Assembly (NCBI GenBank): GCA_964036295.1
Contig: OZ038464.1
Span: 10,154,001-10,218,000 of the forward strand
Reading direction: 5' to 3'
Source: Plumapathes pennacea
Lineage: Eukaryota; Cnidaria; Anthozoa; Antipatharia; Myriopathidae
Length of the DNA: 64,000 nt
Numbering within the stretch: the stretch's first letter is position 1; each line of letters begins with the position of its first letter. The notes beneath the pieces are model-generated. The model was not told the DNA's origin. It ran no database searches and saw nothing but the letters and a program-made list of their open reading frames with translations. Positions 1 to 64,000 of this stretch are shown here, piece after piece. The translations under genes and the position numbers were made by a program.

Positions 1-1029
1 TCTGTCGAGACTTGAGTTGTTTCGCCTGGGGCGAAATTCATGGGTCCGCAAAATACCTAAAGTCGACCTACACTCATCCTTTAGCGCGGCTGTCACTAGT
101 CTTCAGTCTCTCCTCTGCCAAAAGACAAATGGCGGTGACGGAGCCCGAGCATATCGCTTAGATTGCTTTCTCCCAGTTACCGTGAGTACATCGCGAACTA
201 CATAAGCGGTGGTATTTTATATCGCAATTGCGAATACACAAGCCGGAGACAGGCAAACACCTAATAAGGTAATAAGGTATATTTAGCTTCGCATATTTTC
301 AAATTTCACCAGAGCAGATGGAAACACTGAATACTCAGAGATATATCCATTCCAAATGAAAACATTCATATCAGCCAACACATATGTACTCTAAACACGT
401 CAAAAGTAAAGTGCGCGAGAAGGTACTACAGGTGACGAAATTTCGGGAGATTTGCGGAGTCCTAGTTTTGCCTCGTCTACCAATTCCAAAACGGAGGCAA
501 AGCATTCGGCGAAGTGCTAATATATTCATAGCTATCAGGAGGTCCAGTTAAACAGTTTGTAAAGCAGATAGTTTGTTGAGCGAGTCTTTTTACTTGACAG
601 CTTCGACAAACACGCATACTTTTACAAATGCATTTCATTCACAGGAAGCCGCCGGTAATAGTCAATTACATAATTCTTTAGCAATTATGCACTAGTCATT
701 TGTAACCCCCCACCCTGGGACATGAGGGGGAATAGCAGGGGAATTCACAAATGAGAGGTGGGAAATTTAGGTGTATTTTCCCCTTCCTTTGGGCCATATT
801 TCAATGTAAATCCACCACCCTCTGGTGCTATGCAATCAGATTCAAGGACCCCCTTTTATGAACAATTTAGCATAGTACTACAGTAAGCAACAATTTTCTG
901 TTCAGTGCAGTACAATGAGCAATAGTTTGATGTAATTGTTGAGTGCACAGTACATATCTCCCTTCACCAGTGTTCATCAACTGCTATACTCAGAGCTTGC
1001 GTTTGCACTGTGATCACAGCCAGGTCTCC
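1..1029. other. Unassigned non-coding stretch
   Basis: No coding segment, splice-supported exon or recognisable transposon protein was seen on either strand. The sequence is AT-rich and without obvious tandem structure. It may be intergenic or intronic DNA. Confidence 0.5.
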
Positions 1030-1061
1030 GTGTGTGGGGCTCACCGCTGAGCCCCACACAC
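1030..1061. repeat. Perfect 14-bp stem, 4-nt loop hairpin
   Basis: GTGTGTGGGGCTCA at 1030-1043 is followed by a CCGC loop and its exact reverse complement at 1048-1061. The stem is perfect and GC-richer than its surroundings. No gene lies beside it, so it could be a fold-back element core or a transcript hairpin; its role is unknown. Confidence 0.85.
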
Positions 1062-1149
1062 TCAAGATGGAATCAATTTTTTAAAAATATTTTTAAAACA
1101 ATTTTTAAAAGAATTTTTTTGAAAGTTAAACTAGTGGCATGAGCAGCAC

Positions 1150-1245
1150 TCGGTGCGAACTTCAGGTGTAAAACTTATTTATTTCTCCAACGCGTTTTGT
1201 CTGACTATCGCAGACTTTATCAGGGAGTTTTACAATAGTTACAAA
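1150..1245 (-). mobile_element. Degenerate Penelope-like element tail
   Basis: Read on the minus strand this shows CTGATAAA, a GTCTG...CAGAC stem (plus-strand arms 1199-1203 and 1211-1215), then AAAACGCGT and an AATAAATAA signal. Tails of the form CTGATGA-stem-GAAACG are typical of Penelope-like retroelements, whose termini carry hammerhead-ribozyme-like cores. Both core boxes carry one change here (CTGATAA, AAAAC), so this would be an inactive remnant. No reverse transcriptase lies next to it. Family assignment rests on motif recall. Confidence 0.5.
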
Positions 1246-1249
1246 TGAT

Positions 1250-3155
1250 GCCTGTTATATACCCACTTCGAACATGTACTTACGACGATCGTGGGCCGCA
1301 GGATTGCCTGTTTCCTTTACGTACATCCCGTAAAAGGTGGATTGTTTCTGCCCACCATTTTCCAACGAACCGCGAAATTAGATGCAATACTTCTGCAAAA
1401 TAGAAGTTTGAGAAAATTACTCCATTTAGTAGGTTACTAAGTTTCAATTAGATGGGCTGCAAACAATACTAAATACAACCTTTTTTGACAGAAACTTATA
1501 CCCGAGATCCGCGAAAATTTGTTCCAGCGGTAAAGCCTTAAATCAGATCCAAGTTAGCAAAAATTTGTTCCCGCGAAAGTGGAAAAATCGGCAATCCGCG
1601 AAATTAAACTCCCATGCCATATTGTTACGGGGCTATAACAGACTTTAGAGTTGAAGCTCACTTTTAATGCACTTTAGCGTCGATGTTCCGTTTTCAAGAA
1701 CAAGTCTCACTATCTAATCTCTGTAGTTTCTTAGCCGACAGCTTTTATGCACCACAAGTGTTACGTCGTCCCAGTGATTTCCTAATAGTTTTCACACTGG
1801 CCGAATTAGAATACAAAGGATAGGAAATGGATTTTCGCTAGGACCAAGTTCAAAGTCACATTCGAAACTCACATTTCCGAATGGCCTTTTCCGCTAGGAT
1901 GTCGTTAACACTCGAGTGGCTCCTCTATTTGCTTACTACACTTATTCTAAAATCACACTAACACATTCCAATGGATACGATTGGCTGTAGTTAAGATCTG
2001 AAGGAAGAGAAGGTGCTGGCACGCCTACGACAGTGTGCGCACTTGCTGTTGCTCATTTCCTAAAGCAGTATCTTCAATCAATAACAAGATCTCTTAGATT
2101 TCCTGAGGAAGGCCTCAGTGTTAATCACAGTAAACAACAACGTAAAACTTGATTAGACATCTATTCTAACTCTTCCAATTGTCAACAAAAGAACTCCAAT
2201 TCACTAATTTATTCGCTTCCAAAACTACGGGAAGATATTCCAATTTTCTGCTATAACAATATGTTGATGCGCCAAATGTAAGCTGATGTTTTGAGCGTTA
2301 GCACTTCGTCGGAGCAAGAGAGAGTTTATAAGGAGAAGCGACAACAAGACGGGCGGAGGAGACAAAAAGTTGAATAAAAATCTGGTCAAATACAAAATTT
2401 TTTAAAAAAGTATGATGGTCGAGGATTCCCATAGGAAAAATCGTGTTTTAAACTGTAAATTTTTAAAATAATTTTAGAAACGTTGACACATTAAAATTAC
2501 TTTTAAATTAAAAACAAAACAAAAGACAAACTAAAAAATCTCCAGCACAAATACTGACACAACTATATTACTGTACAAAAATGAGAACTACTTTAAAATA
2601 AAAAACAACACTAAATGAAAAGCTAAACAGAAACAAAATGAAACGAAAATGAAAAGCAATCAAAGCAGCGTCGCCGCTGAAAGGTCGCCCATTTCTTGTC
2701 AATCGATAGGTTTCGTCGCACTTCCTTGCTCGGGTATACTCTTCTACTATTTAATGAGGCAGAGACAAATTCGAAAATTGTTTGCAAAAGTTAGTTTGGG
2801 ATTGGCATTGCTATATAACAATGAAACATTTTTTTAAAAAGGACTGAAAACAGCAAATCAAAGCAGCAAGACAGCTCTAAGCTCGCGAATTTGTGAAAGT
2901 TACTTTTGCGGCTTAAGGTCACATTTTATAATTTGCTCAATTTTTGGTATGTGGAAGTTCGGAACCGTTTCCGCGGGCCTCCACTTTTGCTAAGCTGCGT
3001 ATTCGAATAAGTCTTAGTTTTAAAAACCCTCCATTTACAAGGCGGCAGAGGGTGAAAACTATATGTGGCGCTCGAAATGAGAACATTTAATTTTATTTCC
3101 AAAACACTGCGGCAATCATTTAGTACTCTGAACCATGACGGGACTTCCCAAGCCC
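1250..3155. other. Unassigned AT-rich stretch
   Basis: Nothing codable or structurally distinctive was recognised. Between about 2370 and 2650 the sequence is very AT-rich with A-rich runs. Short open frames here show no family resemblance and are taken as chance. Confidence 0.45.
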
Positions 3156-3159
3156 GTGT

Positions 3160-3300
3160 AAGAGTCTTTTTTGGCCCCCTGGCAAAAATGCCTCCCCAGG
3201 CTTTTTTGCCCAGGTAAAAATGCCTCCCCGGGCGTTTTTGCCCAGGCAAAAAGGCCCTCTCTGGGCAAAAATGCCCCCCCCCCCCCCCCCCTTCGCAAAA
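3160..3300. repeat. 33-bp palindromic unit array ending in an 18-C run
   Basis: About three diverged units of roughly 32-33 bp alternate GGCAAAAATGCC, CCCCRGGC and TTTTTGCCCAG, and the array ends in a C run at 3274-3291. Each unit is internally palindromic. A related G-rich block lies in opposite orientation at 4670-4810. Frames that read through it give Pro/Gly/Lys-rich strings and are not genes. Confidence 0.7.
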
Positions 3301-3431
3301 TCATCGATTTTGAGTTACAGGTAATTCTGATCAACAAATCCGTGCGCAGCTCGTCCGTGCGTAAACATACGATACTAAAATGATCAAATTCAGAACAGTG
3401 AACTCTAGCCAGACATCTGGATGTAATCAAT

Positions 3432-4586
3432 TCATACTGTCAAGTGCTGCGTGACCTGCGGTCTCTTTGATGAACTGTTTCGGAGGGGTGAGGTGGGCGG
3501 ACGGAGAGGTGGACGAGAAACAGGTACTCCAAACGTTAATATTTCACGTTCAAACTTTACCCTGTACAGAATGTCATTGAAGTCGTTTGTTTCTAAATAC
3601 AACGGCAAATATTTACTTGGTCTTTGTTGAAATACATTCCAGTTAAGTGGGAAAAGCACAAGTTGCGACCCTTAATATGATTATTGTACTTTGATTAGCA
3701 ATTGTAACTTGACATATCATGTCGGATACAATGGACTTATCATAGGCGCAAGCCAGATTGTCCAAAACGGCACACATTTGTACGCTTGCCGAGGGCACGG
3801 AGCAGAACGAACTCACAGGTCACTAACATAACACTTTAATTACAAACGGTCTGAACGCTACGAGGAACCTCAGAAATCCCCTTCACAAGTCTAAAGTACA
3901 CGTACAGTCATACAGTAGAACAAAGGCTATACAAAAAAGCGAAACAATAAAGAAAGGCTAGTTCACAATAATAATCAAGTATTGTACTAAACGGATATTC
4001 CAAAGATATCTGAGTTGTGACTCAATAGATTCAGACACGTACTGTATTGTAATCACTAACTAAACGCAACACAGTGATCAGTGTTGGTTACAATATGATT
4101 AAACAAAATAAAAGAACGAACTTTTTAAATAATAGCTTGCCCGAAAGACTATCAAAACAGCAATTTGAAATTTGCTGTCGAAGATGACAAGGGTTTTGCC
4201 CTCGGAAATGCCAAGACAATCAATGACAGAGAAATCGCAGGCAGCCCACAATTTATTTTAGAAAAGTTTCAAAGCAAACCGCAAACCTGAATTTCAAAGT
4301 TCTCGAAATGGAAGGGAAAGAAAATAGAAAAGTGAGGAGGGTAGTACCCTCCTTCCCCCTCTCCCCTGAGTTCTATTTTTTTTCTGCGTGTTTTCTTTTC
4401 TCTCCATTGGCCCTCCCCTTCCGTTTGAGGAGGTGTTAAACAGACGCCGTGGTCAACCAGCGTGACGCGCGTCACGGAAGGTGCACTCCCTGTGGAGTAA
4501 GATAAGAAAGTCCGGAATCGGTGTCACATTTTGACGCAACTGAATAATTCTCTTTTATGACGCCTCAGAAGAGTCCTGGTATTGTG
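3432..4586. other. Unassigned stretch with purine/pyrimidine-rich segment
   Basis: No recognisable gene. Around 4300-4430 the plus strand is strongly biased: a GA-rich part is followed by a CT-rich part. Confidence 0.4.
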
Positions 4587-4669
4587 CTAACTTTTTTGAA
4601 TATGCCTTTGTTTGTATTTAAGTATCCTTGTTTGGCTAGAGTTATTAGCAACTATTGAAACGACCTTTC

Positions 4670-4810
4670 TGAACGCCGGGCATTTTAGCCCAGGGGGGGA
4701 AACTTTAGCTAGAGCATTTTTGCCTGGGCGGAAATGCCCGGGGAGGCAAAATATTGGGGGGGGGGGGGGGGGGGGGGGGACATTTTTGCCCACTACACCG
4801 GCAAAGAAAA
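4670..4810. repeat. G-rich counterpart of the 33-bp palindromic array with a 24-G run
   Basis: This contains GGGCATTTTAGCCCAGG, GCATTTTTGCCTGGGCGG and AAATGCCCGGGGAGGC followed by a G run at 4756-4779. It is the same kind of unit as the block at 3160-3300 on the other strand. Exact homopolymer length may be unreliable in the assembly. Confidence 0.65.
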
Positions 4811-4837
4811 AAAGATCTATCCGTGATATTTTCGACA

Positions 4838-5182
4838 CCTCAATATTTATCAGAGACCATAATATTCCAGCCTGGGCTGCATCCAAACTAAATACGTGCG
4901 CGATAAAAACTATGCTTTTCTCCTTTTGGCTGAGTTTCAAGTTAAATAAATTTTAGGGAAATCTGATACACTTAACTTGTTGACAACTGTACTTGAGGTT
5001 TTGGTCAATCATATTCACTTTTGAATTCTTCTTCCAGTATCCAGTATCATGCACAGCTAGTACTTGACACCTACAAATTTATCAGAAGCTATGATACTAC
5101 GCCTGGGCTGCATCCAAACTAAATACACATGTAGAGAAAACTGTGCAGTTCTTCTTTTGGCTGAGTTTCAAGTTCAAGGACA
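4838..5182 (-). repeat. Dispersed repeat, two nearby copies
   Basis: Two related segments (about 4838-4990 and 5066-5182), both minus in orientation, share TGGGCTGCATCCAAACTAAA and TTTTGGCTGAGTTTCAAGTT. A third copy lies on the plus strand at 49286-49477 and also covers the flank matching 4978-5040. Three copies in one window mark this as an interspersed repeat; no terminal repeats or coding domain were recognised. Confidence 0.65.
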
Positions 5183-5600
5183 TGACTTGTGTACAGTTTT
5201 TATTGCTGTGGAATATGACAATTTGAACAAGTGACAGCGACGTTGTTTCTTTTTTTCCAAGACTCTTCGAAGTTTGCGTAAAAGAATATGCGACGGTTCT
5301 CTGGTCGAGTCGCTTCTGAATATAAATCGACTTTATTTACCCTTACCACTCCGTTTAAATAGTAACGCGAGCGTTCGTCAAACATTTCAAGTTCACAAGC
5401 TGCTGCTGCACCCTCATTCAGCGGCTGGTTTTCGTTTAAAAACAACGAAATGGCTGCACTTCATGATAACAGTATGTCTTCAGCGTCCGCGCTCAACGGC
5501 GTCATATTTTCGTGCCTTAATAATGACAATGTAGTCTACATTCGCGGAAACTTTTAGGCTCAGTGACTAAACAAACTTCGAACCAGAATGATACCCTGGG
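5183..5600. other. Unassigned stretch
   Basis: Overlapping short frames on both strands show no family resemblance. No repeat or RNA gene was recognised. Confidence 0.4.
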
Positions 5601-5607
5601 TTCCAGA

Positions 5608-5746
5608 GGTTTCTCGCTCTCGGAACCGGGCTGCGCGGCCGCGTAGAGCTGGGGCCGAAATCGCGGGCGGCGGGGGGCTGGGGGCGAGGCGAAGCCCAGC
5701 AGACTACGCGGCCGCGCAGCCAGGATTTTCCCGAGAGCGAGAAACC
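5608..5746. mobile_element. GC-rich fold-back MITE-like element
   Basis: Two nested perfect inverted repeats make one long stem: 16 bp (5608-5623 with 5731-5746, GGTTTCTCGCTCTCGG) and 18 bp (5629-5646 with 5704-5721, GGCTGCGCGGCCGCGTAG), separated by a 5/9-nt internal bulge. The loop is strongly GC-rich in an AT-rich neighbourhood. This is the expected form of a fold-back MITE. No target duplication was established. Confidence 0.75.
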
Positions 5747-5749
5747 ATC

Positions 5750-6677
5750 ATCCTTTGCAATGCGGGCCGTCCGCCCCACCGCATGACAAAATGGCAGCTC
5801 CGTGTAAGGCCGTTCGGGCTGAAATGAAAGCAAAAAGAACAGGGAAGAACAAAGGCCCAGCTAAAGTAAGTTGCAAACAAATCTTGCAGAATGAATTATC
5901 ATTCAAAGTTTAGGCTCGAAAGTGTCTGGCAAGGCACAGAAATACACACGAATCCGGCCAAGGGAGTTTGTCCCGTAGTGTACGTGTGTGTAGTCAATGA
6001 CATATCTTATGTGTGTAAAAGTTGCTTCGTGAAATTTACGTGTCGCGAAAATGTAATTTCAAATTCTTTCAGTATGGGAAACATTTCTAGCCAGCTGCTG
6101 GATGTAGACCAGAAATGTTGCACTTCTACATACTTTTTGTACTCTTTCTATTTCTGGCACTCAAAAAGCTTGTAAATTACAGGTGTTAACCCATTATGGG
6201 TTAGGATTGGGCTGGTTAGGCTTAGGGTTCCGTGAATTAGACATGCCAAGGCTACAGTAGTTTCACTCATCCCTGCAAAAATAGCAAATGCTCTCGTCGA
6301 CTCTTGTATTATGAACACCCGTAAAATTTTTACGGACAGTTGAGAATACGGACAGCACTCAGCATCGGCAAAAAACTGTAGAGATTTGACTGAAAATAAC
6401 TCCCGCAATTCCATAGCAACATTTTTATTGTTTTGACTCTCATTGCAGCAGACACTCAGGCATAAATGTAACAATAACCAGAATTTCGCTCAAACTTTTC
6501 CACTACAGCTGTCATTTTAGCTGTAGTTAATTTGTAATTGAATACTGTTTATTTACAAATAAGGTTGGATTGGTAAAACACAAAGTAAAAGCATAGTAAA
6601 ATTGCACCATTATGTCACACAGTTATTGTTAATTTTTTCATGTACCCCGCTATTACGAATACCAAATCACGGTCCCA
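5750..6677. other. Unassigned stretch
   Basis: Short open frames on both strands (for example 5891-6175 plus and 6148-6474 minus) lack recognisable domains or splice support. No repeat structure was noticed. Confidence 0.4.
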
Positions 6678-7040
6678 TATGATTGTCCAAAGTTGACAAA
6701 AGATCAAGTTTATAATTACACATCAAGAATTTTCTGTTTATGTAAAGTTTTGGAGTTCTCGTGTCAACTCACATTTTTACATGCCAAATTTATATTTTTG
6801 TATACATCAATACTTGTTTTATTTGTGTCAAGTTTTGGAATTTTCATATCAAGTCATATTTTTACAGATCAATATGCTTTACTTATAACAGAAGTTGATA
6901 TTTTTATGTGAAGTTAATTTTTTACGTCAAATTGCCATTTTGTTTTGCATCAAGTCGAGGATATTTTCATCAATCAAGACACACACATTTTTATACATTA
7001 AGAAAGGAGAATTGAGCTCTTGATCAGGTTTGTTGCACAA
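6678..7040 (+). repeat. Left long inverted repeat of the HECT/HTH element
   Basis: From ATGATTGTCCAAAGTTGACA to about 7040 this matches, in opposite orientation, 12945-13281 with scattered substitutions and small indels. It is very AT-rich and built of loosely periodic 25-30-bp units such as TTTTTACATCAAG. The two copies face each other across 6 kb and look like long terminal inverted repeats. The outermost bases and a target duplication could not be fixed. Confidence 0.75.
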
Positions 7041-7073
7041 GACAGGCTCCAAAAGGCGGGGAAGCTGTTCAGT

Positions 7074-10000
7074 ATGGCTTCCAGTAATAGTGGAGAGGGA
7101 AATTCTCTTGAAGAGTTAGTGAGAAGAATTGTCAGTTCTGTGAATCAAAATGAGGTATCAGACCGTTTCAATATACCACAAGGACAATCTACAACACAAG
7201 GAATATCTATAAATACATCAGAAGGTAGCTTTAATCCCAACCACAACCACAGAAGGACACTGAGGACATCAACCCAAAGGAGAAGGCCATGGCCATACCA
7301 GAACAGAGGCAATTGTGGCCTTAGTGCGCCATCACTGAGCGACAACCAGTGAGGAAATCTTGCTCCTTCCACACGAAAAGTACAATTTTGTGCCCAAATT
7401 CAGCAAAAAGGTGGAACTACAACAACTCGGGTTAATTATAGATGGCAGAGCATTTGTTCACACGTGGAATGAGGGTGAAGTGAGGCAGTAGTTATCAGCA
7501 ACATTTCAAGGAAAACTAAAGAACAAAACCTCTGCCCCTGTCGGGTAAGTCTACTTTTTTTTAGTTTTCTTGTATTTATTCTGTTGAAGCATTTTTTGTT
7601 TGTATGAAAGAATGTCAATTAGAGATTGTAGAGTATGTCAACTAAAACAAGTTAGCAAAAAGTTGAATCCAGAGTGCTCTTCATCACCAAGATATTGTGG
7701 AAAAAATATATTTGATATATAAGAGGACTTTGTATGGGTCCACCATGTTGGTGTACGCCACAAGTAAACACAGTTTGTGTAAAATAAACACTCAACTGGG
7801 TTTGCATTTAGATTATCATTTGGTGTCCTTTTAGAAGTAATAACTGGGTCTTACTTTTTATTTCTAACACAGTAGAGGAGTAATATAACAGCTAGCCTAA
7901 AGAGAAATTCTTTGGTTGCAGGTTTGAATTTGTTAAAGTCATTGGCACAGAAAAGCTCCAGTAAACCTCCCTAGAGGACAGGAGATGTCTGGAAGGATAC
8001 TTCTGAGGAAAGTCAAGCAGGGACCTGTGTACATCAGAGCCAGAGAGGCCTTACAGGTATGTACATGCAGTGTTGTATCCAGACTGTGTCAATGCGTCCT
8101 GGGATGCACAAATCTCAATTTGGACGCAAAAAATTCCAGCAAGTTCGTCCGCTTGGGCGCACTCGAAAAATTAATTGACAAGCGACTCTTTTCAGAACAC
8201 GACCCGCTAAACGGAAAGCCGATGCTGATCCTTCACCACTGATAGCGCGTCGGTAAAGCCCGATTTACGCGTTGCAACTTTCGCTTACAACACGAATAAA
8301 AAACCACTCCGTGATTTGGTTTTCTGTCGGATACGACGCGAAAAAAGTAATACAATTTCGTAAGGGTTAAATCCTGGAATGTGAGTGTGACTGAACAAAT
8401 ATTCGATCAAATGTTACTGTAAACCACTGGTTGTTCGAGCGGCTCAGTTTATCGTGACGTGCACACCTTTTATCGATCACGACGACACCGCTTTTAATAT
8501 ATCAAATGGTCGAAATCTGTCCGCATACAAATCTTAAAACATTGACCTGTAGTCTTGCACATCGACTGAAAATCAAGCTGTTAACTTTTTGCGTAGCGTG
8601 GTGAAATTTGATAACCGAAAGAATTGAATTCAGATTTGCATAAATATGTTTTGTGTGCATGGCGGATGTAAATAAAGTACTTTTAGCCGAGAACCTCCTC
8701 GAAAGAGAACAAAATGTGGCAGGAACATAAAAAGTCTTATCGGCTTGTTATTTGTTTGGTACAAAAATAAGCAATGTGAATAATGACATGCCACAAATAT
8801 TAATTTTAAAAATGAATATTAATTAGTTGGACCCCACAAAATCCTACTTGGACCCCTAAATTTTGGAAGAGGGGGTCCAAAGGACCCCCAGTTTTGAACT
8901 CCTGGATACAACGCTGTACATGTGTGCAGATGTGATACATATGCAAAAAAGACAATATGGCAACAGTTAAAGATTAGAGGTCTGCAAACAAAATCAAATC
9001 AAGTTAGCCTGTGCAATTATTGTGAGCAAAGATACATAGGGGGAGAGAACTTAGGGTTGCTTCCCAATGATCATTATTATTACAAGTTGCTTTGAGGTAT
9101 TCTGACAACCCTGATCCTGTGAGAGTCTTTTGTGTGTTTTCTGCTAGGTATATAATGATACTGCAGATCATGAGCACCATGGCACTGAGGCAGGACTAGC
9201 ATCAGCTGAGGAAGACATATTTGACAAGACAACTCTGTCTACACAAGGCTCCTCACAAAATTTCTCTGGCCCCACATCAATGCCCAGACAAGACTCTTCT
9301 GCCCAGGCATAAAAAATTCACAGATCAAGTATGCTATTGCTTTCTTTTTCTTCTTTTATTTTATTTTTTTTAATAAATGTAGTTAATAGGTTTTTATTTT
9401 ATTTCCAAAACATAAACTACAGACTATGGGAATACCCCCCACCTCTTAATACTCCATGTGTTTATCAATAGCTAACAACAAAGTAAAAATGATATCAGGT
9501 TATTATTTATAGATTTAACAGTAAGTGCTCATCTTCCTTATTCTTATGTCTTCCTTATTCTTACATAGTTCTGAATGAGATGTTTCCTGATAAATCTGAA
9601 CTGGAAGTCACCCATGCCACAAGAACATCTAACAGCTTAGGTGATGCTGTAGATATTCTCTTGGGAGAAGATTTTAATGAAGGTATGTTCAGGATGGGAG
9701 TTGATAGAGTGAGGTGTTCTTAAAATCAATAGTACTCTCAAAATGCTTAGCAGCATACAATAGACCTGTCTAGTAAAACTGAAATAAAACTTTTGCCAAA
9801 AGTACAGAATCTGAAACAGACCTTGGTTGTTTCCAGGCCAAGTTTTGTTTTGCTAGGATTAGTATTTTTCTCTCTTTTCTTTCAGATATAACCTTGTTTA
9901 TGGGCTACAAACAACACCATAGAGCAGTACAGGGAGCAAACCAAACTTAGTAGGCTTTGACACCACATCACAATAAACTGCAACTCCATCACCTTCCTGA

Positions 10001-11195
10001 GAGATATTGTTGGAATCTTCAAAAGAATGACAGATCATGAGCTGAGGCTTCAACCTGAAGTTACATTCCTGGGTGAAGAGGGTTTGGATGCTGGAGGTCC
10101 TACACTTGAATTCTTGTGGCTAGGAGTCAGAGAGCTGAAGATTAATATATTTGAAGGAACTGATAATCACATGCTGCCAGTGCACTCTACCTCTCATCTG
10201 AACAGTGGGCTGTTTTTAATGTTCTTGGTAAAGTGATTGGCTAATCAGTCTTACATGGAGGTAGCGGAATCTCTGGAATGGCCCCTGCCATGGCCAAATT
10301 CATTGCTGTTTGAGATGTGGATTTAGCAGCACCTCTAGTATCACTCGAAGATGTCTCAGATCTTGAATACAGAGAACTTACTGAGAAGGTGTGTAAGCAT
10401 ATGTAGTTGTTTATTAGTGCTATGCCAGTTGATTTGTTCCTATGTAATTACTGAAAGAAAGAAAACACTTTTAAGAAGAGAGCATGCCATTATGGGGTTA
10501 TTGAATGGTTCAGGGGTGATAACCATGACGAAATTTTCTTTTTCAGATCCTTGCACAACAGAGGAGATTGAATTTGTTAGAGCAGTTCCTGAGGTCACAG
10601 TTCTTTTGGATAATGCTGGGTTTACTGGGGCCTATCTCTTTCTTAATAATAAAGATGTTGCTGTCAATCAAATCATAACTTGTGAAGTGCTGCTAAAAAA
10701 AGGAGGCAAGAGGTGGATGACATTAGAAGAGGTATGGAGTCCCTTTCTCTGTGCTCATTTCTTGCTGCCCACCCACATCTGAAAAAACCATGCAGAAGTG
10801 TTTCCCCCAAGTAATGTAATCAAGCCAGAGATGATAGCAGAGATAATGACAGTGGGGGAAGAATTAAGTACCACTAACAACAGGAATGCATACAGTACCA
10901 GTGGTTACAGGAATACTTGAGAGAGTTAGGAGGAAGACAGAAACTGGATAAACCCGGCTTGACAGAGCTAGGAACAACAGAAGAAACAAGATAAACCAGG
11001 CCTAGCAGAGTTTTGTCAGTTTATCAGTGGTGCACCTGTACCACCAAACCGAACCATAAGAATAAGGTTTTGCTCAGATAATTCTCAAAGATTTCTTGTT
11101 GCAAACCTGTTTTGTCTGGCTTGTGCTTCCAACTGTCCATATGGTGAATTCAGAAGCACATGGACATTGCCCTGAAATTTGAAGCTATAGATTCT
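7074..11195 (+). pseudogene. Decayed CUE-HECT E3 ubiquitin-ligase-like gene
   Basis: Exons can be followed by splice signals: 7074-7544, 7922-8056, 9148-about 9327, 9569-9682, 9886-about 10370, 10546-10730 and about 10990-11195. The first begins MASSNSGEGNSLEELV. Exon 9569-9682 encodes a CUE-like ubiquitin-binding segment with an LNEMFPDKSE core. The region from about 10000 encodes a HECT N-lobe (VTFLGEEGLDAGGPTLEF) and the last block resembles a C-lobe with a cysteine where the catalytic one is expected (NLFCLACASNCPYGEF). HECT enzymes pass ubiquitin from this cysteine to substrates. In-frame stops near 7958, 9945 and 10238 and frame shifts near 7350 and 7980 show it is dead. It resembles the G2E3-like families of aquatic animals and starts just inside an inverted repeat, so it may be element-borne. 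Confidence 0.65.
8068..8916. mobile_element. 849-bp non-autonomous DNA transposon
   Basis: The termini are 15-bp near-perfect inverted repeats (CAGTGTTGTATCCAG at 8068-8082; its complement with one change at 8902-8916). They are flanked by an exact 6-bp direct duplication, TACATG, at 8062-8067 and 8917-8922. It sits in an intron of the HECT-like gene, six bases after the splice donor. No transposase domain was recognised. CAG-starting termini recall hAT elements, but those usually duplicate 8 bp, so the superfamily is open. Confidence 0.8.
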
Positions 11196-11381
11196 TTAAC
11201 ATGTAAGTTGCTTGAACTGTTTAGCACTCCCCACTGTGATATACTCGCAGCTGTTGATATTGTTACTGTTACTGGCGATGAACCATTGCCACTTGTACAG
11301 TAGGCCTCTTGTAGGCTGCTCGTTTGTTTCAGTTGTTGGAGTAACTGTACAGTGTATGTACAAGAAAATACTCAAACATGT

Positions 11382-11941
11382 GATTGGTTGTAAATCATGA
11401 CAAGTCATCAAAATGTTCTCTGTTAACATATCAGACATTCAAGAACAAGTTTGATTGGTTGTAAATCATGACAAGCCATCAAAATGTTCTGTTACCATAT
11501 CAGACAGTCAATAACAAGTTTGATTGGTTGTAAATCGTGACAAGTCATCAAAATGTTCTCTGTTAACATATCAGACATTCAAGAACAAGTTTGAATGGTT
11601 GTAAATCATGACAAGTCATCAAAATGTTCTCTGTTAACATATCAGACATTCAAGAACAAGTTTGATTGGTTGTAAATCATGACAAGCCATCAAAATGTTC
11701 TCTGTTAACATATCAGACATTCAAGAACAAGTTTGATTGGTTGTAAATCATGACAAGCCATCAAAATGTTCTCTGTTAACATATCAGACATTCAAGAACA
11801 AGTTTGATTGGTTGTAAATCATGACAAGCCATTGAAATGTTCTATGTTAACATATCAGACATTCAAGAACAAGTTTAATTGGTTGTAAATCATGACAAGT
11901 CCTCAAAATGTTCTCTGTTAACATATCAGACATTCAAGAAC
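11382..11941. repeat. 71-bp minisatellite, eight units
   Basis: Units start at about 11382, 11453, 11522, 11593, 11664, 11735, 11806 and 11877. The period is 71 bp, with one 69-bp unit that lost a CT. Each contains GATTGGTTGTAAATCATGAC and ACATATCAGACATTCAAG. Copies differ by few substitutions, so the array is young or homogenised. It lies just downstream of the HECT C-lobe block. The long unit, near-identity along its full length and lack of unique spacers exclude a CRISPR array. Confidence 0.95.
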
Positions 11942-12346
11942 TGTCTGATAAACATATAACTACTGTACACCAAGGAAACAATGAATAAAATATTATAACA
12001 CTGCTGGTAATTTGTCACTTTTGTGTTCAGTTGAAATTGTTGAAACATCACCTTGCACTTGAACTGCTGCTCAGTGGATTTGCAAATGCAGCATGTGATG
12101 CAGTATACAGTACATCTGAGGAAATATCATCTTACACTGGGATTCAGCCTGTAACCAGTGGGCTTATAACTGGAGCTTACACACACACACATGTGCAAGA
12201 GAAAAGAATTAAAGAAAAAAAGCTCACCAGAGAGCATTAGGGCAGGGTACATTATAAGTTCTTTGAATAACTCTCCTTGTTTGTCTCAGGGCTGAGGTAA
12301 CTGGATCCAATCTAGATCCCCCCCCGTATTATCCAACTCCAGACTT

Positions 12347-12920
12347 TCAAGCCATGGTGAGTATTTCCCAGATTAAATTGTTTAATGAGGCATCAATCAC
12401 TAAAGAGTTGGTGTCTTGACCAACTGACATGCCCAATTCTTTGCGGCGGCGTAATACAGTTTGTGTGCTCACTCCAAGTATCCTTGCAATGTCACTCCAA
12501 CAAAATCCTACTCCGTTCCTCAACGTTTGTATCTGCTTTTCCTTTATGCAAAACAATGGCCTTCCCCTCTGACCGGTTCTTTCCGTGACACATAATGACT
12601 CCCTCTCTTCAATGTCATCAATATCTTCACAATCTTCATACAGAGCCCCCAGTCGTTCACACGTTTGTCGCATCAGTCATCAGCTGCTTGAGGTCTGATA
12701 CAAGGGTATCATGATTTGGATAAAGATGTGCTGACTCGAGTATTCTTTGGTATATTACTTGTACAGTTTTTTCATGCTGTTCCAGTCTTTGAACCAAAAA
12801 TTCCGCCGTGTCATCACAAGAGGTGCATTGTCTCAATAGACTCTCAGCATTAGCAAAGAAATCCTCAACATTCGGAATAAGTAAATGCCCAGCTGCTGCC
12901 GTTGCTTGATTTGGAGCTGG
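12347..12920 (-). pseudogene. Helix-turn-helix protein, N-terminal part of a transposase/integrase-like gene
   Basis: Reading from about 12920 leftward, a frame containing VEDFFANAESLLRQC and LYPNHDTLVSDLKQLM runs to about 12660. After a 1-nt shift it continues with GQRGRPLFCIKEKQIQTL and a clear helix-turn-helix, FCWSDIARILGVSTQTVLRR (helices around IARIL and TQTVLRRR), ending near 12350. GRP-x(n)-LGVS-type domains head a family of animal proteins that carry an integrase-type (rve) core further on. That core was not found here, so the gene is truncated as well as shifted. It begins just inside the right inverted repeat and converges on the HECT-like gene, suggesting a two-gene mobile element. 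Confidence 0.6.
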
Positions 12921-12944
12921 TCTTTAGAGCGCATGTGCAACAAA

Positions 12945-13281
12945 GGCTGATCAAGAGCCCAACTCTCCTTTCTTGATGTATGAAAATGTGTGTCTTGATT
13001 GATGAAAATATCCTTGACTTGATGTAAAACAAAATGGCGATTTGACATAAAAAATAACTTATCAACTTTTGTTGTAAGTAAAGCATATTGATCTATGAAA
13101 ATATGACTTGGTATGAAAATTCCAAAACTTGATGCAAATAAAACAAATATTGATGTATAAAAATATAAATTTGGCATGTAAAAATGAGAGTTGACATAAG
13201 AATTCCGAAACTTGACATAAATAGAAAATTCTTGATGTGTAAAAATATAAACTTGATCTTTTGTCACCTTTGGACAAGCAT
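12945..13281 (-). repeat. Right long inverted repeat of the HECT/HTH element
   Basis: This is the reverse-oriented partner of 6678-7040. Reading inward from 13281 it starts ATGCTTGTCCAAAGGTGACA, matching the left copy start with two changes, and agrees to about 12945. Open frames through it are by-products of its A/T-rich periodic structure. Confidence 0.75.
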
Positions 13282-13877
13282 AGCAGCGATGTCAAAAGTG
13301 CAACTCCTTTTAATCACATGATGCCTTTAAAACTGTAATGGAAATTTTGTTTTTTGTCAAGATTAAGGGTCTTGCTGAGTTCGCTGGGGGCGGCTGGGTC
13401 AAAAATATCCACAAAGCCTACAGCACATAAATAAACATGGTGACAGCGAAGTAGTCCACACAACAGGAGCTTTTTTTTACAGGTTTTCTTTACAGAGAAT
13501 GCACGCAAATGGGAAGGACGGGCAAAGATGTGCATTTTATCTTTGTCTCAGTGCTCCACAAACTTGACTTTCCATCAATGTTCATCACATGTTTCTTACA
13601 TTTCCCCTTGTGTTCCAGACGTTTTGAAAAAGCAGCATGAAGACAAGAGGTAAGAAATTATTTTACTTGGAAGAAAACCTGACCAGATTTTATAGAGACA
13701 TTTGTGAAAGAACCAGGCAGGCAGGCTTGGTTAATCATGTGTGGCTTAGGGACCTGGTAACAAGCCTTCATTTTTATAGAGTTTGAGTGGGAATCTAGAT
13801 ATTGAAAAATAATTCATGAAGTACTTGAATAAAAGAACTAGGTCACTAAGCCTGGGTCACTTGTGGGGTTAAACATG
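13282..13877. other. Unassigned stretch
   Basis: No gene or repeat recognised. It separates the inverted-repeat element from the satellite array. Confidence 0.4.
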
Positions 13878-14069
13878 GTTAACTTTGCTTATATTAGCAC
13901 AATGGCTTTTGATAACAACATTATCCATGCCTTAAGGAAGCATCACAGCAGACCATGGTGATGCCTTATAATAAAATCATGCATATACACCATTTCTGTT
14001 AAATTTTTCTTGTGGGTAACCATAGTTAACCCTTAAACGTTATAAAAACCACAATTGTGTTTATATTAA

Positions 14070-15088
14070 CCCTTTCACCACCAATGGTCGGAAAACCGGC
14101 CAACCGGAAACGAGCCTTAAACACCAATAGCCGGAAAACCGGCCAAGTGAATAACCCATTGGTTGGTGCTTGAAAACAATGCTTCTGTTGTAACAAAGGG
14201 TTTGGTTATTGACCAATAGGAAGATCGTATTCAGAACACGTGTTTGGCAACAGCAAACGCAATCGATCCGATACGATTTTTCCAAGGTATTCGCGTTCGA
14301 AATTTATCGTTGTTGTTTATCGTCAGACGCCATTTTACAGTGAAATGCACTTCAGAATTACACAGCAAAGAAGACAAACTAAGAGCCACTGAAAAGATGA
14401 TGATAAAGATGGATGTTTCAACTTTGTTTCGGAGCAAGGAAAATGGAGGACACGACAACTGTTTTGACAAGAACGTCTTCACTTCGCGAATGCTTTGTCG
14501 TGGCAAGTGGTTCTTTACAAAGTGAGGTGGCTTCGAGTCATTTTCAATTGCATTTCGATTATAACTCTTAGAAAACTCTAAGGCAGTTTACAAACAAGAA
14601 TTTTGTGGAAAAGGAATCCTTAAATGACAGTGAACAACACGAGAAGAGATGATCTTTGATTCGAAGTGTTCGAATAAATGGCTGGTTGCTCCACATGATT
14701 TCTTCACTGCTAGTAAGCTCAGCCTAATTCAAACGCCTGTGTTTCATGTTTTTAATGTTTCTTGCATATGCTTTAGATAAATTACATGTATATGAGGTAA
14801 AGAAATACACTTAATTCAATGACAATGAACACACTTGGCAATGCTTCTTGAAAAATGCTGAAAGTCTTTGTAAATATCTGTTTCAATTATACCTGAAAGG
14901 TTAAAAACGGGGCAGAAAACAATGGTCTGGTTCATGCAGATTCGAAATATACACAGGTTCCTTATACGAAAAAGCATCCTTACCTCTCAAAAATGCATTT
15001 GAAATAAGCATGTCATATTTTTTACTGAAGTCTCAAAGTTAGCGGTGTCCTGGGCACTTTTGTCCAAAAATGACCGGTGGTGAAAGGG
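14070..15088. mobile_element. 1019-bp piggyBac-type MITE in TTAA
   Basis: CCCTTTCACCACC at 14070-14082 and GGTGGTGAAAGGG at 15076-15088 are perfect 13-bp inverted ends. Each is directly flanked by TTAA (14066-14069 and 15089-15092). TTAA target duplication and CCC..GGG ends define the piggyBac superfamily. No transposase is encoded, so movement would have depended on a partner in trans. The left arm also holds two copies of GGAAAACCGGCCAA. It inserted into the satellite array. Confidence 0.85.
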
Positions 15089-15227
15089 TTAACAGAGTGG
15101 CTGTTGATAAAACATTACTAGCCATGCATTAAGGAAATGTCACATCAGGCCATAGTGGTGCCTTATAATAGAAGCATGTAATGACACAATTTATGTTAAG
15201 TTTTTCATTAGTTTAACACATGATTAC

Positions 15228-15314
15228 TGTATCGTGTCGTGCAAAAACACCGCATGGAGGTAGAACTGATTTATTCCTTATATGGGCATACCCAAATATC
15301 ATAACATCATAACA
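15228..15314 (-). repeat. 3' LTR (87 bp)
   Basis: TG...CA ends in the sense orientation. It shares about 72 bp almost identically with 17481-17567; the outer 15 bp have diverged. It contains a TATA-like CATATAAGG and AATAAA within the same short repeat. The polypurine tract (plus strand 15315-15332, CT-rich) abuts it. Confidence 0.8.
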
Positions 15315-15379
15315 TCTTCCTTTCTTTCTTTTTGAACAGCAAGAACTATAAAGTAGAATAGTGCAAAAAAAATATCTGG

Positions 15380-16395
15380 CCTAAATTAAAAACAAAAGAA
15401 AACAAAACAACACTGGACCAAATTCCAAATCTGAGTAATGTTCAACACAAAGTCTAGCAGACAAAGTCCTAGCACTCATAGTCCTGGAACCTAATGAGCT
15501 TCCTAACAACTCTTGTTCTTGTCTGCTGTGTTGGAGCAATCGTACAAGCTGGCTTTTTAGCTCCAGGAGACGTTGCTGCAACAGGGCTCTTGTGGTCCAT
15601 CTCTGGGGGCTTGTGAGGTATTGCTGGGGCTGGTGGTGTTGCTGTGATTGGTTGTCACTTGGGTGGCTCACAATTGGATGGTCAACTGTGATCTTGCTGG
15701 TTGACTGCTCTTTTGGTCTCAGGAACTGTCTGTTCTGGTGTACAGTGGCCTTGTCAGTCCTGAATCGGTAAGACCTATCAGATAGCTTTTTGACACACCT
15801 CCCAGTTGTCCAGGTTTGGTGCTTCAGCAAGGGGGCTACTCAGACTTCTTGATCAACTTCTTGTGGTGGCAAGGCTTTCACTGTCCTGTCATGGTAACTC
15901 TTTGCTTTCTGTCTCTTCTGTGTGATCTTTCTCTTTCACTCCTTTTACTACTTGGGAACGGAGGAGGGTTGAGGCAGTAGGTACAAGAGTCCTGGTGCAC
16001 CGGGACAAGTCTCTGCACTGGGATGGATCCAATTCCTTCCACAGGAGTGTTTCTGTAGTCCATTAGAGCTATCCAAGGGTCCTTCCCATGTCTGATAGCT
16101 TTCTTAAAAAGGCTCTTTGCCACTTTCACTGTGGACTCTGCTTTTCCATTGGAGTACACTTGGGCAAACTGATTAAACTCCTGGCTGGTGAACTGGGGCC
16201 CATTGTCAGACACTAGAGTATCAGGAATCCCATGTCTGCTGAACTGTTCCTTCAGGAATTGCATGATTGTCAAAACTGAGGTGTCACTAAGCTCTCCAAC
16301 TTCAACAAAGTCTGAGTAATAGTCGGTCAGTGCTATATACTCTTGTACAGGGTGAACAAATCAACAGCTAGTCTGTTCCACTTGGTATGTGGTGC
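15380..16395 (-). pseudogene. Gypsy integrase remnant
   Basis: The three parts of the catalytic triad are visible: RLAVDLFTLY (first Asp, near 16360), TLVSDNGPQFTS (second Asp) and NGKAESTVKV (Glu). The integrase core joins new DNA copies to target DNA. About a dozen residues before NGKAES are missing, and there are shifts near 16340 and 15870. The C-terminal WTTGRCVKKLSDRSY segment and a Gln-rich tail follow to 15381. Confidence 0.8.
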
Positions 16396-16500
16396 ATTTG
16401 CAATGGCTCTTTGATGAGAGTTCTTCGACCTTGTGAATGGTCTCAATCAGACTCGCTGTAATCGTGTGTAACTGTGCACACAATCTTTCTTTGTTGTCTA

Positions 16501-16608
16501 ACATACTGAGGCAAAATGGTGCTGTTTGTGGCAAGAGTTACATGTCTTACCATAAGCTGGACACTTGCTTATCTTGGTACTTGTCTGTTCCTTTCCACAG
16601 TACTTGCA
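16501..16608 (-). pseudogene. Gag zinc-knuckle segment
   Basis: Thirty-six codons carry CKYCG, then KCPAYGKTCNSC and HHFASVC, the double zinc-knuckle form typical of animal Gypsy gag. These knuckles bind genomic RNA. It lies between the gag capsid part and the internal deletion. Confidence 0.8.
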
Positions 16609-16793
16609 CTATTGTCTCAAACTGCTGGGCTCCTTTCTGGCAGTCTTGTTTGGTGCTGTCTTCGATTTGCGGTTACAGTTTCTTTTCCTTTTGAACCATG
16701 TTGACTTCCTCTGATTTCTTCTGCTCTTCTGATTTCATGGATTTTAGCTGCATTTTTGCAACTTTGCTGGAATGAGCAATTCTCAATGTTTTG

Positions 16794-17345
16794 TTAGTTG
16801 AGTGTCTGCTCTCTCAATAGCTTTCCTTTGGTTGCTGTGTTGTTCAAGCCAATGACCAGTCTATCTCGAATCAGTTCGTCAGTAAGAGCTCCATAGGCAC
16901 ACAAGGACGCGAGTTTATGTAGTTTATTTATGTAGCCATCAACAGTCTTGGCAGGATTTTGCATACGGGAGTTGAATAGAAAATGCTTGTAAGCAACATT
17001 CCTTTGTGGTTTGAAATATGCTTCCAGTGCTGCCATGCATCTTGTGATATCCTGTTTCTCTTCTTCAGTCAGATTGGGGTTTAGAAAAATCTGCAAGCAC
17101 CCTTTTCCCATCACAGAGCGGAGTGTTGCCAGTCGGATTTTTCCGGCTTTTCCATTGAGGCCAGTGGCGATTTCATAATCCTCCCATTGTTGGTGAAAGA
17201 ATTCTTAGTTGTTCACTAGGTCTCCTTTGCACACCATGTGTAGGGACAGGGAAATTCGACAGAACGTATACTAACGTGGCTTGTGAATTTGAGGCGCTTG
17301 ATGAGGAACTCAGCATTGACATTTTGATGTGAATAACTTCTAGCG
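16794..17345 (-). pseudogene. Gypsy gag remnant
   Basis: The start MSMLSSSSSASNSQ near 17326 leads, after a frame shift near 17200, into QQWEDYEIATG and then MGKGCLQIFLNPNLTEEEKQ through LIRDRLVIGLNN. The order (DYEIATGL..., then LIRDRLV.G) matches gag capsids of animal Gypsy elements. It is broken by at least one shift and stops. Confidence 0.75.
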
Positions 17346-17462
17346 ACAAATACTGTGATCTTGTCTGCTTACTTCGATGAAGAAACATCGGCCGTCATAT
17401 TACCTCACTGCTGAAGGGCTTTAAGAGTAGTTCCGGTTTCTATTCCGGTAGTAAAAGCAATT

Positions 17463-17480
17463 GTTTCTCTGCTGACACCA
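17463..17480 (-). promoter_or_regulatory. tRNA primer-binding site
   Basis: The sense strand reads TGGTGTCAGCAGAGAAAC directly after the 5' LTR. TGG-T-GTCAG complements a tRNA 3' end CTGAC-A-CCA, as in tRNA-Leu, the primer for minus-strand synthesis. Confidence 0.75.
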
Positions 17481-17567
17481 TGTATCGTGTTGTGCAAAAA
17501 CACCGCATGGAGGTAAAACTGATTTATTCCTTATATGGGCATACCCAAATATAGACATATCGTAGCA
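17481..17567 (-). repeat. 5' LTR (87 bp)
   Basis: It is equal in length to the 3' LTR, with TG..CA ends in sense, an internal TATA-like box and an AATAAA. Eighty-seven bp is short for a Gypsy LTR. ATTAC follows it at 17568-17572. Confidence 0.8.
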
Positions 17568-17810
17568 ATTACCGTGGGTAACCCTTAAAATGTTAGTAAA
17601 ACCACAAATAACTGCTTATAATAGACAAAGTGGCCATTGATTAAAACATTACTATCTGTGCAATTGTGATGTGTTATTATAGAAGTATTATATGGGTAAT
17701 TATGGGTAACCCAAAATATTAGTAAAACCAAGGTTAACTGTGCTTATATTGACAGAGTGGCTGTTATTAAAACTTTACAATCTGCACATTAAAAATAGGT
17801 GTGTTCGAAT

Positions 17811-18540
17811 TGCTTTTAAGTTAAGTAGTGGTAGGCAGTTTCAAAACAGGTATTCAGTGGGGTGTACATCAGCCTGTGCGTTAATCACATAAACATATGT
17901 TTTTTATGCATATTTTCCTTGAAAATGCAGTTTTAATGATGCGATGTGTTTGCCTACGCGTTTTTACTGGTGATTCAAAGTTCAAGATGTCAAGAATAAA
18001 CTGGGATGCTTTGTGCTTGTGAGGTTTTGAAAGTTACTCAAACGAAATTTGTGCAACATGTCGCGGAAACAATGTCACACGGATCTCTGTCTGTATATGT
18101 GACAACATGTAAATTAGCCAATCATGACCTTTTATGCGGTCACATAGATTCACAACGCTTGCTGAGCGTTCACGTTTGACCGACAAGCATGTGGACAATC
18201 CAGTGTAGATCGCAATGGAAGGGTGACAGTAGCGGTATCATTAACCATGCGTGTGAACTTCACAAAGTTTGTATTTTGTTTAGAGTGGACGGTATTCCAA
18301 CTTTGATCTGTTGTTTATGTAACGGTCTCACGTTTAGACCAAATAACTTTCTTTATTTCCGTGGCTCCCACACCGATCTCAAGTTACACCGATCACGTGA
18401 TTACTATCCCTACATCCCCTCCTAAATAAGGGGCAATACTCCCCATGATAACTGAACACAAGAATACTTAACGATCTCTAACTAAAATTGAACCATCCAC
18501 GACCTCTAGGGACCTTTCCAGTTACAATGGAACTTGGCTT
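17811..18540. other. Unassigned stretch
   Basis: No coding or repeat structure recognised between the satellite array and the next Gypsy remnant. Confidence 0.4.
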
Positions 18541-19950
18541 TCACACCGACTCGTAGATGAGAGTCATGCAGAAAAACCAGGTTGCCTGCGTTGTACCTTG
18601 AGCCAGCCACGCCTTGCATAGACTATGTTTAAGCTTGGTGACAAACTCCCAGTAGGTGTTGGTCGGCTGTCCATCCAAATCCCCAACCATGACATCCAGA
18701 GGCAGTCGCATCTCACGCCCAAACATGAGCGAGAATGGGGTGTAGCCTGTAGAGAGGTGCTCACTGCTACAGTAGGCCATCATGCTGAATCCCAGGTGCT
18801 GGTCCCACAATTCTGGCTCTTCGTCCACTTGGACTTTAGTAGACTCTTAACGGTGTGGTTGATGTTTTCCAGCTGTCCATTCCCGGCGGGGTGATATGGA
18901 GTGGTCCTTGACTTCTTGATGTGTAGCTAAAGAGGTGCAACTCAAAGTTTCTGCCTTGATCTGAATGGACGCTGTCAGGTATCCCAAAGCGGCAAACCCA
19001 GTTGTCCACAATTGCCCGAGCACAGGTCTTGGCCCTTTGGTTGGGGAGTGCATAGGCCTCCACCCCTTTAGTAAAGGTGCATTGCACAGTCAGTATGTAC
19101 TGATTGCTTTGTTTAGTCTTCGGTAGCAGTCCAGTGATGTCAATATGGATGTGCTGAAGTGGATGGGTCGAGGGAATAGGCTGTAAAGGAGCCCTGGCCT
19201 TTGTTCCTGGAGGTTTGCATGTCCCACATGTAATACATGCCAAGCAGTAATCCTTCACATTCCCAGTGAGGCCAGGTCTCCAAAACCGAGACTGCATCTT
19301 CCGAAGGGTTTTGTACCACCCTAAGTGGCCGCCTGCGGGGCCATCATGTAATTGCTCCAATGCTGGTTTGATTAGGGTCTGGCAGTACAGTCCTGGAGCT
19401 TGAGAACGTCCTAGTTTCTGGTTTTAGCTTCAGGACATTGTCGACTTCTATTAGCTCATACTGAGCCCACACTGCACGCGTTAATGGGCTCAGGCCCTGC
19501 AGCTGTTTAGCACAGGGTTTAGATTGCCCTGCCTGAAGTCTTTCTAGTACTAGCCCAATGTCAGGGTCCTCTTTCTGTGCTTTTGCTATCTCTGCGGGAG
19601 ACCAGAGACATTCTGATCCTGCTGTGACCTCTTCAGGTTTCTTCTCTGCCTTGATGGCTGCTACTGAGTCGGATGTGTTACCACAATCTCTGTGCTGTCG
19701 CCTTGGCCGCCGCAACATTGCGTCTGCGTTAGCGTGGTTCCTTCCTGGTTGGTGTTGTATCATAGTCATATTCTTGAAGCCTCTCTAGCCACCTGGCTAC
19801 TTGCCCTTGAGGCTCCTTAAATGACGTTAGCTACTTAAGTGCGTGATGGTCCGTGCAGAGCAAAAACCTGCATCCTAGAAGATAATAGCCAAAGTGATCT
19901 ATGAAATCCACCATTGCCAAGATCTCCAGTCAGGTTACTCAATAGTTTCT
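18541..19950 (-). pseudogene. Gypsy pol remnant: RNase H end plus integrase
   Basis: From the right: LLCTDHHALK and QVARWLERLQEYD (RNase H end), QHQPGRNHANADAMLRRP, then the integrase zinc domain (HDGPAGGHLG...CLACITCGTC), core Asp in HIHIDITGLLPKT, second Asp in DSVHSDQGRNFE, Glu in GNGQLENINHTV, and [20 protein letters not shown]. This is the order of Gypsy pol. Frame shifts lie near 18900 and 19370, and a stop near 19830. Gag, protease and reverse transcriptase are missing, so it is a 5'-truncated or decayed copy. Confidence 0.85.
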
Positions 19951-20639
19951 CTTGGCTGGCTGCAAGGCTCTTAGGTCTTAGGTGTTAGGTCTTAGGTAAT
20001 ATACTCCCAAATTTAGTTTACACTAATACTGGAAGTTTGTGCAATGATTCGTGTAATGATAAAGTGCTGTGTAACACAAGAAAAATCTCTGCATTTTAAT
20101 TATGCAAGTTCAATTTCTTTGAGAAAGATTTTGTGATTTAAAAATGGCAATAATAAAAATTTGAAATTTGAGACTTGCATGTTTACGCTGTGTTTGGCGC
20201 TTCGAAGGAATTGTTTTGCGAATCGATTATGTGGCCACGCTTCTAATCACTAATCCTCTGCCACTATTTCTGAAACTATTACCGTTAATATCTTGTGGCA
20301 CAACTATTAGAACCAGTAAAAAAAGTAGTAATCGTGGCGTGGGGGAGTCAAATGAAAAAATACTTTGCGGAATGGTGCCTAGATTAGAGTAAATACGGTA
20401 ATACGTATTTTTCAGACCGTCATACGCATTTTTACGACAGGTCCGCATTTTTCAATGCATTTTTCAAAAACCTAACACGAAGGCTGGTACATGTGTTGTA
20501 AAGAAGACAATAGTGCTAATAATGGAAACTGTAACTGAACTTTGAAATACATGCTGTGACAAAGACAAGGAGCACAAGATCACATTCTTAAGTGTGCTAA
20601 TGGGGCATTAGGAAGCAGCATAACATGTTCAGGTTTGTA

Positions 20640-20740
20640 GGTTGGTTGTGATTGTCCGGGTTAGAGTAGTCTCCAGAAAGACTGTTGGTGACTGACGTTT
20701 CGACTACCTGAGCGGAAGTCATCTTCAGAGTCAAGTGAAA
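20640..20740 (-). repeat. Penelope-like element 3' tail
   Basis: In sense it reads CTGAAGATGACTTCCGCTCA, then GGTAGTCGAAACGTCAGTCA. GACT and AGTC can pair, followed by GAAAC, a form shared by Penelope-like tails that contain hammerhead-like cores. It lies about 230 bp past the end of the coding remnant, where a terminal repeat is expected. Confidence 0.6.
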
Positions 20741-20975
20741 AGTATTCGTCAGATGGCGGTATATATGTCTCTGGTTGTAGAAGTGATTGGTCCGTTATGT
20801 CGGTCTATGGTTGGTCGAGTTGGCTTGGTTGTGTTTTGTTATTGGTCAGTTGATGTTCTTTTGTCCCGTTGATTAGTCTATTGTTCGTTCGGTTGCGTTT
20901 GATGTCATCTATCAGTCGTTTGTAAGGTGCCGGTAGTTGTTGGCATCTGTTGAGTGGTTTCCGTTCTAAGTTTGT

Positions 20976-22683
20976 TTACCAGCTTTCCAGTGTAAGTCGT
21001 TGGTAGTAGTTGGTACTGTGGCTGATGCATTCAGCAGAGTCCCAGTTGATGTCGTGTTTAGTCTGTCGGTGGTGTTCAGAAATGTGATTTCTGATGTCGC
21101 CGTTTCTGGTAGCTCGTTTGTGTTCAGTAAGTCTCGTGTTCAGGTTTCTGCCAGTTTCACCGATGTAGGTGGCTTTGCAGTCAGTACAAGATATTCTGTA
21201 TACTGTTCCCTGTCTGTTGATGGGTTCGTCTTTGTCCTTTACGTTGGTCAGTAAGTCGCGTAGAGTCGTGATGGGTTTGTGGGCTACCCGGATGTTGTAG
21301 GGTCGTAGAATACGTGCTATCGTCTCAGAGGTGCCTCTGATATACGGTAGTGTGGCCAAGGTCAATGGAGTTGTGTCGTTAGTGGCTTCGTTGTCGGTAG
21401 TCTTGTTGGGTGCGGTGTTCTTGTGAGTGTTGCGTTTGACAAAGTTAGGGTCGTAGTCGTTCTTCTGGAAAACGCGTTCCAGGTGTCGGGTCTCGTTAAG
21501 TAAGTTGTCGGGAGAGTCACAAAGTAGTTGCGCTCGTTTCGTCAGCGTTCTGATCGTGGTAGCCTTGTGTGAAGTAGGGTTGTAAGAAGTCTGGTCAAGT
21601 AGTCTGTCAGTGTGCGTTGGTTTTCTGTAGACTGTAGTTCGTAGCCTGTCATTGTCGTGGCTCACGAGGCAATCTAAGAACAGAAGTTTTCCGTTGTCTT
21701 TGATTTCCTTAGTGAACTGTATGTCAGGGTTTTGGTCGTTCAGGTGTTTGTGGAAGGAGTCAATGTCGTCTTTGTGTACAGCAGTAAACATATCGTCAAC
21801 GTATCGTAGCCAGAGGCAGCGTTTGTTCGTAGGTTGCAAGGGCGTGTTCTTCGATGTGTTGCATCACAATTTCTGCTACAATAACAGAGACCGGTGAACC
21901 CATTGCTGTTCCGTGTAGTTGTCGGTAGTGTTTTCCGTTATACTGGAAGTACGTGGAAGTCAAGCATTGAGTTAGTAACTCCATGACGTCTTTAGTCGGT
22001 AAGGGTAGTTTGGTAGTGTGGCGTTCGATAGCAGTTTCAGTACACTGTAGTGCTAACTGAAGTGGAATACTGGTGAACAGTGATTTCACATCAAAGGACA
22101 CGAGTTTGTAGTCGTTAGGTATCTGTATAGTCTTGATCGCGTCGATGAAGTTCTCAGTAGACTGTAGTTTGTGTTTAGAATTGTTTGTCAGCGGTTTCAG
22201 TATGGTCGTTAAGTACTTCGAGAGTTCGTACATCGGGGACCCACAGAACGAGACTATGGGTCGCATCGGTATGTTAGGTTTGTGCAGTTTGGGTAGTCTT
22301 TAGAGTTTCGTTGACTGTGGCACTGAAGATCTCAGTCGGTAGTAACGTTGAATGTCAATAGCATCAGTCTTTCTCAGTGAAAGGACTTTGGCGTTCAGTT
22401 TCCATTGTAGAGCCGGTGAGGGGTCTCGAGTGAGTTCTTTGTATGTCTGTCGTTGACAAGTGCGTCCATTTTGTCGTGGTAGTGTTTTGTTCATGACAAC
22501 AGTCACTCGTCCTTTGTCGGCTGGCAGTATGACGATGTCTTTGTCGTTTTGTAGTCGTTTCAGTGCTTGTTTTTCGTCTTTGGTCATGTTGTTGTCATGT
22601 ATAGAGGCTGATTGTATCGTAGAAGCAATTCTGCTCCTGATGTTATCCTTGGCCGTGTCAGGTAAATCTCTGTTACGAGACAA
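20976..22683 (-). pseudogene. Penelope-like element: reverse transcriptase and GIY-YIG endonuclease
   Basis: Three blocks, 22683-22300, 22266-21796 and 21839-20976, together give a Penelope-like protein. Reverse transcriptase marks are ILPADKGRVTVVMNKT, VSFDVKSLFTSIP (first catalytic Asp), GTAMGSPVSVIV and LRYVDDMFTAV. The C-terminal block holds a GIY-YIG nuclease: GTVYRISCTDC, then ATYIGETGRNLNTRL and EHKRA. The enzyme pair copies RNA and nicks target DNA for insertion. Frame breaks near 22280 and 21820 inactivate it. The characteristic tail follows at 20640-20740. Confidence 0.9.
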
Positions 22684-22885
22684 GGCGGCCTCAACGCTGG
22701 ATACAATAGTCTCTGTCGGTATTCCATACTGATTTACACTGATTGAGAAACTTAGAGTTTGAACAGGGAATGAGATTTATTACAAAAATTTCAAAATCAA
22801 CTGTTGAATAGCATGACCTGTGTGCAAGTGTGCCTTCTGACATTTTACGGGTATTGATTAGTGTTTTTACTAAAAGTAAACAGTA

Positions 22886-23215
22886 ACAATGGTATGTTTG
22901 AAAACTATCCGTGCAAATAAATTGAAATTGAAAATTGAAGCTTGACTATGTTTTTATGCTCAACTTAGTGGTCATAATTTTGTTCTAAGCTTCTGATGAA
23001 CAATAACAAACAATGGTATGGTATAAAACTATTTGTGCAAAGAAGTTGGAGTACAAAGTATTAAAGCCTAAACATGTTTTTCACGTACGTTTTGGTGGTC
23101 ATAGTTTTGATGTATGCTTGTAATAAACAGTAACTAACAATGGTATGACAGAAAACTATCTGTGACTTGGTGGTCATAGCTTTGAGCTAAGCTTCTACCT
23201 TTGTTATTCTGGAAT
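22886..23215. repeat. ~125-bp tandem repeat, about 2.7 units
   Basis: ACAATGGTATG starts at 22886, 23010 and 23137 (spacing 124 and 127 bp), followed each time by AAAACTAT and then TGGTGGTCATA or a close variant. The array is upstream of the Penelope-like remnant and has no coding content. Confidence 0.8.
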
Positions 23216-23733
23216 TAGTGAAGTCATAAGTAAACTGAAAGGTATCAAATGAAAGGATAACTTTCCAATTCCTCCTCTGATATCTGTGCGATATTTAAAG
23301 CTTCTGCATTTTGCTCATAAATATCTAAAGTCTCAGCCATTGACTGTTGAACAGTGTACAGTTGAGCTTGGCATTATTTTTGCGTACCATAAACTTGTGC
23401 ATAATACTGTTTTGGGCTTTTTTTTTGTTAACACTGATACTGCAACTTTGGCATGTCACCACAGGTTTAGCTTGGTTAAGAAATATCTTTTTGCTGCAGT
23501 TACAGCAAATGTTGTATGATGATAGTTGGGTTATACGAAAGATACTCATATTGTTAGCCTCGCAAAATCAGACATGCAACAACAAAGACTTGAGTGCCAC
23601 GTTTTTATTCAACTGAACTCCTGTCCATCCTACAAAGCATTATGGGGAAAAGTAACATCCTTTTTTTAACAAAAAATAATAATTGTGAACATGAACAAAA
23701 CAAAACAGGTCTCAGTATTTTTGCTGTGCTGTT

Positions 23734-24155
23734 TTATGTTTTTGAGCCAGCAATGTTATGTAGTCCTCTACAAGATATATCCTTCACAACCCTGCCTGAC
23801 TGTGTCATGACTTGTTTGGCTTCTTGAGGTGGGGAAATCCTATGTGAATTGGGTGCAACCACTGCTGGTGGGGAAGACGTCAACTGTGTGCTTGGTCCTA
23901 CTGGTTGGGTTTTCAGGTTTTCACTTCTGGTGGTGGGGCTGCTGCAACCAAAACTTGTGCTTGATTTCTCCGCTCCTTTCCTCTGGGCATGAGGACCATA
24001 TAAGACCTTGGAATGGTCATCTTCTGGACTACCCCATAAGGCCATGCAGAGTGTTTGTGTTGGGGTTTAGTTTTAACATACACATGCTGGTCAGGTTGGA
24101 TAGTCTCCAGTGGGGCACCTGACAGACCACGATCAAAGTAGTACTTTGCTCTCAC
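23734..24155 (-). pseudogene. Gypsy integrase C-terminal fragment
   Basis: It begins RAKYYFDRGLSGAPLETIQP and continues VYVKTKPQHKHSAWPYGVVQ in one frame, then after a shift MALWGSPEDDHSKV... Sequences of the form ...DR.....L..IQP...V resemble the region after the integrase core in animal Gypsy elements, with a Pro/Ser-rich tail. No core or LTR was found beside it. Confidence 0.55.
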
Positions 24156-24439
24156 CCTACGTTTACCTGTGATTTGACTAGTGCCTTATCCACAATCTCT
24201 GGTTTCAGGAGGGCTGTTGTCATGGGGAGGAAGTGTTTTGTGATGCAATTGCTTTAGTGAAATCTTAAAGACAACTTTAATACCAAATAAGGTAACCCTT
24301 ACAGCTCAAGTATTTTGTCATCATAAGATCTCCTACAAAAAACAGTAACCCCCAAAATCAAGCAAACAAACTAATAAACAAGCAAACAAACAAACAAACA
24401 CAACTAAACAGGTAGAAACTAAAGTTGAACCAACATTCT

Positions 24440-24745
24440 TAAACAAACTAAGTTCCCTAATGTCAACGCTTCTAGTTGTTTTGGGTGCAGCAACTGTTCA
24501 GCCCTTCCCATAATCTTTGAACCGAGCAGGGGCTTTCACTGCTCTGGTCCTTGTGTACGTCACTTTCTGATTCCTGTGGTCCACTGAGCACTCTGGGATT
24601 TTTGCTGTGCTGTTGTCCACTTATATGGTTTCAGGGCCTTTTGCGGAGGACTCAGGTTGTGCTGTCTCTAGTCCTTTGTTGGTGAGCTTTTGGCTGGCTT
24701 CAGGAACTCTCTGTTATGCTGCAGGGTCTTGTTGCTGTCAATCAG
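24440..24745 (-). pseudogene. Second Gypsy integrase tail fused to the KIAA1586-like gene
   Basis: At the left end of the KIAA1586-like frame the translation changes to DSNKTLQHNREFLKPAKSS, which resembles the integrase tail TVHQNRQFLRPKEQ seen near 15730, and continues through stops to about 24440. The junction near 24745 gives a chimeric C-terminus not expected of the gene family. Confidence 0.5.
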
Positions 24746-26769
24746 CATCGAAAGACACACTTCAGCAATTGGGACTATAGCTGGGAAGACGAGGCTGTGC
24801 GATGTCTTTAGAGTGATGAGGCGTGTCAAGCACCATTCAGTGGTTGTTGTAGAGTGGCTTTCCTTTACCTCTTTCGGAATTTCACGTTTCCAGCTGGCAA
24901 GATCATACTTGAACTTTTCCCACTCTGCCTTGAGTTGTTCCGCTTTGGCCTCCTTGCCTGGTTCATCACAATAGAAGTGATTGGCCATGGTATTCACCTG
25001 CTGGGATCCATACTCTTTGAAGCCGGGAGATCCAGGAGTAGGAATGGCTGAAGGATCAAATATGGCAAAGGCACCCACTACAGGCAAGGCGTCATCAAAC
25101 CTGCGATGAATGTTCTCCTTCAGAGAATTCACATAGTTGTCCAGGAGGTTTGAGAGCGCGTCCTCTGCAGCATTGGTAAGCATAACATCACACAGATTGA
25201 GGCGTCCAGAGGGGAGATGCTCCTTCAAGTCAACGATAGGCGACTTTGATTCTGATATCTCGCTTAGCTTGCCGATGGTATAGTTGACTGAAGGTGTGAT
25301 GTGTGAAAAATTTACTGATCCCTTTTGAAAGGTCTTGCTTAGGGAAGAGAGGACAGGAAGAACATTTTTCAGGATGTAAATGGTCCCGATAAACTTGGGT
25401 GTCTTCACTTTCTCAAGTAGACCACAGGCAATGGCATCTTCACCTTTAAGTTGCCTCCGGGTTTGCAAAACGGCCAAGTAGTCTTTGAACATTGCAGATA
25501 TAGCAGCATCAAATGAAAGCCATCTCGTCTGGCAAGCCTTCTTCAGTTTCTTGGTGATAACTTTCTTCCCATTTTCTGACAGTTGCACGGATTTGAGCTG
25601 TAGCTGAACTTTCATGTACATTGCCATCCTCTTTGGAGAGTTCTCAAACATCTTCCACAGCTGCCTGAGCCACAACTCTACATTCTTGATGTACGTGATC
25701 TCACTGTTTGTGTCCGTGCAAGCCAAGGCAAGCAGTGAAAAGTAATCACGTTTGTTCAGCTCCTTCAGACAAGTAGCCACTCCCGAACGCTTCCCAGTCA
25801 TGACAGCCGCACTGTCAGAAGCCATAGAGCTTAGTTTGTTGTGCTCAAGCCCCAACACGTCCAGCTTTGCCTTTAGAATGCTGAAAATTGCCTCTGCATT
25901 TGCCGAGTTTCAGTGCTTTAGTATGTCCAACAAACAGGAAGTGTGTTTCCACTGTTCCAGTATCCGAGTTGAAGAACTGGATGAAAGTTATTAGCATCTC
26001 CAGGACAGACACATCAGTGACTTCGTCAGCTAGGAGCCCATAACAGCCTGCTTTCTTGACTTGCTTCAAGATCTGGTCAAGAAGAGCTGAGCCAAGGGCT
26101 AGGAAAATATCCCGGATTGTTTCTTGGCCAGAATAGTGAAAATGCTTCATCTTTCCATCAGTGCTGCTCACAATCTTCAGCAAATCTATCAAAGAGGAAA
26201 ATTTGCGGTTTGCAATCTCTTCTTTAGCAAGCCAATATGCAGCAAGGAAAGCATCATTCAGTGCCCCATCCTGCACTTTCTCCTTCTCTTTAAATTCAGA
26301 GCATCTCAGCTTGAATGGCATCCCTGTGTTGCTGTGTTAAAGAATGGTCATGTACGGCTGACTTCTTGTATCGTACACCTGGGGTGGAGTTATATTCCTT
26401 AGATTTATTCTTGGTATTCTCAGGGTCATGCTTCTTGCAAAGGAAACAGAACATTCCACGCCCTTCTTCGTACTCTAGCTAAAATATGCCAGTGGTCTGA
26501 CAAAACGATAAATTTTTGTCTGAGAGCCAGCTATGAACAAATCTATCACAGCTACGATCACCAGGATTCTTCTTGCGAGAGTGTTCCTGTTTTGAGATCT
26601 GGTGGCAATTTTCTTCTCTGCACTTGTACTGATTATGGACAGCAGCAGTTACAGGCAAAGGGAACACAGTTTTCATTTCTTCTTTTACTGTTGCTCCATC
26701 ATGTTCTTTTACCGTATGTGTCACGATGGAGCACTCGGCTTTGCTGACCGATGGTGCTTCGTTTCGCAT
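24745..26769 (-). pseudogene. KIAA1586-like hAT-type transposase-derived gene
   Basis: The N-terminal part (26769-26330) has CDRFVHSWLSDKNLSFC and a TTF-type zinc finger (GMFCFLCKKHD ... HDHSLTQQHRD). The catalytic-fold part follows: LLADEVTDVS (first Asp, near 26020), MASDSAAVMTGKRSG (second Asp, near 25810), then 350 residues including CQTRWLSFDAAISAMF. This matches the vertebrate KIAA1586 / hAT-like family, nuclear proteins derived from transposases. Breaks: a stop near 26485, a shift near 26320 and a shift near 25880. The normal C-terminal dimerisation region is missing; the frame runs into a Gypsy integrase tail near 24745. The 396-codon frame 24668-25858 is the longest open part. Confidence 0.75.
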
Positions 26770-26904
26770 GTTTTGCAGAGCTTGACTAAGGCTCGGCTCG
26801 GCTCTTCTCGACTTGGCACTTCATGTGAGTTGGGTGCTTCGCTGGAACCTTTTGAGACCAGAACACCACAGGTGGATTGTTTTCAAAAGCCGCGGTATTT
26901 TTGA

Positions 26905-27805
26905 GTTGTCGGTAGCCAAAACTTGGGTAAGCACCGTTTTCTGGCCAAGAGCAATAAATGAAAAACAGAGATAGGATATAGCACTAGAATTAAATGCCTT
27001 CTACTATATGTCCAACCATTATACTATTTCTACTATTTTTCTCTTTCTGCTGCATGAGAGGATTGATTTTGCGGTATATTTACCGAGGTATTGAAAGCCA
27101 AGACCATGGGAAAACTTTTTCATTCTACGTATGATTTTCTTGTCATTGTTTCTAAATTTTGTTTTCCCGAACAGAGAGGTTGTTCACCATGACTGCTAGT
27201 GCAAAAACAGTGCAGAAGCTACAAGTTTAGATATTTTGCGGTATCAAATAAATCGAGTCTCATATTGTAAACTTGCCCATATTGTTGCTCTTCTTTGCCT
27301 TTGTGGAGGCTTTAAAATTGTAGTCCAGGAGCGATCGTTTTCCACCACGCCGCGAAGTCATTGTGGCGCAAAATAATGGCAGATGGATGAGTAACACTCA
27401 ACGAGGGTGATGGCGATAAAGATTTATATTGACAATAGACGTGACTTTGCACAGTCAGTCGCAGTGGGAGATCCTTGATCTGCTAATACCGAAAATCATT
27501 GTGAGTCCGCAAGAAGAGCGTGATGTGGTGATTTGACAACACAACTAGCGTGTTTCCTTACATTAACCTTTGACCTATACAGATTTGTTATTGTTTCATT
27601 GTGGGCCAGACAGTGCACCGTTTCTTTTGTCTGGACTGGCGAATGCTTCGCCAAAGAACTTTGTAGCCGATTACAGCTAGACATACACAAACGTAACATT
27701 ATTATAGAAGGAATAAAGGAAAATCTGGGGAAAACAGCCGGCTACTTTCAGTCTGACAGCCGGCAGAAAACCACTGGTTGCTGGCTTCTACTGACAACCC
27801 TGCAC
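26905..27805. other. Unassigned stretch
   Basis: Short frames only, no domains recognised, no clear repeats. It includes a moderately GC-rich part near 27330-27480. Confidence 0.4.
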
Positions 27806-28070
27806 TGTGGATGAGGTGGTCTCTTGTGGTTCTTTCACCTCTGTGAAATCAGAGTAGAAGTCCACCAGTGTGATGAACTTCATGCCCAGTAGTGTGAACT
27901 GATAGGTGGTGATTCTGCTCCATGGGCGAACCTATACAGGATGACTTTGCACTGGCTCCTTTGAATTCTTCGCTTGGAATTTGCTACAGACCAAGCACTG
28001 TTGCACCTTCTCTCTGACTTCAGCATTCATGTTTGGCCAGAGACTGAACCCCTTGCTTCTCACAGAAAAC
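27806..28070 (-). pseudogene. Gypsy integrase fragment (zinc domain and core start)
   Basis: The reading FSLWPNMNAEVREKVQQCLVC gives the second half of the integrase zinc domain (C-x2-C type). It is followed, across a stop and a gap, by RPWSRI and LLGMKFITLVDFYSDFTEV from the start of the core. It is a small piece of a separate Gypsy copy. Confidence 0.65.
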
Positions 28071-28225
28071 TTTTAAATAACTGATTATGGATGATATACA
28101 AAGGATATTGGTTCAGTTTCACTTCAATTATTGAAACTGTTCAGAGAGGCAATAATCTTCGCATTTTCTTTAAGAGGAAGTTTGTAGATGGGCCTTATTC
28201 CTTTCTTTTTCACTGGGAGTTCATC

Positions 28226-28789
28226 TCATATGTGGTGGACAGTAGCAGCATGCAGAACAGCAACACACTTCAGATCGAGGGTGAATGTCATGTCATGGAT
28301 GTTCTTCCTGACATAGAAGTGGCAAACAAGAACCTGGTTTCCACTTTCATAGGCACTGTTGTAGTCATTAGTGAAATCCTCAAGCTCTTTGACCCCATCT
28401 GATGTTACTTTTAGGAAATAAAAGTCATACATGGGATCACCATTAGCTGCAATCACCACAGTGCTTTCCTTCGTGTCAAGATCAGCACTGTGTGAGGCTG
28501 TATCCTGGTCCAGGATAGACACTTAAGTTGCCTGACGAGTTGTTGCCACATTGCCATCCCTACGCAGCTCCACCTCTTTCCATTTATTCAGCAAACTCTT
28601 ACTGATGCAGCTGTCTTCACCCAGAATGCAGTTTATGCAGTAGCATGTGCAGAACCTGAACAACAGCTTTCCTTGCTGGGCTGTGGACTTCACAAATGCC
28701 ATTTCCTTATACCCTTTGCCTCCTTGAATTTCCGTTCTGGCCTGTGTCAAGAAACTGAAGACCCACGACGTTGGGGTACATTCTGCCAT
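28226..28789 (-). pseudogene. Uncharacterised protein fragment with one stop
   Basis: One frame runs from 28789 to 28226 with a single TAA at 28523-28525. It has Cys-rich CTCYCINCILGEDSC, then KWKEVELRRDG before the stop and VVIAANGDPMYDFYFLKVTS, YESGNQVLVCHFYVRKN after it. I do not recognise the family. The conserved look over 190 codons with one stop suggests a recently lost exon or transposon gene. It lies among Gypsy fragments. Confidence 0.4.
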
Positions 28790-28799
28790 TTAGTGTTTG

Positions 28800-29433
28800 G
28801 GGGTATATCCCACCATTTCGCATTTTAGTGTTTGGAAGTATTTTCCACTATTCCACATTTTAGGGTCAACCTTCAAATTTGAAGTCAACAACTTTTCAAA
28901 CCTTATTTGACGAATTTTTAAATCTTTGACAGAGAAATAAATTCAAGTCATGAAATAATACAAGTCTGATTGCATTGAGTAAGCAAACCTGGCCTGTTGC
29001 GGCGGTAGCTCCGTGAATAACTGGTTGGGTGAGGATGTAAAGCACTGAATCAACTCATGAATTCCACAGGGTTTGACAGAATTTATTGTGTCAACTGTTT
29101 TGCAGCAATCCAGTGTGGGACATGTAGTTGTGAAGGCTCTAGGTAGCTTCTAGGTTGAACAGCAATAAAGTGACTATTCTGATGATGTTAGTTGATCTGT
29201 AGACTCTTTTAAAACTCATCAAATTTCTTAGAGTCTCATGGAGTAACACAAATGCAACAATGAAACTTAGGAATACTAGGTAAAAAATCATGTGCCAGGA
29301 ATTACGTAAAAATGATAGTAGTGAGCGGTATTTGTGGTAAAGATCAGCAGAGCAAAGTGAGAAAGTCTAGGACACATGGATTTTGTAACACTGCTTCTCT
29401 AAATGTGTCTACATTTACTAATGACTGAATCAA
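28800..29433. other. Unassigned stretch
   Basis: Near 28795-28865 there are two diverged copies of a ~50-bp phrase (CATTTAGTGTTTGG / CATTTTAGTGTTTGG). No genes recognised. Confidence 0.4.
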
Positions 29434-29801
29434 CTAACAAAATCTGGACAATAAATTGACAACGTTCTCTTCTTCACAGCATGCTTGAAAGTTCTCAGTG
29501 GTATCTTTGGCCATCAGCAGAACCAACTTGTGGACAGGTCTGTCAAAGTACGTTTGCTGTCTGTCCTTATGCATGGCGATCTGGACTTTGTGTGCAAGGT
29601 TGTCATTGCTGGGGTAGGCTTTGGTAACCAGTGCCTTGGGCCATTGGTTTCTTGGGGTTCTATTGTCAGTGACGAGCACGATGTCTCCTTCGTGCTTGTT
29701 CCTCTTCTGACCAGTCCATTTCTGTTTGTTCTGTAGAAGGGCACAGTATTCCTTCTGCCAGTGAAACCAGAATTATATTTCAGCTTTCCACACCCACACA
29801 A
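29434..29801 (-). pseudogene. BEL/Pao integrase C-terminal fragment
   Basis: DIVLVTDNRTPRNQWPKALV is followed by AYPSNDNLAHKVQI and FDRPVHKLVLL. The order V...D....RNQWP..........S.D...R.V.......R..HKLV.L is the signature of the region after the BEL/Pao integrase core. Upstream, WFHWQKEYCALLQNKQKWTG in another frame belongs to the same protein. It is frame-shifted near 29690 and the rest of pol is absent. Confidence 0.8.
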
Positions 29802-30599
29802 ACGATTTCATTGCTGCAGTAAGCGAACACCTGCTCTTGTAAGTTGATGATCCTTTGCATTTATTGGGATTGAATGGCTGTGTTCTTGGTTATTGAAGCT
29901 CAAAATCATTGTCAGCCTGCTTTGTTTGTCTGCCTTATTCCGTAAAGGATCCAGGATGAAAAGAAATTTTTCAAGTATCAGTGGTTACAAAAATGTGAAA
30001 CAAAGACTGACTTATTGAAACATGTTTCAAGGATGGTATATCTGGTACTGCTTAGCTCTTAGGTCACTTTCACTCATGAAACTTATAACCTTGCAAGTAG
30101 GGTTTGCATTTGGTACACATACACTGATTACACGGCTCCTATTATTATTATTCTATGGCAATAGTTTACGTTTCCCCTGTGTCTGGTTCAAGATCTGTAG
30201 CACTGCTCATCATTGTCACCTGCTTCCTACTCCTCTTCACCCTCCAGTTGCCTCTCATTGGTATCATAGCTTTTTCCTTCTGGGTGCACATTCATTCCAG
30301 GGGCTACAAGTTTAGTAACAGTATACAATTGAAGTTTTATTTCCAATATATTATTTCACCATTCATCATATGCTGATAATGCTGATTTTTCTCAGCACCA
30401 TGTTGTTTGTGCAGGTCAGGTCATTGTGGTCAAGTGTTCTAGCATAACTATTTGTGTGACCTCTAGAAAGTTCAGTAAACGCATTGCTTTATTACATAAC
30501 GCTATCTCACCTAAGTCTACTTTTCCTGTCAAAGATAGACTCAGAAAACTTGAATCTTTTGGGTTGATCTATAATTTGTTCAGCAGCACCTTTTTTTTG

Positions 30600-31290
30600 G
30601 GAGGTGTATTGGACGGGTATTTGGGTGAACTGCTTGTGCTTGGTTCTGAGTCATTCCTAAACCTCCTGGCACTTCCTATCTCAGGCATGAGTGGAACAAA
30701 ATAATTGTGTATCCAACCTTTTTTCGTGAGGAGGAAGTGTGGCTCCACATTACATCTGCCGAGACTTTCTTCCAGCCGCTCGGTGCTATTGTCACATTCA
30801 TCAAATCTCTATACCAGCATTTTTTATGACGGGGTAGTTGGATTTCACTGGGCAGTTGAGAACATGAGCTGGGGTGTAAATATGCCACATGTTGGCATAA
30901 ACGCCACATTTCATGCTTTGTAGTGCTTCAAATATGCAACTTCAACTGACAAGTGAGTCTATGTCTGCAACAGGACTGCACCAAAAAGTACACTAAATCA
31001 CCTCCCCTGCCAATCAAAGAACGGATGCACTCATTGTCCCTGAATTACACTTCATTCACCACCAGCTCAATGATGGCTCTGACTTTCAATTCTGCGATGG
31101 TCCTCATTCCAAAAAGTATCCTTGAAAGTGCGCTGAATAAGCAGTTGCCATCTCCATAACAAGCTATGGGTTGAAAATCTTGTGGCCCATTGTCAGTATA
31201 AAGCATTGTTGCTGTTTCATTGATGGCAAATTTAAATTCATTTTTAGCTGCAACAAAATAAAAATAAAATACGACCTTTATTTGCTCCAA
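30600..31290 (-). pseudogene. OTU-like cysteine-protease gene remnant
   Basis: DFQPIACYGDGNCLFSALSR carries the OTU DGNC box with the catalytic cysteine (near 31150). Further on, MWHIYTPAHVLNCPVKSNYP (near 30870) and WIHNYFVPLMPEIG (near 30700) follow the family order; the latter stands where NHFVPL with the catalytic histidine is expected. OTU enzymes cleave ubiquitin chains. Here the histidine position reads Tyr and several stops intervene, so it cannot be active. Related genes are multicopy in aquatic invertebrates. An acidic Ser/Glu-rich continuation may reach about 30160. Confidence 0.6.
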
Positions 31291-31299
31291 GAGACTGGG

Positions 31300-32780
31300 T
31301 TTTTAACAGTAGACTTTGGCGTAACATAACTGGGAACTCTTTCCTTTTTGATTTTCCAATTTTTTGTTGACTATAGCTGAACTTTCAACACGCCATATGT
31401 TAGTACTCTGTACATTGTTACACACTCTTTGTTCAGTGGACATACAAGGAGCGTACATTTCAAGAAGTTTTATTGCAAAATGTTCCCTAAAACTGAAGTG
31501 TCCAACCAGGTTCAAGTTTGATGTAATGCGGTGTGTGCAGAAGACACGTGCCATGTGAGTGACCTACCTGTGCACTGTAAAGCCCCTTAAGATTTCATTG
31601 CAAATGTTCTCCCTTGAGATTTTAGAGAACATTGCAGGCTAGAACTCAACAACATGATAATTTGCGAAGGCCTCGGCGAGGCACAGGTTTTCTAACCAAA
31701 ATTATTATTCGTAATGGAAAGGACATCTTGTGTGTCTGTTATGGGTAGACAGTCGGCACTCAGGGTAAACGCAAAAATGAACAAAAAACACATTGCTTCG
31801 TTTTTTTGTTTTCTGGTGGGTGACCATTGTTCGTAGTTGGCCACAAATGTTGCATGTTTCTGGCCATGTCATGTGGAGGTGGAAGGGAAAATGCTTGACA
31901 ATTTTCTTCAAGTAGTCAGACTATTGATCTCTTCCAAAAAACCGATTGATTCCAGAGTGTTCTCACGTTCCTGCAGCTGGTCAACAAAGGCCAACAGGTC
32001 CAGGTGATTTGAGGCCTTTAAAGGTTGCTGGTTGCTCCACCTCCTGCAATTGTTGTCACTCAGCTCCCTGATCTATCCAGTGCAGTATAGGGTGGAATTG
32101 GTTGTCCTCTATCTAGTGGTCCTGGAGTTCTTCCTTTGTCCACTCTGGTATGGTACTGGTACAGGTAACAGCTCTGACTGTAGGCACCTCAGCATTGCTT
32201 TATGCCTGGGCGATGCTTGTATCATTGTTACATCACATTTTATTCATCCGACCCTAACAGGGTTTTCAAAACCAATTTACAAAGTTAAGGCATACAATCT
32301 AATTACAAAGATAATAATCATTACAATGATAATTTAAAAATTACAATGGTAATAATTGTCAACAAGCAAGCCGAGGCAGAAAAATTCTCGATCGAGCTGT
32401 TAAAAGTGTAATGTAAGGTGTAGATTCCCTAGGGGCCAATTATGAGGCCAGAAATATTAGAGCCAACAGAGCCAAGGAATATGGTGTGACCGTTCTTAGC
32501 CAATCAGGAGGGAGTATTTTACATGAGGTTAACACATGCACTCACTAGCATCTGTCATCGAGTTCTTTTTCTCTTGTTGGCACTTAGTGAAAGCTACAAC
32601 TAGTCTAATTTACAACTCTAATAATTACAATGGCATAAGACTAAAATGAAGAATTGGAGATCTCGCTCTTCTCATTTTGCTTAAAGCCTGTACATCTTTA
32701 GATTTTTTGTGATGGTGCTAAATTGGTTTCATGAGTTCATGCCACCTTTCTCTGCTGCTTCACACATCGTAGATCTCATC
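31300..32780. other. No gene recognised; 3' end of a LINE at right
   Basis: Most is unassigned. The part from about 32260 to 32780, with AATTACAA/ATAATAATCATT motifs, is the likely 3' untranslated region of the LINE at 32784-33650. A short phrase at 31837-31870 (minus) reading ATGGCCAGAAACATGCAACA recurs at 52402 and 57401. Confidence 0.4.
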
Positions 32781-32783
32781 AGA

Positions 32784-33650
32784 TTATGGGTTTATGTGGT
32801 ATATGTGACTGACGCACGACCCGCGGTGCCAGCCCATGCTGGTTTTTGGATATGGGTCTAAGCGGTAATGAAAGTCAGCCTTGAAGTTGCGAAACCTCAC
32901 ACTTCCAGCATTCTTTGTTGAATTTCTTTGGCGATTGGCAGGTTGTCGGCCTTGCCTTCGTCCGTCGCATGTTCCTTGATTTGTGCTGTAGCTGCTATGG
33001 TTCTGAAGCAGATGTACCATGGTCTCCAGGGCAGCGGTGTTTCTCTCCAGCAGAGCTGTCATTGGATTGGAGAGTTGTTTACTGTTTCCAGTAGGTTTGA
33101 CTCTAAGCAAAACCGTTTGTTCCTCAGTGAGTACTTGTTGGTATTTCTGACGGAGGATTTTGTGTAGGCTGTGTTGGGGATTGGTAACAATTTCATCAAA
33201 CAATTTGGCTGCAATTGACTCCCTTTCAAGGAGCTTTGGAAGTCCTGACACCTCTAGAGCTCTGCTGTAGTACATATCGGGATAGATGATTCTTAGCACT
33301 CGTTTTTGTAGCCTATCCAGGTCCTCACTGAGGTAGCTGGGAAGGGTGCAAGGAAAACTGGACTGGCAAATTCGAGGATGGAGTGAATACACATTACATA
33401 GAACAGAGTCAGCTCCCTGGGTGCATCCTGCGATGTCTTGAGTTGCCTTAGAAAGTATAGCCGAGAGGAGGCCTTCCTGACTACTTTTGATAGATGACTT
33501 CCGTTTTAGGTCACTACTAATGTTCAGTCCTAGCAATTTTGCACTGGTCACTATCTCTAAGAGCTTGCCTCTTAGCACTATGGGATCAAAGTTAGGGTGG
33601 TTGTTGGCAAAGCTGATCATCAGCTCCTTGCATTTGGCTTCATTGCACGC
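32784..33650 (-). mobile_element. 5'-truncated LINE, reverse-transcriptase C-terminal part
   Basis: The open frame contains CNEAKCKELMISFANN, KLLGLNISSDL, then PSYLSEDLDRLQKRVLRIIY and SYSRALEVSGLPKLLERES-like text (YYSRALEVSGLPKLLERES). This is the order at the end of the CR1/L2-type LINE protein after the YADD motif. The frame stays open for about 290 codons, so the insertion is fairly young. The upstream codons 33651-33728 are flanking sequence. 5' truncation is normal for LINEs. Confidence 0.8.
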
Positions 33651-33774
33651 GGGTATGGCCCCGTCAAGCTTAAAAATGGAAATTTTTTTGTTTTCCGTGT
33701 TTTTCTTTTCTGGGTCGAGAATCAGCACACGGTGATTGGTTCATATGATCATGTGATATGCGATGACGTAAACC

Positions 33775-33960
33775 ACCGCCTGGTTGGCTCAGTTGGTTGA
33801 GTGCCGGTCTTTCATGCAGGAGGTTGCAGGTTCCCGGCCGGACCAGCACTCAGGGTATTAAAATAACTTAGAAGATGCTGCCTTTGTTTTTATCAGCAAA
33901 TGGTAAGATCTTCACGTGGCTCGGATGACTATGTAAAATGGCGGTTCTGTCTCCCTATAC
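33775..33960 (+). mobile_element. tRNA-derived SINE
   Basis: The head has a pol III A box (TGGCTCAGTTGGTTGAG) and a B-box-like GGTTGCAGGTTCCCGGCC, then CCGGACCAGCACTCAGGGTA and an AT-rich body ending near CTATACTCC. The tRNA part lacks a sound fold and runs on into the SINE body, so it is not a tRNA gene. This head-body combination is one I associate with coral SINEs. Confidence 0.8.
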
Positions 33961-34087
33961 TCCTATACTTAATTATAGGGGGGACGTAAAAGAACAAGGA
34001 AGCAAGAGAGGCGTTAAAAAGAGCCAGGATAAGGATGAAGAAAGTGTTAACCCTTTGAGTTTTTAAGACGTGTATAATGGATTACAA

Positions 34088-34279
34088 ATGACAGCTGGTT
34101 TGATAGGTTCTTGTTTCGTGATATATCATGGTTACAGATTTTTTTACCCCCCGAAAACCACCGTAGATGCAAAACATGAAATGGTTGTAAAAAGTCCTGT
34201 TGAGAATAATAAAGTGGAAGAATCGACCCCAGTCAAGGAACCAAAACAAAAAAGTCAAACAAATATTGATATGGAATGA
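34088..34279 (+). CDS. Gene A: 63-aa single-pass membrane protein
   Basis: The first ATG in frame is at 34088 and gives MTAGLIGSCFVIYHGYRFF, one N-terminal membrane helix, followed by a Lys/Glu-rich soluble tail to NIDME. No family recognised. It is the first gene of the tight plus-strand series and ends 29 nt before gene B. It is intact. Confidence 0.6.
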   Translation: MTAGLIGSCFVIYHGYRFFYPPKTTVDAKHEMVVKSPVENNKVEESTPVKEPKQKSQTNIDME

Positions 34280-34308
34280 TTTAAAGATTAACACATCGTA
34301 TTTCAAAA

Positions 34309-34527
34309 ATGAGCAGTGAAAATAAACTTGTTAGTAATGCAAAAGAGGTGGTTGCTCTGGTTGCAATTTCTGCGGGAATTGGTTATGCTGTGAAGAAAGC
34401 TTTAAGAAAGGCAGTAACTTCAGACCCTTCTTCGAGTTTGATGAATGCGGTTGAGTGGACGGGAGTTATGATTGGAGCAATTTACGCAAGAGATTATCTC
34501 AAAGATCAAAAAATTATTCCAACTTAA
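34309..34527 (+). CDS. Gene B: 72-aa two-helix membrane protein
   Basis: It starts at an A-rich site (TTTCAAAAATGAGC). Hydrophobic stretches lie at about residues 13-29 (EVVALVAISAGIGYAV) and 44-61 (LMNAVEWTGVMIGAIYA), with a basic loop (KKALRKA) between them. It could be a small viral-type membrane protein; no homologue recognised. Gene C starts 4 nt after its stop. CGTATTT upstream resembles half of the inverted motif at genes F and I. Confidence 0.6.
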   Translation: MSSENKLVSNAKEVVALVAISAGIGYAVKKALRKAVTSDPSSSLMNAVEWTGVMIGAIYARDYLKDQKIIPT

Positions 34528-34531
34528 GAAA

Positions 34532-34732
34532 ATGAAAATTATCAACAAAATGAAGATCATAGGTGTAACAGTATGTGGGTTTTTGCTTGGAAAAAGTCTT
34601 ATTGATTTATTAAATACAAACCAGATACCAATAAAGGATTTGAGTGGGGTCACAATAGAGAATACTCATACTTATGACATTTCAGGCATTGCAATGACAT
34701 TTTTTGGTTTCACGGCCGGATTATTGATATAA
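34532..34732 (+). CDS. Gene C: 66-aa two-helix membrane protein
   Basis: The chosen ATG at 34532 is the first after the gene B stop. Helices are IGVTVCGFLLGKSLIDLL near the start and ISGIAMTFFGFTAGLLI at the very end; the middle is a short polar segment. No family recognised. AACTTAAGA precedes the start, and the same string precedes gene H. Confidence 0.6.
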   Translation: MKIINKMKIIGVTVCGFLLGKSLIDLLNTNQIPIKDLSGVTIENTHTYDISGIAMTFFGFTAGLLI

Positions 34733-34741
34733 GGAGTTAAA

Positions 34742-34767
34742 GTTACCATTCTAAAAAGAATGGCAAC
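34742..34767. promoter_or_regulatory. Inverted repeat over the gene D start codon
   Basis: GTTACCATTCT (34742-34752), loop AAAA, AGAATGGCAAC (34757-34767): 10 of 11 pairs match. The ATG of gene D (34760-34762) lies in the right arm. It may act as a transcript-end hairpin for gene C, or as a site controlling gene D. Confidence 0.6.
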
Positions 34768-35190
34768 ATTTTTAACCGTAGCTATTGGTGCGATATTAAA
34801 CGCAGGTATGTTTATTGGTGGCAGTTACTTGGCAAAGTTTTTGTCAGGAAAAGATCAAGACGAAGAAAGAGACACGATTTGGCTATGCAAAAATATGAAA
34901 AAGATTACAACAATTGGAAAGAAAAAATGGGAAAAATAGAACTTTGGAGAGAACAACGAGAAAAAGATAAAGAGAACGCTTCATATAATTTTCGAAGCAC
35001 AGATGAGGCATTAAAGGCCTGTGCTGAAACTCATCCAGATGAAAATTTAAAAGAACCTAATTTCAATGATTATTATTCTCCAAGCAAAGACCAAAAGAAT
35101 GGAGAGATGATATTCACAGGATTGACCGTAGCTGGTTTAGCTTTGGCGTCTCAAAAATATATTGACTTAATGTTTTCGTATGATGACTAA
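34760..35190 (+). pseudogene. Gene D/E: membrane protein with a frame shift
   Basis: From ATG 34760 the frame gives MATFLTVAIGAILNAGMFIG, one long membrane helix, and SGKDQDEE. Near 34855-34870 the coding shifts to another frame, which continues AMQKYEKDYNNWKEKMGK, a charged likely coiled-coil, and ends with a second hydrophobic segment, MIFTGLTVAGLALASQKYI. The two parts fit as one protein of about 140 residues with one single-base lesion. No family recognised. The stop lies inside the hairpin that precedes gene F. Confidence 0.55.
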
Positions 35191-35203
35191 AATCATACGA
35201 AAA
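35173..35203. promoter_or_regulatory. Perfect 12-bp inverted repeat between genes D/E and F
   Basis: TTTTCGTATGAT (35173-35184) and ATCATACGAAAA (35192-35203) are exact complements separated by 7 nt. The D/E stop codon is in the spacer region and the gene F ATG starts on the last base of the right arm. The core TTTCGTAT...ATACGAAA recurs before gene I. Confidence 0.8.
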
Positions 35204-36117
35204 TGGCAGAAATAGATCCAGAAAATCCTTTTGAACCTAGTACACATGACGGAGATGGGAATGGTGAAGAATTTCCGATGAGACCAACTAGTTCTCGCGA
35301 TACAACTTTGAATCCTTTTCAACACCACGATACACACGATACTGAAGAAACATCATTTGGTGGTGATTCAGAAACAGATCCATTACCAATGGAAAGAGGA
35401 CGCGATGAAGCTTGGAATGAAATTACTAAAAAGTTTCCAAAATGTGATCCTAAGAAATCTTCTTTCACAGCTTCAATTGATGAGTATGGCGAAGTCAAAG
35501 TGAAACTTAAGCGACTTGGTGGAAAGTCATACAGTTTGTTTGGGGCAGACGGACAGTTGAATAGTAAACTTCCTACTTCAATAAAAAAAAGTCTCGGCCC
35601 ACCTGCGGAAGAAGTTGTCGAAAACCTTGAAGACACGATTTCAGAAGTTAGTGAAGAAGTTAAGATTCTTAAGGAACGAAGAGAAGAAGCTTCTGGATCT
35701 GCTAGGGTTGAAATTAATAGGCAAATGAAAGGAAAAGAAAACAAAGTACTAGAGCTAACGCAAGAAAAAGAAGTTATTGAAGAAAGGATGTCTTTGAAAG
35801 ATCGAGTTAAGGCAATCTTCAAAAAATATGGTTTGTCAGTCATTGGTGTTTTAACAGCTGTAGGAACCATCATTGGTGTTATTGTATCAAATCTCAAAGC
35901 AGGTTTATCAAAGGTGGCAAAAGGTGTTGGAGATGGACTTAAAGAGATTGGAAAAAAGTTGGCTGGTATTCTTCCTGGAATGGTTGGAGCAATAGTTAGC
36001 TTTTTGTTTAAGGCTGCTGGAGAAGCCATCGGATTTCTTTCGAAACACGCTTGGTTATTGATTCTCCTTGTCGTAACTTTTGTCATTGAACAATTTAAGA
36101 ATAAGAATAAAAGGTAA
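35203..36117 (+). CDS. Gene F: 304-aa coiled-coil protein with membrane-active C-terminus
   Basis: Intact. Residues 1-75 are acidic and disordered (DPENPFEPSTHDGDGNGEE). About 140-205 form a charged coiled coil (EEVVENLEDTISEVSEEVKI). From about 210 a hydrophobic segment (LSVIGVLTAVGTIIGVIVS) leads to an amphipathic helix (GLKEIGKKLAGILPGMVG), a second hydrophobic stretch and a last membrane helix (WLLILLVVTFVIEQF) with a basic end. The layout would suit a capsid-lined membrane or membrane-disrupting protein; this is inference. I believe similar proteins occur as multicopy unknowns in cnidarian genomes, but could not check. The long open frame on the opposite strand (35319-36230) is its shadow. 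Confidence 0.7.
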   Translation: MAEIDPENPFEPSTHDGDGNGEEFPMRPTSSRDTTLNPFQHHDTHDTEETSFGGDSETDPLPMERGRDEAWNEITKKFPKCDPKKSSFTASIDEYGEVKVKLKRLGGKSYSLFGADGQLNSKLPTSIKKSLGPPAEEVVENLEDTISEVSEEVKILKERREEASGSARVEINRQMKGKENKVLELTQEKEVIEERMSLKDRVKAIFKKYGLSVIGVLTAVGTIIGVIVSNLKAGLSKVAKGVGDGLKEIGKKLAGILPGMVGAIVSFLFKAAGEAIGFLSKHAWLLILLVVTFVIEQFKNKNKR

Positions 36118-36118
36118 T

Positions 36119-36541
36119 ATGTATCAGACAAACTTATTATTAAGGTTAAAAGCTCATAGGAAAAATAGTAGAAATCAGGTTTTAAGTGTGGCAGCAAAAG
36201 TAAAACTCGCAAAACAAATCCAAGGAGCAAAATTCTTTGAGGTTATTTCTTGCCCATACACAACTTCTCCTTTAATCATTCGTTGTGACCTAGTGGATGA
36301 GAGTTCGTTCTTCTCAAACATGAGTGAAGGAGAAGAAGTGCTAGAGAAGGTCAATAATACAGATAAATTCTTGATTGTAGAGAACAGCATACCATCTGAT
36401 GAAGCGCCCATAAGCAGCAAAAAAAGTCTAATAAATGACTTCGTGATTGAAATTGAACTATTTAGAGATAAAGCCATCTTTAACCACGAATCACTTCCAG
36501 AGGCATTTGCTAAAATTGCTATTCATCATACAGAAAAATAA
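36119..36541 (+). CDS. Gene G: 140-aa soluble protein
   Basis: It starts one base after the gene F stop, the tightest junction in the cluster. MYQTNLLLRLKAHRKN is basic; later text is mixed beta/alpha (KFFEVISCPYTTSPLIIRCD, then LVDESSFFSNMSEGEEVLEK). No membrane helix, the exception among the plus genes. No family recognised. Intact. Confidence 0.6.
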   Translation: MYQTNLLLRLKAHRKNSRNQVLSVAAKVKLAKQIQGAKFFEVISCPYTTSPLIIRCDLVDESSFFSNMSEGEEVLEKVNNTDKFLIVENSIPSDEAPISSKKSLINDFVIEIELFRDKAIFNHESLPEAFAKIAIHHTEK

Positions 36542-36578
36542 CTTAACTTAAGAGAATATTAAATGAATGATAACAAAA

Positions 36579-37175
36579 ATGAGTGAAGTTACTCAAAAAG
36601 AAAAATTGTACCCTGATGTTCCAAAGGGTTCTAATGCTTTCAGGTTAAGTGTTTGCTCAAGAATTCTCGAAAAAATGAAGAAAAACTTGGAAAGTGATAC
36701 CAAGAAGAGAAAGGAAAAATTAAAAAAACATTCTAGACTTAGAACAGTAAACATATTTTCATTGGCTGGCGCTTCAGTTTTATCAGTTTCTGGAGCAGGT
36801 GTTTCAGGAACTGGTTTTGGTGTTATCGTTGGTGCTCCTCTCATCGGAGTCGGCGCACTCTTAGGAGCAACATCTCTAGTGACTATTTCGCTCGACAAGG
36901 AAGTCGTAGGAAAATTAACGATCTACGAAAAGTTAATATCACTTGGTCAATCAAAAATTAGCAGCATTCATGAAATGGTAAATAAAGCACTTTCAGATGA
37001 AAATGTTTCTGAGGAAGAGTTTAGGAAAATGAACAACGAACAAAATGATTATGAATTGAAAAGAAACGAAATTCCTAAGGTTCCAAAAAAGGGAGGAATG
37101 CTAAGGGGATCGCAAAGCATGAGAGACTTGACAGAAGAAATTTTGAAGCTTCTTCGGCAATCGAAAACTTCTTGA
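36579..37175 (+). CDS. Gene H: 198-aa protein with a glycine-rich membrane hairpin
   Basis: The start at 36579 was chosen for its A-rich ACAAAAATGAG context, like genes B and F; an in-frame ATG lies 12 nt upstream. A basic N-terminal helix (ILEKMKKNLESDTKKRKEKL) precedes two hydrophobic, Gly/Ser-rich segments at about residues 60-105 (ASVLSVSGAGVSGTGFGVIV, then GAPLIGVGALLGATSLVTI). The soluble tail is charged. Such hairpins occur in pore-forming or virion membrane proteins, but no family was recognised. Intact. AACTTAAGA precedes it, as before gene C. Confidence 0.65.
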   Translation: MSEVTQKEKLYPDVPKGSNAFRLSVCSRILEKMKKNLESDTKKRKEKLKKHSRLRTVNIFSLAGASVLSVSGAGVSGTGFGVIVGAPLIGVGALLGATSLVTISLDKEVVGKLTIYEKLISLGQSKISSIHEMVNKALSDENVSEEEFRKMNNEQNDYELKRNEIPKVPKKGGMLRGSQSMRDLTEEILKLLRQSKTS

Positions 37176-37406
37176 ATATAGACAAAATAACTTTTGAAAA
37201 TTTAATCTGCTCCCCCTTCAGGCCCCGGCTGACATATCCGTAGTATCTGGGAAACAGGCGACACAGACTCACATTTAGAGCGACATTTCTGGACACATTT
37301 GCGAATATACGCTCCGCTCACAAAAGAAGGAACACAGCTGTATGGTGTGACCATGACATATGTTTTGGCAAAGGTAAAAGCTTATTCCGAGTTTTTTTGC
37401 GTTTGC

Positions 37407-37784
37407 TGATATGTTTGTTGACACATGATTTCATGCCATAATTGCAAATGCAGATCGACTGTGGTATGTCTGAGTTGTTTGTTTATAAAATTGTCTCGAG
37501 CGGATTCTGTCACTAATGAAAAATCGACAGGAAATTTTACTGTGAATCCTTTTCACCACCGTTCGAATAGCACGAGAAACAGGTTTGTTCGGCTGGAGTG
37601 TGTTACGTTGCGAAACTATTATAACGAGTCAAAATCTGGTTTACCTCGCATGATATGTTTGTTGACACATGATTTCATGACCAGATCGACTGTGGTTTGG
37701 CTGAGTTGTTTGTTTACAAAAATTGTCTCTAGCGGGTTTTGTCGCTAATGAAAAATCGACTGAAAAGACGACAGGAAATTTTAC
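37407..37784. repeat. 134-bp direct repeat in the gap before gene I
   Basis: 37407-37540 and 37651-37784 are diverged direct copies starting TGATATGTTTGTTGACACAT and ending GACAGGAAATTTTAC, with internal small indels. They fill much of the only long gap of the plus series (37176-37907). They could be a control region, an origin or a decayed insertion. Confidence 0.75.
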
Positions 37785-37883
37785 ATTAGAGACATAAACA
37801 TTAGCATTAGAACTCGAAATATGGACCAAAGAATGAAACCAAGCGCTCCACCGGCATATGAAAATGTTACTTAAAAGTTTATT

Positions 37884-37907
37884 GTTTCGTATTAAAAAAT
37901 ACGAAAC
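37884..37907. promoter_or_regulatory. Perfect 10-bp hairpin abutting the gene I start
   Basis: GTTTCGTATT (37884-37893), loop AAAA, AATACGAAAC (37898-37907), then directly ATG at 37908. The core equals that before gene F (TTTCGTAT...ATACGAAA). Confidence 0.8.
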
Positions 37908-39542
37908 ATGAGCAAAAAAGCGATACTCAGCGAAAGAGATAAACTAAGAGCAGTAAGTTCAGATGAATCTGCCATTTTTCACAAAATGTTTCCAAAAGTT
38001 AACATGCAAGAGTGGCTTGAGAATAAGAAAAAAGCCTATGATATGTTCAAGAAACACTTCCCCGACGAGAAAGATGAAAAATTTTATGAATACGACGCAG
38101 ACGGAAAATTTATTACATCATGGAAAGATACTGCTAATGGACCTGGAGCCTCAAGAGACATCTGGTCTGATGGAAACTTTTTAGTGAATCCAGAAACATT
38201 TTCAGAAGATTTTCAGAAGATTTGGGAAGAAGAGTTTTATTTCGATTCACATTATTATTGACGACGGAAACTTATAGCCTCCATCCAACGCCTTTCAATC
38301 ATTCCACTAAACCAGTTCCAACAGATTTGAAAATTTACGTCACGCCTGAAAAGTCCTTTGTTGCGAAAATGAAAAATGTTTTCATGAATGAAACGCTAAC
38401 GTTTACAACTGCCAAACAGGCCAAAAAGTGGTTAGCAGGACCTGAAATAGAATTTTGGCCGCAACAACTAAGCTTCGCTGTTTGGTGTGCCACTTGTGGA
38501 TGTGGTATTGGCCTTGATGAAAATTATTCAAAAGTAGTTCAAAGTTTGATTGAATTTCATGTGTATTTCACGATACGAAGAATTCTTTGAGTTAGGAGTC
38601 GCTTTGCCTAATACAAATGCTTTTAACGCGTTGAATAATCCTGTTGACAAAGAAAAATATCAAGCTTTGTGTAATGAGTTTGGATTGAATAACCCTGACC
38701 TTCGATGGACGCGCGGAACAAATGGCGGATTAGGTGATGTTTACGCTTATGATCACGTTCACGGTCATTATTCGAATACAAGAACAAGTCCTTGGTTTTC
38801 AAATAAGGCTGCAAAATGGCCTAATGGTGGATTACACTTTTCAGATTAGAGTGGTCCTTCAAATAAAGTGATTCAACACATTCGAAACGATTTTCATCAT
38901 GGTAAACAACATGAATGGTTCGCTTTGAGAAAAGGAAAAGGAATTACAAAAGCTGGGCTTGGAAGACTTAATAGGAGTATCGAAGCTTTCGTTTATTGTG
39001 TTTTGGGAGTGCAAGCAAATGTTAGAAATCCTGTTGTTGGAGACAGTGGTGGAGTTCAAGAAGCGCAACAAGAAATGTTGGTTTTGTTTGAAAGTGCCGT
39101 GATAGAAGAAGACATTTCCAAAAGCATCTCAAGGTATCAACTTGCTGTTCAAAATGCGAAGGTTAAATTAGACCTCGCGATCACGCCTGGAACTTGGTTG
39201 CTTCCTTCTGAATTAGTCATAAATACTGGAAGGGTTGATGGTTATAACAATAAGTTACAAAAGGCTACGGATGAAATGAGGTTTGGGTTGAATGATTCAG
39301 TAAACAAGAAGGAAGACAAGTTAGTTGTGAATGCTGGCAAAGCCAAGGATGAAAAACCAACCAAAAGCGTGAGTCATAGTCACATTAAGGTTGAAAATCA
39401 AGAACCTGTCACACAAGTAGGGTCAGTTACGAATTACTCAACAAGCGCAAAGGTTCACGAAGAAAAATTAGCTTTAATCACTGTGCTAGTTGGTGCATCT
39501 TGCTTGATGGTTATTTCATTAACACACACATTTCGAAACTGA
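37908..39542 (+). pseudogene. Gene I: ~540-residue protein, broken by two shifts and a stop
   Basis: Starts MSKKAILSERDKLRAV. The frame changes near 38235-38260 and back near 38555-38590; a TAG sits at 38847-38849 where the second copy (48.9 kb) has a sense codon. Visible blocks: KQAKKWLAGPEIEFWPQQLS and CATCGCGIGLDENY in the middle, WTRGTNGGLGDV, then NRSIEAFVYCVLGVQ, SRYQLAVQNAKVKLD, VDGYNNKLQKATDEM, and a C-terminal membrane helix (LALITVLVGASCLMVIS). No known family is assigned. It is the largest gene of the cluster and a candidate structural or surface protein by size and C-terminal anchor; this is inference. Confidence 0.7.
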
Positions 39543-39562
39543 AAAAAAGCTAAAAATCTGCC

Positions 39563-39580
39563 TGACTGACGCGTCAGTCA
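39563..39580. terminator. 18-bp perfect palindrome between convergent genes
   Basis: TGACTGACGCGTCAGTCA is its own reverse complement. It lies 21 nt after gene I and 115 nt from the end of gene J, and is GC-richer than its surroundings. A bidirectional transcript-end hairpin is the simplest reading; a protein-binding site is equally possible. Confidence 0.6.
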
Positions 39581-39694
39581 CCTGAAAATAACCAAATTTC
39601 TACTTACGGAATTCACATGCTAACAGATATCATCATCTGGCGCGTCGAAAAACTTAATGATGAGCAAGCCTTCTGTGATTAATGACCATTCGTT

Positions 39695-40372
39695 CTATTG
39701 TGGTGGAACAGAACACCAAAAATCCTTGTCTTGCTCGCAAATTTCCTTAATCATAGTTATCTTACCGCTAAAAGTCCTCAATGGAATGCAACAAAACTTC
39801 AACATTTGAAACTCAAACAGCAAGTCGTACAACGATACCAAAAGCGTGGCATGACTTCTGGATATGCCACATCTCTCGATAACTTCCTTGAATGCAAATA
39901 TTTGAAGTTGTGCCTTCGCTTGCTTCAACAAACGCCTTTGGTAGTAATGTAACAGAAGTGTTGACTGCTCTCGTTCTTTTATGGCATTGTTGATCTTGTT
40001 TATAGCCATAATGAAGTGCGCTGCGTCACTCTCGTCAGTGCTCAGGCTTGAAAACTCCGGCAGTGGATTGCTCTCTTGTTTGATGTGCTTGATTGAAGAT
40101 CTGAGTTTCTGCTCTAGTTCTTCCTTCTTAGCGGCTCTCTTCTTGGCCTTCTCTTCTTTGTCATCCTCCGTCCTTTCGTCAAGCATCTTTCCTTCCAGTT
40201 GGTAGTAAAAACTCTCCAATTCGTTTTTCAGTATTGGATAATTAGATGCCAATTGGCTCAAGACACGCCAAACTTCTTGCATCATGACCTTAGTGCCCAT
40301 CTTAGTTGAAAGTTTTATTGCGAGTTGTTGAGTAACGCGAGCTGTTGTTAGCTTCAGGAAGAAGTTAGTCAT
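39695..40372 (-). CDS. Gene J: 225-aa charged protein with possible helix-turn-helix
   Basis: Intact from ATG at 40372. Residues 60-95 are a Lys/Glu-rich helix (DDKEEKAKKRAAKKEELEQK). The C-terminal third (FKEVIERCGISRSHATLLVS, then LYDLLFEFQMLKFCCIPLRT) has the spacing of a helix-turn-helix, with ISRSHA as the turn and start of the recognition helix. No membrane segment. It could be a regulator of the element; function unknown. It converges on gene I across the palindrome and follows the zinc-repeat gene on the same strand. Confidence 0.6.
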   Translation of the reverse strand: MTNFFLKLTTARVTQQLAIKLSTKMGTKVMMQEVWRVLSQLASNYPILKNELESFYYQLEGKMLDERTEDDKEEKAKKRAAKKEELEQKLRSSIKHIKQESNPLPEFSSLSTDESDAAHFIMAINKINNAIKEREQSTLLLHYYQRRLLKQAKAQLQIFAFKEVIERCGISRSHATLLVSLYDLLFEFQMLKFCCIPLRTFSGKITMIKEICEQDKDFWCSVPPQ

Positions 40373-40506
40373 GAATTATTTAGCAACGCTAATCTTTTAT
40401 TCACACCTGTCAAAGTCAACAATTTGATCAACAAGCGGCGTAAGCAAATAATTAAATTCATAACCAAATTAGTTATGAATTATTTAGTAATGCTAATGTT
40501 TTATTA
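40373..40506. repeat. Duplicated gene J start region
   Basis: ATGAATTATTTAGCAACGCT (from 40371) recurs as ATGAATTATTTAGTAATGCT (from 40475), each followed by AAT-TTTTATT; TAGTTATGAATT resembles TAGTCATGAATT at the gene J start itself. A local duplication placed a second copy of the leader about 104 bp upstream. Confidence 0.65.
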
Positions 40507-40562
40507 AACTATGGTCTAGTTATAAACACCTTAAAATTCTTGCTTACTTGGATATAAACCTC

Positions 40563-40874
40563 TCACCTTACAAATCTTACAACTATGTGATAATCATGTT
40601 TGCAAAAACCCTTTCCTCCACAATCTCGGCAATAATATTTCCTCCTACCATGTGTGCAAAACAAATCACCTTCACAATCCCTACAAGATTGTTTGTATCT
40701 ATTGTGTTTACAAATCTGAGACCCCTAGCAAATCTTGCAAGTATACTTAAACTTTTTGTGAATACAATAATAGTCTTTGTTCCTCTTAGGTGCTCTTTCC
40801 ATAGCTTTAGCTAAGACGAGGTCTTCATCGTCTAACTGTTCATGTTTAATTTTGGGAATATTTTTATTTTCCAT
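40563..40874 (-). pseudogene. Zinc-binding Cys/His repeat protein (103 codons, one stop)
   Basis: The sense frame starts MENKNIPKIKHEQLDDEDLV. Four repeats with an 18-residue period follow: C-x-H-x6-C-x2-C spaced by five or six residues (CIHKKFKYTCKIC, CKHNRYKQSCRDC, CTHGRRKYYCRDC, and a partial CKHDY). A TAG at 40725-40727 replaces a residue after the first unit. Each unit supplies three Cys and one His for zinc. Tandem C-x-H...C-x2-C repeats of this kind are, to my knowledge, frequent in proteins of large nucleocytoplasmic DNA viruses. It precedes gene J on the same strand and is the best hint to the cluster's origin. Confidence 0.75.
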
Positions 40875-41169
40875 ACTTGATTAAGAAATAATGTGCTCTT
40901 AAGCCAAAACTCTATTTTGAAGTCACATTCCAAACATTCCAAACATTCTTTCCTTAAGTGTATACTTTTCCATCGAAAATAAAACACTTTTAACCCATTT
41001 TCACCCCAAATCATGAAAATGTGCCAAAAACGGCATTTCTTATCTACTCCATTTAATACACAAATCGATTTCTCTGCAATGACTAAATTTCAAGCTATAA
41101 CAGTCAAATGATAATAAGGAGTTGAACTAGCACCATTGTGTATAATCTAGCTATATAAGCATGCATTAA

Positions 41170-41572
41170 CTAGAATTTAATTTTCCATTGTTTAAGTAGT
41201 GCATCAGTATATTTCAGTTGTTTTAACAACTTTGATGCCATTTCATTTTCTTTCATTTCCTTCAATGTTGCCATTCGGCAGTCATGGTCAAGAAAGAATT
41301 GTTTCTCCCAGTCCTTAATGTGCTGCTTGAGGACACCCTTTTGTGCCAACACTTGTGTTTGGATCAATGCCAGGTTATCCTTATATATGTCAGTCGCAAA
41401 TGCACTAGTTGGTGTTTTCTTTAGACGGCTATCGGCAGAGTCAAACTTTCTGGCCTCTTCTGTTGCCCCCAGCACAATTCCTACTGCTTTGCCAAGTTGT
41501 GTGGTTAGTGTATGTTGATGAGTTGATGCTTCAGTATTGTCGGTGTCAGGTTCATTTGGTGAAGGTAGCTGG
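41170..41572 (-). CDS. Terminal exon of an uncharacterised coiled-coil gene
   Basis: The exon begins after an acceptor (TTCCAG) near 41573 and reads PSPNEPDTDNTEAS, KFDSADSRLKKTPTSAF, DIYKDNLALIQTQVLAQ and MATLKEMKENEMASKLLKQL to a stop at 41170. It is helical and charged, like the C-terminal part of Myb/SANT-type transposon accessory proteins in invertebrates; that link is weak. Earlier exons were not identified. It is outside the virus-like cluster, because it is spliced. Confidence 0.45.
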
Positions 41573-42603
41573 AATGGAGCATGTCAAGGATGATTTATTA
41601 ACTCATTCCCGACTGGTCCAAAAACAGGGAAAATGGTGCTTTTTCTTTAGATAATTATTTCTGGATGGGAAATGTTACCAACACAGAATCCTGTACCTTG
41701 TTTTGAAGCCAGTCTGAATTAAAAAAAAACTTTTTTGAGTCGGATAATAATAACTCCTAATAATGATGCATAAATATACATAAACTAGAAATACGATAAT
41801 TGCAGATACCCCCTCGCTCTGCCATTGATGGGACTTTTACTTTGGTACTCCCAACAAGAGTAGCCTATTGTTTTACCGAAATGTTTACTCAATCTTTTCT
41901 TCAAAGTCAAGTGCTACACGCAAAGGAAGGAGAAAAAGAATGGTGTGTGTTATAAGAGTCAATTGCGTGACGAAGTATGTATTTCCCACGGTCGGCATGT
42001 CAAATTAATTCATACAGTCTGCCAAGCACGTTCTTTAATACTCGAATTTTGAAGTTGGTCGGCCGTCGTAGTACGGAAAAATAGGAACACTGATTTTCCA
42101 ATTTTGAATTCATAGGCAGTATAATTAAATAGGCTTGGACTGCATGCTCCAGACTCAGACAGCATATTCAATGAGCTCGAATTGTTTTGTATGCAAACGC
42201 GCTCAAATTCTCCCAGAATCAAAGCAAAACTTGAACGGTTTACTTCAAATTATACGCGGGCTTCAGACTTAGTCATACTTCTAAGGGCTTGTGAACGATT
42301 CTCGCTGCAATCACTGTGTGTCAGATTACAGCATTTGTTACATAGTCTTGAAAGAAAAAATAAGACCTCTGACTAAATCATTTAAGACTCCAAGTCCCGA
42401 TTGCTCTGAGCAAATACGGTAGCCGAAACTGGTGACAGAAGCGTATTAAAACTACTTTGAGGGAAAAGATCAGCATACAGATTCTAATACATTCTTGAAG
42501 TGATCGAGTTACAAGATACGGGTAGAATACATTTGTCACGGTGATTGTTCGATTTCCACTGACTAACCTTTGTTGCTTGTCCTTTCTGAACAAGTATATG
42601 AGT

Positions 42604-42966
42604 TTAACACAACAGCGTCTGAAGCTCCCGATTTGCTTTCAAGCGCTGTTCTCTTTGCAGAGTATTTTCTTCAGCCCGCTTTTGCTTCTGAAGCTGCTGA
42701 TTTGCTTTCAGGCACTGTTCTCTTTGCGGAGTATTTTCTTCGGCCCACTTTTGCTCTTTGCTTTCAGGCACTGTTCTCTTTGCGGAGTTGTTTCTTCGGC
42801 ACGCTTTGTGCTGTCGGTCATAACATGATTGTTGTCTTTCCTCTAGATGTATTTGGCGCTGTTCGATCGTTTCACGATTTCGCCTTGCCCATGCTAGTTC
42901 CCTTCTCTTTTGAAGATGAGCTTCGCGAGACCGTTCTGTGTCAAGTTTTCCAGTTTTCAAATTCAT
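42604..42966 (-). CDS. Arg/Glu-rich coiled-coil protein with an internal repeat
   Basis: 121 codons from MNLKTGKLDTERSREAH. The C-terminal half repeats AEENTLQREQRLKANRELQ / AEENTPQREQCLKANQQLQ and a third degenerate unit; in DNA these are units of about 57-69 bp at 42633-42800. Such Arg-rich R/Q/E arrays form the N-terminal extension of Helitron-type helicase proteins in several invertebrates, so this may be a Helitron fragment. No helicase was found. Confidence 0.45.
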   Translation of the reverse strand: MNLKTGKLDTERSREAHLQKRRELAWARRNRETIEQRQIHLEERQQSCYDRQHKACRRNNSAKRTVPESKEQKWAEENTPQREQCLKANQQLQKQKRAEENTLQREQRLKANRELQTLLC

Positions 42967-43430
42967 TTTTGTGAACGCAGTTACCTACAATTGTTGCTTC
43001 TTTCAAACCTTTTTGACCTCGCTTTGATGCTAATCGATAATTATTATTACGTCATTGCCTTAGAGATCGCCCCATGACAGACTGACTGACAAACATTAAA
43101 TTTCGAGATGGCGACTCACTTGGAGTCTCCAAACAAAGTGATTTTGCTGCATTAGCACCGTGATTATTACCCTCACTTTGCTTTGCTTCGCTCAGGGATT
43201 AACACTAATTTATGCACATTCAGAAGTAAATTTCAATTTGGCCCCCCCCCCAAAAATACGTTCCAAGAACAAAGTTCAGAATAAAATAATTACTCTGTCA
43301 TACTGGCTACATGCTCAGAGAGTTTGCATAAAAATGGATGAATAGAACTGACATCACAAGGTTTTTAGTCAGATCACTGAAAGGTTTTATTTCAGGAAAA
43401 TGTTGGCATCACTACTATCTTCATCACTAG

Positions 43431-44120
43431 GGTCAAGATTCAAAGTCCTGATCTGTGACTGCATCCTGGGCAATTTCTTTCTCACTGAAATGAAATTATA
43501 GACAGACATTACTCACTGTATCCTTTGTCTTTTTATTTCGATCCAACAACAAACAACAGCTGATCGGTATTTGCGAAAATATAAATATCACACACAGTCA
43601 GCAAATCACATTTCACACACATTTCAGTTTCATCAACCAAAATACAACATCAAGCTAGCACACTGATGCAACAAATATTTTGCCAAACAGCTACACATGT
43701 ACGGTTTGAAATATTTACGAAAATGACCACGACGCATATTTGAGAAAGGATTTCGTGCAAAAACAATGACATGCAATAGAAAATATTTGGCTTATATTTC
43801 AATTTCCCACCAATATCACCACGATTTCATTATCTAAATACGTTATTCAGGTAATTTAGCGAGGATTCACCTACAGATACCAAACAAATGCATAAACAAA
43901 TACATTTCGCTTGCAAAGCAGTCGCGACACATGGTCGACTTGAATTACTCACCTGATATCCTCATCAAAATCAATGAGTTCCCGGTCGAACTCGGATTCT
44001 TCCCCTCTAGATATTCCCCCTCGTCGACTGTCTTTGTTGTTATCGAAGGTAAATGGCAACATTTCGTCTCCGTTTCAAAATTGAAATCCCTCGCATGCCA
44101 TCTCTTCACTTCAGACGCCA
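43431..44120 (-). pseudogene. Possible two-exon small acidic protein gene
   Basis: Exon 1 starts MASEVKRWHARDFNFE at 44120; after a 1-nt shift it continues DEMLPFTFDNNKDS and SEFDRELIDFDEDI to a donor AG|GTGAGT near 43950. A matching acceptor (TTTCAG) near 43481 leads to EKEIAQDAVTDQDFES and a stop. The protein would be under 90 residues and strongly acidic. No family is assigned. The splice pair is plausible but unproven. Confidence 0.3.
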
Positions 44121-44524
44121 TGTCGGGAACACAGCCGCGTGACGGTATAAAAAGCTAAAAACTTACCAATCGCTTCACCCGATTTATTTTAAAATTGGTC
44201 AGTGGTTGGGTTATGATACAAAGCCAATGTACAGCTATTGATTGGTCGTTTAGACAAAACAGAAAAAAAATCACGCTTGTGATGTCATAGGTCGTTAATG
44301 ACCTATGGGAGAGGGGGCCGTCGGATAAGAGTTAAGAATTAGCTGTTTGTTCATGTGTTCCAGGGTATGATTCTGTGGTGTCTGGTGTGAGGTTCTTGGT
44401 CATGTTTACAGTTTGTGCTTGCAGCATTTCATCATTGCCCAGGTCAGGCACCTGATCCTGGACCAAGCACACTTAAATCACTCTTTCTACTTGTTCTTCT
44501 TTATTTTCTAGTTTTTCGTCTTTG

Positions 44525-47230
44525 TCATTCATCACCATTGTATCCTGGTCCAAAAGGCTGCCCATCACCCATTCCTTCTTCCAAGAAGTCTGTGACCACT
44601 CTCGTTACCTTCCCATCAGCATGTGGAAGGTAAAGAAAGTGGGCAGGGACTTTGATCTTTTGTTTCAGGCATGTGTTCCAGCACTGGGAAAGGTAGTTTT
44701 CTTCCTCCTTGAAGTTTGTGTAACGAGAATGATGCATTGTTGGCCCTTCGTTTCTTGTGTCTGGTTCATCTTTGCTGTCGAAAAACTTCACCATTCCGCT
44801 GACATTGTGATACTTCCACCAGACCCCCTCTCCTGGTAAAAGAAAGTCACTGATGTTTTCCATCAATGGGCTTGCCACCATCTGGAGAGTTTCAGCTCGT
44901 ACAGGATACAGCTAAGCACCTTAGTGTTCCATATCGTGGCAGGCTGGAAGCAGGCTTGCTGATGTTGTTTTGCTGCTTTCTTCTGGTGTTCTTTCCAGTG
45001 CCAAGTTCCTCTTCTGCCTGAAGCCTCAATAGAAGGTTGGGAATGAGATGACCTGGCTTGTTGTTGAAAGTTGATTTGGTGATGCCATTTATGGCATTAA
45101 AGATGTGTTTCTCATCTTCTGAATTTGATGACTCACCAGATATGAGGCGGAGCTGAATTGGTTCATGGGCAACAAGGTTGTGCAAATACTTTCCATAGAA
45201 TGTTCTGGCACTTAGGGCTGTAGGAGTTGCACCAAACTCAAGGCTGCACATCACAAAATGGAGAAAGCTGATGTTGTGATACCTGAGAATCAGGCGAGGG
45301 CATCTGTTATAATCTTTTGTATATAGCACTTGTTCCATCTCAACTGGGGTGTCAAGAAGCATCTGAACAGTCGGTGTCACCAGGCCTTTCGGTCTCTTGG
45401 CAATGAGAATAATAGGAAACCTGTAGTCACATGCCCTCTTTGCTTCCTTGTGTCCAAGGGACAGCTCCCAGGTCTCCTGGAACTTTTTCTTTGCATTCCC
45501 TGCCAGGTGATTTGGAAGTTCCTCCAGTACATTTGATATGTGATTTGAAATATCATGCATTGGCTCACATGTGAGGGCTTCATATGACTGGAAGTAGAGG
45601 CTCTCCAAGGAAGGAGTTGGGTCACGGTAAAGGAATGCTGGCACTCGTTGTACTCCACGGAGCTCTGATGTTAACTCATTCTCAAGGGCAAGTTTCTTCA
45701 TCGTGGTAGCATCTTTCACTATTGCTCTTTCCTCCAACTCTTCCTGCAGCTCTTTCTTCAGTCCCTGTAGTGGGTTTGGATTTTGTGCAATGGAGTTTCT
45801 TTTCCCAAATGGTCCTCCTAAAACCAGCTGCTGTTTGTCTTGTAAGGGTCTGTGCTTGCATTTGAAAACATAATCCAGCTCATCACACATAGCTGCGTGA
45901 ACACCACAGGCAGAACAAAAGAAGTGCCCCCCTTTCTGCTGGCCAGTCTCAAATGCCACCACTAGTCCATCACCCTTGAAAAATCTCATTACGTCAGTTA
46001 CAAGGACAGCTGGTGAGACCTCCATCTGGTTGGCTAGGTTGTTGAGACAATCACACCGTGTTTCTACATAGGCCAGCTGCTTGACATCACTGCTTTTGCA
46101 TCTGCCTACAATGTAGATATCTGGCTTCTCCACCTCCACCTGTATGTCCAACCACTTGCCTGTCATCTGATGGTATTCTTCTGGTGTGACGTACAGTGCA
46201 GGGTCATAAATGCAGGATACCATGAAAACCAAATGTTCTTGATTTGCCACCGTGGAGTGGTCATGCCACACAATCAGATGCCTCCGTCTTTCAATCTTCT
46301 TTAGTTTTCTCCGCATTACAGATAGCCCATCTCCATCATCAAACTCGTTCAATTCACCAAGCCTGTTTGCAACATCAAGTCTAGACATCTTTTCATAGTA
46401 CTGGTCAGGATGGTATCTTGTGTACTCTTTGTGTTTCATCATAGTTTTTTTGCGAATTTCATCTAGAGGCCTTTTCCTTCTATTATGAATCTTCTTTCTT
46501 CACATTCCCTTTTTTGTCTAGAACAAGCTTTTCATACTTCTTTGGAACAATGAGTTCACCCACAATGTATTGTCCATTCCGAATCTTCAATCTGAGGGTT
46601 TTCTTGATGTCATTTGTCTCAAGTGTTGGCACTGATATTTCCCCTATTAATAAGGCAAAATAGAATTTCTTTTAAGAGTATTTTGACACTTACATTGTAC
46701 ATGTGTATATTGCATCCATCAATGTGCATCAGGGTGCTGTACATACTCTGCACATGTACGTGCAGCAGTGTTGTTAGTATCTTTTTGTAAACTTGTTTGA
46801 TATAGTTAGATGAATCTTATGAACACAGTGTACTGTACCTCCATTTCCCCATAGTTTTTTCCTTCGAATTCTGGGTTCCACATCTGCTTTTTCATTTGGT
46901 CTTTTGAAGCGGTGTATGTTGACTCCCTGATAAGAAATTCTTGTGCTATTTGCCCACCATTCTTGGCTAGTTCTCTCTTGGTAATTCTGTATCTCTTGGC
47001 CAGACCACTCCAGTTTACTTTAAACCCATCTTCATATCCTTCAACCTCAGCTCTAAGGCCAGTCTTGTCCCAGGTCATCTCATCAATTTTGCCTGCATGG
47101 TCCTTCTTTTAGGGGCCCCTTCATGACCAACATCACTCTCTCTTCTCTCTTTTGAAGCTTGTTTCGTTTCAAATGACATTGCTATCCTTTCACGTTGTCT
47201 TGCACAGAATGATTGTCTGTTTCCCATGCA
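44525..47230 (-). pseudogene. Uncharacterised multicopy-type gene with HTH and zinc motifs
   Basis: A first exon (about 47230-46848) reads MGNRQSFCARQREKIAMSF, shifts near 47090, then has EGYEDGFKVNWSGLAKRYRI and TKRELAKNGGQIAQEFL, a helix-turn-helix-like segment, ending at a GGAG|GTACAG donor. The next exon starts GEISVPTLETNDIKKTL (acceptor near 46647), shifts near 46490, and opens into 516 codons (46442-44892) with LIVWHDHSTVANQEHLVFMV, a zinc-type HFFCSACGVHAAMCDELDYV and a SAP-like LQGLKKELQEELEERAI. After another shift near 44885 comes LPGEGVWWKYHNVSGMVKFF to 44525. I recall similar repeated unknowns in corals, probably transposon genes. Function unknown; DNA binding is likely from the HTH, SAP-like and zinc motifs. 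Confidence 0.55.
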
Positions 47231-47639
47231 TCTATGAATAAGAATGAAAATAGTTTATAAGCAATAAATATGAATAAATATAATATTGTAAAATACTGGC
47301 TTTGTTCAGACCTGTGCAAATGTTGCATGCATCCATGAGTTCTACGTATAAATAATTTATGTATGATTATGCATATATGCAGCATATATGTACCCTGTTT
47401 GTTATTTAATTTGTTAGTGTGTGTGGTATAGTGTAATGTCTTACATATTCTGTGGGTACATGTTTGGTACATGTGCCAAGTTGAAAGCAATATTTTGTTG
47501 CACTCATGTTGTTATCTTTTACTGTACCTGGTGAGAGATGTTTTATTCCAGTGAGCCTCCACATTTTCCGTAGCTTCTCGTAGAATATTTCTGCATTTGT
47601 GCAGCCTTTTTCTCACTTTTGCTTTTTCTTATTTCTAGG

Positions 47640-47858
47640 TTAGTTGCAGGGACTTGAGAGTGCTTCAGCAAATGACATTCCACCAGACACACTTTGAAAC
47701 ACTGGATTAATGCTGTCATATAGAGCCTTGGCAGTTTCTTTAATCTGGGTTTTGCTGACTAGAACTTTTGCAGTTGTTTCTTTGGTGAGACCATCAGCAA
47801 TGACAAACGGATTTTCCAATGCCCTTTTCTGTAGGCATGGAGATTTGACTGGAAACAT
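47640..47858 (-). pseudogene. Possible upstream exon
   Basis: A 72-codon frame reads ENPFVIADGLTKETTAKVLV and YDSINPVFQSVSGGMSFAEA. The text looks like real protein but matches no family I know. It lies upstream of, and in the same direction as, the gene at 44525-47230 and may be one of its exons. Confidence 0.3.
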
Positions 47859-47969
47859 TGATTATATTTTGGAATAGTTATGGTGGCATCCTTTGCAGTC
47901 AAATAGTATGTTCACTCTTCTTCGCCTCTGAAAGTCTTCTCCAGTTTTACACTGAAAATTTTACAATGG

Positions 47970-48300
47970 CACCCCAGCCCTTTTTAAGTATGCAGATGAT
48001 TCCACTATAGTTTCTCCTGTTTACAACTGTAATGATCCATCGGCAAGCTTAGTGGAACAGTTTTAAATTTGGTCTAAAGAAAACATGTCCTGCAACCCCA
48101 GCAAGTGTAAGGAACTCATTGTGAGAAAGAACTCTACTACAAAATACGAGCCTGTTAACAACATTCCACAGTGTAACAATCTGCTTTTGCTAGGCGTAAC
48201 TCTGCAGAGTGATTTCAAGTTCAACTCTCACGTCAGACAGAAATTAGTTAAAGCAAAGAGATGCCTACATGTTTTAAGAACGCTTAGAAGCTTAGAAACT
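47970..48300 (+). mobile_element. LINE reverse-transcriptase fragment
   Basis: FKYADDSTIVSPVYNCNDPS carries the YADD catalytic box. After one stop (near 48064) NPSKCKELIVRKNS, NLLLLGVTLQSDFKFNSHVR and KAKRCLHVLRTLRS follow, the CR1/L2-type order. It ends abruptly near 48293, where homology to gene I of the virus-like cluster begins. Confidence 0.8.
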
Positions 48301-49006
48301 TCTTAGTGGATCCAAATACTTTTTCAGAAAGTTTGAAAAAAGGACTTAGGAAGGACAATCTTGTTCCCATTCACATTGTTGATGACAGAAGCTTGTGACT
48401 TACACCCAAAACCTTTCAGCCACTCCACGAAACCAGTATCCACAGATCTCAACATTTATGTAACCCCTGACAAGTTCTTTGTTGCAAAGATGAAAAACGT
48501 TTTTCATGAATGAGACGCTTACGTTTACGACAGCAAAACAAGCAAGGAAGTGGTTGGCAGGACCTAACATCTCCTTTTGGCCACAACAACTAAGCTTTGC
48601 TGTACGGTGCACAACTTGTGGACTTATTAGAAAGTAGTTCATAGTTTGATTGAGTTTCATGTGTACTTCACGATAAGAAGGGTTTTACACGAGGTTGGTG
48701 TTGCTTTTGACGCACTGGATGATCTTGTTGACAAAGGAAAGTATCGAGCTTTGTGTGAAGAGTTTGGATTGAATAATCCTGACTTCCGATGGACACGTGG
48801 AACAAATGGAGGATTAGGTGATATTTTTGCTCGATCACGTTCACGGTCATTATTCTAGCTCAAGAATGAGTCTTTGGTTTTCTAACAAGGATGCAAAGTG
48901 GTCTAATGGTGGATTACACTTTTCAGGTGAAAGTGGTTCCTCAAAAAATGTGATTGAACATATTTGAAATGATTTTCATCATGGAAAACAACACAAATGG
49001 TTCGCA
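48293..49006 (+). pseudogene. Truncated second copy of gene I
   Basis: This aligns with 38172-38920 in the same orientation, by eye at roughly 85% identity in sampled stretches, and contains blocks equivalent to FGLNNPDFRWTRGTNGGLGD. It starts and stops inside the gene. It has its own lesions: a stop where gene I is open, a shift near MKNVF, a ~24-bp deletion near 48620 and a shift near 48830. At the position of the gene I TAG it has a sense codon. Differences in the best conserved block are largely synonymous. Confidence 0.85.
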
Positions 49007-49285
49007 ACCCATTCACTTCCCAGATGTCCCTTTTTTTCAGCACAAAGTGGTGAAAAGCGAAGCTTCATGCGATTAGTCCAACTGGAATGTGTCCCGTGTC
49101 CCGGTGCTGTCAACAATGGATTCCAAATATTTCAGGTTTTGGTAAATTCTCGGTTTGACAAGTGTAAGTCAAAGTTGAAGTACCCGTGATCACTGATAGC
49201 CCTTAGCGACTTCAGCTTGTTGAAATATTTCTATCATTTGATTATAGTTGCTTTGCTGTGGATAGTTTTTGCCAGCAATGAAAAA

Positions 49286-49477
49286 TGCTGTAGAGAACTG
49301 GAAGAAGAATTCGAAAATGAATTTGACCAAAACCGCAAGTATTGTCAACAAGTTATCAGATTTCACTTAAACTTATTTGACTTGAAACTCGGCCAAAAGA
49401 AGAAAGGCTCTTTAAGCCACATATTTAGTTTGAATGCAGCCCAGGCTGGAGTGTCATGGCCTTTGATAAATATGTAG
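49286..49477 (+). repeat. Third copy of the dispersed repeat at 4838-5182
   Basis: It contains the complements of the phrases shared by the two copies at 4838-5182 (CTGGAAGAAGAATTC, TTGACTTGAAACTC, TTTAGTTTGAATGCAGCCCA). The open frame through it is not supported as a gene. Confidence 0.65.
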
Positions 49478-49525
49478 ATGTTGAACATGAGCTGTGCATG
49501 AACTTCTGTGCAATTGTTTTAGAAA

Positions 49526-50360
49526 ATGAGCGAGAGTCGCAGTGCTGAGGTATCCCCTCGATGTTCTTCTGGGAGGAAAGGAAAACACTGCCGCTTTTGG
49601 TTGCAGCAACAGCTTTTATGGTGCGAACGGCCTACCCACAGGGTATCATTTCTTCTCGTTTCCCATGATGGCCACGCGAAGAAGGCGATGGTGTAATCTC
49701 AAAAAATGTCAGCATGGCAAAGACGGATTCTTTGTCACGAAATTGACTGTTCTTTGCTTGGATCATTTCAAAAAAGAAGATATCCGGAGAACTTTGTCAG
49801 GACGGTGGGATTTAGTTAAAGGCTTGTAATGTGTTTATACAAAATGTAACCATTTATATGTTTACTTGTGTTGTTGCCTTGAATGTCGATAAATTACTGG
49901 TTTTGCAGGCTGAAAATACATTTGGTCAGAAATCATAATCCCAAATCAGACATTTTTCACCGCAGGCAAAATCATGCAGTAATTTTTGTTGGAGTTACTA
50001 TTTGTTTCTTCTATAGTCTTTTAAATATCTTTATTTGATCTGTATATTGTTGTTTATTTTAGAGTACATTTCTGCATATAAGCATTGGAAAATATCAACT
50101 TGTTCAGAAGTAAAAGCTAACTGATGACACTGCAACAGCTATCTGGAAGGTTTGCTTATTGTAATTTCTAGGTGCAGAGCCATCCCAGTGTAATTGGACT
50201 ATGGAAAAACCCACAAGAAAGCCTTCTGCTAAAAGAAAACAACAGGAAGCCAAAAAAGAAATTGAACTGCCAGAAGCTAAGGAGCAAGTCTCAGTACAAA
50301 CAGTTGAAGCAGATGTGTATACTGTTTTTATACTGTGTAGCCTCTGTTGTAAGCTTTGAA
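49526..50360 (+). pseudogene. THAP-domain gene remnant, two exons
   Basis: Exon 1 starts MSESRSAEVSPRCSSGRKG at 49526; one base shifts it just before the first zinc ligand, and the domain continues AAFGCSNSFYGANG, HFFSFP, RRRWCNLKKC and LTVLCLDHFKKEDI, the C2CH THAP pattern (zinc-dependent DNA binding, found in P-element transposases and host regulators). Exon 2 (50171-50360) reads EPSQCNWTMEKPTRKPSAKR. It is too short for the full family and shifted. The SWIM/YqaJ gene lies on the other strand, tail to tail. Confidence 0.65.
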
Positions 50361-50383
50361 TAAAGCATTCCCTTCAGTTTGTT

Positions 50384-51571
50384 TTAGGGCTCCACTTTGT
50401 GTTTAGCAGCTTTTCCAAAATTTGAAGCTGTCAACACTGACTTTCGCTTCTCAAACCAAAGTGGGTTTTGGTTTTGTCCCCTTGTGAGCCTTTCAGTTTT
50501 ATTTATTTCTTCTGCGATATTCATATTTGAGACATGCACATCTACCATCTCCTGAAACTGCTTTGTAGCAATGTCATAGCTGTCAGCAAAGGGCATGGCA
50601 TCTTGATCCATTTCATTCGAGGTTGAAGTGTCTGATCATCAGCCCTTGTGCACTTTGACTTGATGTCATGAAATAAAAAGAAAGAACTAGAAGGCAAACA
50701 ATGTTGCAGACCATCGCAGAGGTTTGCGAACCCCTCCATGTCTCTGTTTTTTCTGCTGTGGCTCCCTTGGATCATATTTTATCATTTGCTTGTGTTCGGA
50801 TGTTTTTTTTTTTCCCCAAATCTAATTTTTCTAATAAGAATCTTGTCAGGAGACTGCTGCAAAACTCTGATTCCATGGAACAACCCAGACTGATAATCAT
50901 GATGTACAGGTTACAAATTCTGGATTTTGTTGTAAGCCTTTTCTGGAAAATTCTTCAATGGCAAAGAGTACCCCTCCAACATGATTGCATTTTCCTTTTC
51001 CTTGTACTTCAAGACCAGCAGGACATGTGGAAGCAGCCCTCAAAACATCAGAGGCCTGTGAAAACTCGATAACAACTCTGTACGACTTTTTCATCGAGGG
51101 GAGAACGTTTGCTTTCACATAAGTTTTGTTTTCATAGTTTTTACATTCCAGTCGCCTTACATTTCTTTTGAAAAAGAACTGATACGACTTCAGCTTCTTG
51201 TAGTGTGTTCCCTTCAAAACAAGATGGCGATATTTACGAGTAGATACCACGAGGTAGTTCATCTCTGGCAAACTTCGAAGGTCCGTTGACCATCCAAGTG
51301 CCGATATCCTTTTTATGACCAAGTCGTACTTAAATTCACCAGGGTCTTGTGGAATATTTTCTTCATTTCCCGCACTGCTTGCAGAGGGTAGCACATCTCG
51401 CATTAACAAAGTGTACACTTTCAAGACCAAGTTGGCTTTCACACCGCTTGGTGACTCCAAATGGCATCTGAGAATTTCTCGTAGATCTTTAGTTATGAAC
51501 TTTTGGATGTCACCCAGGGATGTGAACCCTTGTTCTTTGTATTTTAAACCCATGAACTCAAGGATATCCAC
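50384..51571 (-). pseudogene. SWIM zinc-finger / YqaJ-type nuclease gene
   Basis: The 5' block (51571-50897) starts MDILEFMGLKYKEQGFTSLG and has a SWIM-like finger: AASTCPAGLEVQGKGKCNHV. It runs through VTCTS into a stop, then SVWVVPWNQ. A further block reads KYDPREPQQKKQRHGG (near 50770). The last (50611-50384) holds ERLTRGQNQNPLWFEKRKSV and LTASNFGKAAKHK, the start of a YqaJ-type recombinase/exonuclease domain. The rest of YqaJ, with its catalytic residues, is missing. SWIM plus YqaJ occurs in multicopy invertebrate genes. The stops and the lost 3' part make it non-functional. Confidence 0.7.
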
Positions 51572-51659
51572 AGGTTGACCTTTCGCCAGTCAACGCCAGC
51601 CTTGCTATCGCGTTTGCGCGGTTACTAATCCAATATGGCACCAGGAACTGTAAAAAGGG

Positions 51660-52060
51660 CTATATCGCATTTACTCCCAGTTGTTGTTTTTGTCCACCGT
51701 CGCCCTGAAGTTGAATTTCCGGTGTTTCTTTCATCTCCTGAAGTTGGAGAATTGGTTCCTGGTATTTTCCCTTCCAAGTCTCGCATTCTTTCCACACGAC
51801 AGCAGCTTTGTTTTTGTCCTCGACCGCTTCATCATAGTCTTCGTGATTCGACAATTCTCCCTTTATATCTTGTAGCAACTGGATGCCTTCTGAAGCCATC
51901 AGTTTTGCTTCCAGGTGATTCTCAAGTATCTTTGCCAATTTGAAGCGACTCTTGGTAGCATATTCCTTCCAGAATCCCCACGATTTTGCCAAATCAACAA
52001 TCTCCTTCGCCGAGAACTAATTGCTCTACTTCTGCCAACAGCTCCTCTCCCGGTAAATTT
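51660..52060 (-). pseudogene. Gag N-terminal fragment of a Gypsy-type element
   Basis: MKNLPGEELLAEVEQL starts near 52060; after a shift near 52015, DLAKSWGFWKEYATKSRFKL and ENHLEAKLMASEGIQLLQDI follow, then a Glu/Gln-rich coil to 51660. The position right after an LTR edge (TGTTACTC at 52118) and a primer-site-like TGGGGGCTCAGACGGG supports gag. Nothing further of the element follows on this strand. Confidence 0.5.
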
Positions 52061-52117
52061 TTCATAACTATACTCACCCTGTCACCTGGAAATTGTTTTC
52101 CCGTCTGAGCCCCCAGA

Positions 52118-52480
52118 TGTTACTCTCCATCCGAAGCAAAACACTCCATCTTCATCAAAACTAAACTTTATTCTACCACGAGGGCAATGCGTGGGGTCTA
52201 AAGACGTTGCTAAGCAACTTCGTGAGGGGTAAGACTTCCAGTTCCAGTCCTAACGGAAGTGATTCTATCCTAACACTAACAAGGGTTTTCCAGCTAAGAG
52301 GGTCTTCCCGTGGGGACCCACTAAACAATAATCATGGCTTCCTTTTTCGATTACACAGATATCTAATCGGTTTGCAACAAGAAAATCCCAACCCAAAACA
52401 CATGGCCAGAAATATGCGACATTTGCGCCCAACCGTGAACAGCTGTCATTCAACAGAAAACACGCAAAAATGGTGGTGAA
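52118..52480 (-). repeat. Probable LTR, outer end undefined
   Basis: On the sense strand the candidate LTR ends ...GGAGAGTAACA and is followed by TCTGGGGGCTCAGACGGG, which resembles a Pro-type primer-binding site. The outer end is not fixed; 52480 is a guess. The phrase ATGGCCAGAAATATGCGACA at 52402 recurs at 31837 and 57401. Confidence 0.4.
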
Positions 52481-52545
52481 ACGAAGAAGTGAAGTGGATT
52501 ATTTTCAGCTCAATCCTTTTTGTCTGTGGTGTTGTATGATGTGAC

Positions 52546-53406
52546 TAAAAGGAGCAGAGGGAGACTTTAACCCAGAGAGAATTATTGAACAGAGAACGAA
52601 GCATGTGAGTATTTTATTCATGATATTACTTCAGTTCGTTTGTGTAAAATAATTCCAATACTGTGCTCAAGGGATATCTGTTTATGTATTACAGGACTAT
52701 GAATACCTGATAAAATGGCAAGGCTGGCTGCACGACAGTTGCACGTGGGAGCCTTCTCATCACTCAAATCAAGAATTGCTCAAGTGAGTTTAACATTAGG
52801 TCTACAACAACTCAACGATGTTTTTCGTATACTTCACCTTAAAACTACGTAATTCAATGTTATTATAGTATCGCCGTCTAATCATCTAGTTCTTGCGAAG
52901 AAAGCTTTGCATGGAATCCGTTCTTTTTTCAAGTACAGTTTTGTTTCAAGTGAAACTTGTTATTCTGTGCCTGTAGGAGATATGAGAGTCCTCCCAGGCC
53001 ATCTGTTAGGGACTTGGAAGATGCTGTGAGAGCCTTCGAAAGCAGCCTAATGTCTGCTCTCAAGTCAAAATCTGTCTTGTCCTTCCACATTGACAATTTT
53101 AGCCTTACTTTATGGAGGTATATAGTACGGGGCAAAGGGAAGCCTTGTGGGAATGCTGGCTTTTATTTGTACCAAAAAGATTTCAGTAGGTTTTCTACAC
53201 TGTCACTGCATTGGTGGTACTACTTTGATCAGCATGGTGAAGGAGTCGCAGTAGATTTCCCTGTAAAAATCAAGCCACTGCTTTCATGGTCACCAAAGCA
53301 TCATATTATCCATGAAAAAGGAGTCATTGAAGCAACAAGGCTGCCAGTAGAAAAATTACAGGGTACTATTGCTAGGCGACCATGTAAAAAAGAAAATTTG
53401 TTTTAG
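52546..53406 (+). CDS. Chromodomain protein gene, three 3' exons
   Basis: Exons: about 52546-52604 (GDFNPERIIEQRTKH), 52695-52783 (DYEYLIKWQGWLHDSCTWEP) and 52977-53406. Donors GT at 52605 and 52784 and acceptors at 52694 and 52976 keep the frame. The first two make a chromodomain (aromatic Y/W/W positions present), a reader of methylated histone lysine. The third encodes about 140 residues (KRYESPPRPSVRDLEDAVRA, then YYFDQHGEGVAVDFPVKIKP and FLSWSP-like LLSWSPKHHII) of a domain I associate with chromodomain genes beside invertebrate transposons. The 5' end was not found. No lesion is seen in these exons. It could be host or element-borne. Confidence 0.7.
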
Positions 53407-53599
53407 TAGATTCACGAGTTAGGTTGGTCATCCTGGGTCATATTTTAGGGAACTCAGTACAGCATTAATTTTGGTACTACATGTTATTTGGAAATTTATG
53501 CAGTTCTTTGAAATTTTAAGAGGAATCGAGGGCATCCTTTAGTACTGACACAATTACGCGTTCGATTTATTGTACCTAGAGCCTTAAGTTTGTCCCTAA

Positions 53600-56336
53600 T
53601 TTCTTGTGCTGAAGGGTGATCAATGTTAGGCCTCCAGATTCACCAACTCCAGCATCAGGAGGAGCCTCTGTGCAAATTCTTTTCCTCTGAGATCGGTTCT
53701 CCTTAATCTCTGATCCCCAGTGGTCAACATTGCGGTTTGTGTATGTGTTGGGGGTCCTGTAGCATGGACATCCGCTTGCTAACTTGCAGAACATCTTTGG
53801 CCGCATCCCACTTGTTAGACTTTAGCAGATGAACTTTGTGTGCATCTTCATTGTTTTTCCACCTCTTTGAATTACAATACAAGACATGCCTTAATGAAAC
53901 ATTTTGAAGAACTGGATTGATATGCAAACTGATCATCTTTTTATGGTAATTTCCTTACCCTGTCCAGTAAATTTCTTTATGCCCTTGTGCCTTGTCATGA
54001 AGAGTGGGACATGGTACACCATTCCATGCATGTAAGGTGTAATAGCTGCCTTGGTATAGCCTAAATCTATTCCTGCTAGTGACAGAAATGCTAGTGACAG
54101 AAATATGAAAACCCATCTGTTTGCCTGCAAATAAACAAGTGTTTTTGTTTGGTAATCATTGATAAAATTACATAAGTGACAGTGGCTGTTCCAAAAGATC
54201 ACCTTCATGAAGTATGCTTTGATCTCTTCTGAGAGTTCCCATTTGGATAGAATAGTGTAAAGCTCATCAAATTCCTGCGGAGATTATAGGATGTGAATCA
54301 TGTATGCATACAATGTTTCATACAACAGTTGTGTTTACAGTACTTCCCAGATCTTCGATACTGTTTCCCCAGTCTCTGGTTTGCAGACAGCTTTAAGCTT
54401 TGGGGGAAGGTTGCTTCAGTAGCAATTTCTTTTTCGAACCCATCAGGCTTGTCCAGTCGTAGGCCACTAGCTCTGCCATCGGCATTCGTCTTCTTCCATA
54501 CGTCAAAACATACTCCACATTCCTTAATGGCTGTCACTATCTGATTGAGGCGTTTCTTTTTTACTTGACCTTAGAGTCCCATTCAATGGCAGCAGTGATC
54601 AGGTTCTTAGTAAGGACATCTGTGGCAAGAAGTTTAAGAAATATTAGAATATTTCAAATGCTGCATAACAATGTATAATTATTGTTATTATGATGATCAC
54701 CATGAAGTGCTCTATTATCTATGACCCTTAACATCGGGTGAAGTTCATTAAGAACAACATTTTCAAGGGGGATATCCAGGAGTGGGCAGTGTTGGCATGA
54801 ATACTGGTTCTTCATTGCACTCTTTCACCTCCTGAAGTGTTCGAGCAACATCTTCCCTCCAGTAGTGGTCCATGGGCAAGACGTGTCATGCCTGTTTGTC
54901 TGTATTTTTTATAATAATTTGTCTTTTTTGTGTATCTTGCACCATATACAGGCATGATGTGATATTGCTCCTTTCACCCCCATTGCTAGAAGAAACTAAA
55001 AAAAGAGCTTAATTGCTTGTGGAACTTTGAGTTAACGTGTTGCTTGTAAATTGAGTGCAAATAGCAATATATAGTTATTTAGTGTTTTTTTTCTGTTTAC
55101 CTTGTAGTCACCAGCAAGAAAAAAATCTACTTGCACATCATCACTGCCATCTCTAATAGCTATTTTCCCAGCTTTCACCAGTTTATTCACTGCTGCCCAA
55201 ATTTTAGCACCAGATGATTTCAGGACATCATAGTTTTCATGTGCTTTAATCACAGCAACTGTGTAGTTACCTGAAAGACAGTGGTGTAAACTTACAAACC
55301 TATATGTATGTTCATATATCTATTGTTCCAGATTTGTTTTGTGGGAACTATAACAAAGTTATTTACCTTTTGAGGACTTCTTCACCCTAATTTAAAAGGG
55401 AAAATGACAAAAGAATGAAATTTGTCATCCTTGTCATCTTGGCTCCATCACCACTGATCTTTATTTGTAGCCTGATGCCTGATAGCTCCTCTCTACTTTT
55501 TCCTGCCACCTGAGAAACATGATAGGCATAATGTATATTTAAAAGTGTCCTTACTGAACATAGAAAAATTGCTCAATTTATTATATGGGAGGAGCAATAT
55601 ATCACTGGGAACAAAAACAATTCTGCCATGCAGTGTATTCACTTTAGAGCAATAATGACTATTTGCTGCTTGTAGATATATATTTATAAATTTTTGTACT
55701 GCAATTCTGAGCTCCTGCTCAAAATCAAGTTGAGCACCTGGTGCTGATCCGGGTGTTCAGATTATCTTTGCATTGTCTCACCAAGTTGGACTTTTGCAAA
55801 CTTTCACTTTCTGGTAGTATTGTGATCTCATGGTAGGCAGCCTCGCTTATGCAAAATTTGTCCAATAAGAACAGAATCTGCTTCACTTTCTCCTGTTCTT
55901 ATTGTGGTAAATTACCAAACGATTTCTACCCAGATTCTTCAATGTAAGATAGGGTATACTGCATGCCTTCTTTATCCTTCATGGAAACAGTATCCAAGGA
56001 CAGGCCAAACAACTCCACAAACCACATCGATTGCTGAGTGTGAGTCTTCAGTTTACGAAGATACCGTTGTCGTTCTCCAATGTGAGAAATGGGTTTCCCA
56101 GTGTTTTCATACTCGAACTATTCCAGTTTCTCTGCGTGTTCATGCAGTTTGCGATTCCTGAGTTGAGAGTTTGCCAGGTCAATGTTGACCATTTCCAGCT
56201 TTCTCAGGAATTCAGCTTCCATGGCCCTTGACTGTGTGAGCTTCCCGTACAGTTCTTGGTATCTTGCATGCAAGTTCTCATTGTCAGTGAGCATAGAATT
56301 GTCTCTCTTTAGCTCCTCCACTCTTTTCTCGAGCAT
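53600..56336 (-). pseudogene. Uncharacterised transposase-like gene, many exons
   Basis: In sense order: coiled coil MLEKRVEELKRDNSMLTDNE (56336), KPISHIGERQRYLRKLKTHT, then LQIKISGDGAKMTRMTNFIL (near 55470) with a candidate catalytic Asp, NYTVAVIKAHENYDVLKSSG and VQVDFFLAGDYK (near 55120) with a second, AMGVKGAISHHACIWCKIHK (near 54960), CQHCPLLDIPLENVVLNELH, IVTAIKECGVCFDVWKKTNA, and GYTKAAITPYMHGMVYHVPL with TRHKGIKKFTGQGKE (near 53960). Acceptor and donor sites are visible at several joints. The Asp-x-Gly-Ala plus GDYK plus HxCxWC pattern suggests an RNase H-fold transposase with a zinc motif, but no named superfamily is claimed. Stops (near 55405, 54910, 54830) show decay. Confidence 0.6.
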
Positions 56337-56489
56337 GTCTACCTACAGTAGATCTTCCTGTCGAAACGACAGCTGACTCTTCATTTGCAACCTTCTAAAT
56401 GCAGCACCATTCTTTCCCTTGAATTTCCTTTAAACTTCTGAGCAAATTATATGCAGCCTGTTCTCGATTCTCTCGCTTTTAATCTTGAA

Positions 56490-57360
56490 TGATTCACCTG
56501 GTATAAAAGCGTTGAGGAGGCCTACAAACGTAAGCGGCTGTGCAGCCACTTTCCAGTCCTTGAGAATCTCTTACGTAATCTTAATAGTAAAACAAATGTC
56601 CTCATTAGAAACCGATTGTTGTCTCACATATTTAAGACAGTGCTCAGAAGACACATGTATACTTTAAGTGTATCTGTTTCGGCAATATTCTCCAAGTAAA
56701 TCAGACATTCCAACCCTAAAGCACTACATCAATGTTCGAATTTGCACTCGAAGTTGCTGCTTTCGCACCGGAACCCCTACATTGGGGAAGGGTGTGCAGC
56801 AGTTTGTCCTGATCCTAGATTGCTTTGCAAACCAGGAAAGAGCGGTTTTTGAGCTTTATTGTGATACCAAACATGCTGGGGTTTAGCGAACATGTCGCTT
56901 ACTAAAGGGATTTCAGAGAAACATTGTCACTTCGAGCCAATCCTCCACTTCTGCCTTTTATCATGTCCGCGTCGCAGCGAAATGTCTAGTGTTTTCTCTG
57001 GATAAAAGCAGGAAAGATACGACCACAGATTTAAAGAAATTATGGCCAGCTTTTTCAGACACAACCCGGCAGTGAAGTCTGATGCCAACATTTTCAAAAA
57101 AATGAAAACCTGCTCCTCAAAATAAGTTTGAAAATCGTTTCTCGTGCTGTCTGGACAGGATTTATAAGGAAATGTGTGGGACCGATACGGGGAGGAATAC
57201 ATGTGATAAAGGAAAGTGGTGGAAGCTGTTCAGTTCAAACTAGTAAGATTTTAAAAGCTTATGGGAACTATATTTGTTAATGATGCCGACATTTTGTAAA
57301 ACAATCACACCAGACGATATATCTGTACTACTTTAGTTGTCTCCAAACACTTTCTTGGGC
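56490..57360. other. Unassigned stretch
   Basis: Short frames only; no domain or repeat recognised between the transposase-like gene and the Gypsy fragment. Confidence 0.4.
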
Positions 57361-57367
57361 ACCATGT

Positions 57368-58412
57368 TTACACCACGGGAGTTGAATGCTGACCATCGCG
57401 TGGGCACAGATGTTGCATATTTCTGGCCATGAAACAGGGTATATTGTTGCTAATTAAGAAATTACCTTGATACATATATTTACTCTTGACTAATTTATCG
57501 TGAACCGATGTCATTCCGTTGAGATTCAGAGAATGACCAGTAATAAATGCACATTGTTCAAAATCAGCGTTCTTAATATTTGTGGTGATAATCATTAGTA
57601 TCATACACATTGGTTCTAATAAAGATCTCGTTGATCCAGTGTGAACTAATGCTTGTAATTGAATGCCATCAATTGTGCATGACACAAATGGGTGATTTGG
57701 TGCACCAGTTGCACAAGTGTACAATACAGAAGTATTACTTACATTGGGGTGGTCCAGGCCACCCCTTTAAAGTTTAAATTTGCGCAATCTTTGGTGGTAT
57801 GTCCAAATCCTCGAACCAAACTCAAAGTGCTGGCTGTTGTTTCGGCGTCCTGCTGCAGTGCTTTGTATGTTGTAAAAATTTCGTCATGACCTTTAGGGTA
57901 GGGGTCAGGTTATGTATAACTTCGGGTGGGTGGCGTGTGGCAATCTGCACATGAAGTGATGAGTGAGGAGCGCTGAGCTTCTTGTAGAGAGGGATCTTGT
58001 AGCGAATATTTTCCCCAACTCCCACATTACACAGTGACATCTTTGCGAGGGCTTGTGTGCGGGTCTCAGATTCTGCAAAATAGTTTTTGTGGCAGGCCTC
58101 TGGGCACATCGCTTTCTTCAATTTAGTAACAGCCGTCTCTATCGTTTTTCTTTTGTCAGCTGGGATGGCAAAATAGTGGCCCACTACTTGGCCCCGTAGG
58201 AAAGGTGGGAGCTTCAAAATTTTTTGATCCACAGATTCAGTTGATGTCCATCCATTCATGGCGCAGCACATATCAAACTCCCTTAGCCATGCGATCAAAT
58301 TGCCTCCTTCAAACTTACCTGGTAGTATGGCTGTAGTTGACATTTTTAGCGCTGCCAACAGATTTGTTGCGTAGTATGATAAGCACTTAACAGGACGACT
58401 TGAAGTTCTCAA
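57368..58412 (-). pseudogene. Gypsy gag and protease remnant
   Basis: Gag (58412-57822): MSTTAILPGKFEGGNLIAWL, then REFDMCCAMNGWTS and LPPFLRGQVVGHYFAI, a capsid-type order. A zinc-knuckle remnant follows (GFGHTTKDCANLNFKG; the first two Cys are lost). Protease (57724-57368): FVSCTIDGIQLQALVHTGST, where the catalytic D-T/S-G box reads HTG, so the active-site Asp is gone. Breaks between the parts complete the inactivation. No reverse transcriptase follows. Confidence 0.8.
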
Positions 58413-58570
58413 CTGATTTTAGTAAGCAATCTTTGATCTTATTACTATAAGGGTTTTGCAATATCTCACGTCATAGACGTAAACATTCACAACATTTGAA
58501 ATGTGGGAACGCTTTTTTTGTAACTAACACAACTACTGTAACTGTTAAGTGCTGTGGTTTCAAGCAATGA

Positions 58571-59238
58571 TCATTGTCCTTTGATAGCACCTAAAGTCCA
58601 TTGGTACAGGATACAAGTATTGGTAACAGAGACAACGAAATCAACTACAGTTTTGTTTGTGAATAACAAAACTCCTTTTTGTTTTTCAAGTTGAACTCTG
58701 AATGATAATTGCCCTCTGAAGCTGATGAGTGTCACAACATTTGGGTGGAATTGTTCCCACGCTTCCAGAAACTTCAAGTAGCTCACGTTTTGCCTATTCG
58801 ACTCCTTGCATGGCCTTGTATAAGCCCTCCAAATACTTGTTTTTGTTTCACAAGATGACAAAAGTCGAATGTCGTTGTTCTTGTACCCAGGAATCCGCCC
58901 AGGAAACGTGATGGCATTCTCTTCAGTATAGCTTTTGATGAAAGCTTTCACATCCGCCACAGTTGAGTAGGGCAGCACATTCCATGGACGTCTCAGAGTT
59001 TCCATGCACTCTAGGTAGAATGTTGTTGACCTTGTAGTGCTCTTTCAGTCTGCGAAATCTCGAATAGCTGATTCCGTACAGTCTTGTGAATGTTTCTCTG
59101 CATGTAGGCCTTGACTGGAAGAGAAAACTGCACCTCAGACTTAAGGTTCTCTTCTTTCTGATGCTTTTGTATCGTGTTGTTTCCAAGGATCACCAGATCC
59201 AATTCGCCGCTTAAAAGTTCCAAGACATTATTACTCAT
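58571..59238 (-). pseudogene. Uncharacterised transposon-type protein with an HTH-like N-terminus
   Basis: Overlapping frames give, in order, SLPVKAYMQRNIHKTVRNQL, then TRLYGISYSRFRRLKEHYKV and NGLTPRVHGN-like text (NILPRVHGNSETSMECA), ADVKAFIKSYTEENAITFPG, RIPGYKNNDIRLLSSCETKT and VSYLKFLEAWEQFHPNVVTL. The ..LHGIS..R...L..HY..NG..PR.HGN pattern heads a family of multicopy proteins in fish and invertebrates, probably transposases, with the catalytic part further downstream. That part is absent. There are at least two frame shifts (near 59180 and 58960). Confidence 0.5.
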
Positions 59239-59239
59239 G

Positions 59240-62100
59240 CCCCCTGGGGGGCGATGAGTCTAGCAATGCAGGTCATAAGTATATTTTTTTCCCTCCATCG
59301 AGAATCTGCACACTGTAATTTGTTGGTGATCACGTGATTGTGATGACCTACTTATTATTGGCGAGCAAATTTGAAGAGAGAGAGAAAGACATGCAGGCAT
59401 GCAGGCATACATGTCTGTATGGTTTTCCTTGTGGTAGTGATTGTTGTTTAAACGGATAGCTGATATGCGCCTTCAACTTTACTAGTCTGCTCCACTTTAG
59501 AAGCAATAATATTGATGCACTGTCATGAACTGAATCTGGCAGTCCCAGTCGCTCGAAGGATCATGTTGGAATTATCTTGCTTTGCAATATTCTTTCTGTG
59601 TTGTAAATGAAGCGTCTGAGAATGTATAAACAAGTTTCACTCGGCCATGCGTAATTCACATCGTTTTAACGTTTCCAAGTGCAAATGCTTGATTATAGAT
59701 ACCGCTTCAACCAATGTATTTGTGTTCTGAGCAATATTTGTGTGAAAGAACATCGAATAAGCAGAAGACATGGTGAAACTTAATAAAACTTGAACTCGAA
59801 TTTACCCTGCGGGCAGAGTGTCTCCCTTTGTCGGAAACTCAGGGGCTTTGTGTAACGTGCGGCATATATGAACAGTCGGCGTTTAACTTCATTTTGCGTG
59901 AAGTAAAGGTTCTTTGTTTATTGTCTGAGGATACTAAATTACTAATAGGTTTGAGGCAAATATCACGTGAGATTAAGATACAAGATCTGTCAATGAAATG
60001 TCACGAGGTTATTATCATCGAATGGGAAATCCCGAATCATCAGCTACTTAGCTTTCACTCACGCTACTTTAACAAAAGCAGGAAAGACCGGCAGGCTATT
60101 ACATTGAGAATATTTGTCACTGATTACCTCGAAGTTGTCAAAAGCTCAAGCTTCATATCTGACTATCCATGCCTAATGTTCGCTCCTCAAGTGTGGTGCA
60201 TGCCTTTGTTGTCACGGTGTTCAAACGTCTGCAGCTTCCGATAGAGATTAATTTCGTATCGACCCAGAATTTTGCATTAAAGCTTAATGCATAGCAGTCT
60301 TGAACATGTTTGTGTATCAGACTTGTACATATAGGATGCATAACTTCTGAGATGGCATTTTCATATGAAGCAACTTCACCACTGGGCAAATAAAATGAGA
60401 AGTAACCATGTTTTAATGTGCTGCAGAGATAAGTCTAAAGCTGTCAATTACAGCTACTTGAACATGATGCACACGCTGGGAAGATTAGCAAAGACAAGGT
60501 AAGACTAAAAAGCTGTTATTACAGCTACTTGTACATGATACATATGGAAATATTCCAACATCTGCTGCAGAGATGGGCATAAGCAAGCAATATTAAAGAG
60601 AGTGGCACTGAGAAAAGCTTTTTGTTGTTGCTGTTAGGGTCTTCGTTTTCCGGCTCAGGTCTTCGTTTTCAGGGTCTTTGTTTTCGTTACAACCCGGTAG
60701 TGTCAAGACAAGAACTCCAGTGGAGATGACGCAGCAACTTCACCACTGGGCAGTCAGTTGATAGGTGTGAGTCACCAGTTTTAAGGGATGTGGGCACTAC
60801 AGATAGGTGAAAGTGATACCGGGCATCATGTTCTAAAAGCATTTCAACATGAGATAAGGCTAGTTCCCCAGTCAATCCCATTACAAAATGACAACACAGT
60901 TCCTCCACAAAACATGTCAGCTTGAAAATTCACTCAACAAGGTTGCCAGGTTATATAGCAAGCATCACACCAGTATTGTCACATGCATCGGAAAGCAAGT
61001 TCAAAATGCTCCCGGCAAAAACGATCACTCAAAACAAAAGCAAATCACTCATTGAAAATATTATTCCATATGAAACATATCTGGCATGAGTAAACTGGCA
61101 CTGCCAGTCTAGTTTAAGTTTAAAAACATAGTTTCCTGGCAAATGTGGTGCGAGCAAGATTCGCTTGCAGGCCCTAAGGCACATCCGCATCCATCTTGAA
61201 TCACATGAAGCTTATTAAAGCTACTTTCTGCATCTTGCTGCTCCATTGTGTGGAATGGAATTAAAAGCGTGTTCGAAGATTGTATTTTTGTTTGTTGCTA
61301 TGGAAACAGAACTTCTAGCTGTACGTGGATAGCTATTTATTATCAATCAGGCGTCACGACTCAGTTGACATGTGGGAATCATCGAAAGCAAAACTTTTTA
61401 ATGCGTGTTTTCAGGAAAGGTGAGAGCTTTCTTTTCACACTTGCTTTTTGCTGATAGAACAATCATACACTGAGCTACTCGATAGCAATTGCATGTTCTT
61501 GAACACACATTTTCGCAGCGTAAAGTTATAATTTTTTTTCAGTCACTGCATTATTTTACACTTTCAATTATCACTGGTCCACATCGGCAGATTTATTCGA
61601 ACAACCTTTCAAAGCATTACCTTTTCAAGTAAAAATTAATCACGAAACCGTTTGCTTGTTTGTTTAAAATGACTGTTTTTTAATTTGCAAACCATCAACT
61701 CTTTCAAGCTAAACCCTTTAAATGCTTTTAGAAAACCGTTAGCTTTTCCAGACCATATGTTTGTTATCGACAAGTCATAAAACGCTTTTTAACATTAACG
61801 ATCTTTCGTTGAATTGGCCTGTTTAACGGAAAAGCGTTTGTGTACGTTTTCGTGTGGGAGGTCACATTTTTTTTCTGGTGCTGTGAATTCCATTGTTGTC
61901 AATGATTAAGGAGATCCACGAAGTTCTTTTAAAGTCAAAATTCATCTGAGGTGCCAATGTAATAGTAATAATAGTTTGTTAATCACAAACTCAAGAGACT
62001 TATTACAACTCACACACGAGTCTCATGCGACCCCAATAACCTGATGCGTTGTTAACTAGTTAACTAATAATAAATTACCTCTGACCTACTACACTTGCAG
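59240..62100. other. Long stretch without recognisable genes
   Basis: The longest frame (59828-60244, plus) has no domain or splice support. Small local duplications occur: AGCAACTTCACCACTGGGCA at about 60368 and 60728, and GCT-ATTACAGCTACTTG at about 60445 and 60515. Nothing else was recognised. Confidence 0.45.
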
Positions 62101-62104
62101 CTGG

Positions 62105-63521
62105 AACACTCTTTGGTCAAAAACATATGTTGTGTCAGTTGGACTGCCGGGCCAGTATCCAGCCTTCACAGTGTCACCAAGAGTACAGAGTGGAAGAACT
62201 GCACAGCTATTGCACTGCCTTTTGGTGACATTCAAATCAAAACGACCTAAAATGAGTAAACAATAAAAGAATAAAGAAGATGGAATAAAAATGCAGTATT
62301 ATGTCAGAAGCAATAACAATATAAATTGAATAGAAACATTTCATAATTCTCTCTTGAGTTGTATGAAAATAGAAATAATCTAAATTTACATTCCTGAGTG
62401 CAAGAATAATACTACTGATGGAGAAGCACCCCTGTCTGCTGAAACTTTAGTGTACTGTGGTGTGGAAACATGCCGTAATTACCATTGTCCTTTTGAAAAA
62501 TTTTCCAAAATATAAAAACTACAAATTTACCTTCTGGTGTGACAACACTCAATACTTCAGTAGCTGGTGAGATTGTGAGCGCTTCAGCCCTACTAGAAGG
62601 GCAGCATTAAACACTTCCAAATGATACTAATTTTGCTAAAGGAAAAGGATCTCATCAAGGAAATACACAAACAAATCAATTAAAACAAAAATATCAACAA
62701 CAATCAAGAGCTTTTGCAAAGAAGGCTTAATTATGTGGGTTTAAATCCAATTCACTGTAGTTACGTATGTATTTGCTTAAAGCAGCCATCACAGTCTACT
62801 GCAGATGTTGGTGGAATCGGCTTAAAGTGTCCATCAACAAATGCATCTCTATCATGAAATGGGAGGTTTTTGTGATGAAATTCATCACATGGGCCACACA
62901 ACATTCAATGACACTGCATCTGACTACACAGTTTGCAGTTTGACAAAGCTGAGAGGCTGCACCTGACATGCTCTCACGTGTCACCATGGCTTCAAACAAT
63001 TTCTATCGACAGCTGCTCCAATTCTCTGACAACGAGGTCATGCGCTCTACCCAAGTCTGTTTTAGTGGCTCATTATCGAGCAGAAGTTCTTGGCATTTTC
63101 CAAAGGCATCTTCAAGACTGTCACCTGTGAGTTTTCATTAAAATAAATTATGGTTTTTCTGTTTTTTAAACATTTTGATATCATTCAATCTTATATCAAC
63201 CTGTGTATAATATTCTTGGTATTATTTTATTGATTTGCACATTCTATCAGCAGACAATATTTTATCAGTGGTAATACACTGAAACTGCGTTTTTTTGTAG
63301 ATTTAGAATTTAAAAAGCAAACACCAGCAGTGTTTATGGTCACAAGCACTCACTGCATAAACTTCCTCTCAACAGAGATGTACTGCACTAATTTCTTAAC
63401 CACCACTACCAACCTGGTGATCAATGGCTATTCTATGCAAGAAGCACATACAGTACCTTCAGCTTCTGTTGATTCTTGATCACTCGGTTCCGTTGATGGT
63501 TCAACGTATCCGGCAGTGGCT
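62105..63521 (-). pseudogene. KDZ-type (Zisupton-like) transposase, cysteine-cluster exons
   Basis: Sense-order exons: 63521-63459 (ATAGYVEPSTEPSDQESTEA), 63126-about 62755 (GDSLEDAFGKCQELLLDNEP ... LCQTANCVVRCSVIECC, then after a shift DEFHHKNLPFHDRDAFVDGH and KPIPPTSA), 62590-62531 (EALTISPATEVLSVVTPEG) and 62250-62105 (RFDLNVTKRQCNSCAVLPLC, then GYWPGSPTDTTYVFDQRVFQ). Cys-cluster domains followed by GYWPGS-type text belong to KDZ transposases. One stop (near 63010) and one shift are visible, and two stops end the last exon. The catalytic part is missing at the left. Confidence 0.6.
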
Positions 63522-63529
63522 TAAAAAGA

Positions 63530-64000
63530 AATAAAAAGAAATGAAATACATAAAATAAAAGTTGCCTTGTTAAAGTGCCTATAAGCCTTGAGACGTTACG
63601 TTTTTATATGAAAGTAAGAAGTAATCTAAACAACTTATGGCCAAAGAAACTCTGCTCCGAAGCGTTTTTTATATATTTTTCCGCCCAGCAAACATGCGAT
63701 TTTGACCGCCATTTTGAATCTGACCGCGCAAAGTTTTTCGATCGAGAGCCTGGGTTATGACGTCAGAGGAGGGATTCGTTTCTTGTCAAACAAGACTTTC
63801 ACACAGATTTTGCAGTTGACGAGGTGAGAATTATGCTCATAGATGTGTTGTCGAGAAAAACGTAACCAAGGGAAAAAACAACTAAGGTAAAGAGACGCCA
63901 AAGCGATGCCAGTGCCTTCTCTGACGTCACAGATCCAGTCTCCCATGTCGCTCGGTTAAGATTTCGGAATTCTGAGTTCAACCACGTGAAAAAAGTATAA
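63530..64000. other. Unassigned right edge
   Basis: No recognisable gene. It includes two TGACGTCA-like sites near 63757 and 63923; no function is claimed. Confidence 0.35.

What the first reader, a model, noticed from the sequence alone, without database searches (positions are those of the whole stretch)
34088..40874. Compact virus-like gene cluster of unknown class in an animal genome
Ten genes without visible introns in 6.8 kb, gaps down to 1 nt, eight plus and two convergent minus, inside a region where the recognisable genes are split or transposon remnants. Seven of eight plus genes encode membrane helices or membrane-active segments (A, B, C, D/E, F, H, I); one minus gene is a Cys/His zinc-repeat protein and another has an HTH-like end. 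No known capsid, ATPase, polymerase or integrase signature was seen, so this does not fit Polinton, adintovirus or retroelement plans that I know. It may be the membrane/structural module of an undescribed integrating virus or transposon.
Basis: partly seen in the sequence, partly recalled or inferred. Interest (0 to 1): 0.88.

Follow-up and report, generated by a model that had tools for sequence, protein, structure and literature searches.

The report
Decayed virus-like element in anemone-like DNA
A broken copy of a compact cluster of small, mostly membrane-protein genes sits in what looks like sea-anemone or coral DNA; two of its genes have very many relatives in protein databases but none in the virus collections searched, so it probably belongs to an undescribed virus-like mobile element.

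Summary
The cluster is real: eight plus-strand and two minus-strand genes in about 6.9 kb (33980-40874). It is a truncated, decaying copy. Gene 8 is broken by at least one frameshift and a stop, gene 4 by a frameshift or overlap, and about 640 nt of repeats lie before gene 8. Two proteins belong to very large families: gene 5 has 1182 relatives, gene 8 at least 3010 (capped). The two organism-named relatives are sea anemones. The window holds a second gene 8 fragment. Differences between the copies fall mainly on third codon positions (45 of 78), as for replicating, selected lineages. No relative appeared in Pfam, PHROGs, PDB, BFVD, IMG/VR, phages or prokaryote genomes, each searched with part of the genes. 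New features: strong hairpins exactly at three gene starts, and a short ORF with an overlapping PSAP/PPAY late-domain motif. Best reading: the membrane module of an undescribed integrating virus-like element. No capsid, polymerase, integrase or element end is recognisable in this copy, and no animal genome could be searched, so class, gene order and capsid status stay open.

The parts
33980..34066 (+). possible end of a further upstream ORF, cut on the left by repeat-like host DNA
   Evidence: frame-1 translation; short, no homologue tested
34088..34279 (+). g1, 63 aa, hydrophobic N-terminus (borderline)
34309..34527 (+). g2, 72 aa, membrane segment
34532..34732 (+). g3, 66 aa, membrane segment (alternative ATG at 34550)
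34742..34767 (+). hairpin, 10 of 11 pairs with loop AAAA, spans the g4 start codon
   Evidence: coordinates counted on the sequence
34760..35190 (+). g4, membrane segment at the N-terminus; frameshift near 34880 or two overlapping ORFs
35173..35203 (+). perfect 12-bp hairpin: g4 stop codon in the loop, last base is the A of the g5 ATG
35203..36117 (+). g5, 304 aa, intact: disordered N-tail with NPF motif, folded alpha/beta part plus helical hairpin, C-terminal membrane segments
   Evidence: 1182 relatives, alignments, model
36119..36541 (+). g6, 140 aa, no membrane segment, 1 nt after g5
36567..37175 (+). g7, 202 aa, Gly/Ala-rich hydrophobic middle
   Evidence: no confirmed relative in IMG/VR
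37176..37820 (.). insertion-like stretch with an internal repeat of about 129 nt (37407-37534 and 37651-37766)
37821..37874 (+). short ORF or gene remnant, 17 aa, ending PSAPPAYENVT (overlapping P[ST]AP and PPxY motifs)
   Evidence: only P[ST]APPxY match in six frames of the window; 0 in 100 shuffles
37883..37908 (+). perfect 11-bp hairpin, loop of 4, last base is the A of the g8 ATG
37908..39542 (+). g8; full-length relatives of 502-566 aa with four conserved Cys and a short C-terminal hydrophobic tail; broken here (frame change near 38587, TAG at 38847, probably another frame change near 38240)
39563..39580 (.). 8-bp palindrome between the converging ends of g8 and g9; stems of this length are not rare in the window
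39695..40372 (-). g9, 225 aa, with a weak HTH-like match
   Evidence: DUF2802, E 0.0024, below cut-off
40455..40481 (.). perfect 10-bp hairpin between g9 and g10
40548..40874 (-). g10, Cys/His repeat protein with an in-frame stop
   Evidence: no Pfam match
48319..49005 (+). second, decayed copy of part of g8, probably from a separate insertion

Best explanation
This is a truncated, decaying copy of a high-copy integrating element of cnidarians (at least sea anemones). It carries the membrane module of an undescribed virus-like agent. Shown: compact intronless genes; very large conserved families for two of them; two g8 copies in the window whose differences fall mainly on third codon positions; hairpins at some gene junctions. 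Inferred: small membrane proteins g1-g4 and g7, with g5 as a scaffold having a cytosolic N-tail, shape a host-derived membrane. g8, made in the cytosol and held by its C-terminal tail, coats that membrane or works at entry. A late-domain peptide recruits TSG101/ESCRT and NEDD4-type ligases for release. The junction hairpins may end one mRNA just before the next gene, as in Mimiviridae. Replication, packaging and integration genes would lie in the missing left part or beyond.
For: Recurrence: g5 has 1182 relatives at E<=1e-3 among 4935 candidates, and all 120 listed are 295-333 aa long; the g8 C-terminal piece has 94 of 333 and the g8 profile 3010 of the 7991 candidates that were scored, a capped set. 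A g5 relative and a g8 relative both list a longest contig of 1,121,608 nt, so probably the same contig (P0005, P0278). Selection: 20, 13 and 45 differences at codon positions 1, 2 and 3 between the two g8 copies, over four ungapped blocks of 489 nt in all. Membrane character: g5 C-terminal segments pass in 119 of 120 listed relatives and the first 190 residues in 0 of 120; 98 of 105 full-length g8 relatives end in FR or FK, and 0 of 105 have a hydrophobic N-terminus. NPF motif in the first 70 residues of g5 in 118 of 120. Late-domain motif unique in the window. Hairpins: 3 perfect stems of 10 bp or more in the cluster against a shuffle mean of 0.18, 0 of 100 shuffles reaching 3; 3 of 9 plus-strand starts (g1-g8 and the short ORF) have at least 10 pairs, against 7 of 1500 random places outside the cluster.
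Against: No hallmark gene of any virus was found. The late-domain peptide is one unverified 17-aa ORF in a decayed copy. The g8 tail is short: only 4 of 105 full-length relatives pass the 19-residue hydropathy cut-off. Six of 9 plus-strand starts and both minus gene starts have no strong hairpin, and at 8 bp or more the cluster is hardly richer in stems than its surroundings (0.56 per kb against 0.30 and 0.48). Gene order was not tested in any other genome, and on a 1.1-Mb contig two high-copy families may meet by chance. IMG/VR gave no confirmed relative, which argues against a common free virus in sampled environments.
Confidence: 0.6

Rival explanations
1. It belongs to the Polinton/adintovirus/Polinton-like lineage: the jelly-roll capsid, ATPase, polymerase and integrase genes were in the part lost from this copy, and the cluster is a lineage-specific set of minor virion and membrane-active proteins around an inner membrane or capsid core.
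For: Mavericks occur in Nematostella (passage of PMC8097293); membrane-active capsid core proteins with holin-like segments are proposed across this group (passages of PMC11071296); adenovirus protein VI also carries a PPxY motif (start of the abstract of PMC2841620).
Against: No Pfam match to PolB, integrase, ATPase or protease in the plus genes (the ATPase-named hit to g9 is at E 0.085, below cut-off); the g8 model is mainly helical, not a double jelly roll; no confirmed IMG/VR relative.
Confidence: 0.25
2. It is a fragment of an integrated large DNA virus: many small membrane proteins, cytosol-facing tail-anchored proteins with conserved cysteines, Cys/His repeat proteins, and junction hairpins that end transcripts.
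For: Hairpin-terminated mRNAs are a Mimiviridae trait (abstract and passages of PMC4402537); four near-invariant Cys in g8; hairpins here.
Against: Very high copy number of g5 and g8 is unlike giant-virus insertions (general knowledge); no viral fold match at E<=0.001 for g5 or g8.
Confidence: 0.12
3. A non-viral transposon or selfish plasmid-like element carrying membrane genes as cargo, spread within genomes only.
For: High copy number; no capsid gene seen; host context full of transposon-like ORFs (by eye).
Against: Cargo-only genes would not be expected to keep such sequence conservation; the late-domain motif and membrane proteins point to particle release (inference).
Confidence: 0.1
4. 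An ordinary host gene family or exons of one host gene.
For: It lies in what looks like host chromosomal DNA.
Against: Separate ORFs each with its own start and stop, gaps of 1-29 nt between the first seven, thousands of relatives of g8, and a second copy in the window.
Confidence: 0.02

Closest known systems
Polintons/Mavericks and adintoviruses
   Same: Compact intronless genes integrated in animal genomes, many decayed copies, purifying selection on genes; known from Nematostella (PMC8097293, passages).
   Different: None of PolB, integrase, ATPase, protease or capsid genes was recognised in this copy (Pfam; the core proteins pz and pw of Mavericks were not compared); the g8 model is no jelly roll; no convincing terminal inverted repeats.
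Polinton-like viruses
   Same: Small virus-like elements that mostly lack an rve integrase and can be integrated (PMC4642659, abstract part and passages).
   Different: Their shared module of major and minor capsid protein plus ATPase is not seen here.
Mimiviridae hairpin-terminated transcription
   Same: Hairpin-forming palindromes, not conserved in sequence, at gene ends (PMC4402537, abstract and passages).
   Different: Only 3 of 9 plus-strand starts have a strong one here, and transcription was not tested; no related protein found.
ESCRT late domains of enveloped viruses
   Same: Overlapping P[ST]AP and PPxY motifs, as recalled for filovirus matrix and some retroviral Gag proteins (recalled, not tested).
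   Different: Here in an isolated 17-aa ORF of unknown conservation.

Membership tests
Polinton/Maverick or adintovirus | PolB and rve integrase genes | tested here: inconclusive
   no such Pfam match in the cluster ORFs scanned, but the copy is truncated
Polinton/Maverick or adintovirus | double jelly-roll major capsid and penton proteins | tested here: inconclusive
   g8 (largest) modelled as mainly helical, pLDDT 73.6, g5 helical, pLDDT 65.2; the other genes were not modelled; missing part unknown
[quoted passage not shown]
   one search lists 9 inverted pairs in 28-50 kb; one of 26 nt, 77% complementary, lies on both sides of the cluster (32429-32454 and 41447-41472). I take it for chance but did not test it; the left end is truncated
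Polinton-like virus | MCP, mCP and packaging ATPase module | tested here: inconclusive
   no such Pfam match in this copy
Giant virus (Nucleocytoviricota) fragment | hallmark genes | tested here: inconclusive
   none recognised in the cluster; only this stretch available
Giant virus (Nucleocytoviricota) fragment | hairpin-terminated mRNAs (Mimiviridae) | tested here: inconclusive
   hairpins at 3 of 9 plus-strand starts, one between g9 and g10 and an 8-bp one between g8 and g9; transcripts not available
Repeated mobile element | many dispersed copies of the same coding sequences | tested here: met
   second g8 copy in the window
Repeated mobile element | the same gene order in other copies | not testable with these tools
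   proteins only, no context; one g5 relative and one g8 relative probably on one 1,121,608-nt contig
Enveloped, ESCRT-budding virus | conserved late-domain motif | tested here: inconclusive
   present in this copy; 0 of 120 g5 relatives (first 70 residues only) and 0 of 105 full-length g8 relatives carry PSAP or PPxY; the short ORF itself is too short to search

The most novel reading that the evidence does not exclude
An undescribed class of integrating animal virus whose particle is built on a membrane by these proteins without a jelly-roll capsid: a pleomorphic or membrane-vesicle type virion, released by ESCRT and present in very many copies in anthozoan genomes.
Probability: 0.18. Interest if true: 0.92.

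Novelty: new variant of a known kind. Interest (0 to 1): 0.62.

Why it matters
If complete copies confirm it, and if the many unnamed relatives are cnidarian like the two named ones, cnidarian genomes hold thousands of copies of a virus-like element whose main proteins match nothing in the protein family, fold and virus collections searched here. It would add a new lineage to the viruses of early-branching animals. It would also raise the question whether an animal DNA virus can do without a known capsid type. The large families give ready material for annotation.

Tried and rejected

Papers: eight searches about such elements listed no description of this one, judged by titles and abstract starts; some searches listed only 20 of 78, 10 of 25 and 12 of 44 papers. 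One search was about hairpins (8 of 24 listed). I read passages, the outline and two sections (15, 18) of PMC11071296 and passages of PMC4402537, PMC8097293 and PMC4642659. Other papers named were seen only as listings. Subscription journals and most preprints are outside that library.

Rejected: host exons (copy numbers); LINE origin (the LINE-like ORF, so named by recall, ends left of the cluster).
Full report
What is there. The window looks like animal DNA with many transposon-like ORFs (by eye). Between about 33980 and 40874 lies a block with another texture: the + strand is purine-rich (0.54-0.61 per 500 nt) up to 39.5 kb and pyrimidine-rich from 39.5 to 41.5 kb, which follows the coding strands. 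I name the genes g1 to g10; their coordinates are in the parts list. The plus genes g1 to g7 are separated by 29, 4, 27, 12, 1 and 25 nt.

What state it is in. It is a damaged copy. Homologues of g8 match 38138-38587 in one frame and 38583-39497 in another, with a TAG at 38847; the first 230 nt of g8 are assigned by position only, which would mean one more frame change near 38240. g4 changes frame near 34880 or is two overlapping ORFs. About 640 nt with an internal repeat separate g7 from the g8 region. The left end looks cut by host repeats, and g10 has an in-frame stop. The lack of recognisable capsid, polymerase and integrase genes here therefore says little about the complete element.

Recurrence. 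g5 (304 aa, intact) has 1182 relatives with E<=1e-3 among 4935 candidates; the 120 listed are 295-333 aa long and 51-58% identical. One of them is an uncharacterised Nematostella vectensis protein. The last 224 residues of g8 have 94 relatives of 333 candidates, including one 91% identical and one from Actinostola. A profile of 18 relatives finds 3010 among the 7991 candidates that were scored, a capped set; 105 of the 120 listed are full-length, 502-566 aa. One g5 relative and one g8 relative list the same longest-contig length, 1,121,608 nt, so they probably share a contig, though on so long a contig two high-copy families may meet by chance. The window has a second, decayed g8 fragment at 48319-49005. 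Over four ungapped blocks (489 nt, picked by the repeat finder) the two copies differ at 20, 13 and 45 first, second and third codon positions. That is the pattern of lineages that diverged while coding, before both decayed. This is how a replicating element behaves, not a duplicated dead sequence.

What the proteins look like. In the 120 listed g5 relatives, 118 have an NPF motif and 118 an acidic dileucine-type motif in the first 70 residues. The dileucine pattern is loose: it also occurs somewhere in 68 of 105 g8 relatives, and by eye the window's g5 lacks it. Then come a confidently modelled helix-strand-helical-hairpin part (residues about 62-200) and C-terminal hydrophobic segments (119 of 120 pass). 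The whole g5 model is of low confidence (pLDDT 65.2, pTM 0.46). Full-length g8 relatives have no hydrophobic N-terminus (0 of 105); in the 69-row alignment four cysteines are conserved (40 of 41, 41 of 41, 46 of 52, 62 of 63 rows with a residue there) and a fifth in 24 of 42. Their short hydrophobic C-terminal tail ends in FR or FK in 98 of 105; AlphaFold makes that tail a helix. Only 4 of 105 tails pass the ordinary 19-residue cut-off, though the window's own does, so a tail anchor is an inference. The g8 model (pLDDT 73.6, pTM 0.70) is mainly helical with some strands and has no fold match. g2, g3, g4 and g7 have membrane segments, g1 perhaps, g6 none.

First, hairpins. Perfect stems of 12 and 11 bp end exactly on the A of the ATG of g5 and g8, and a stem with 10 of 11 pairs spans the ATG of g4. 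The cluster has 3 perfect stems of at least 10 bp, against a mean of 0.18 in 100 dinucleotide shuffles, none of which reached 3; the rest of the 64-kb window has 2. Of 9 plus-strand starts (g1 to g8 and the short ORF) 3 carry such a stem; of 1500 random places outside 7 do (0.5%), and of 1500 inside 2.3%, a figure that includes these same stems. Against this: six plus-strand starts and both minus starts have none, and at 8 bp or more the cluster has 4 stems in 7.1 kb, not far from 11 in 23 kb on the right and 10 in 33.8 kb on the left. One more perfect 10-bp stem lies between g9 and g10, and an 8-bp palindrome lies between the converging g8 and g9. In Mimiviridae hairpin palindromes end the mRNAs (PMC4402537, abstract and passages); whether these do so is untested. 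Second, a 17-aa ORF just before g8 ends in PSAPPAYENVT: a P[ST]AP motif overlapping a PPxY motif, the two classic ESCRT-recruiting late-domain motifs (recalled). The single motifs are not rare (7 each in six frames of the window), but this is the only P[ST]APPxY, and none occurs in 100 shuffles. No listed g5 relative (first 70 residues) or full-length g8 relative carries these motifs, and the ORF is too short to search, so its conservation is unknown.

Interpretation. Recurrent and mobile is well supported for g5 and g8. Viral, membrane-building and ESCRT-released are inferences from protein type, compactness and the motif. The main rivals are a Polinton-type virus whose hallmark genes are missing here, and a giant-virus fragment; copy number speaks against the latter. 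Eight paper searches listed no description of it (judged from titles and abstract starts, some lists cut).

Limits. The window's own genome could not be searched: eleven identical requests did not complete (listed under Tried and rejected). No collection that answered reads animal genomes, so no complete copy, flank or gene order was seen. The host is inferred to be an anthozoan from the two named relatives and the repeat context.

Noticed in passing
window 44892-46442 (-): 516-aa intact ORF with a Cys/His-rich middle and no Pfam match at E<=0.1; may be an undescribed transposon protein about 4 kb right of the cluster. Not known to belong to it.
   Followed up: partly
window 40348-40401 and 40452-40505: 54-nt direct repeat, 80% identical, duplicating the start region of g9.
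   Followed up: no
window 33715-33960: SINE-like stretch with tRNA-like boxes directly left of the cluster, after a LINE-like ORF (read by eye; ARAGORN finds no tRNA gene); a 56-nt part, 33715-33770, recurs at 59298 (79% identical).
   Followed up: partly
window 12347-12673 (-): ORF with weak, sub-cut-off helix-turn-helix matches of transposase type.
   Followed up: no
window 20976-21839 (-): ORF ending in a GIY-YIG domain (E 6.9e-06, above cut-off), as in Penelope-like retroelements (recalled).
   Followed up: no
window 1030-1061: perfect 14-bp GC-rich hairpin far from the cluster, the longest stem found in the window.
   Followed up: no
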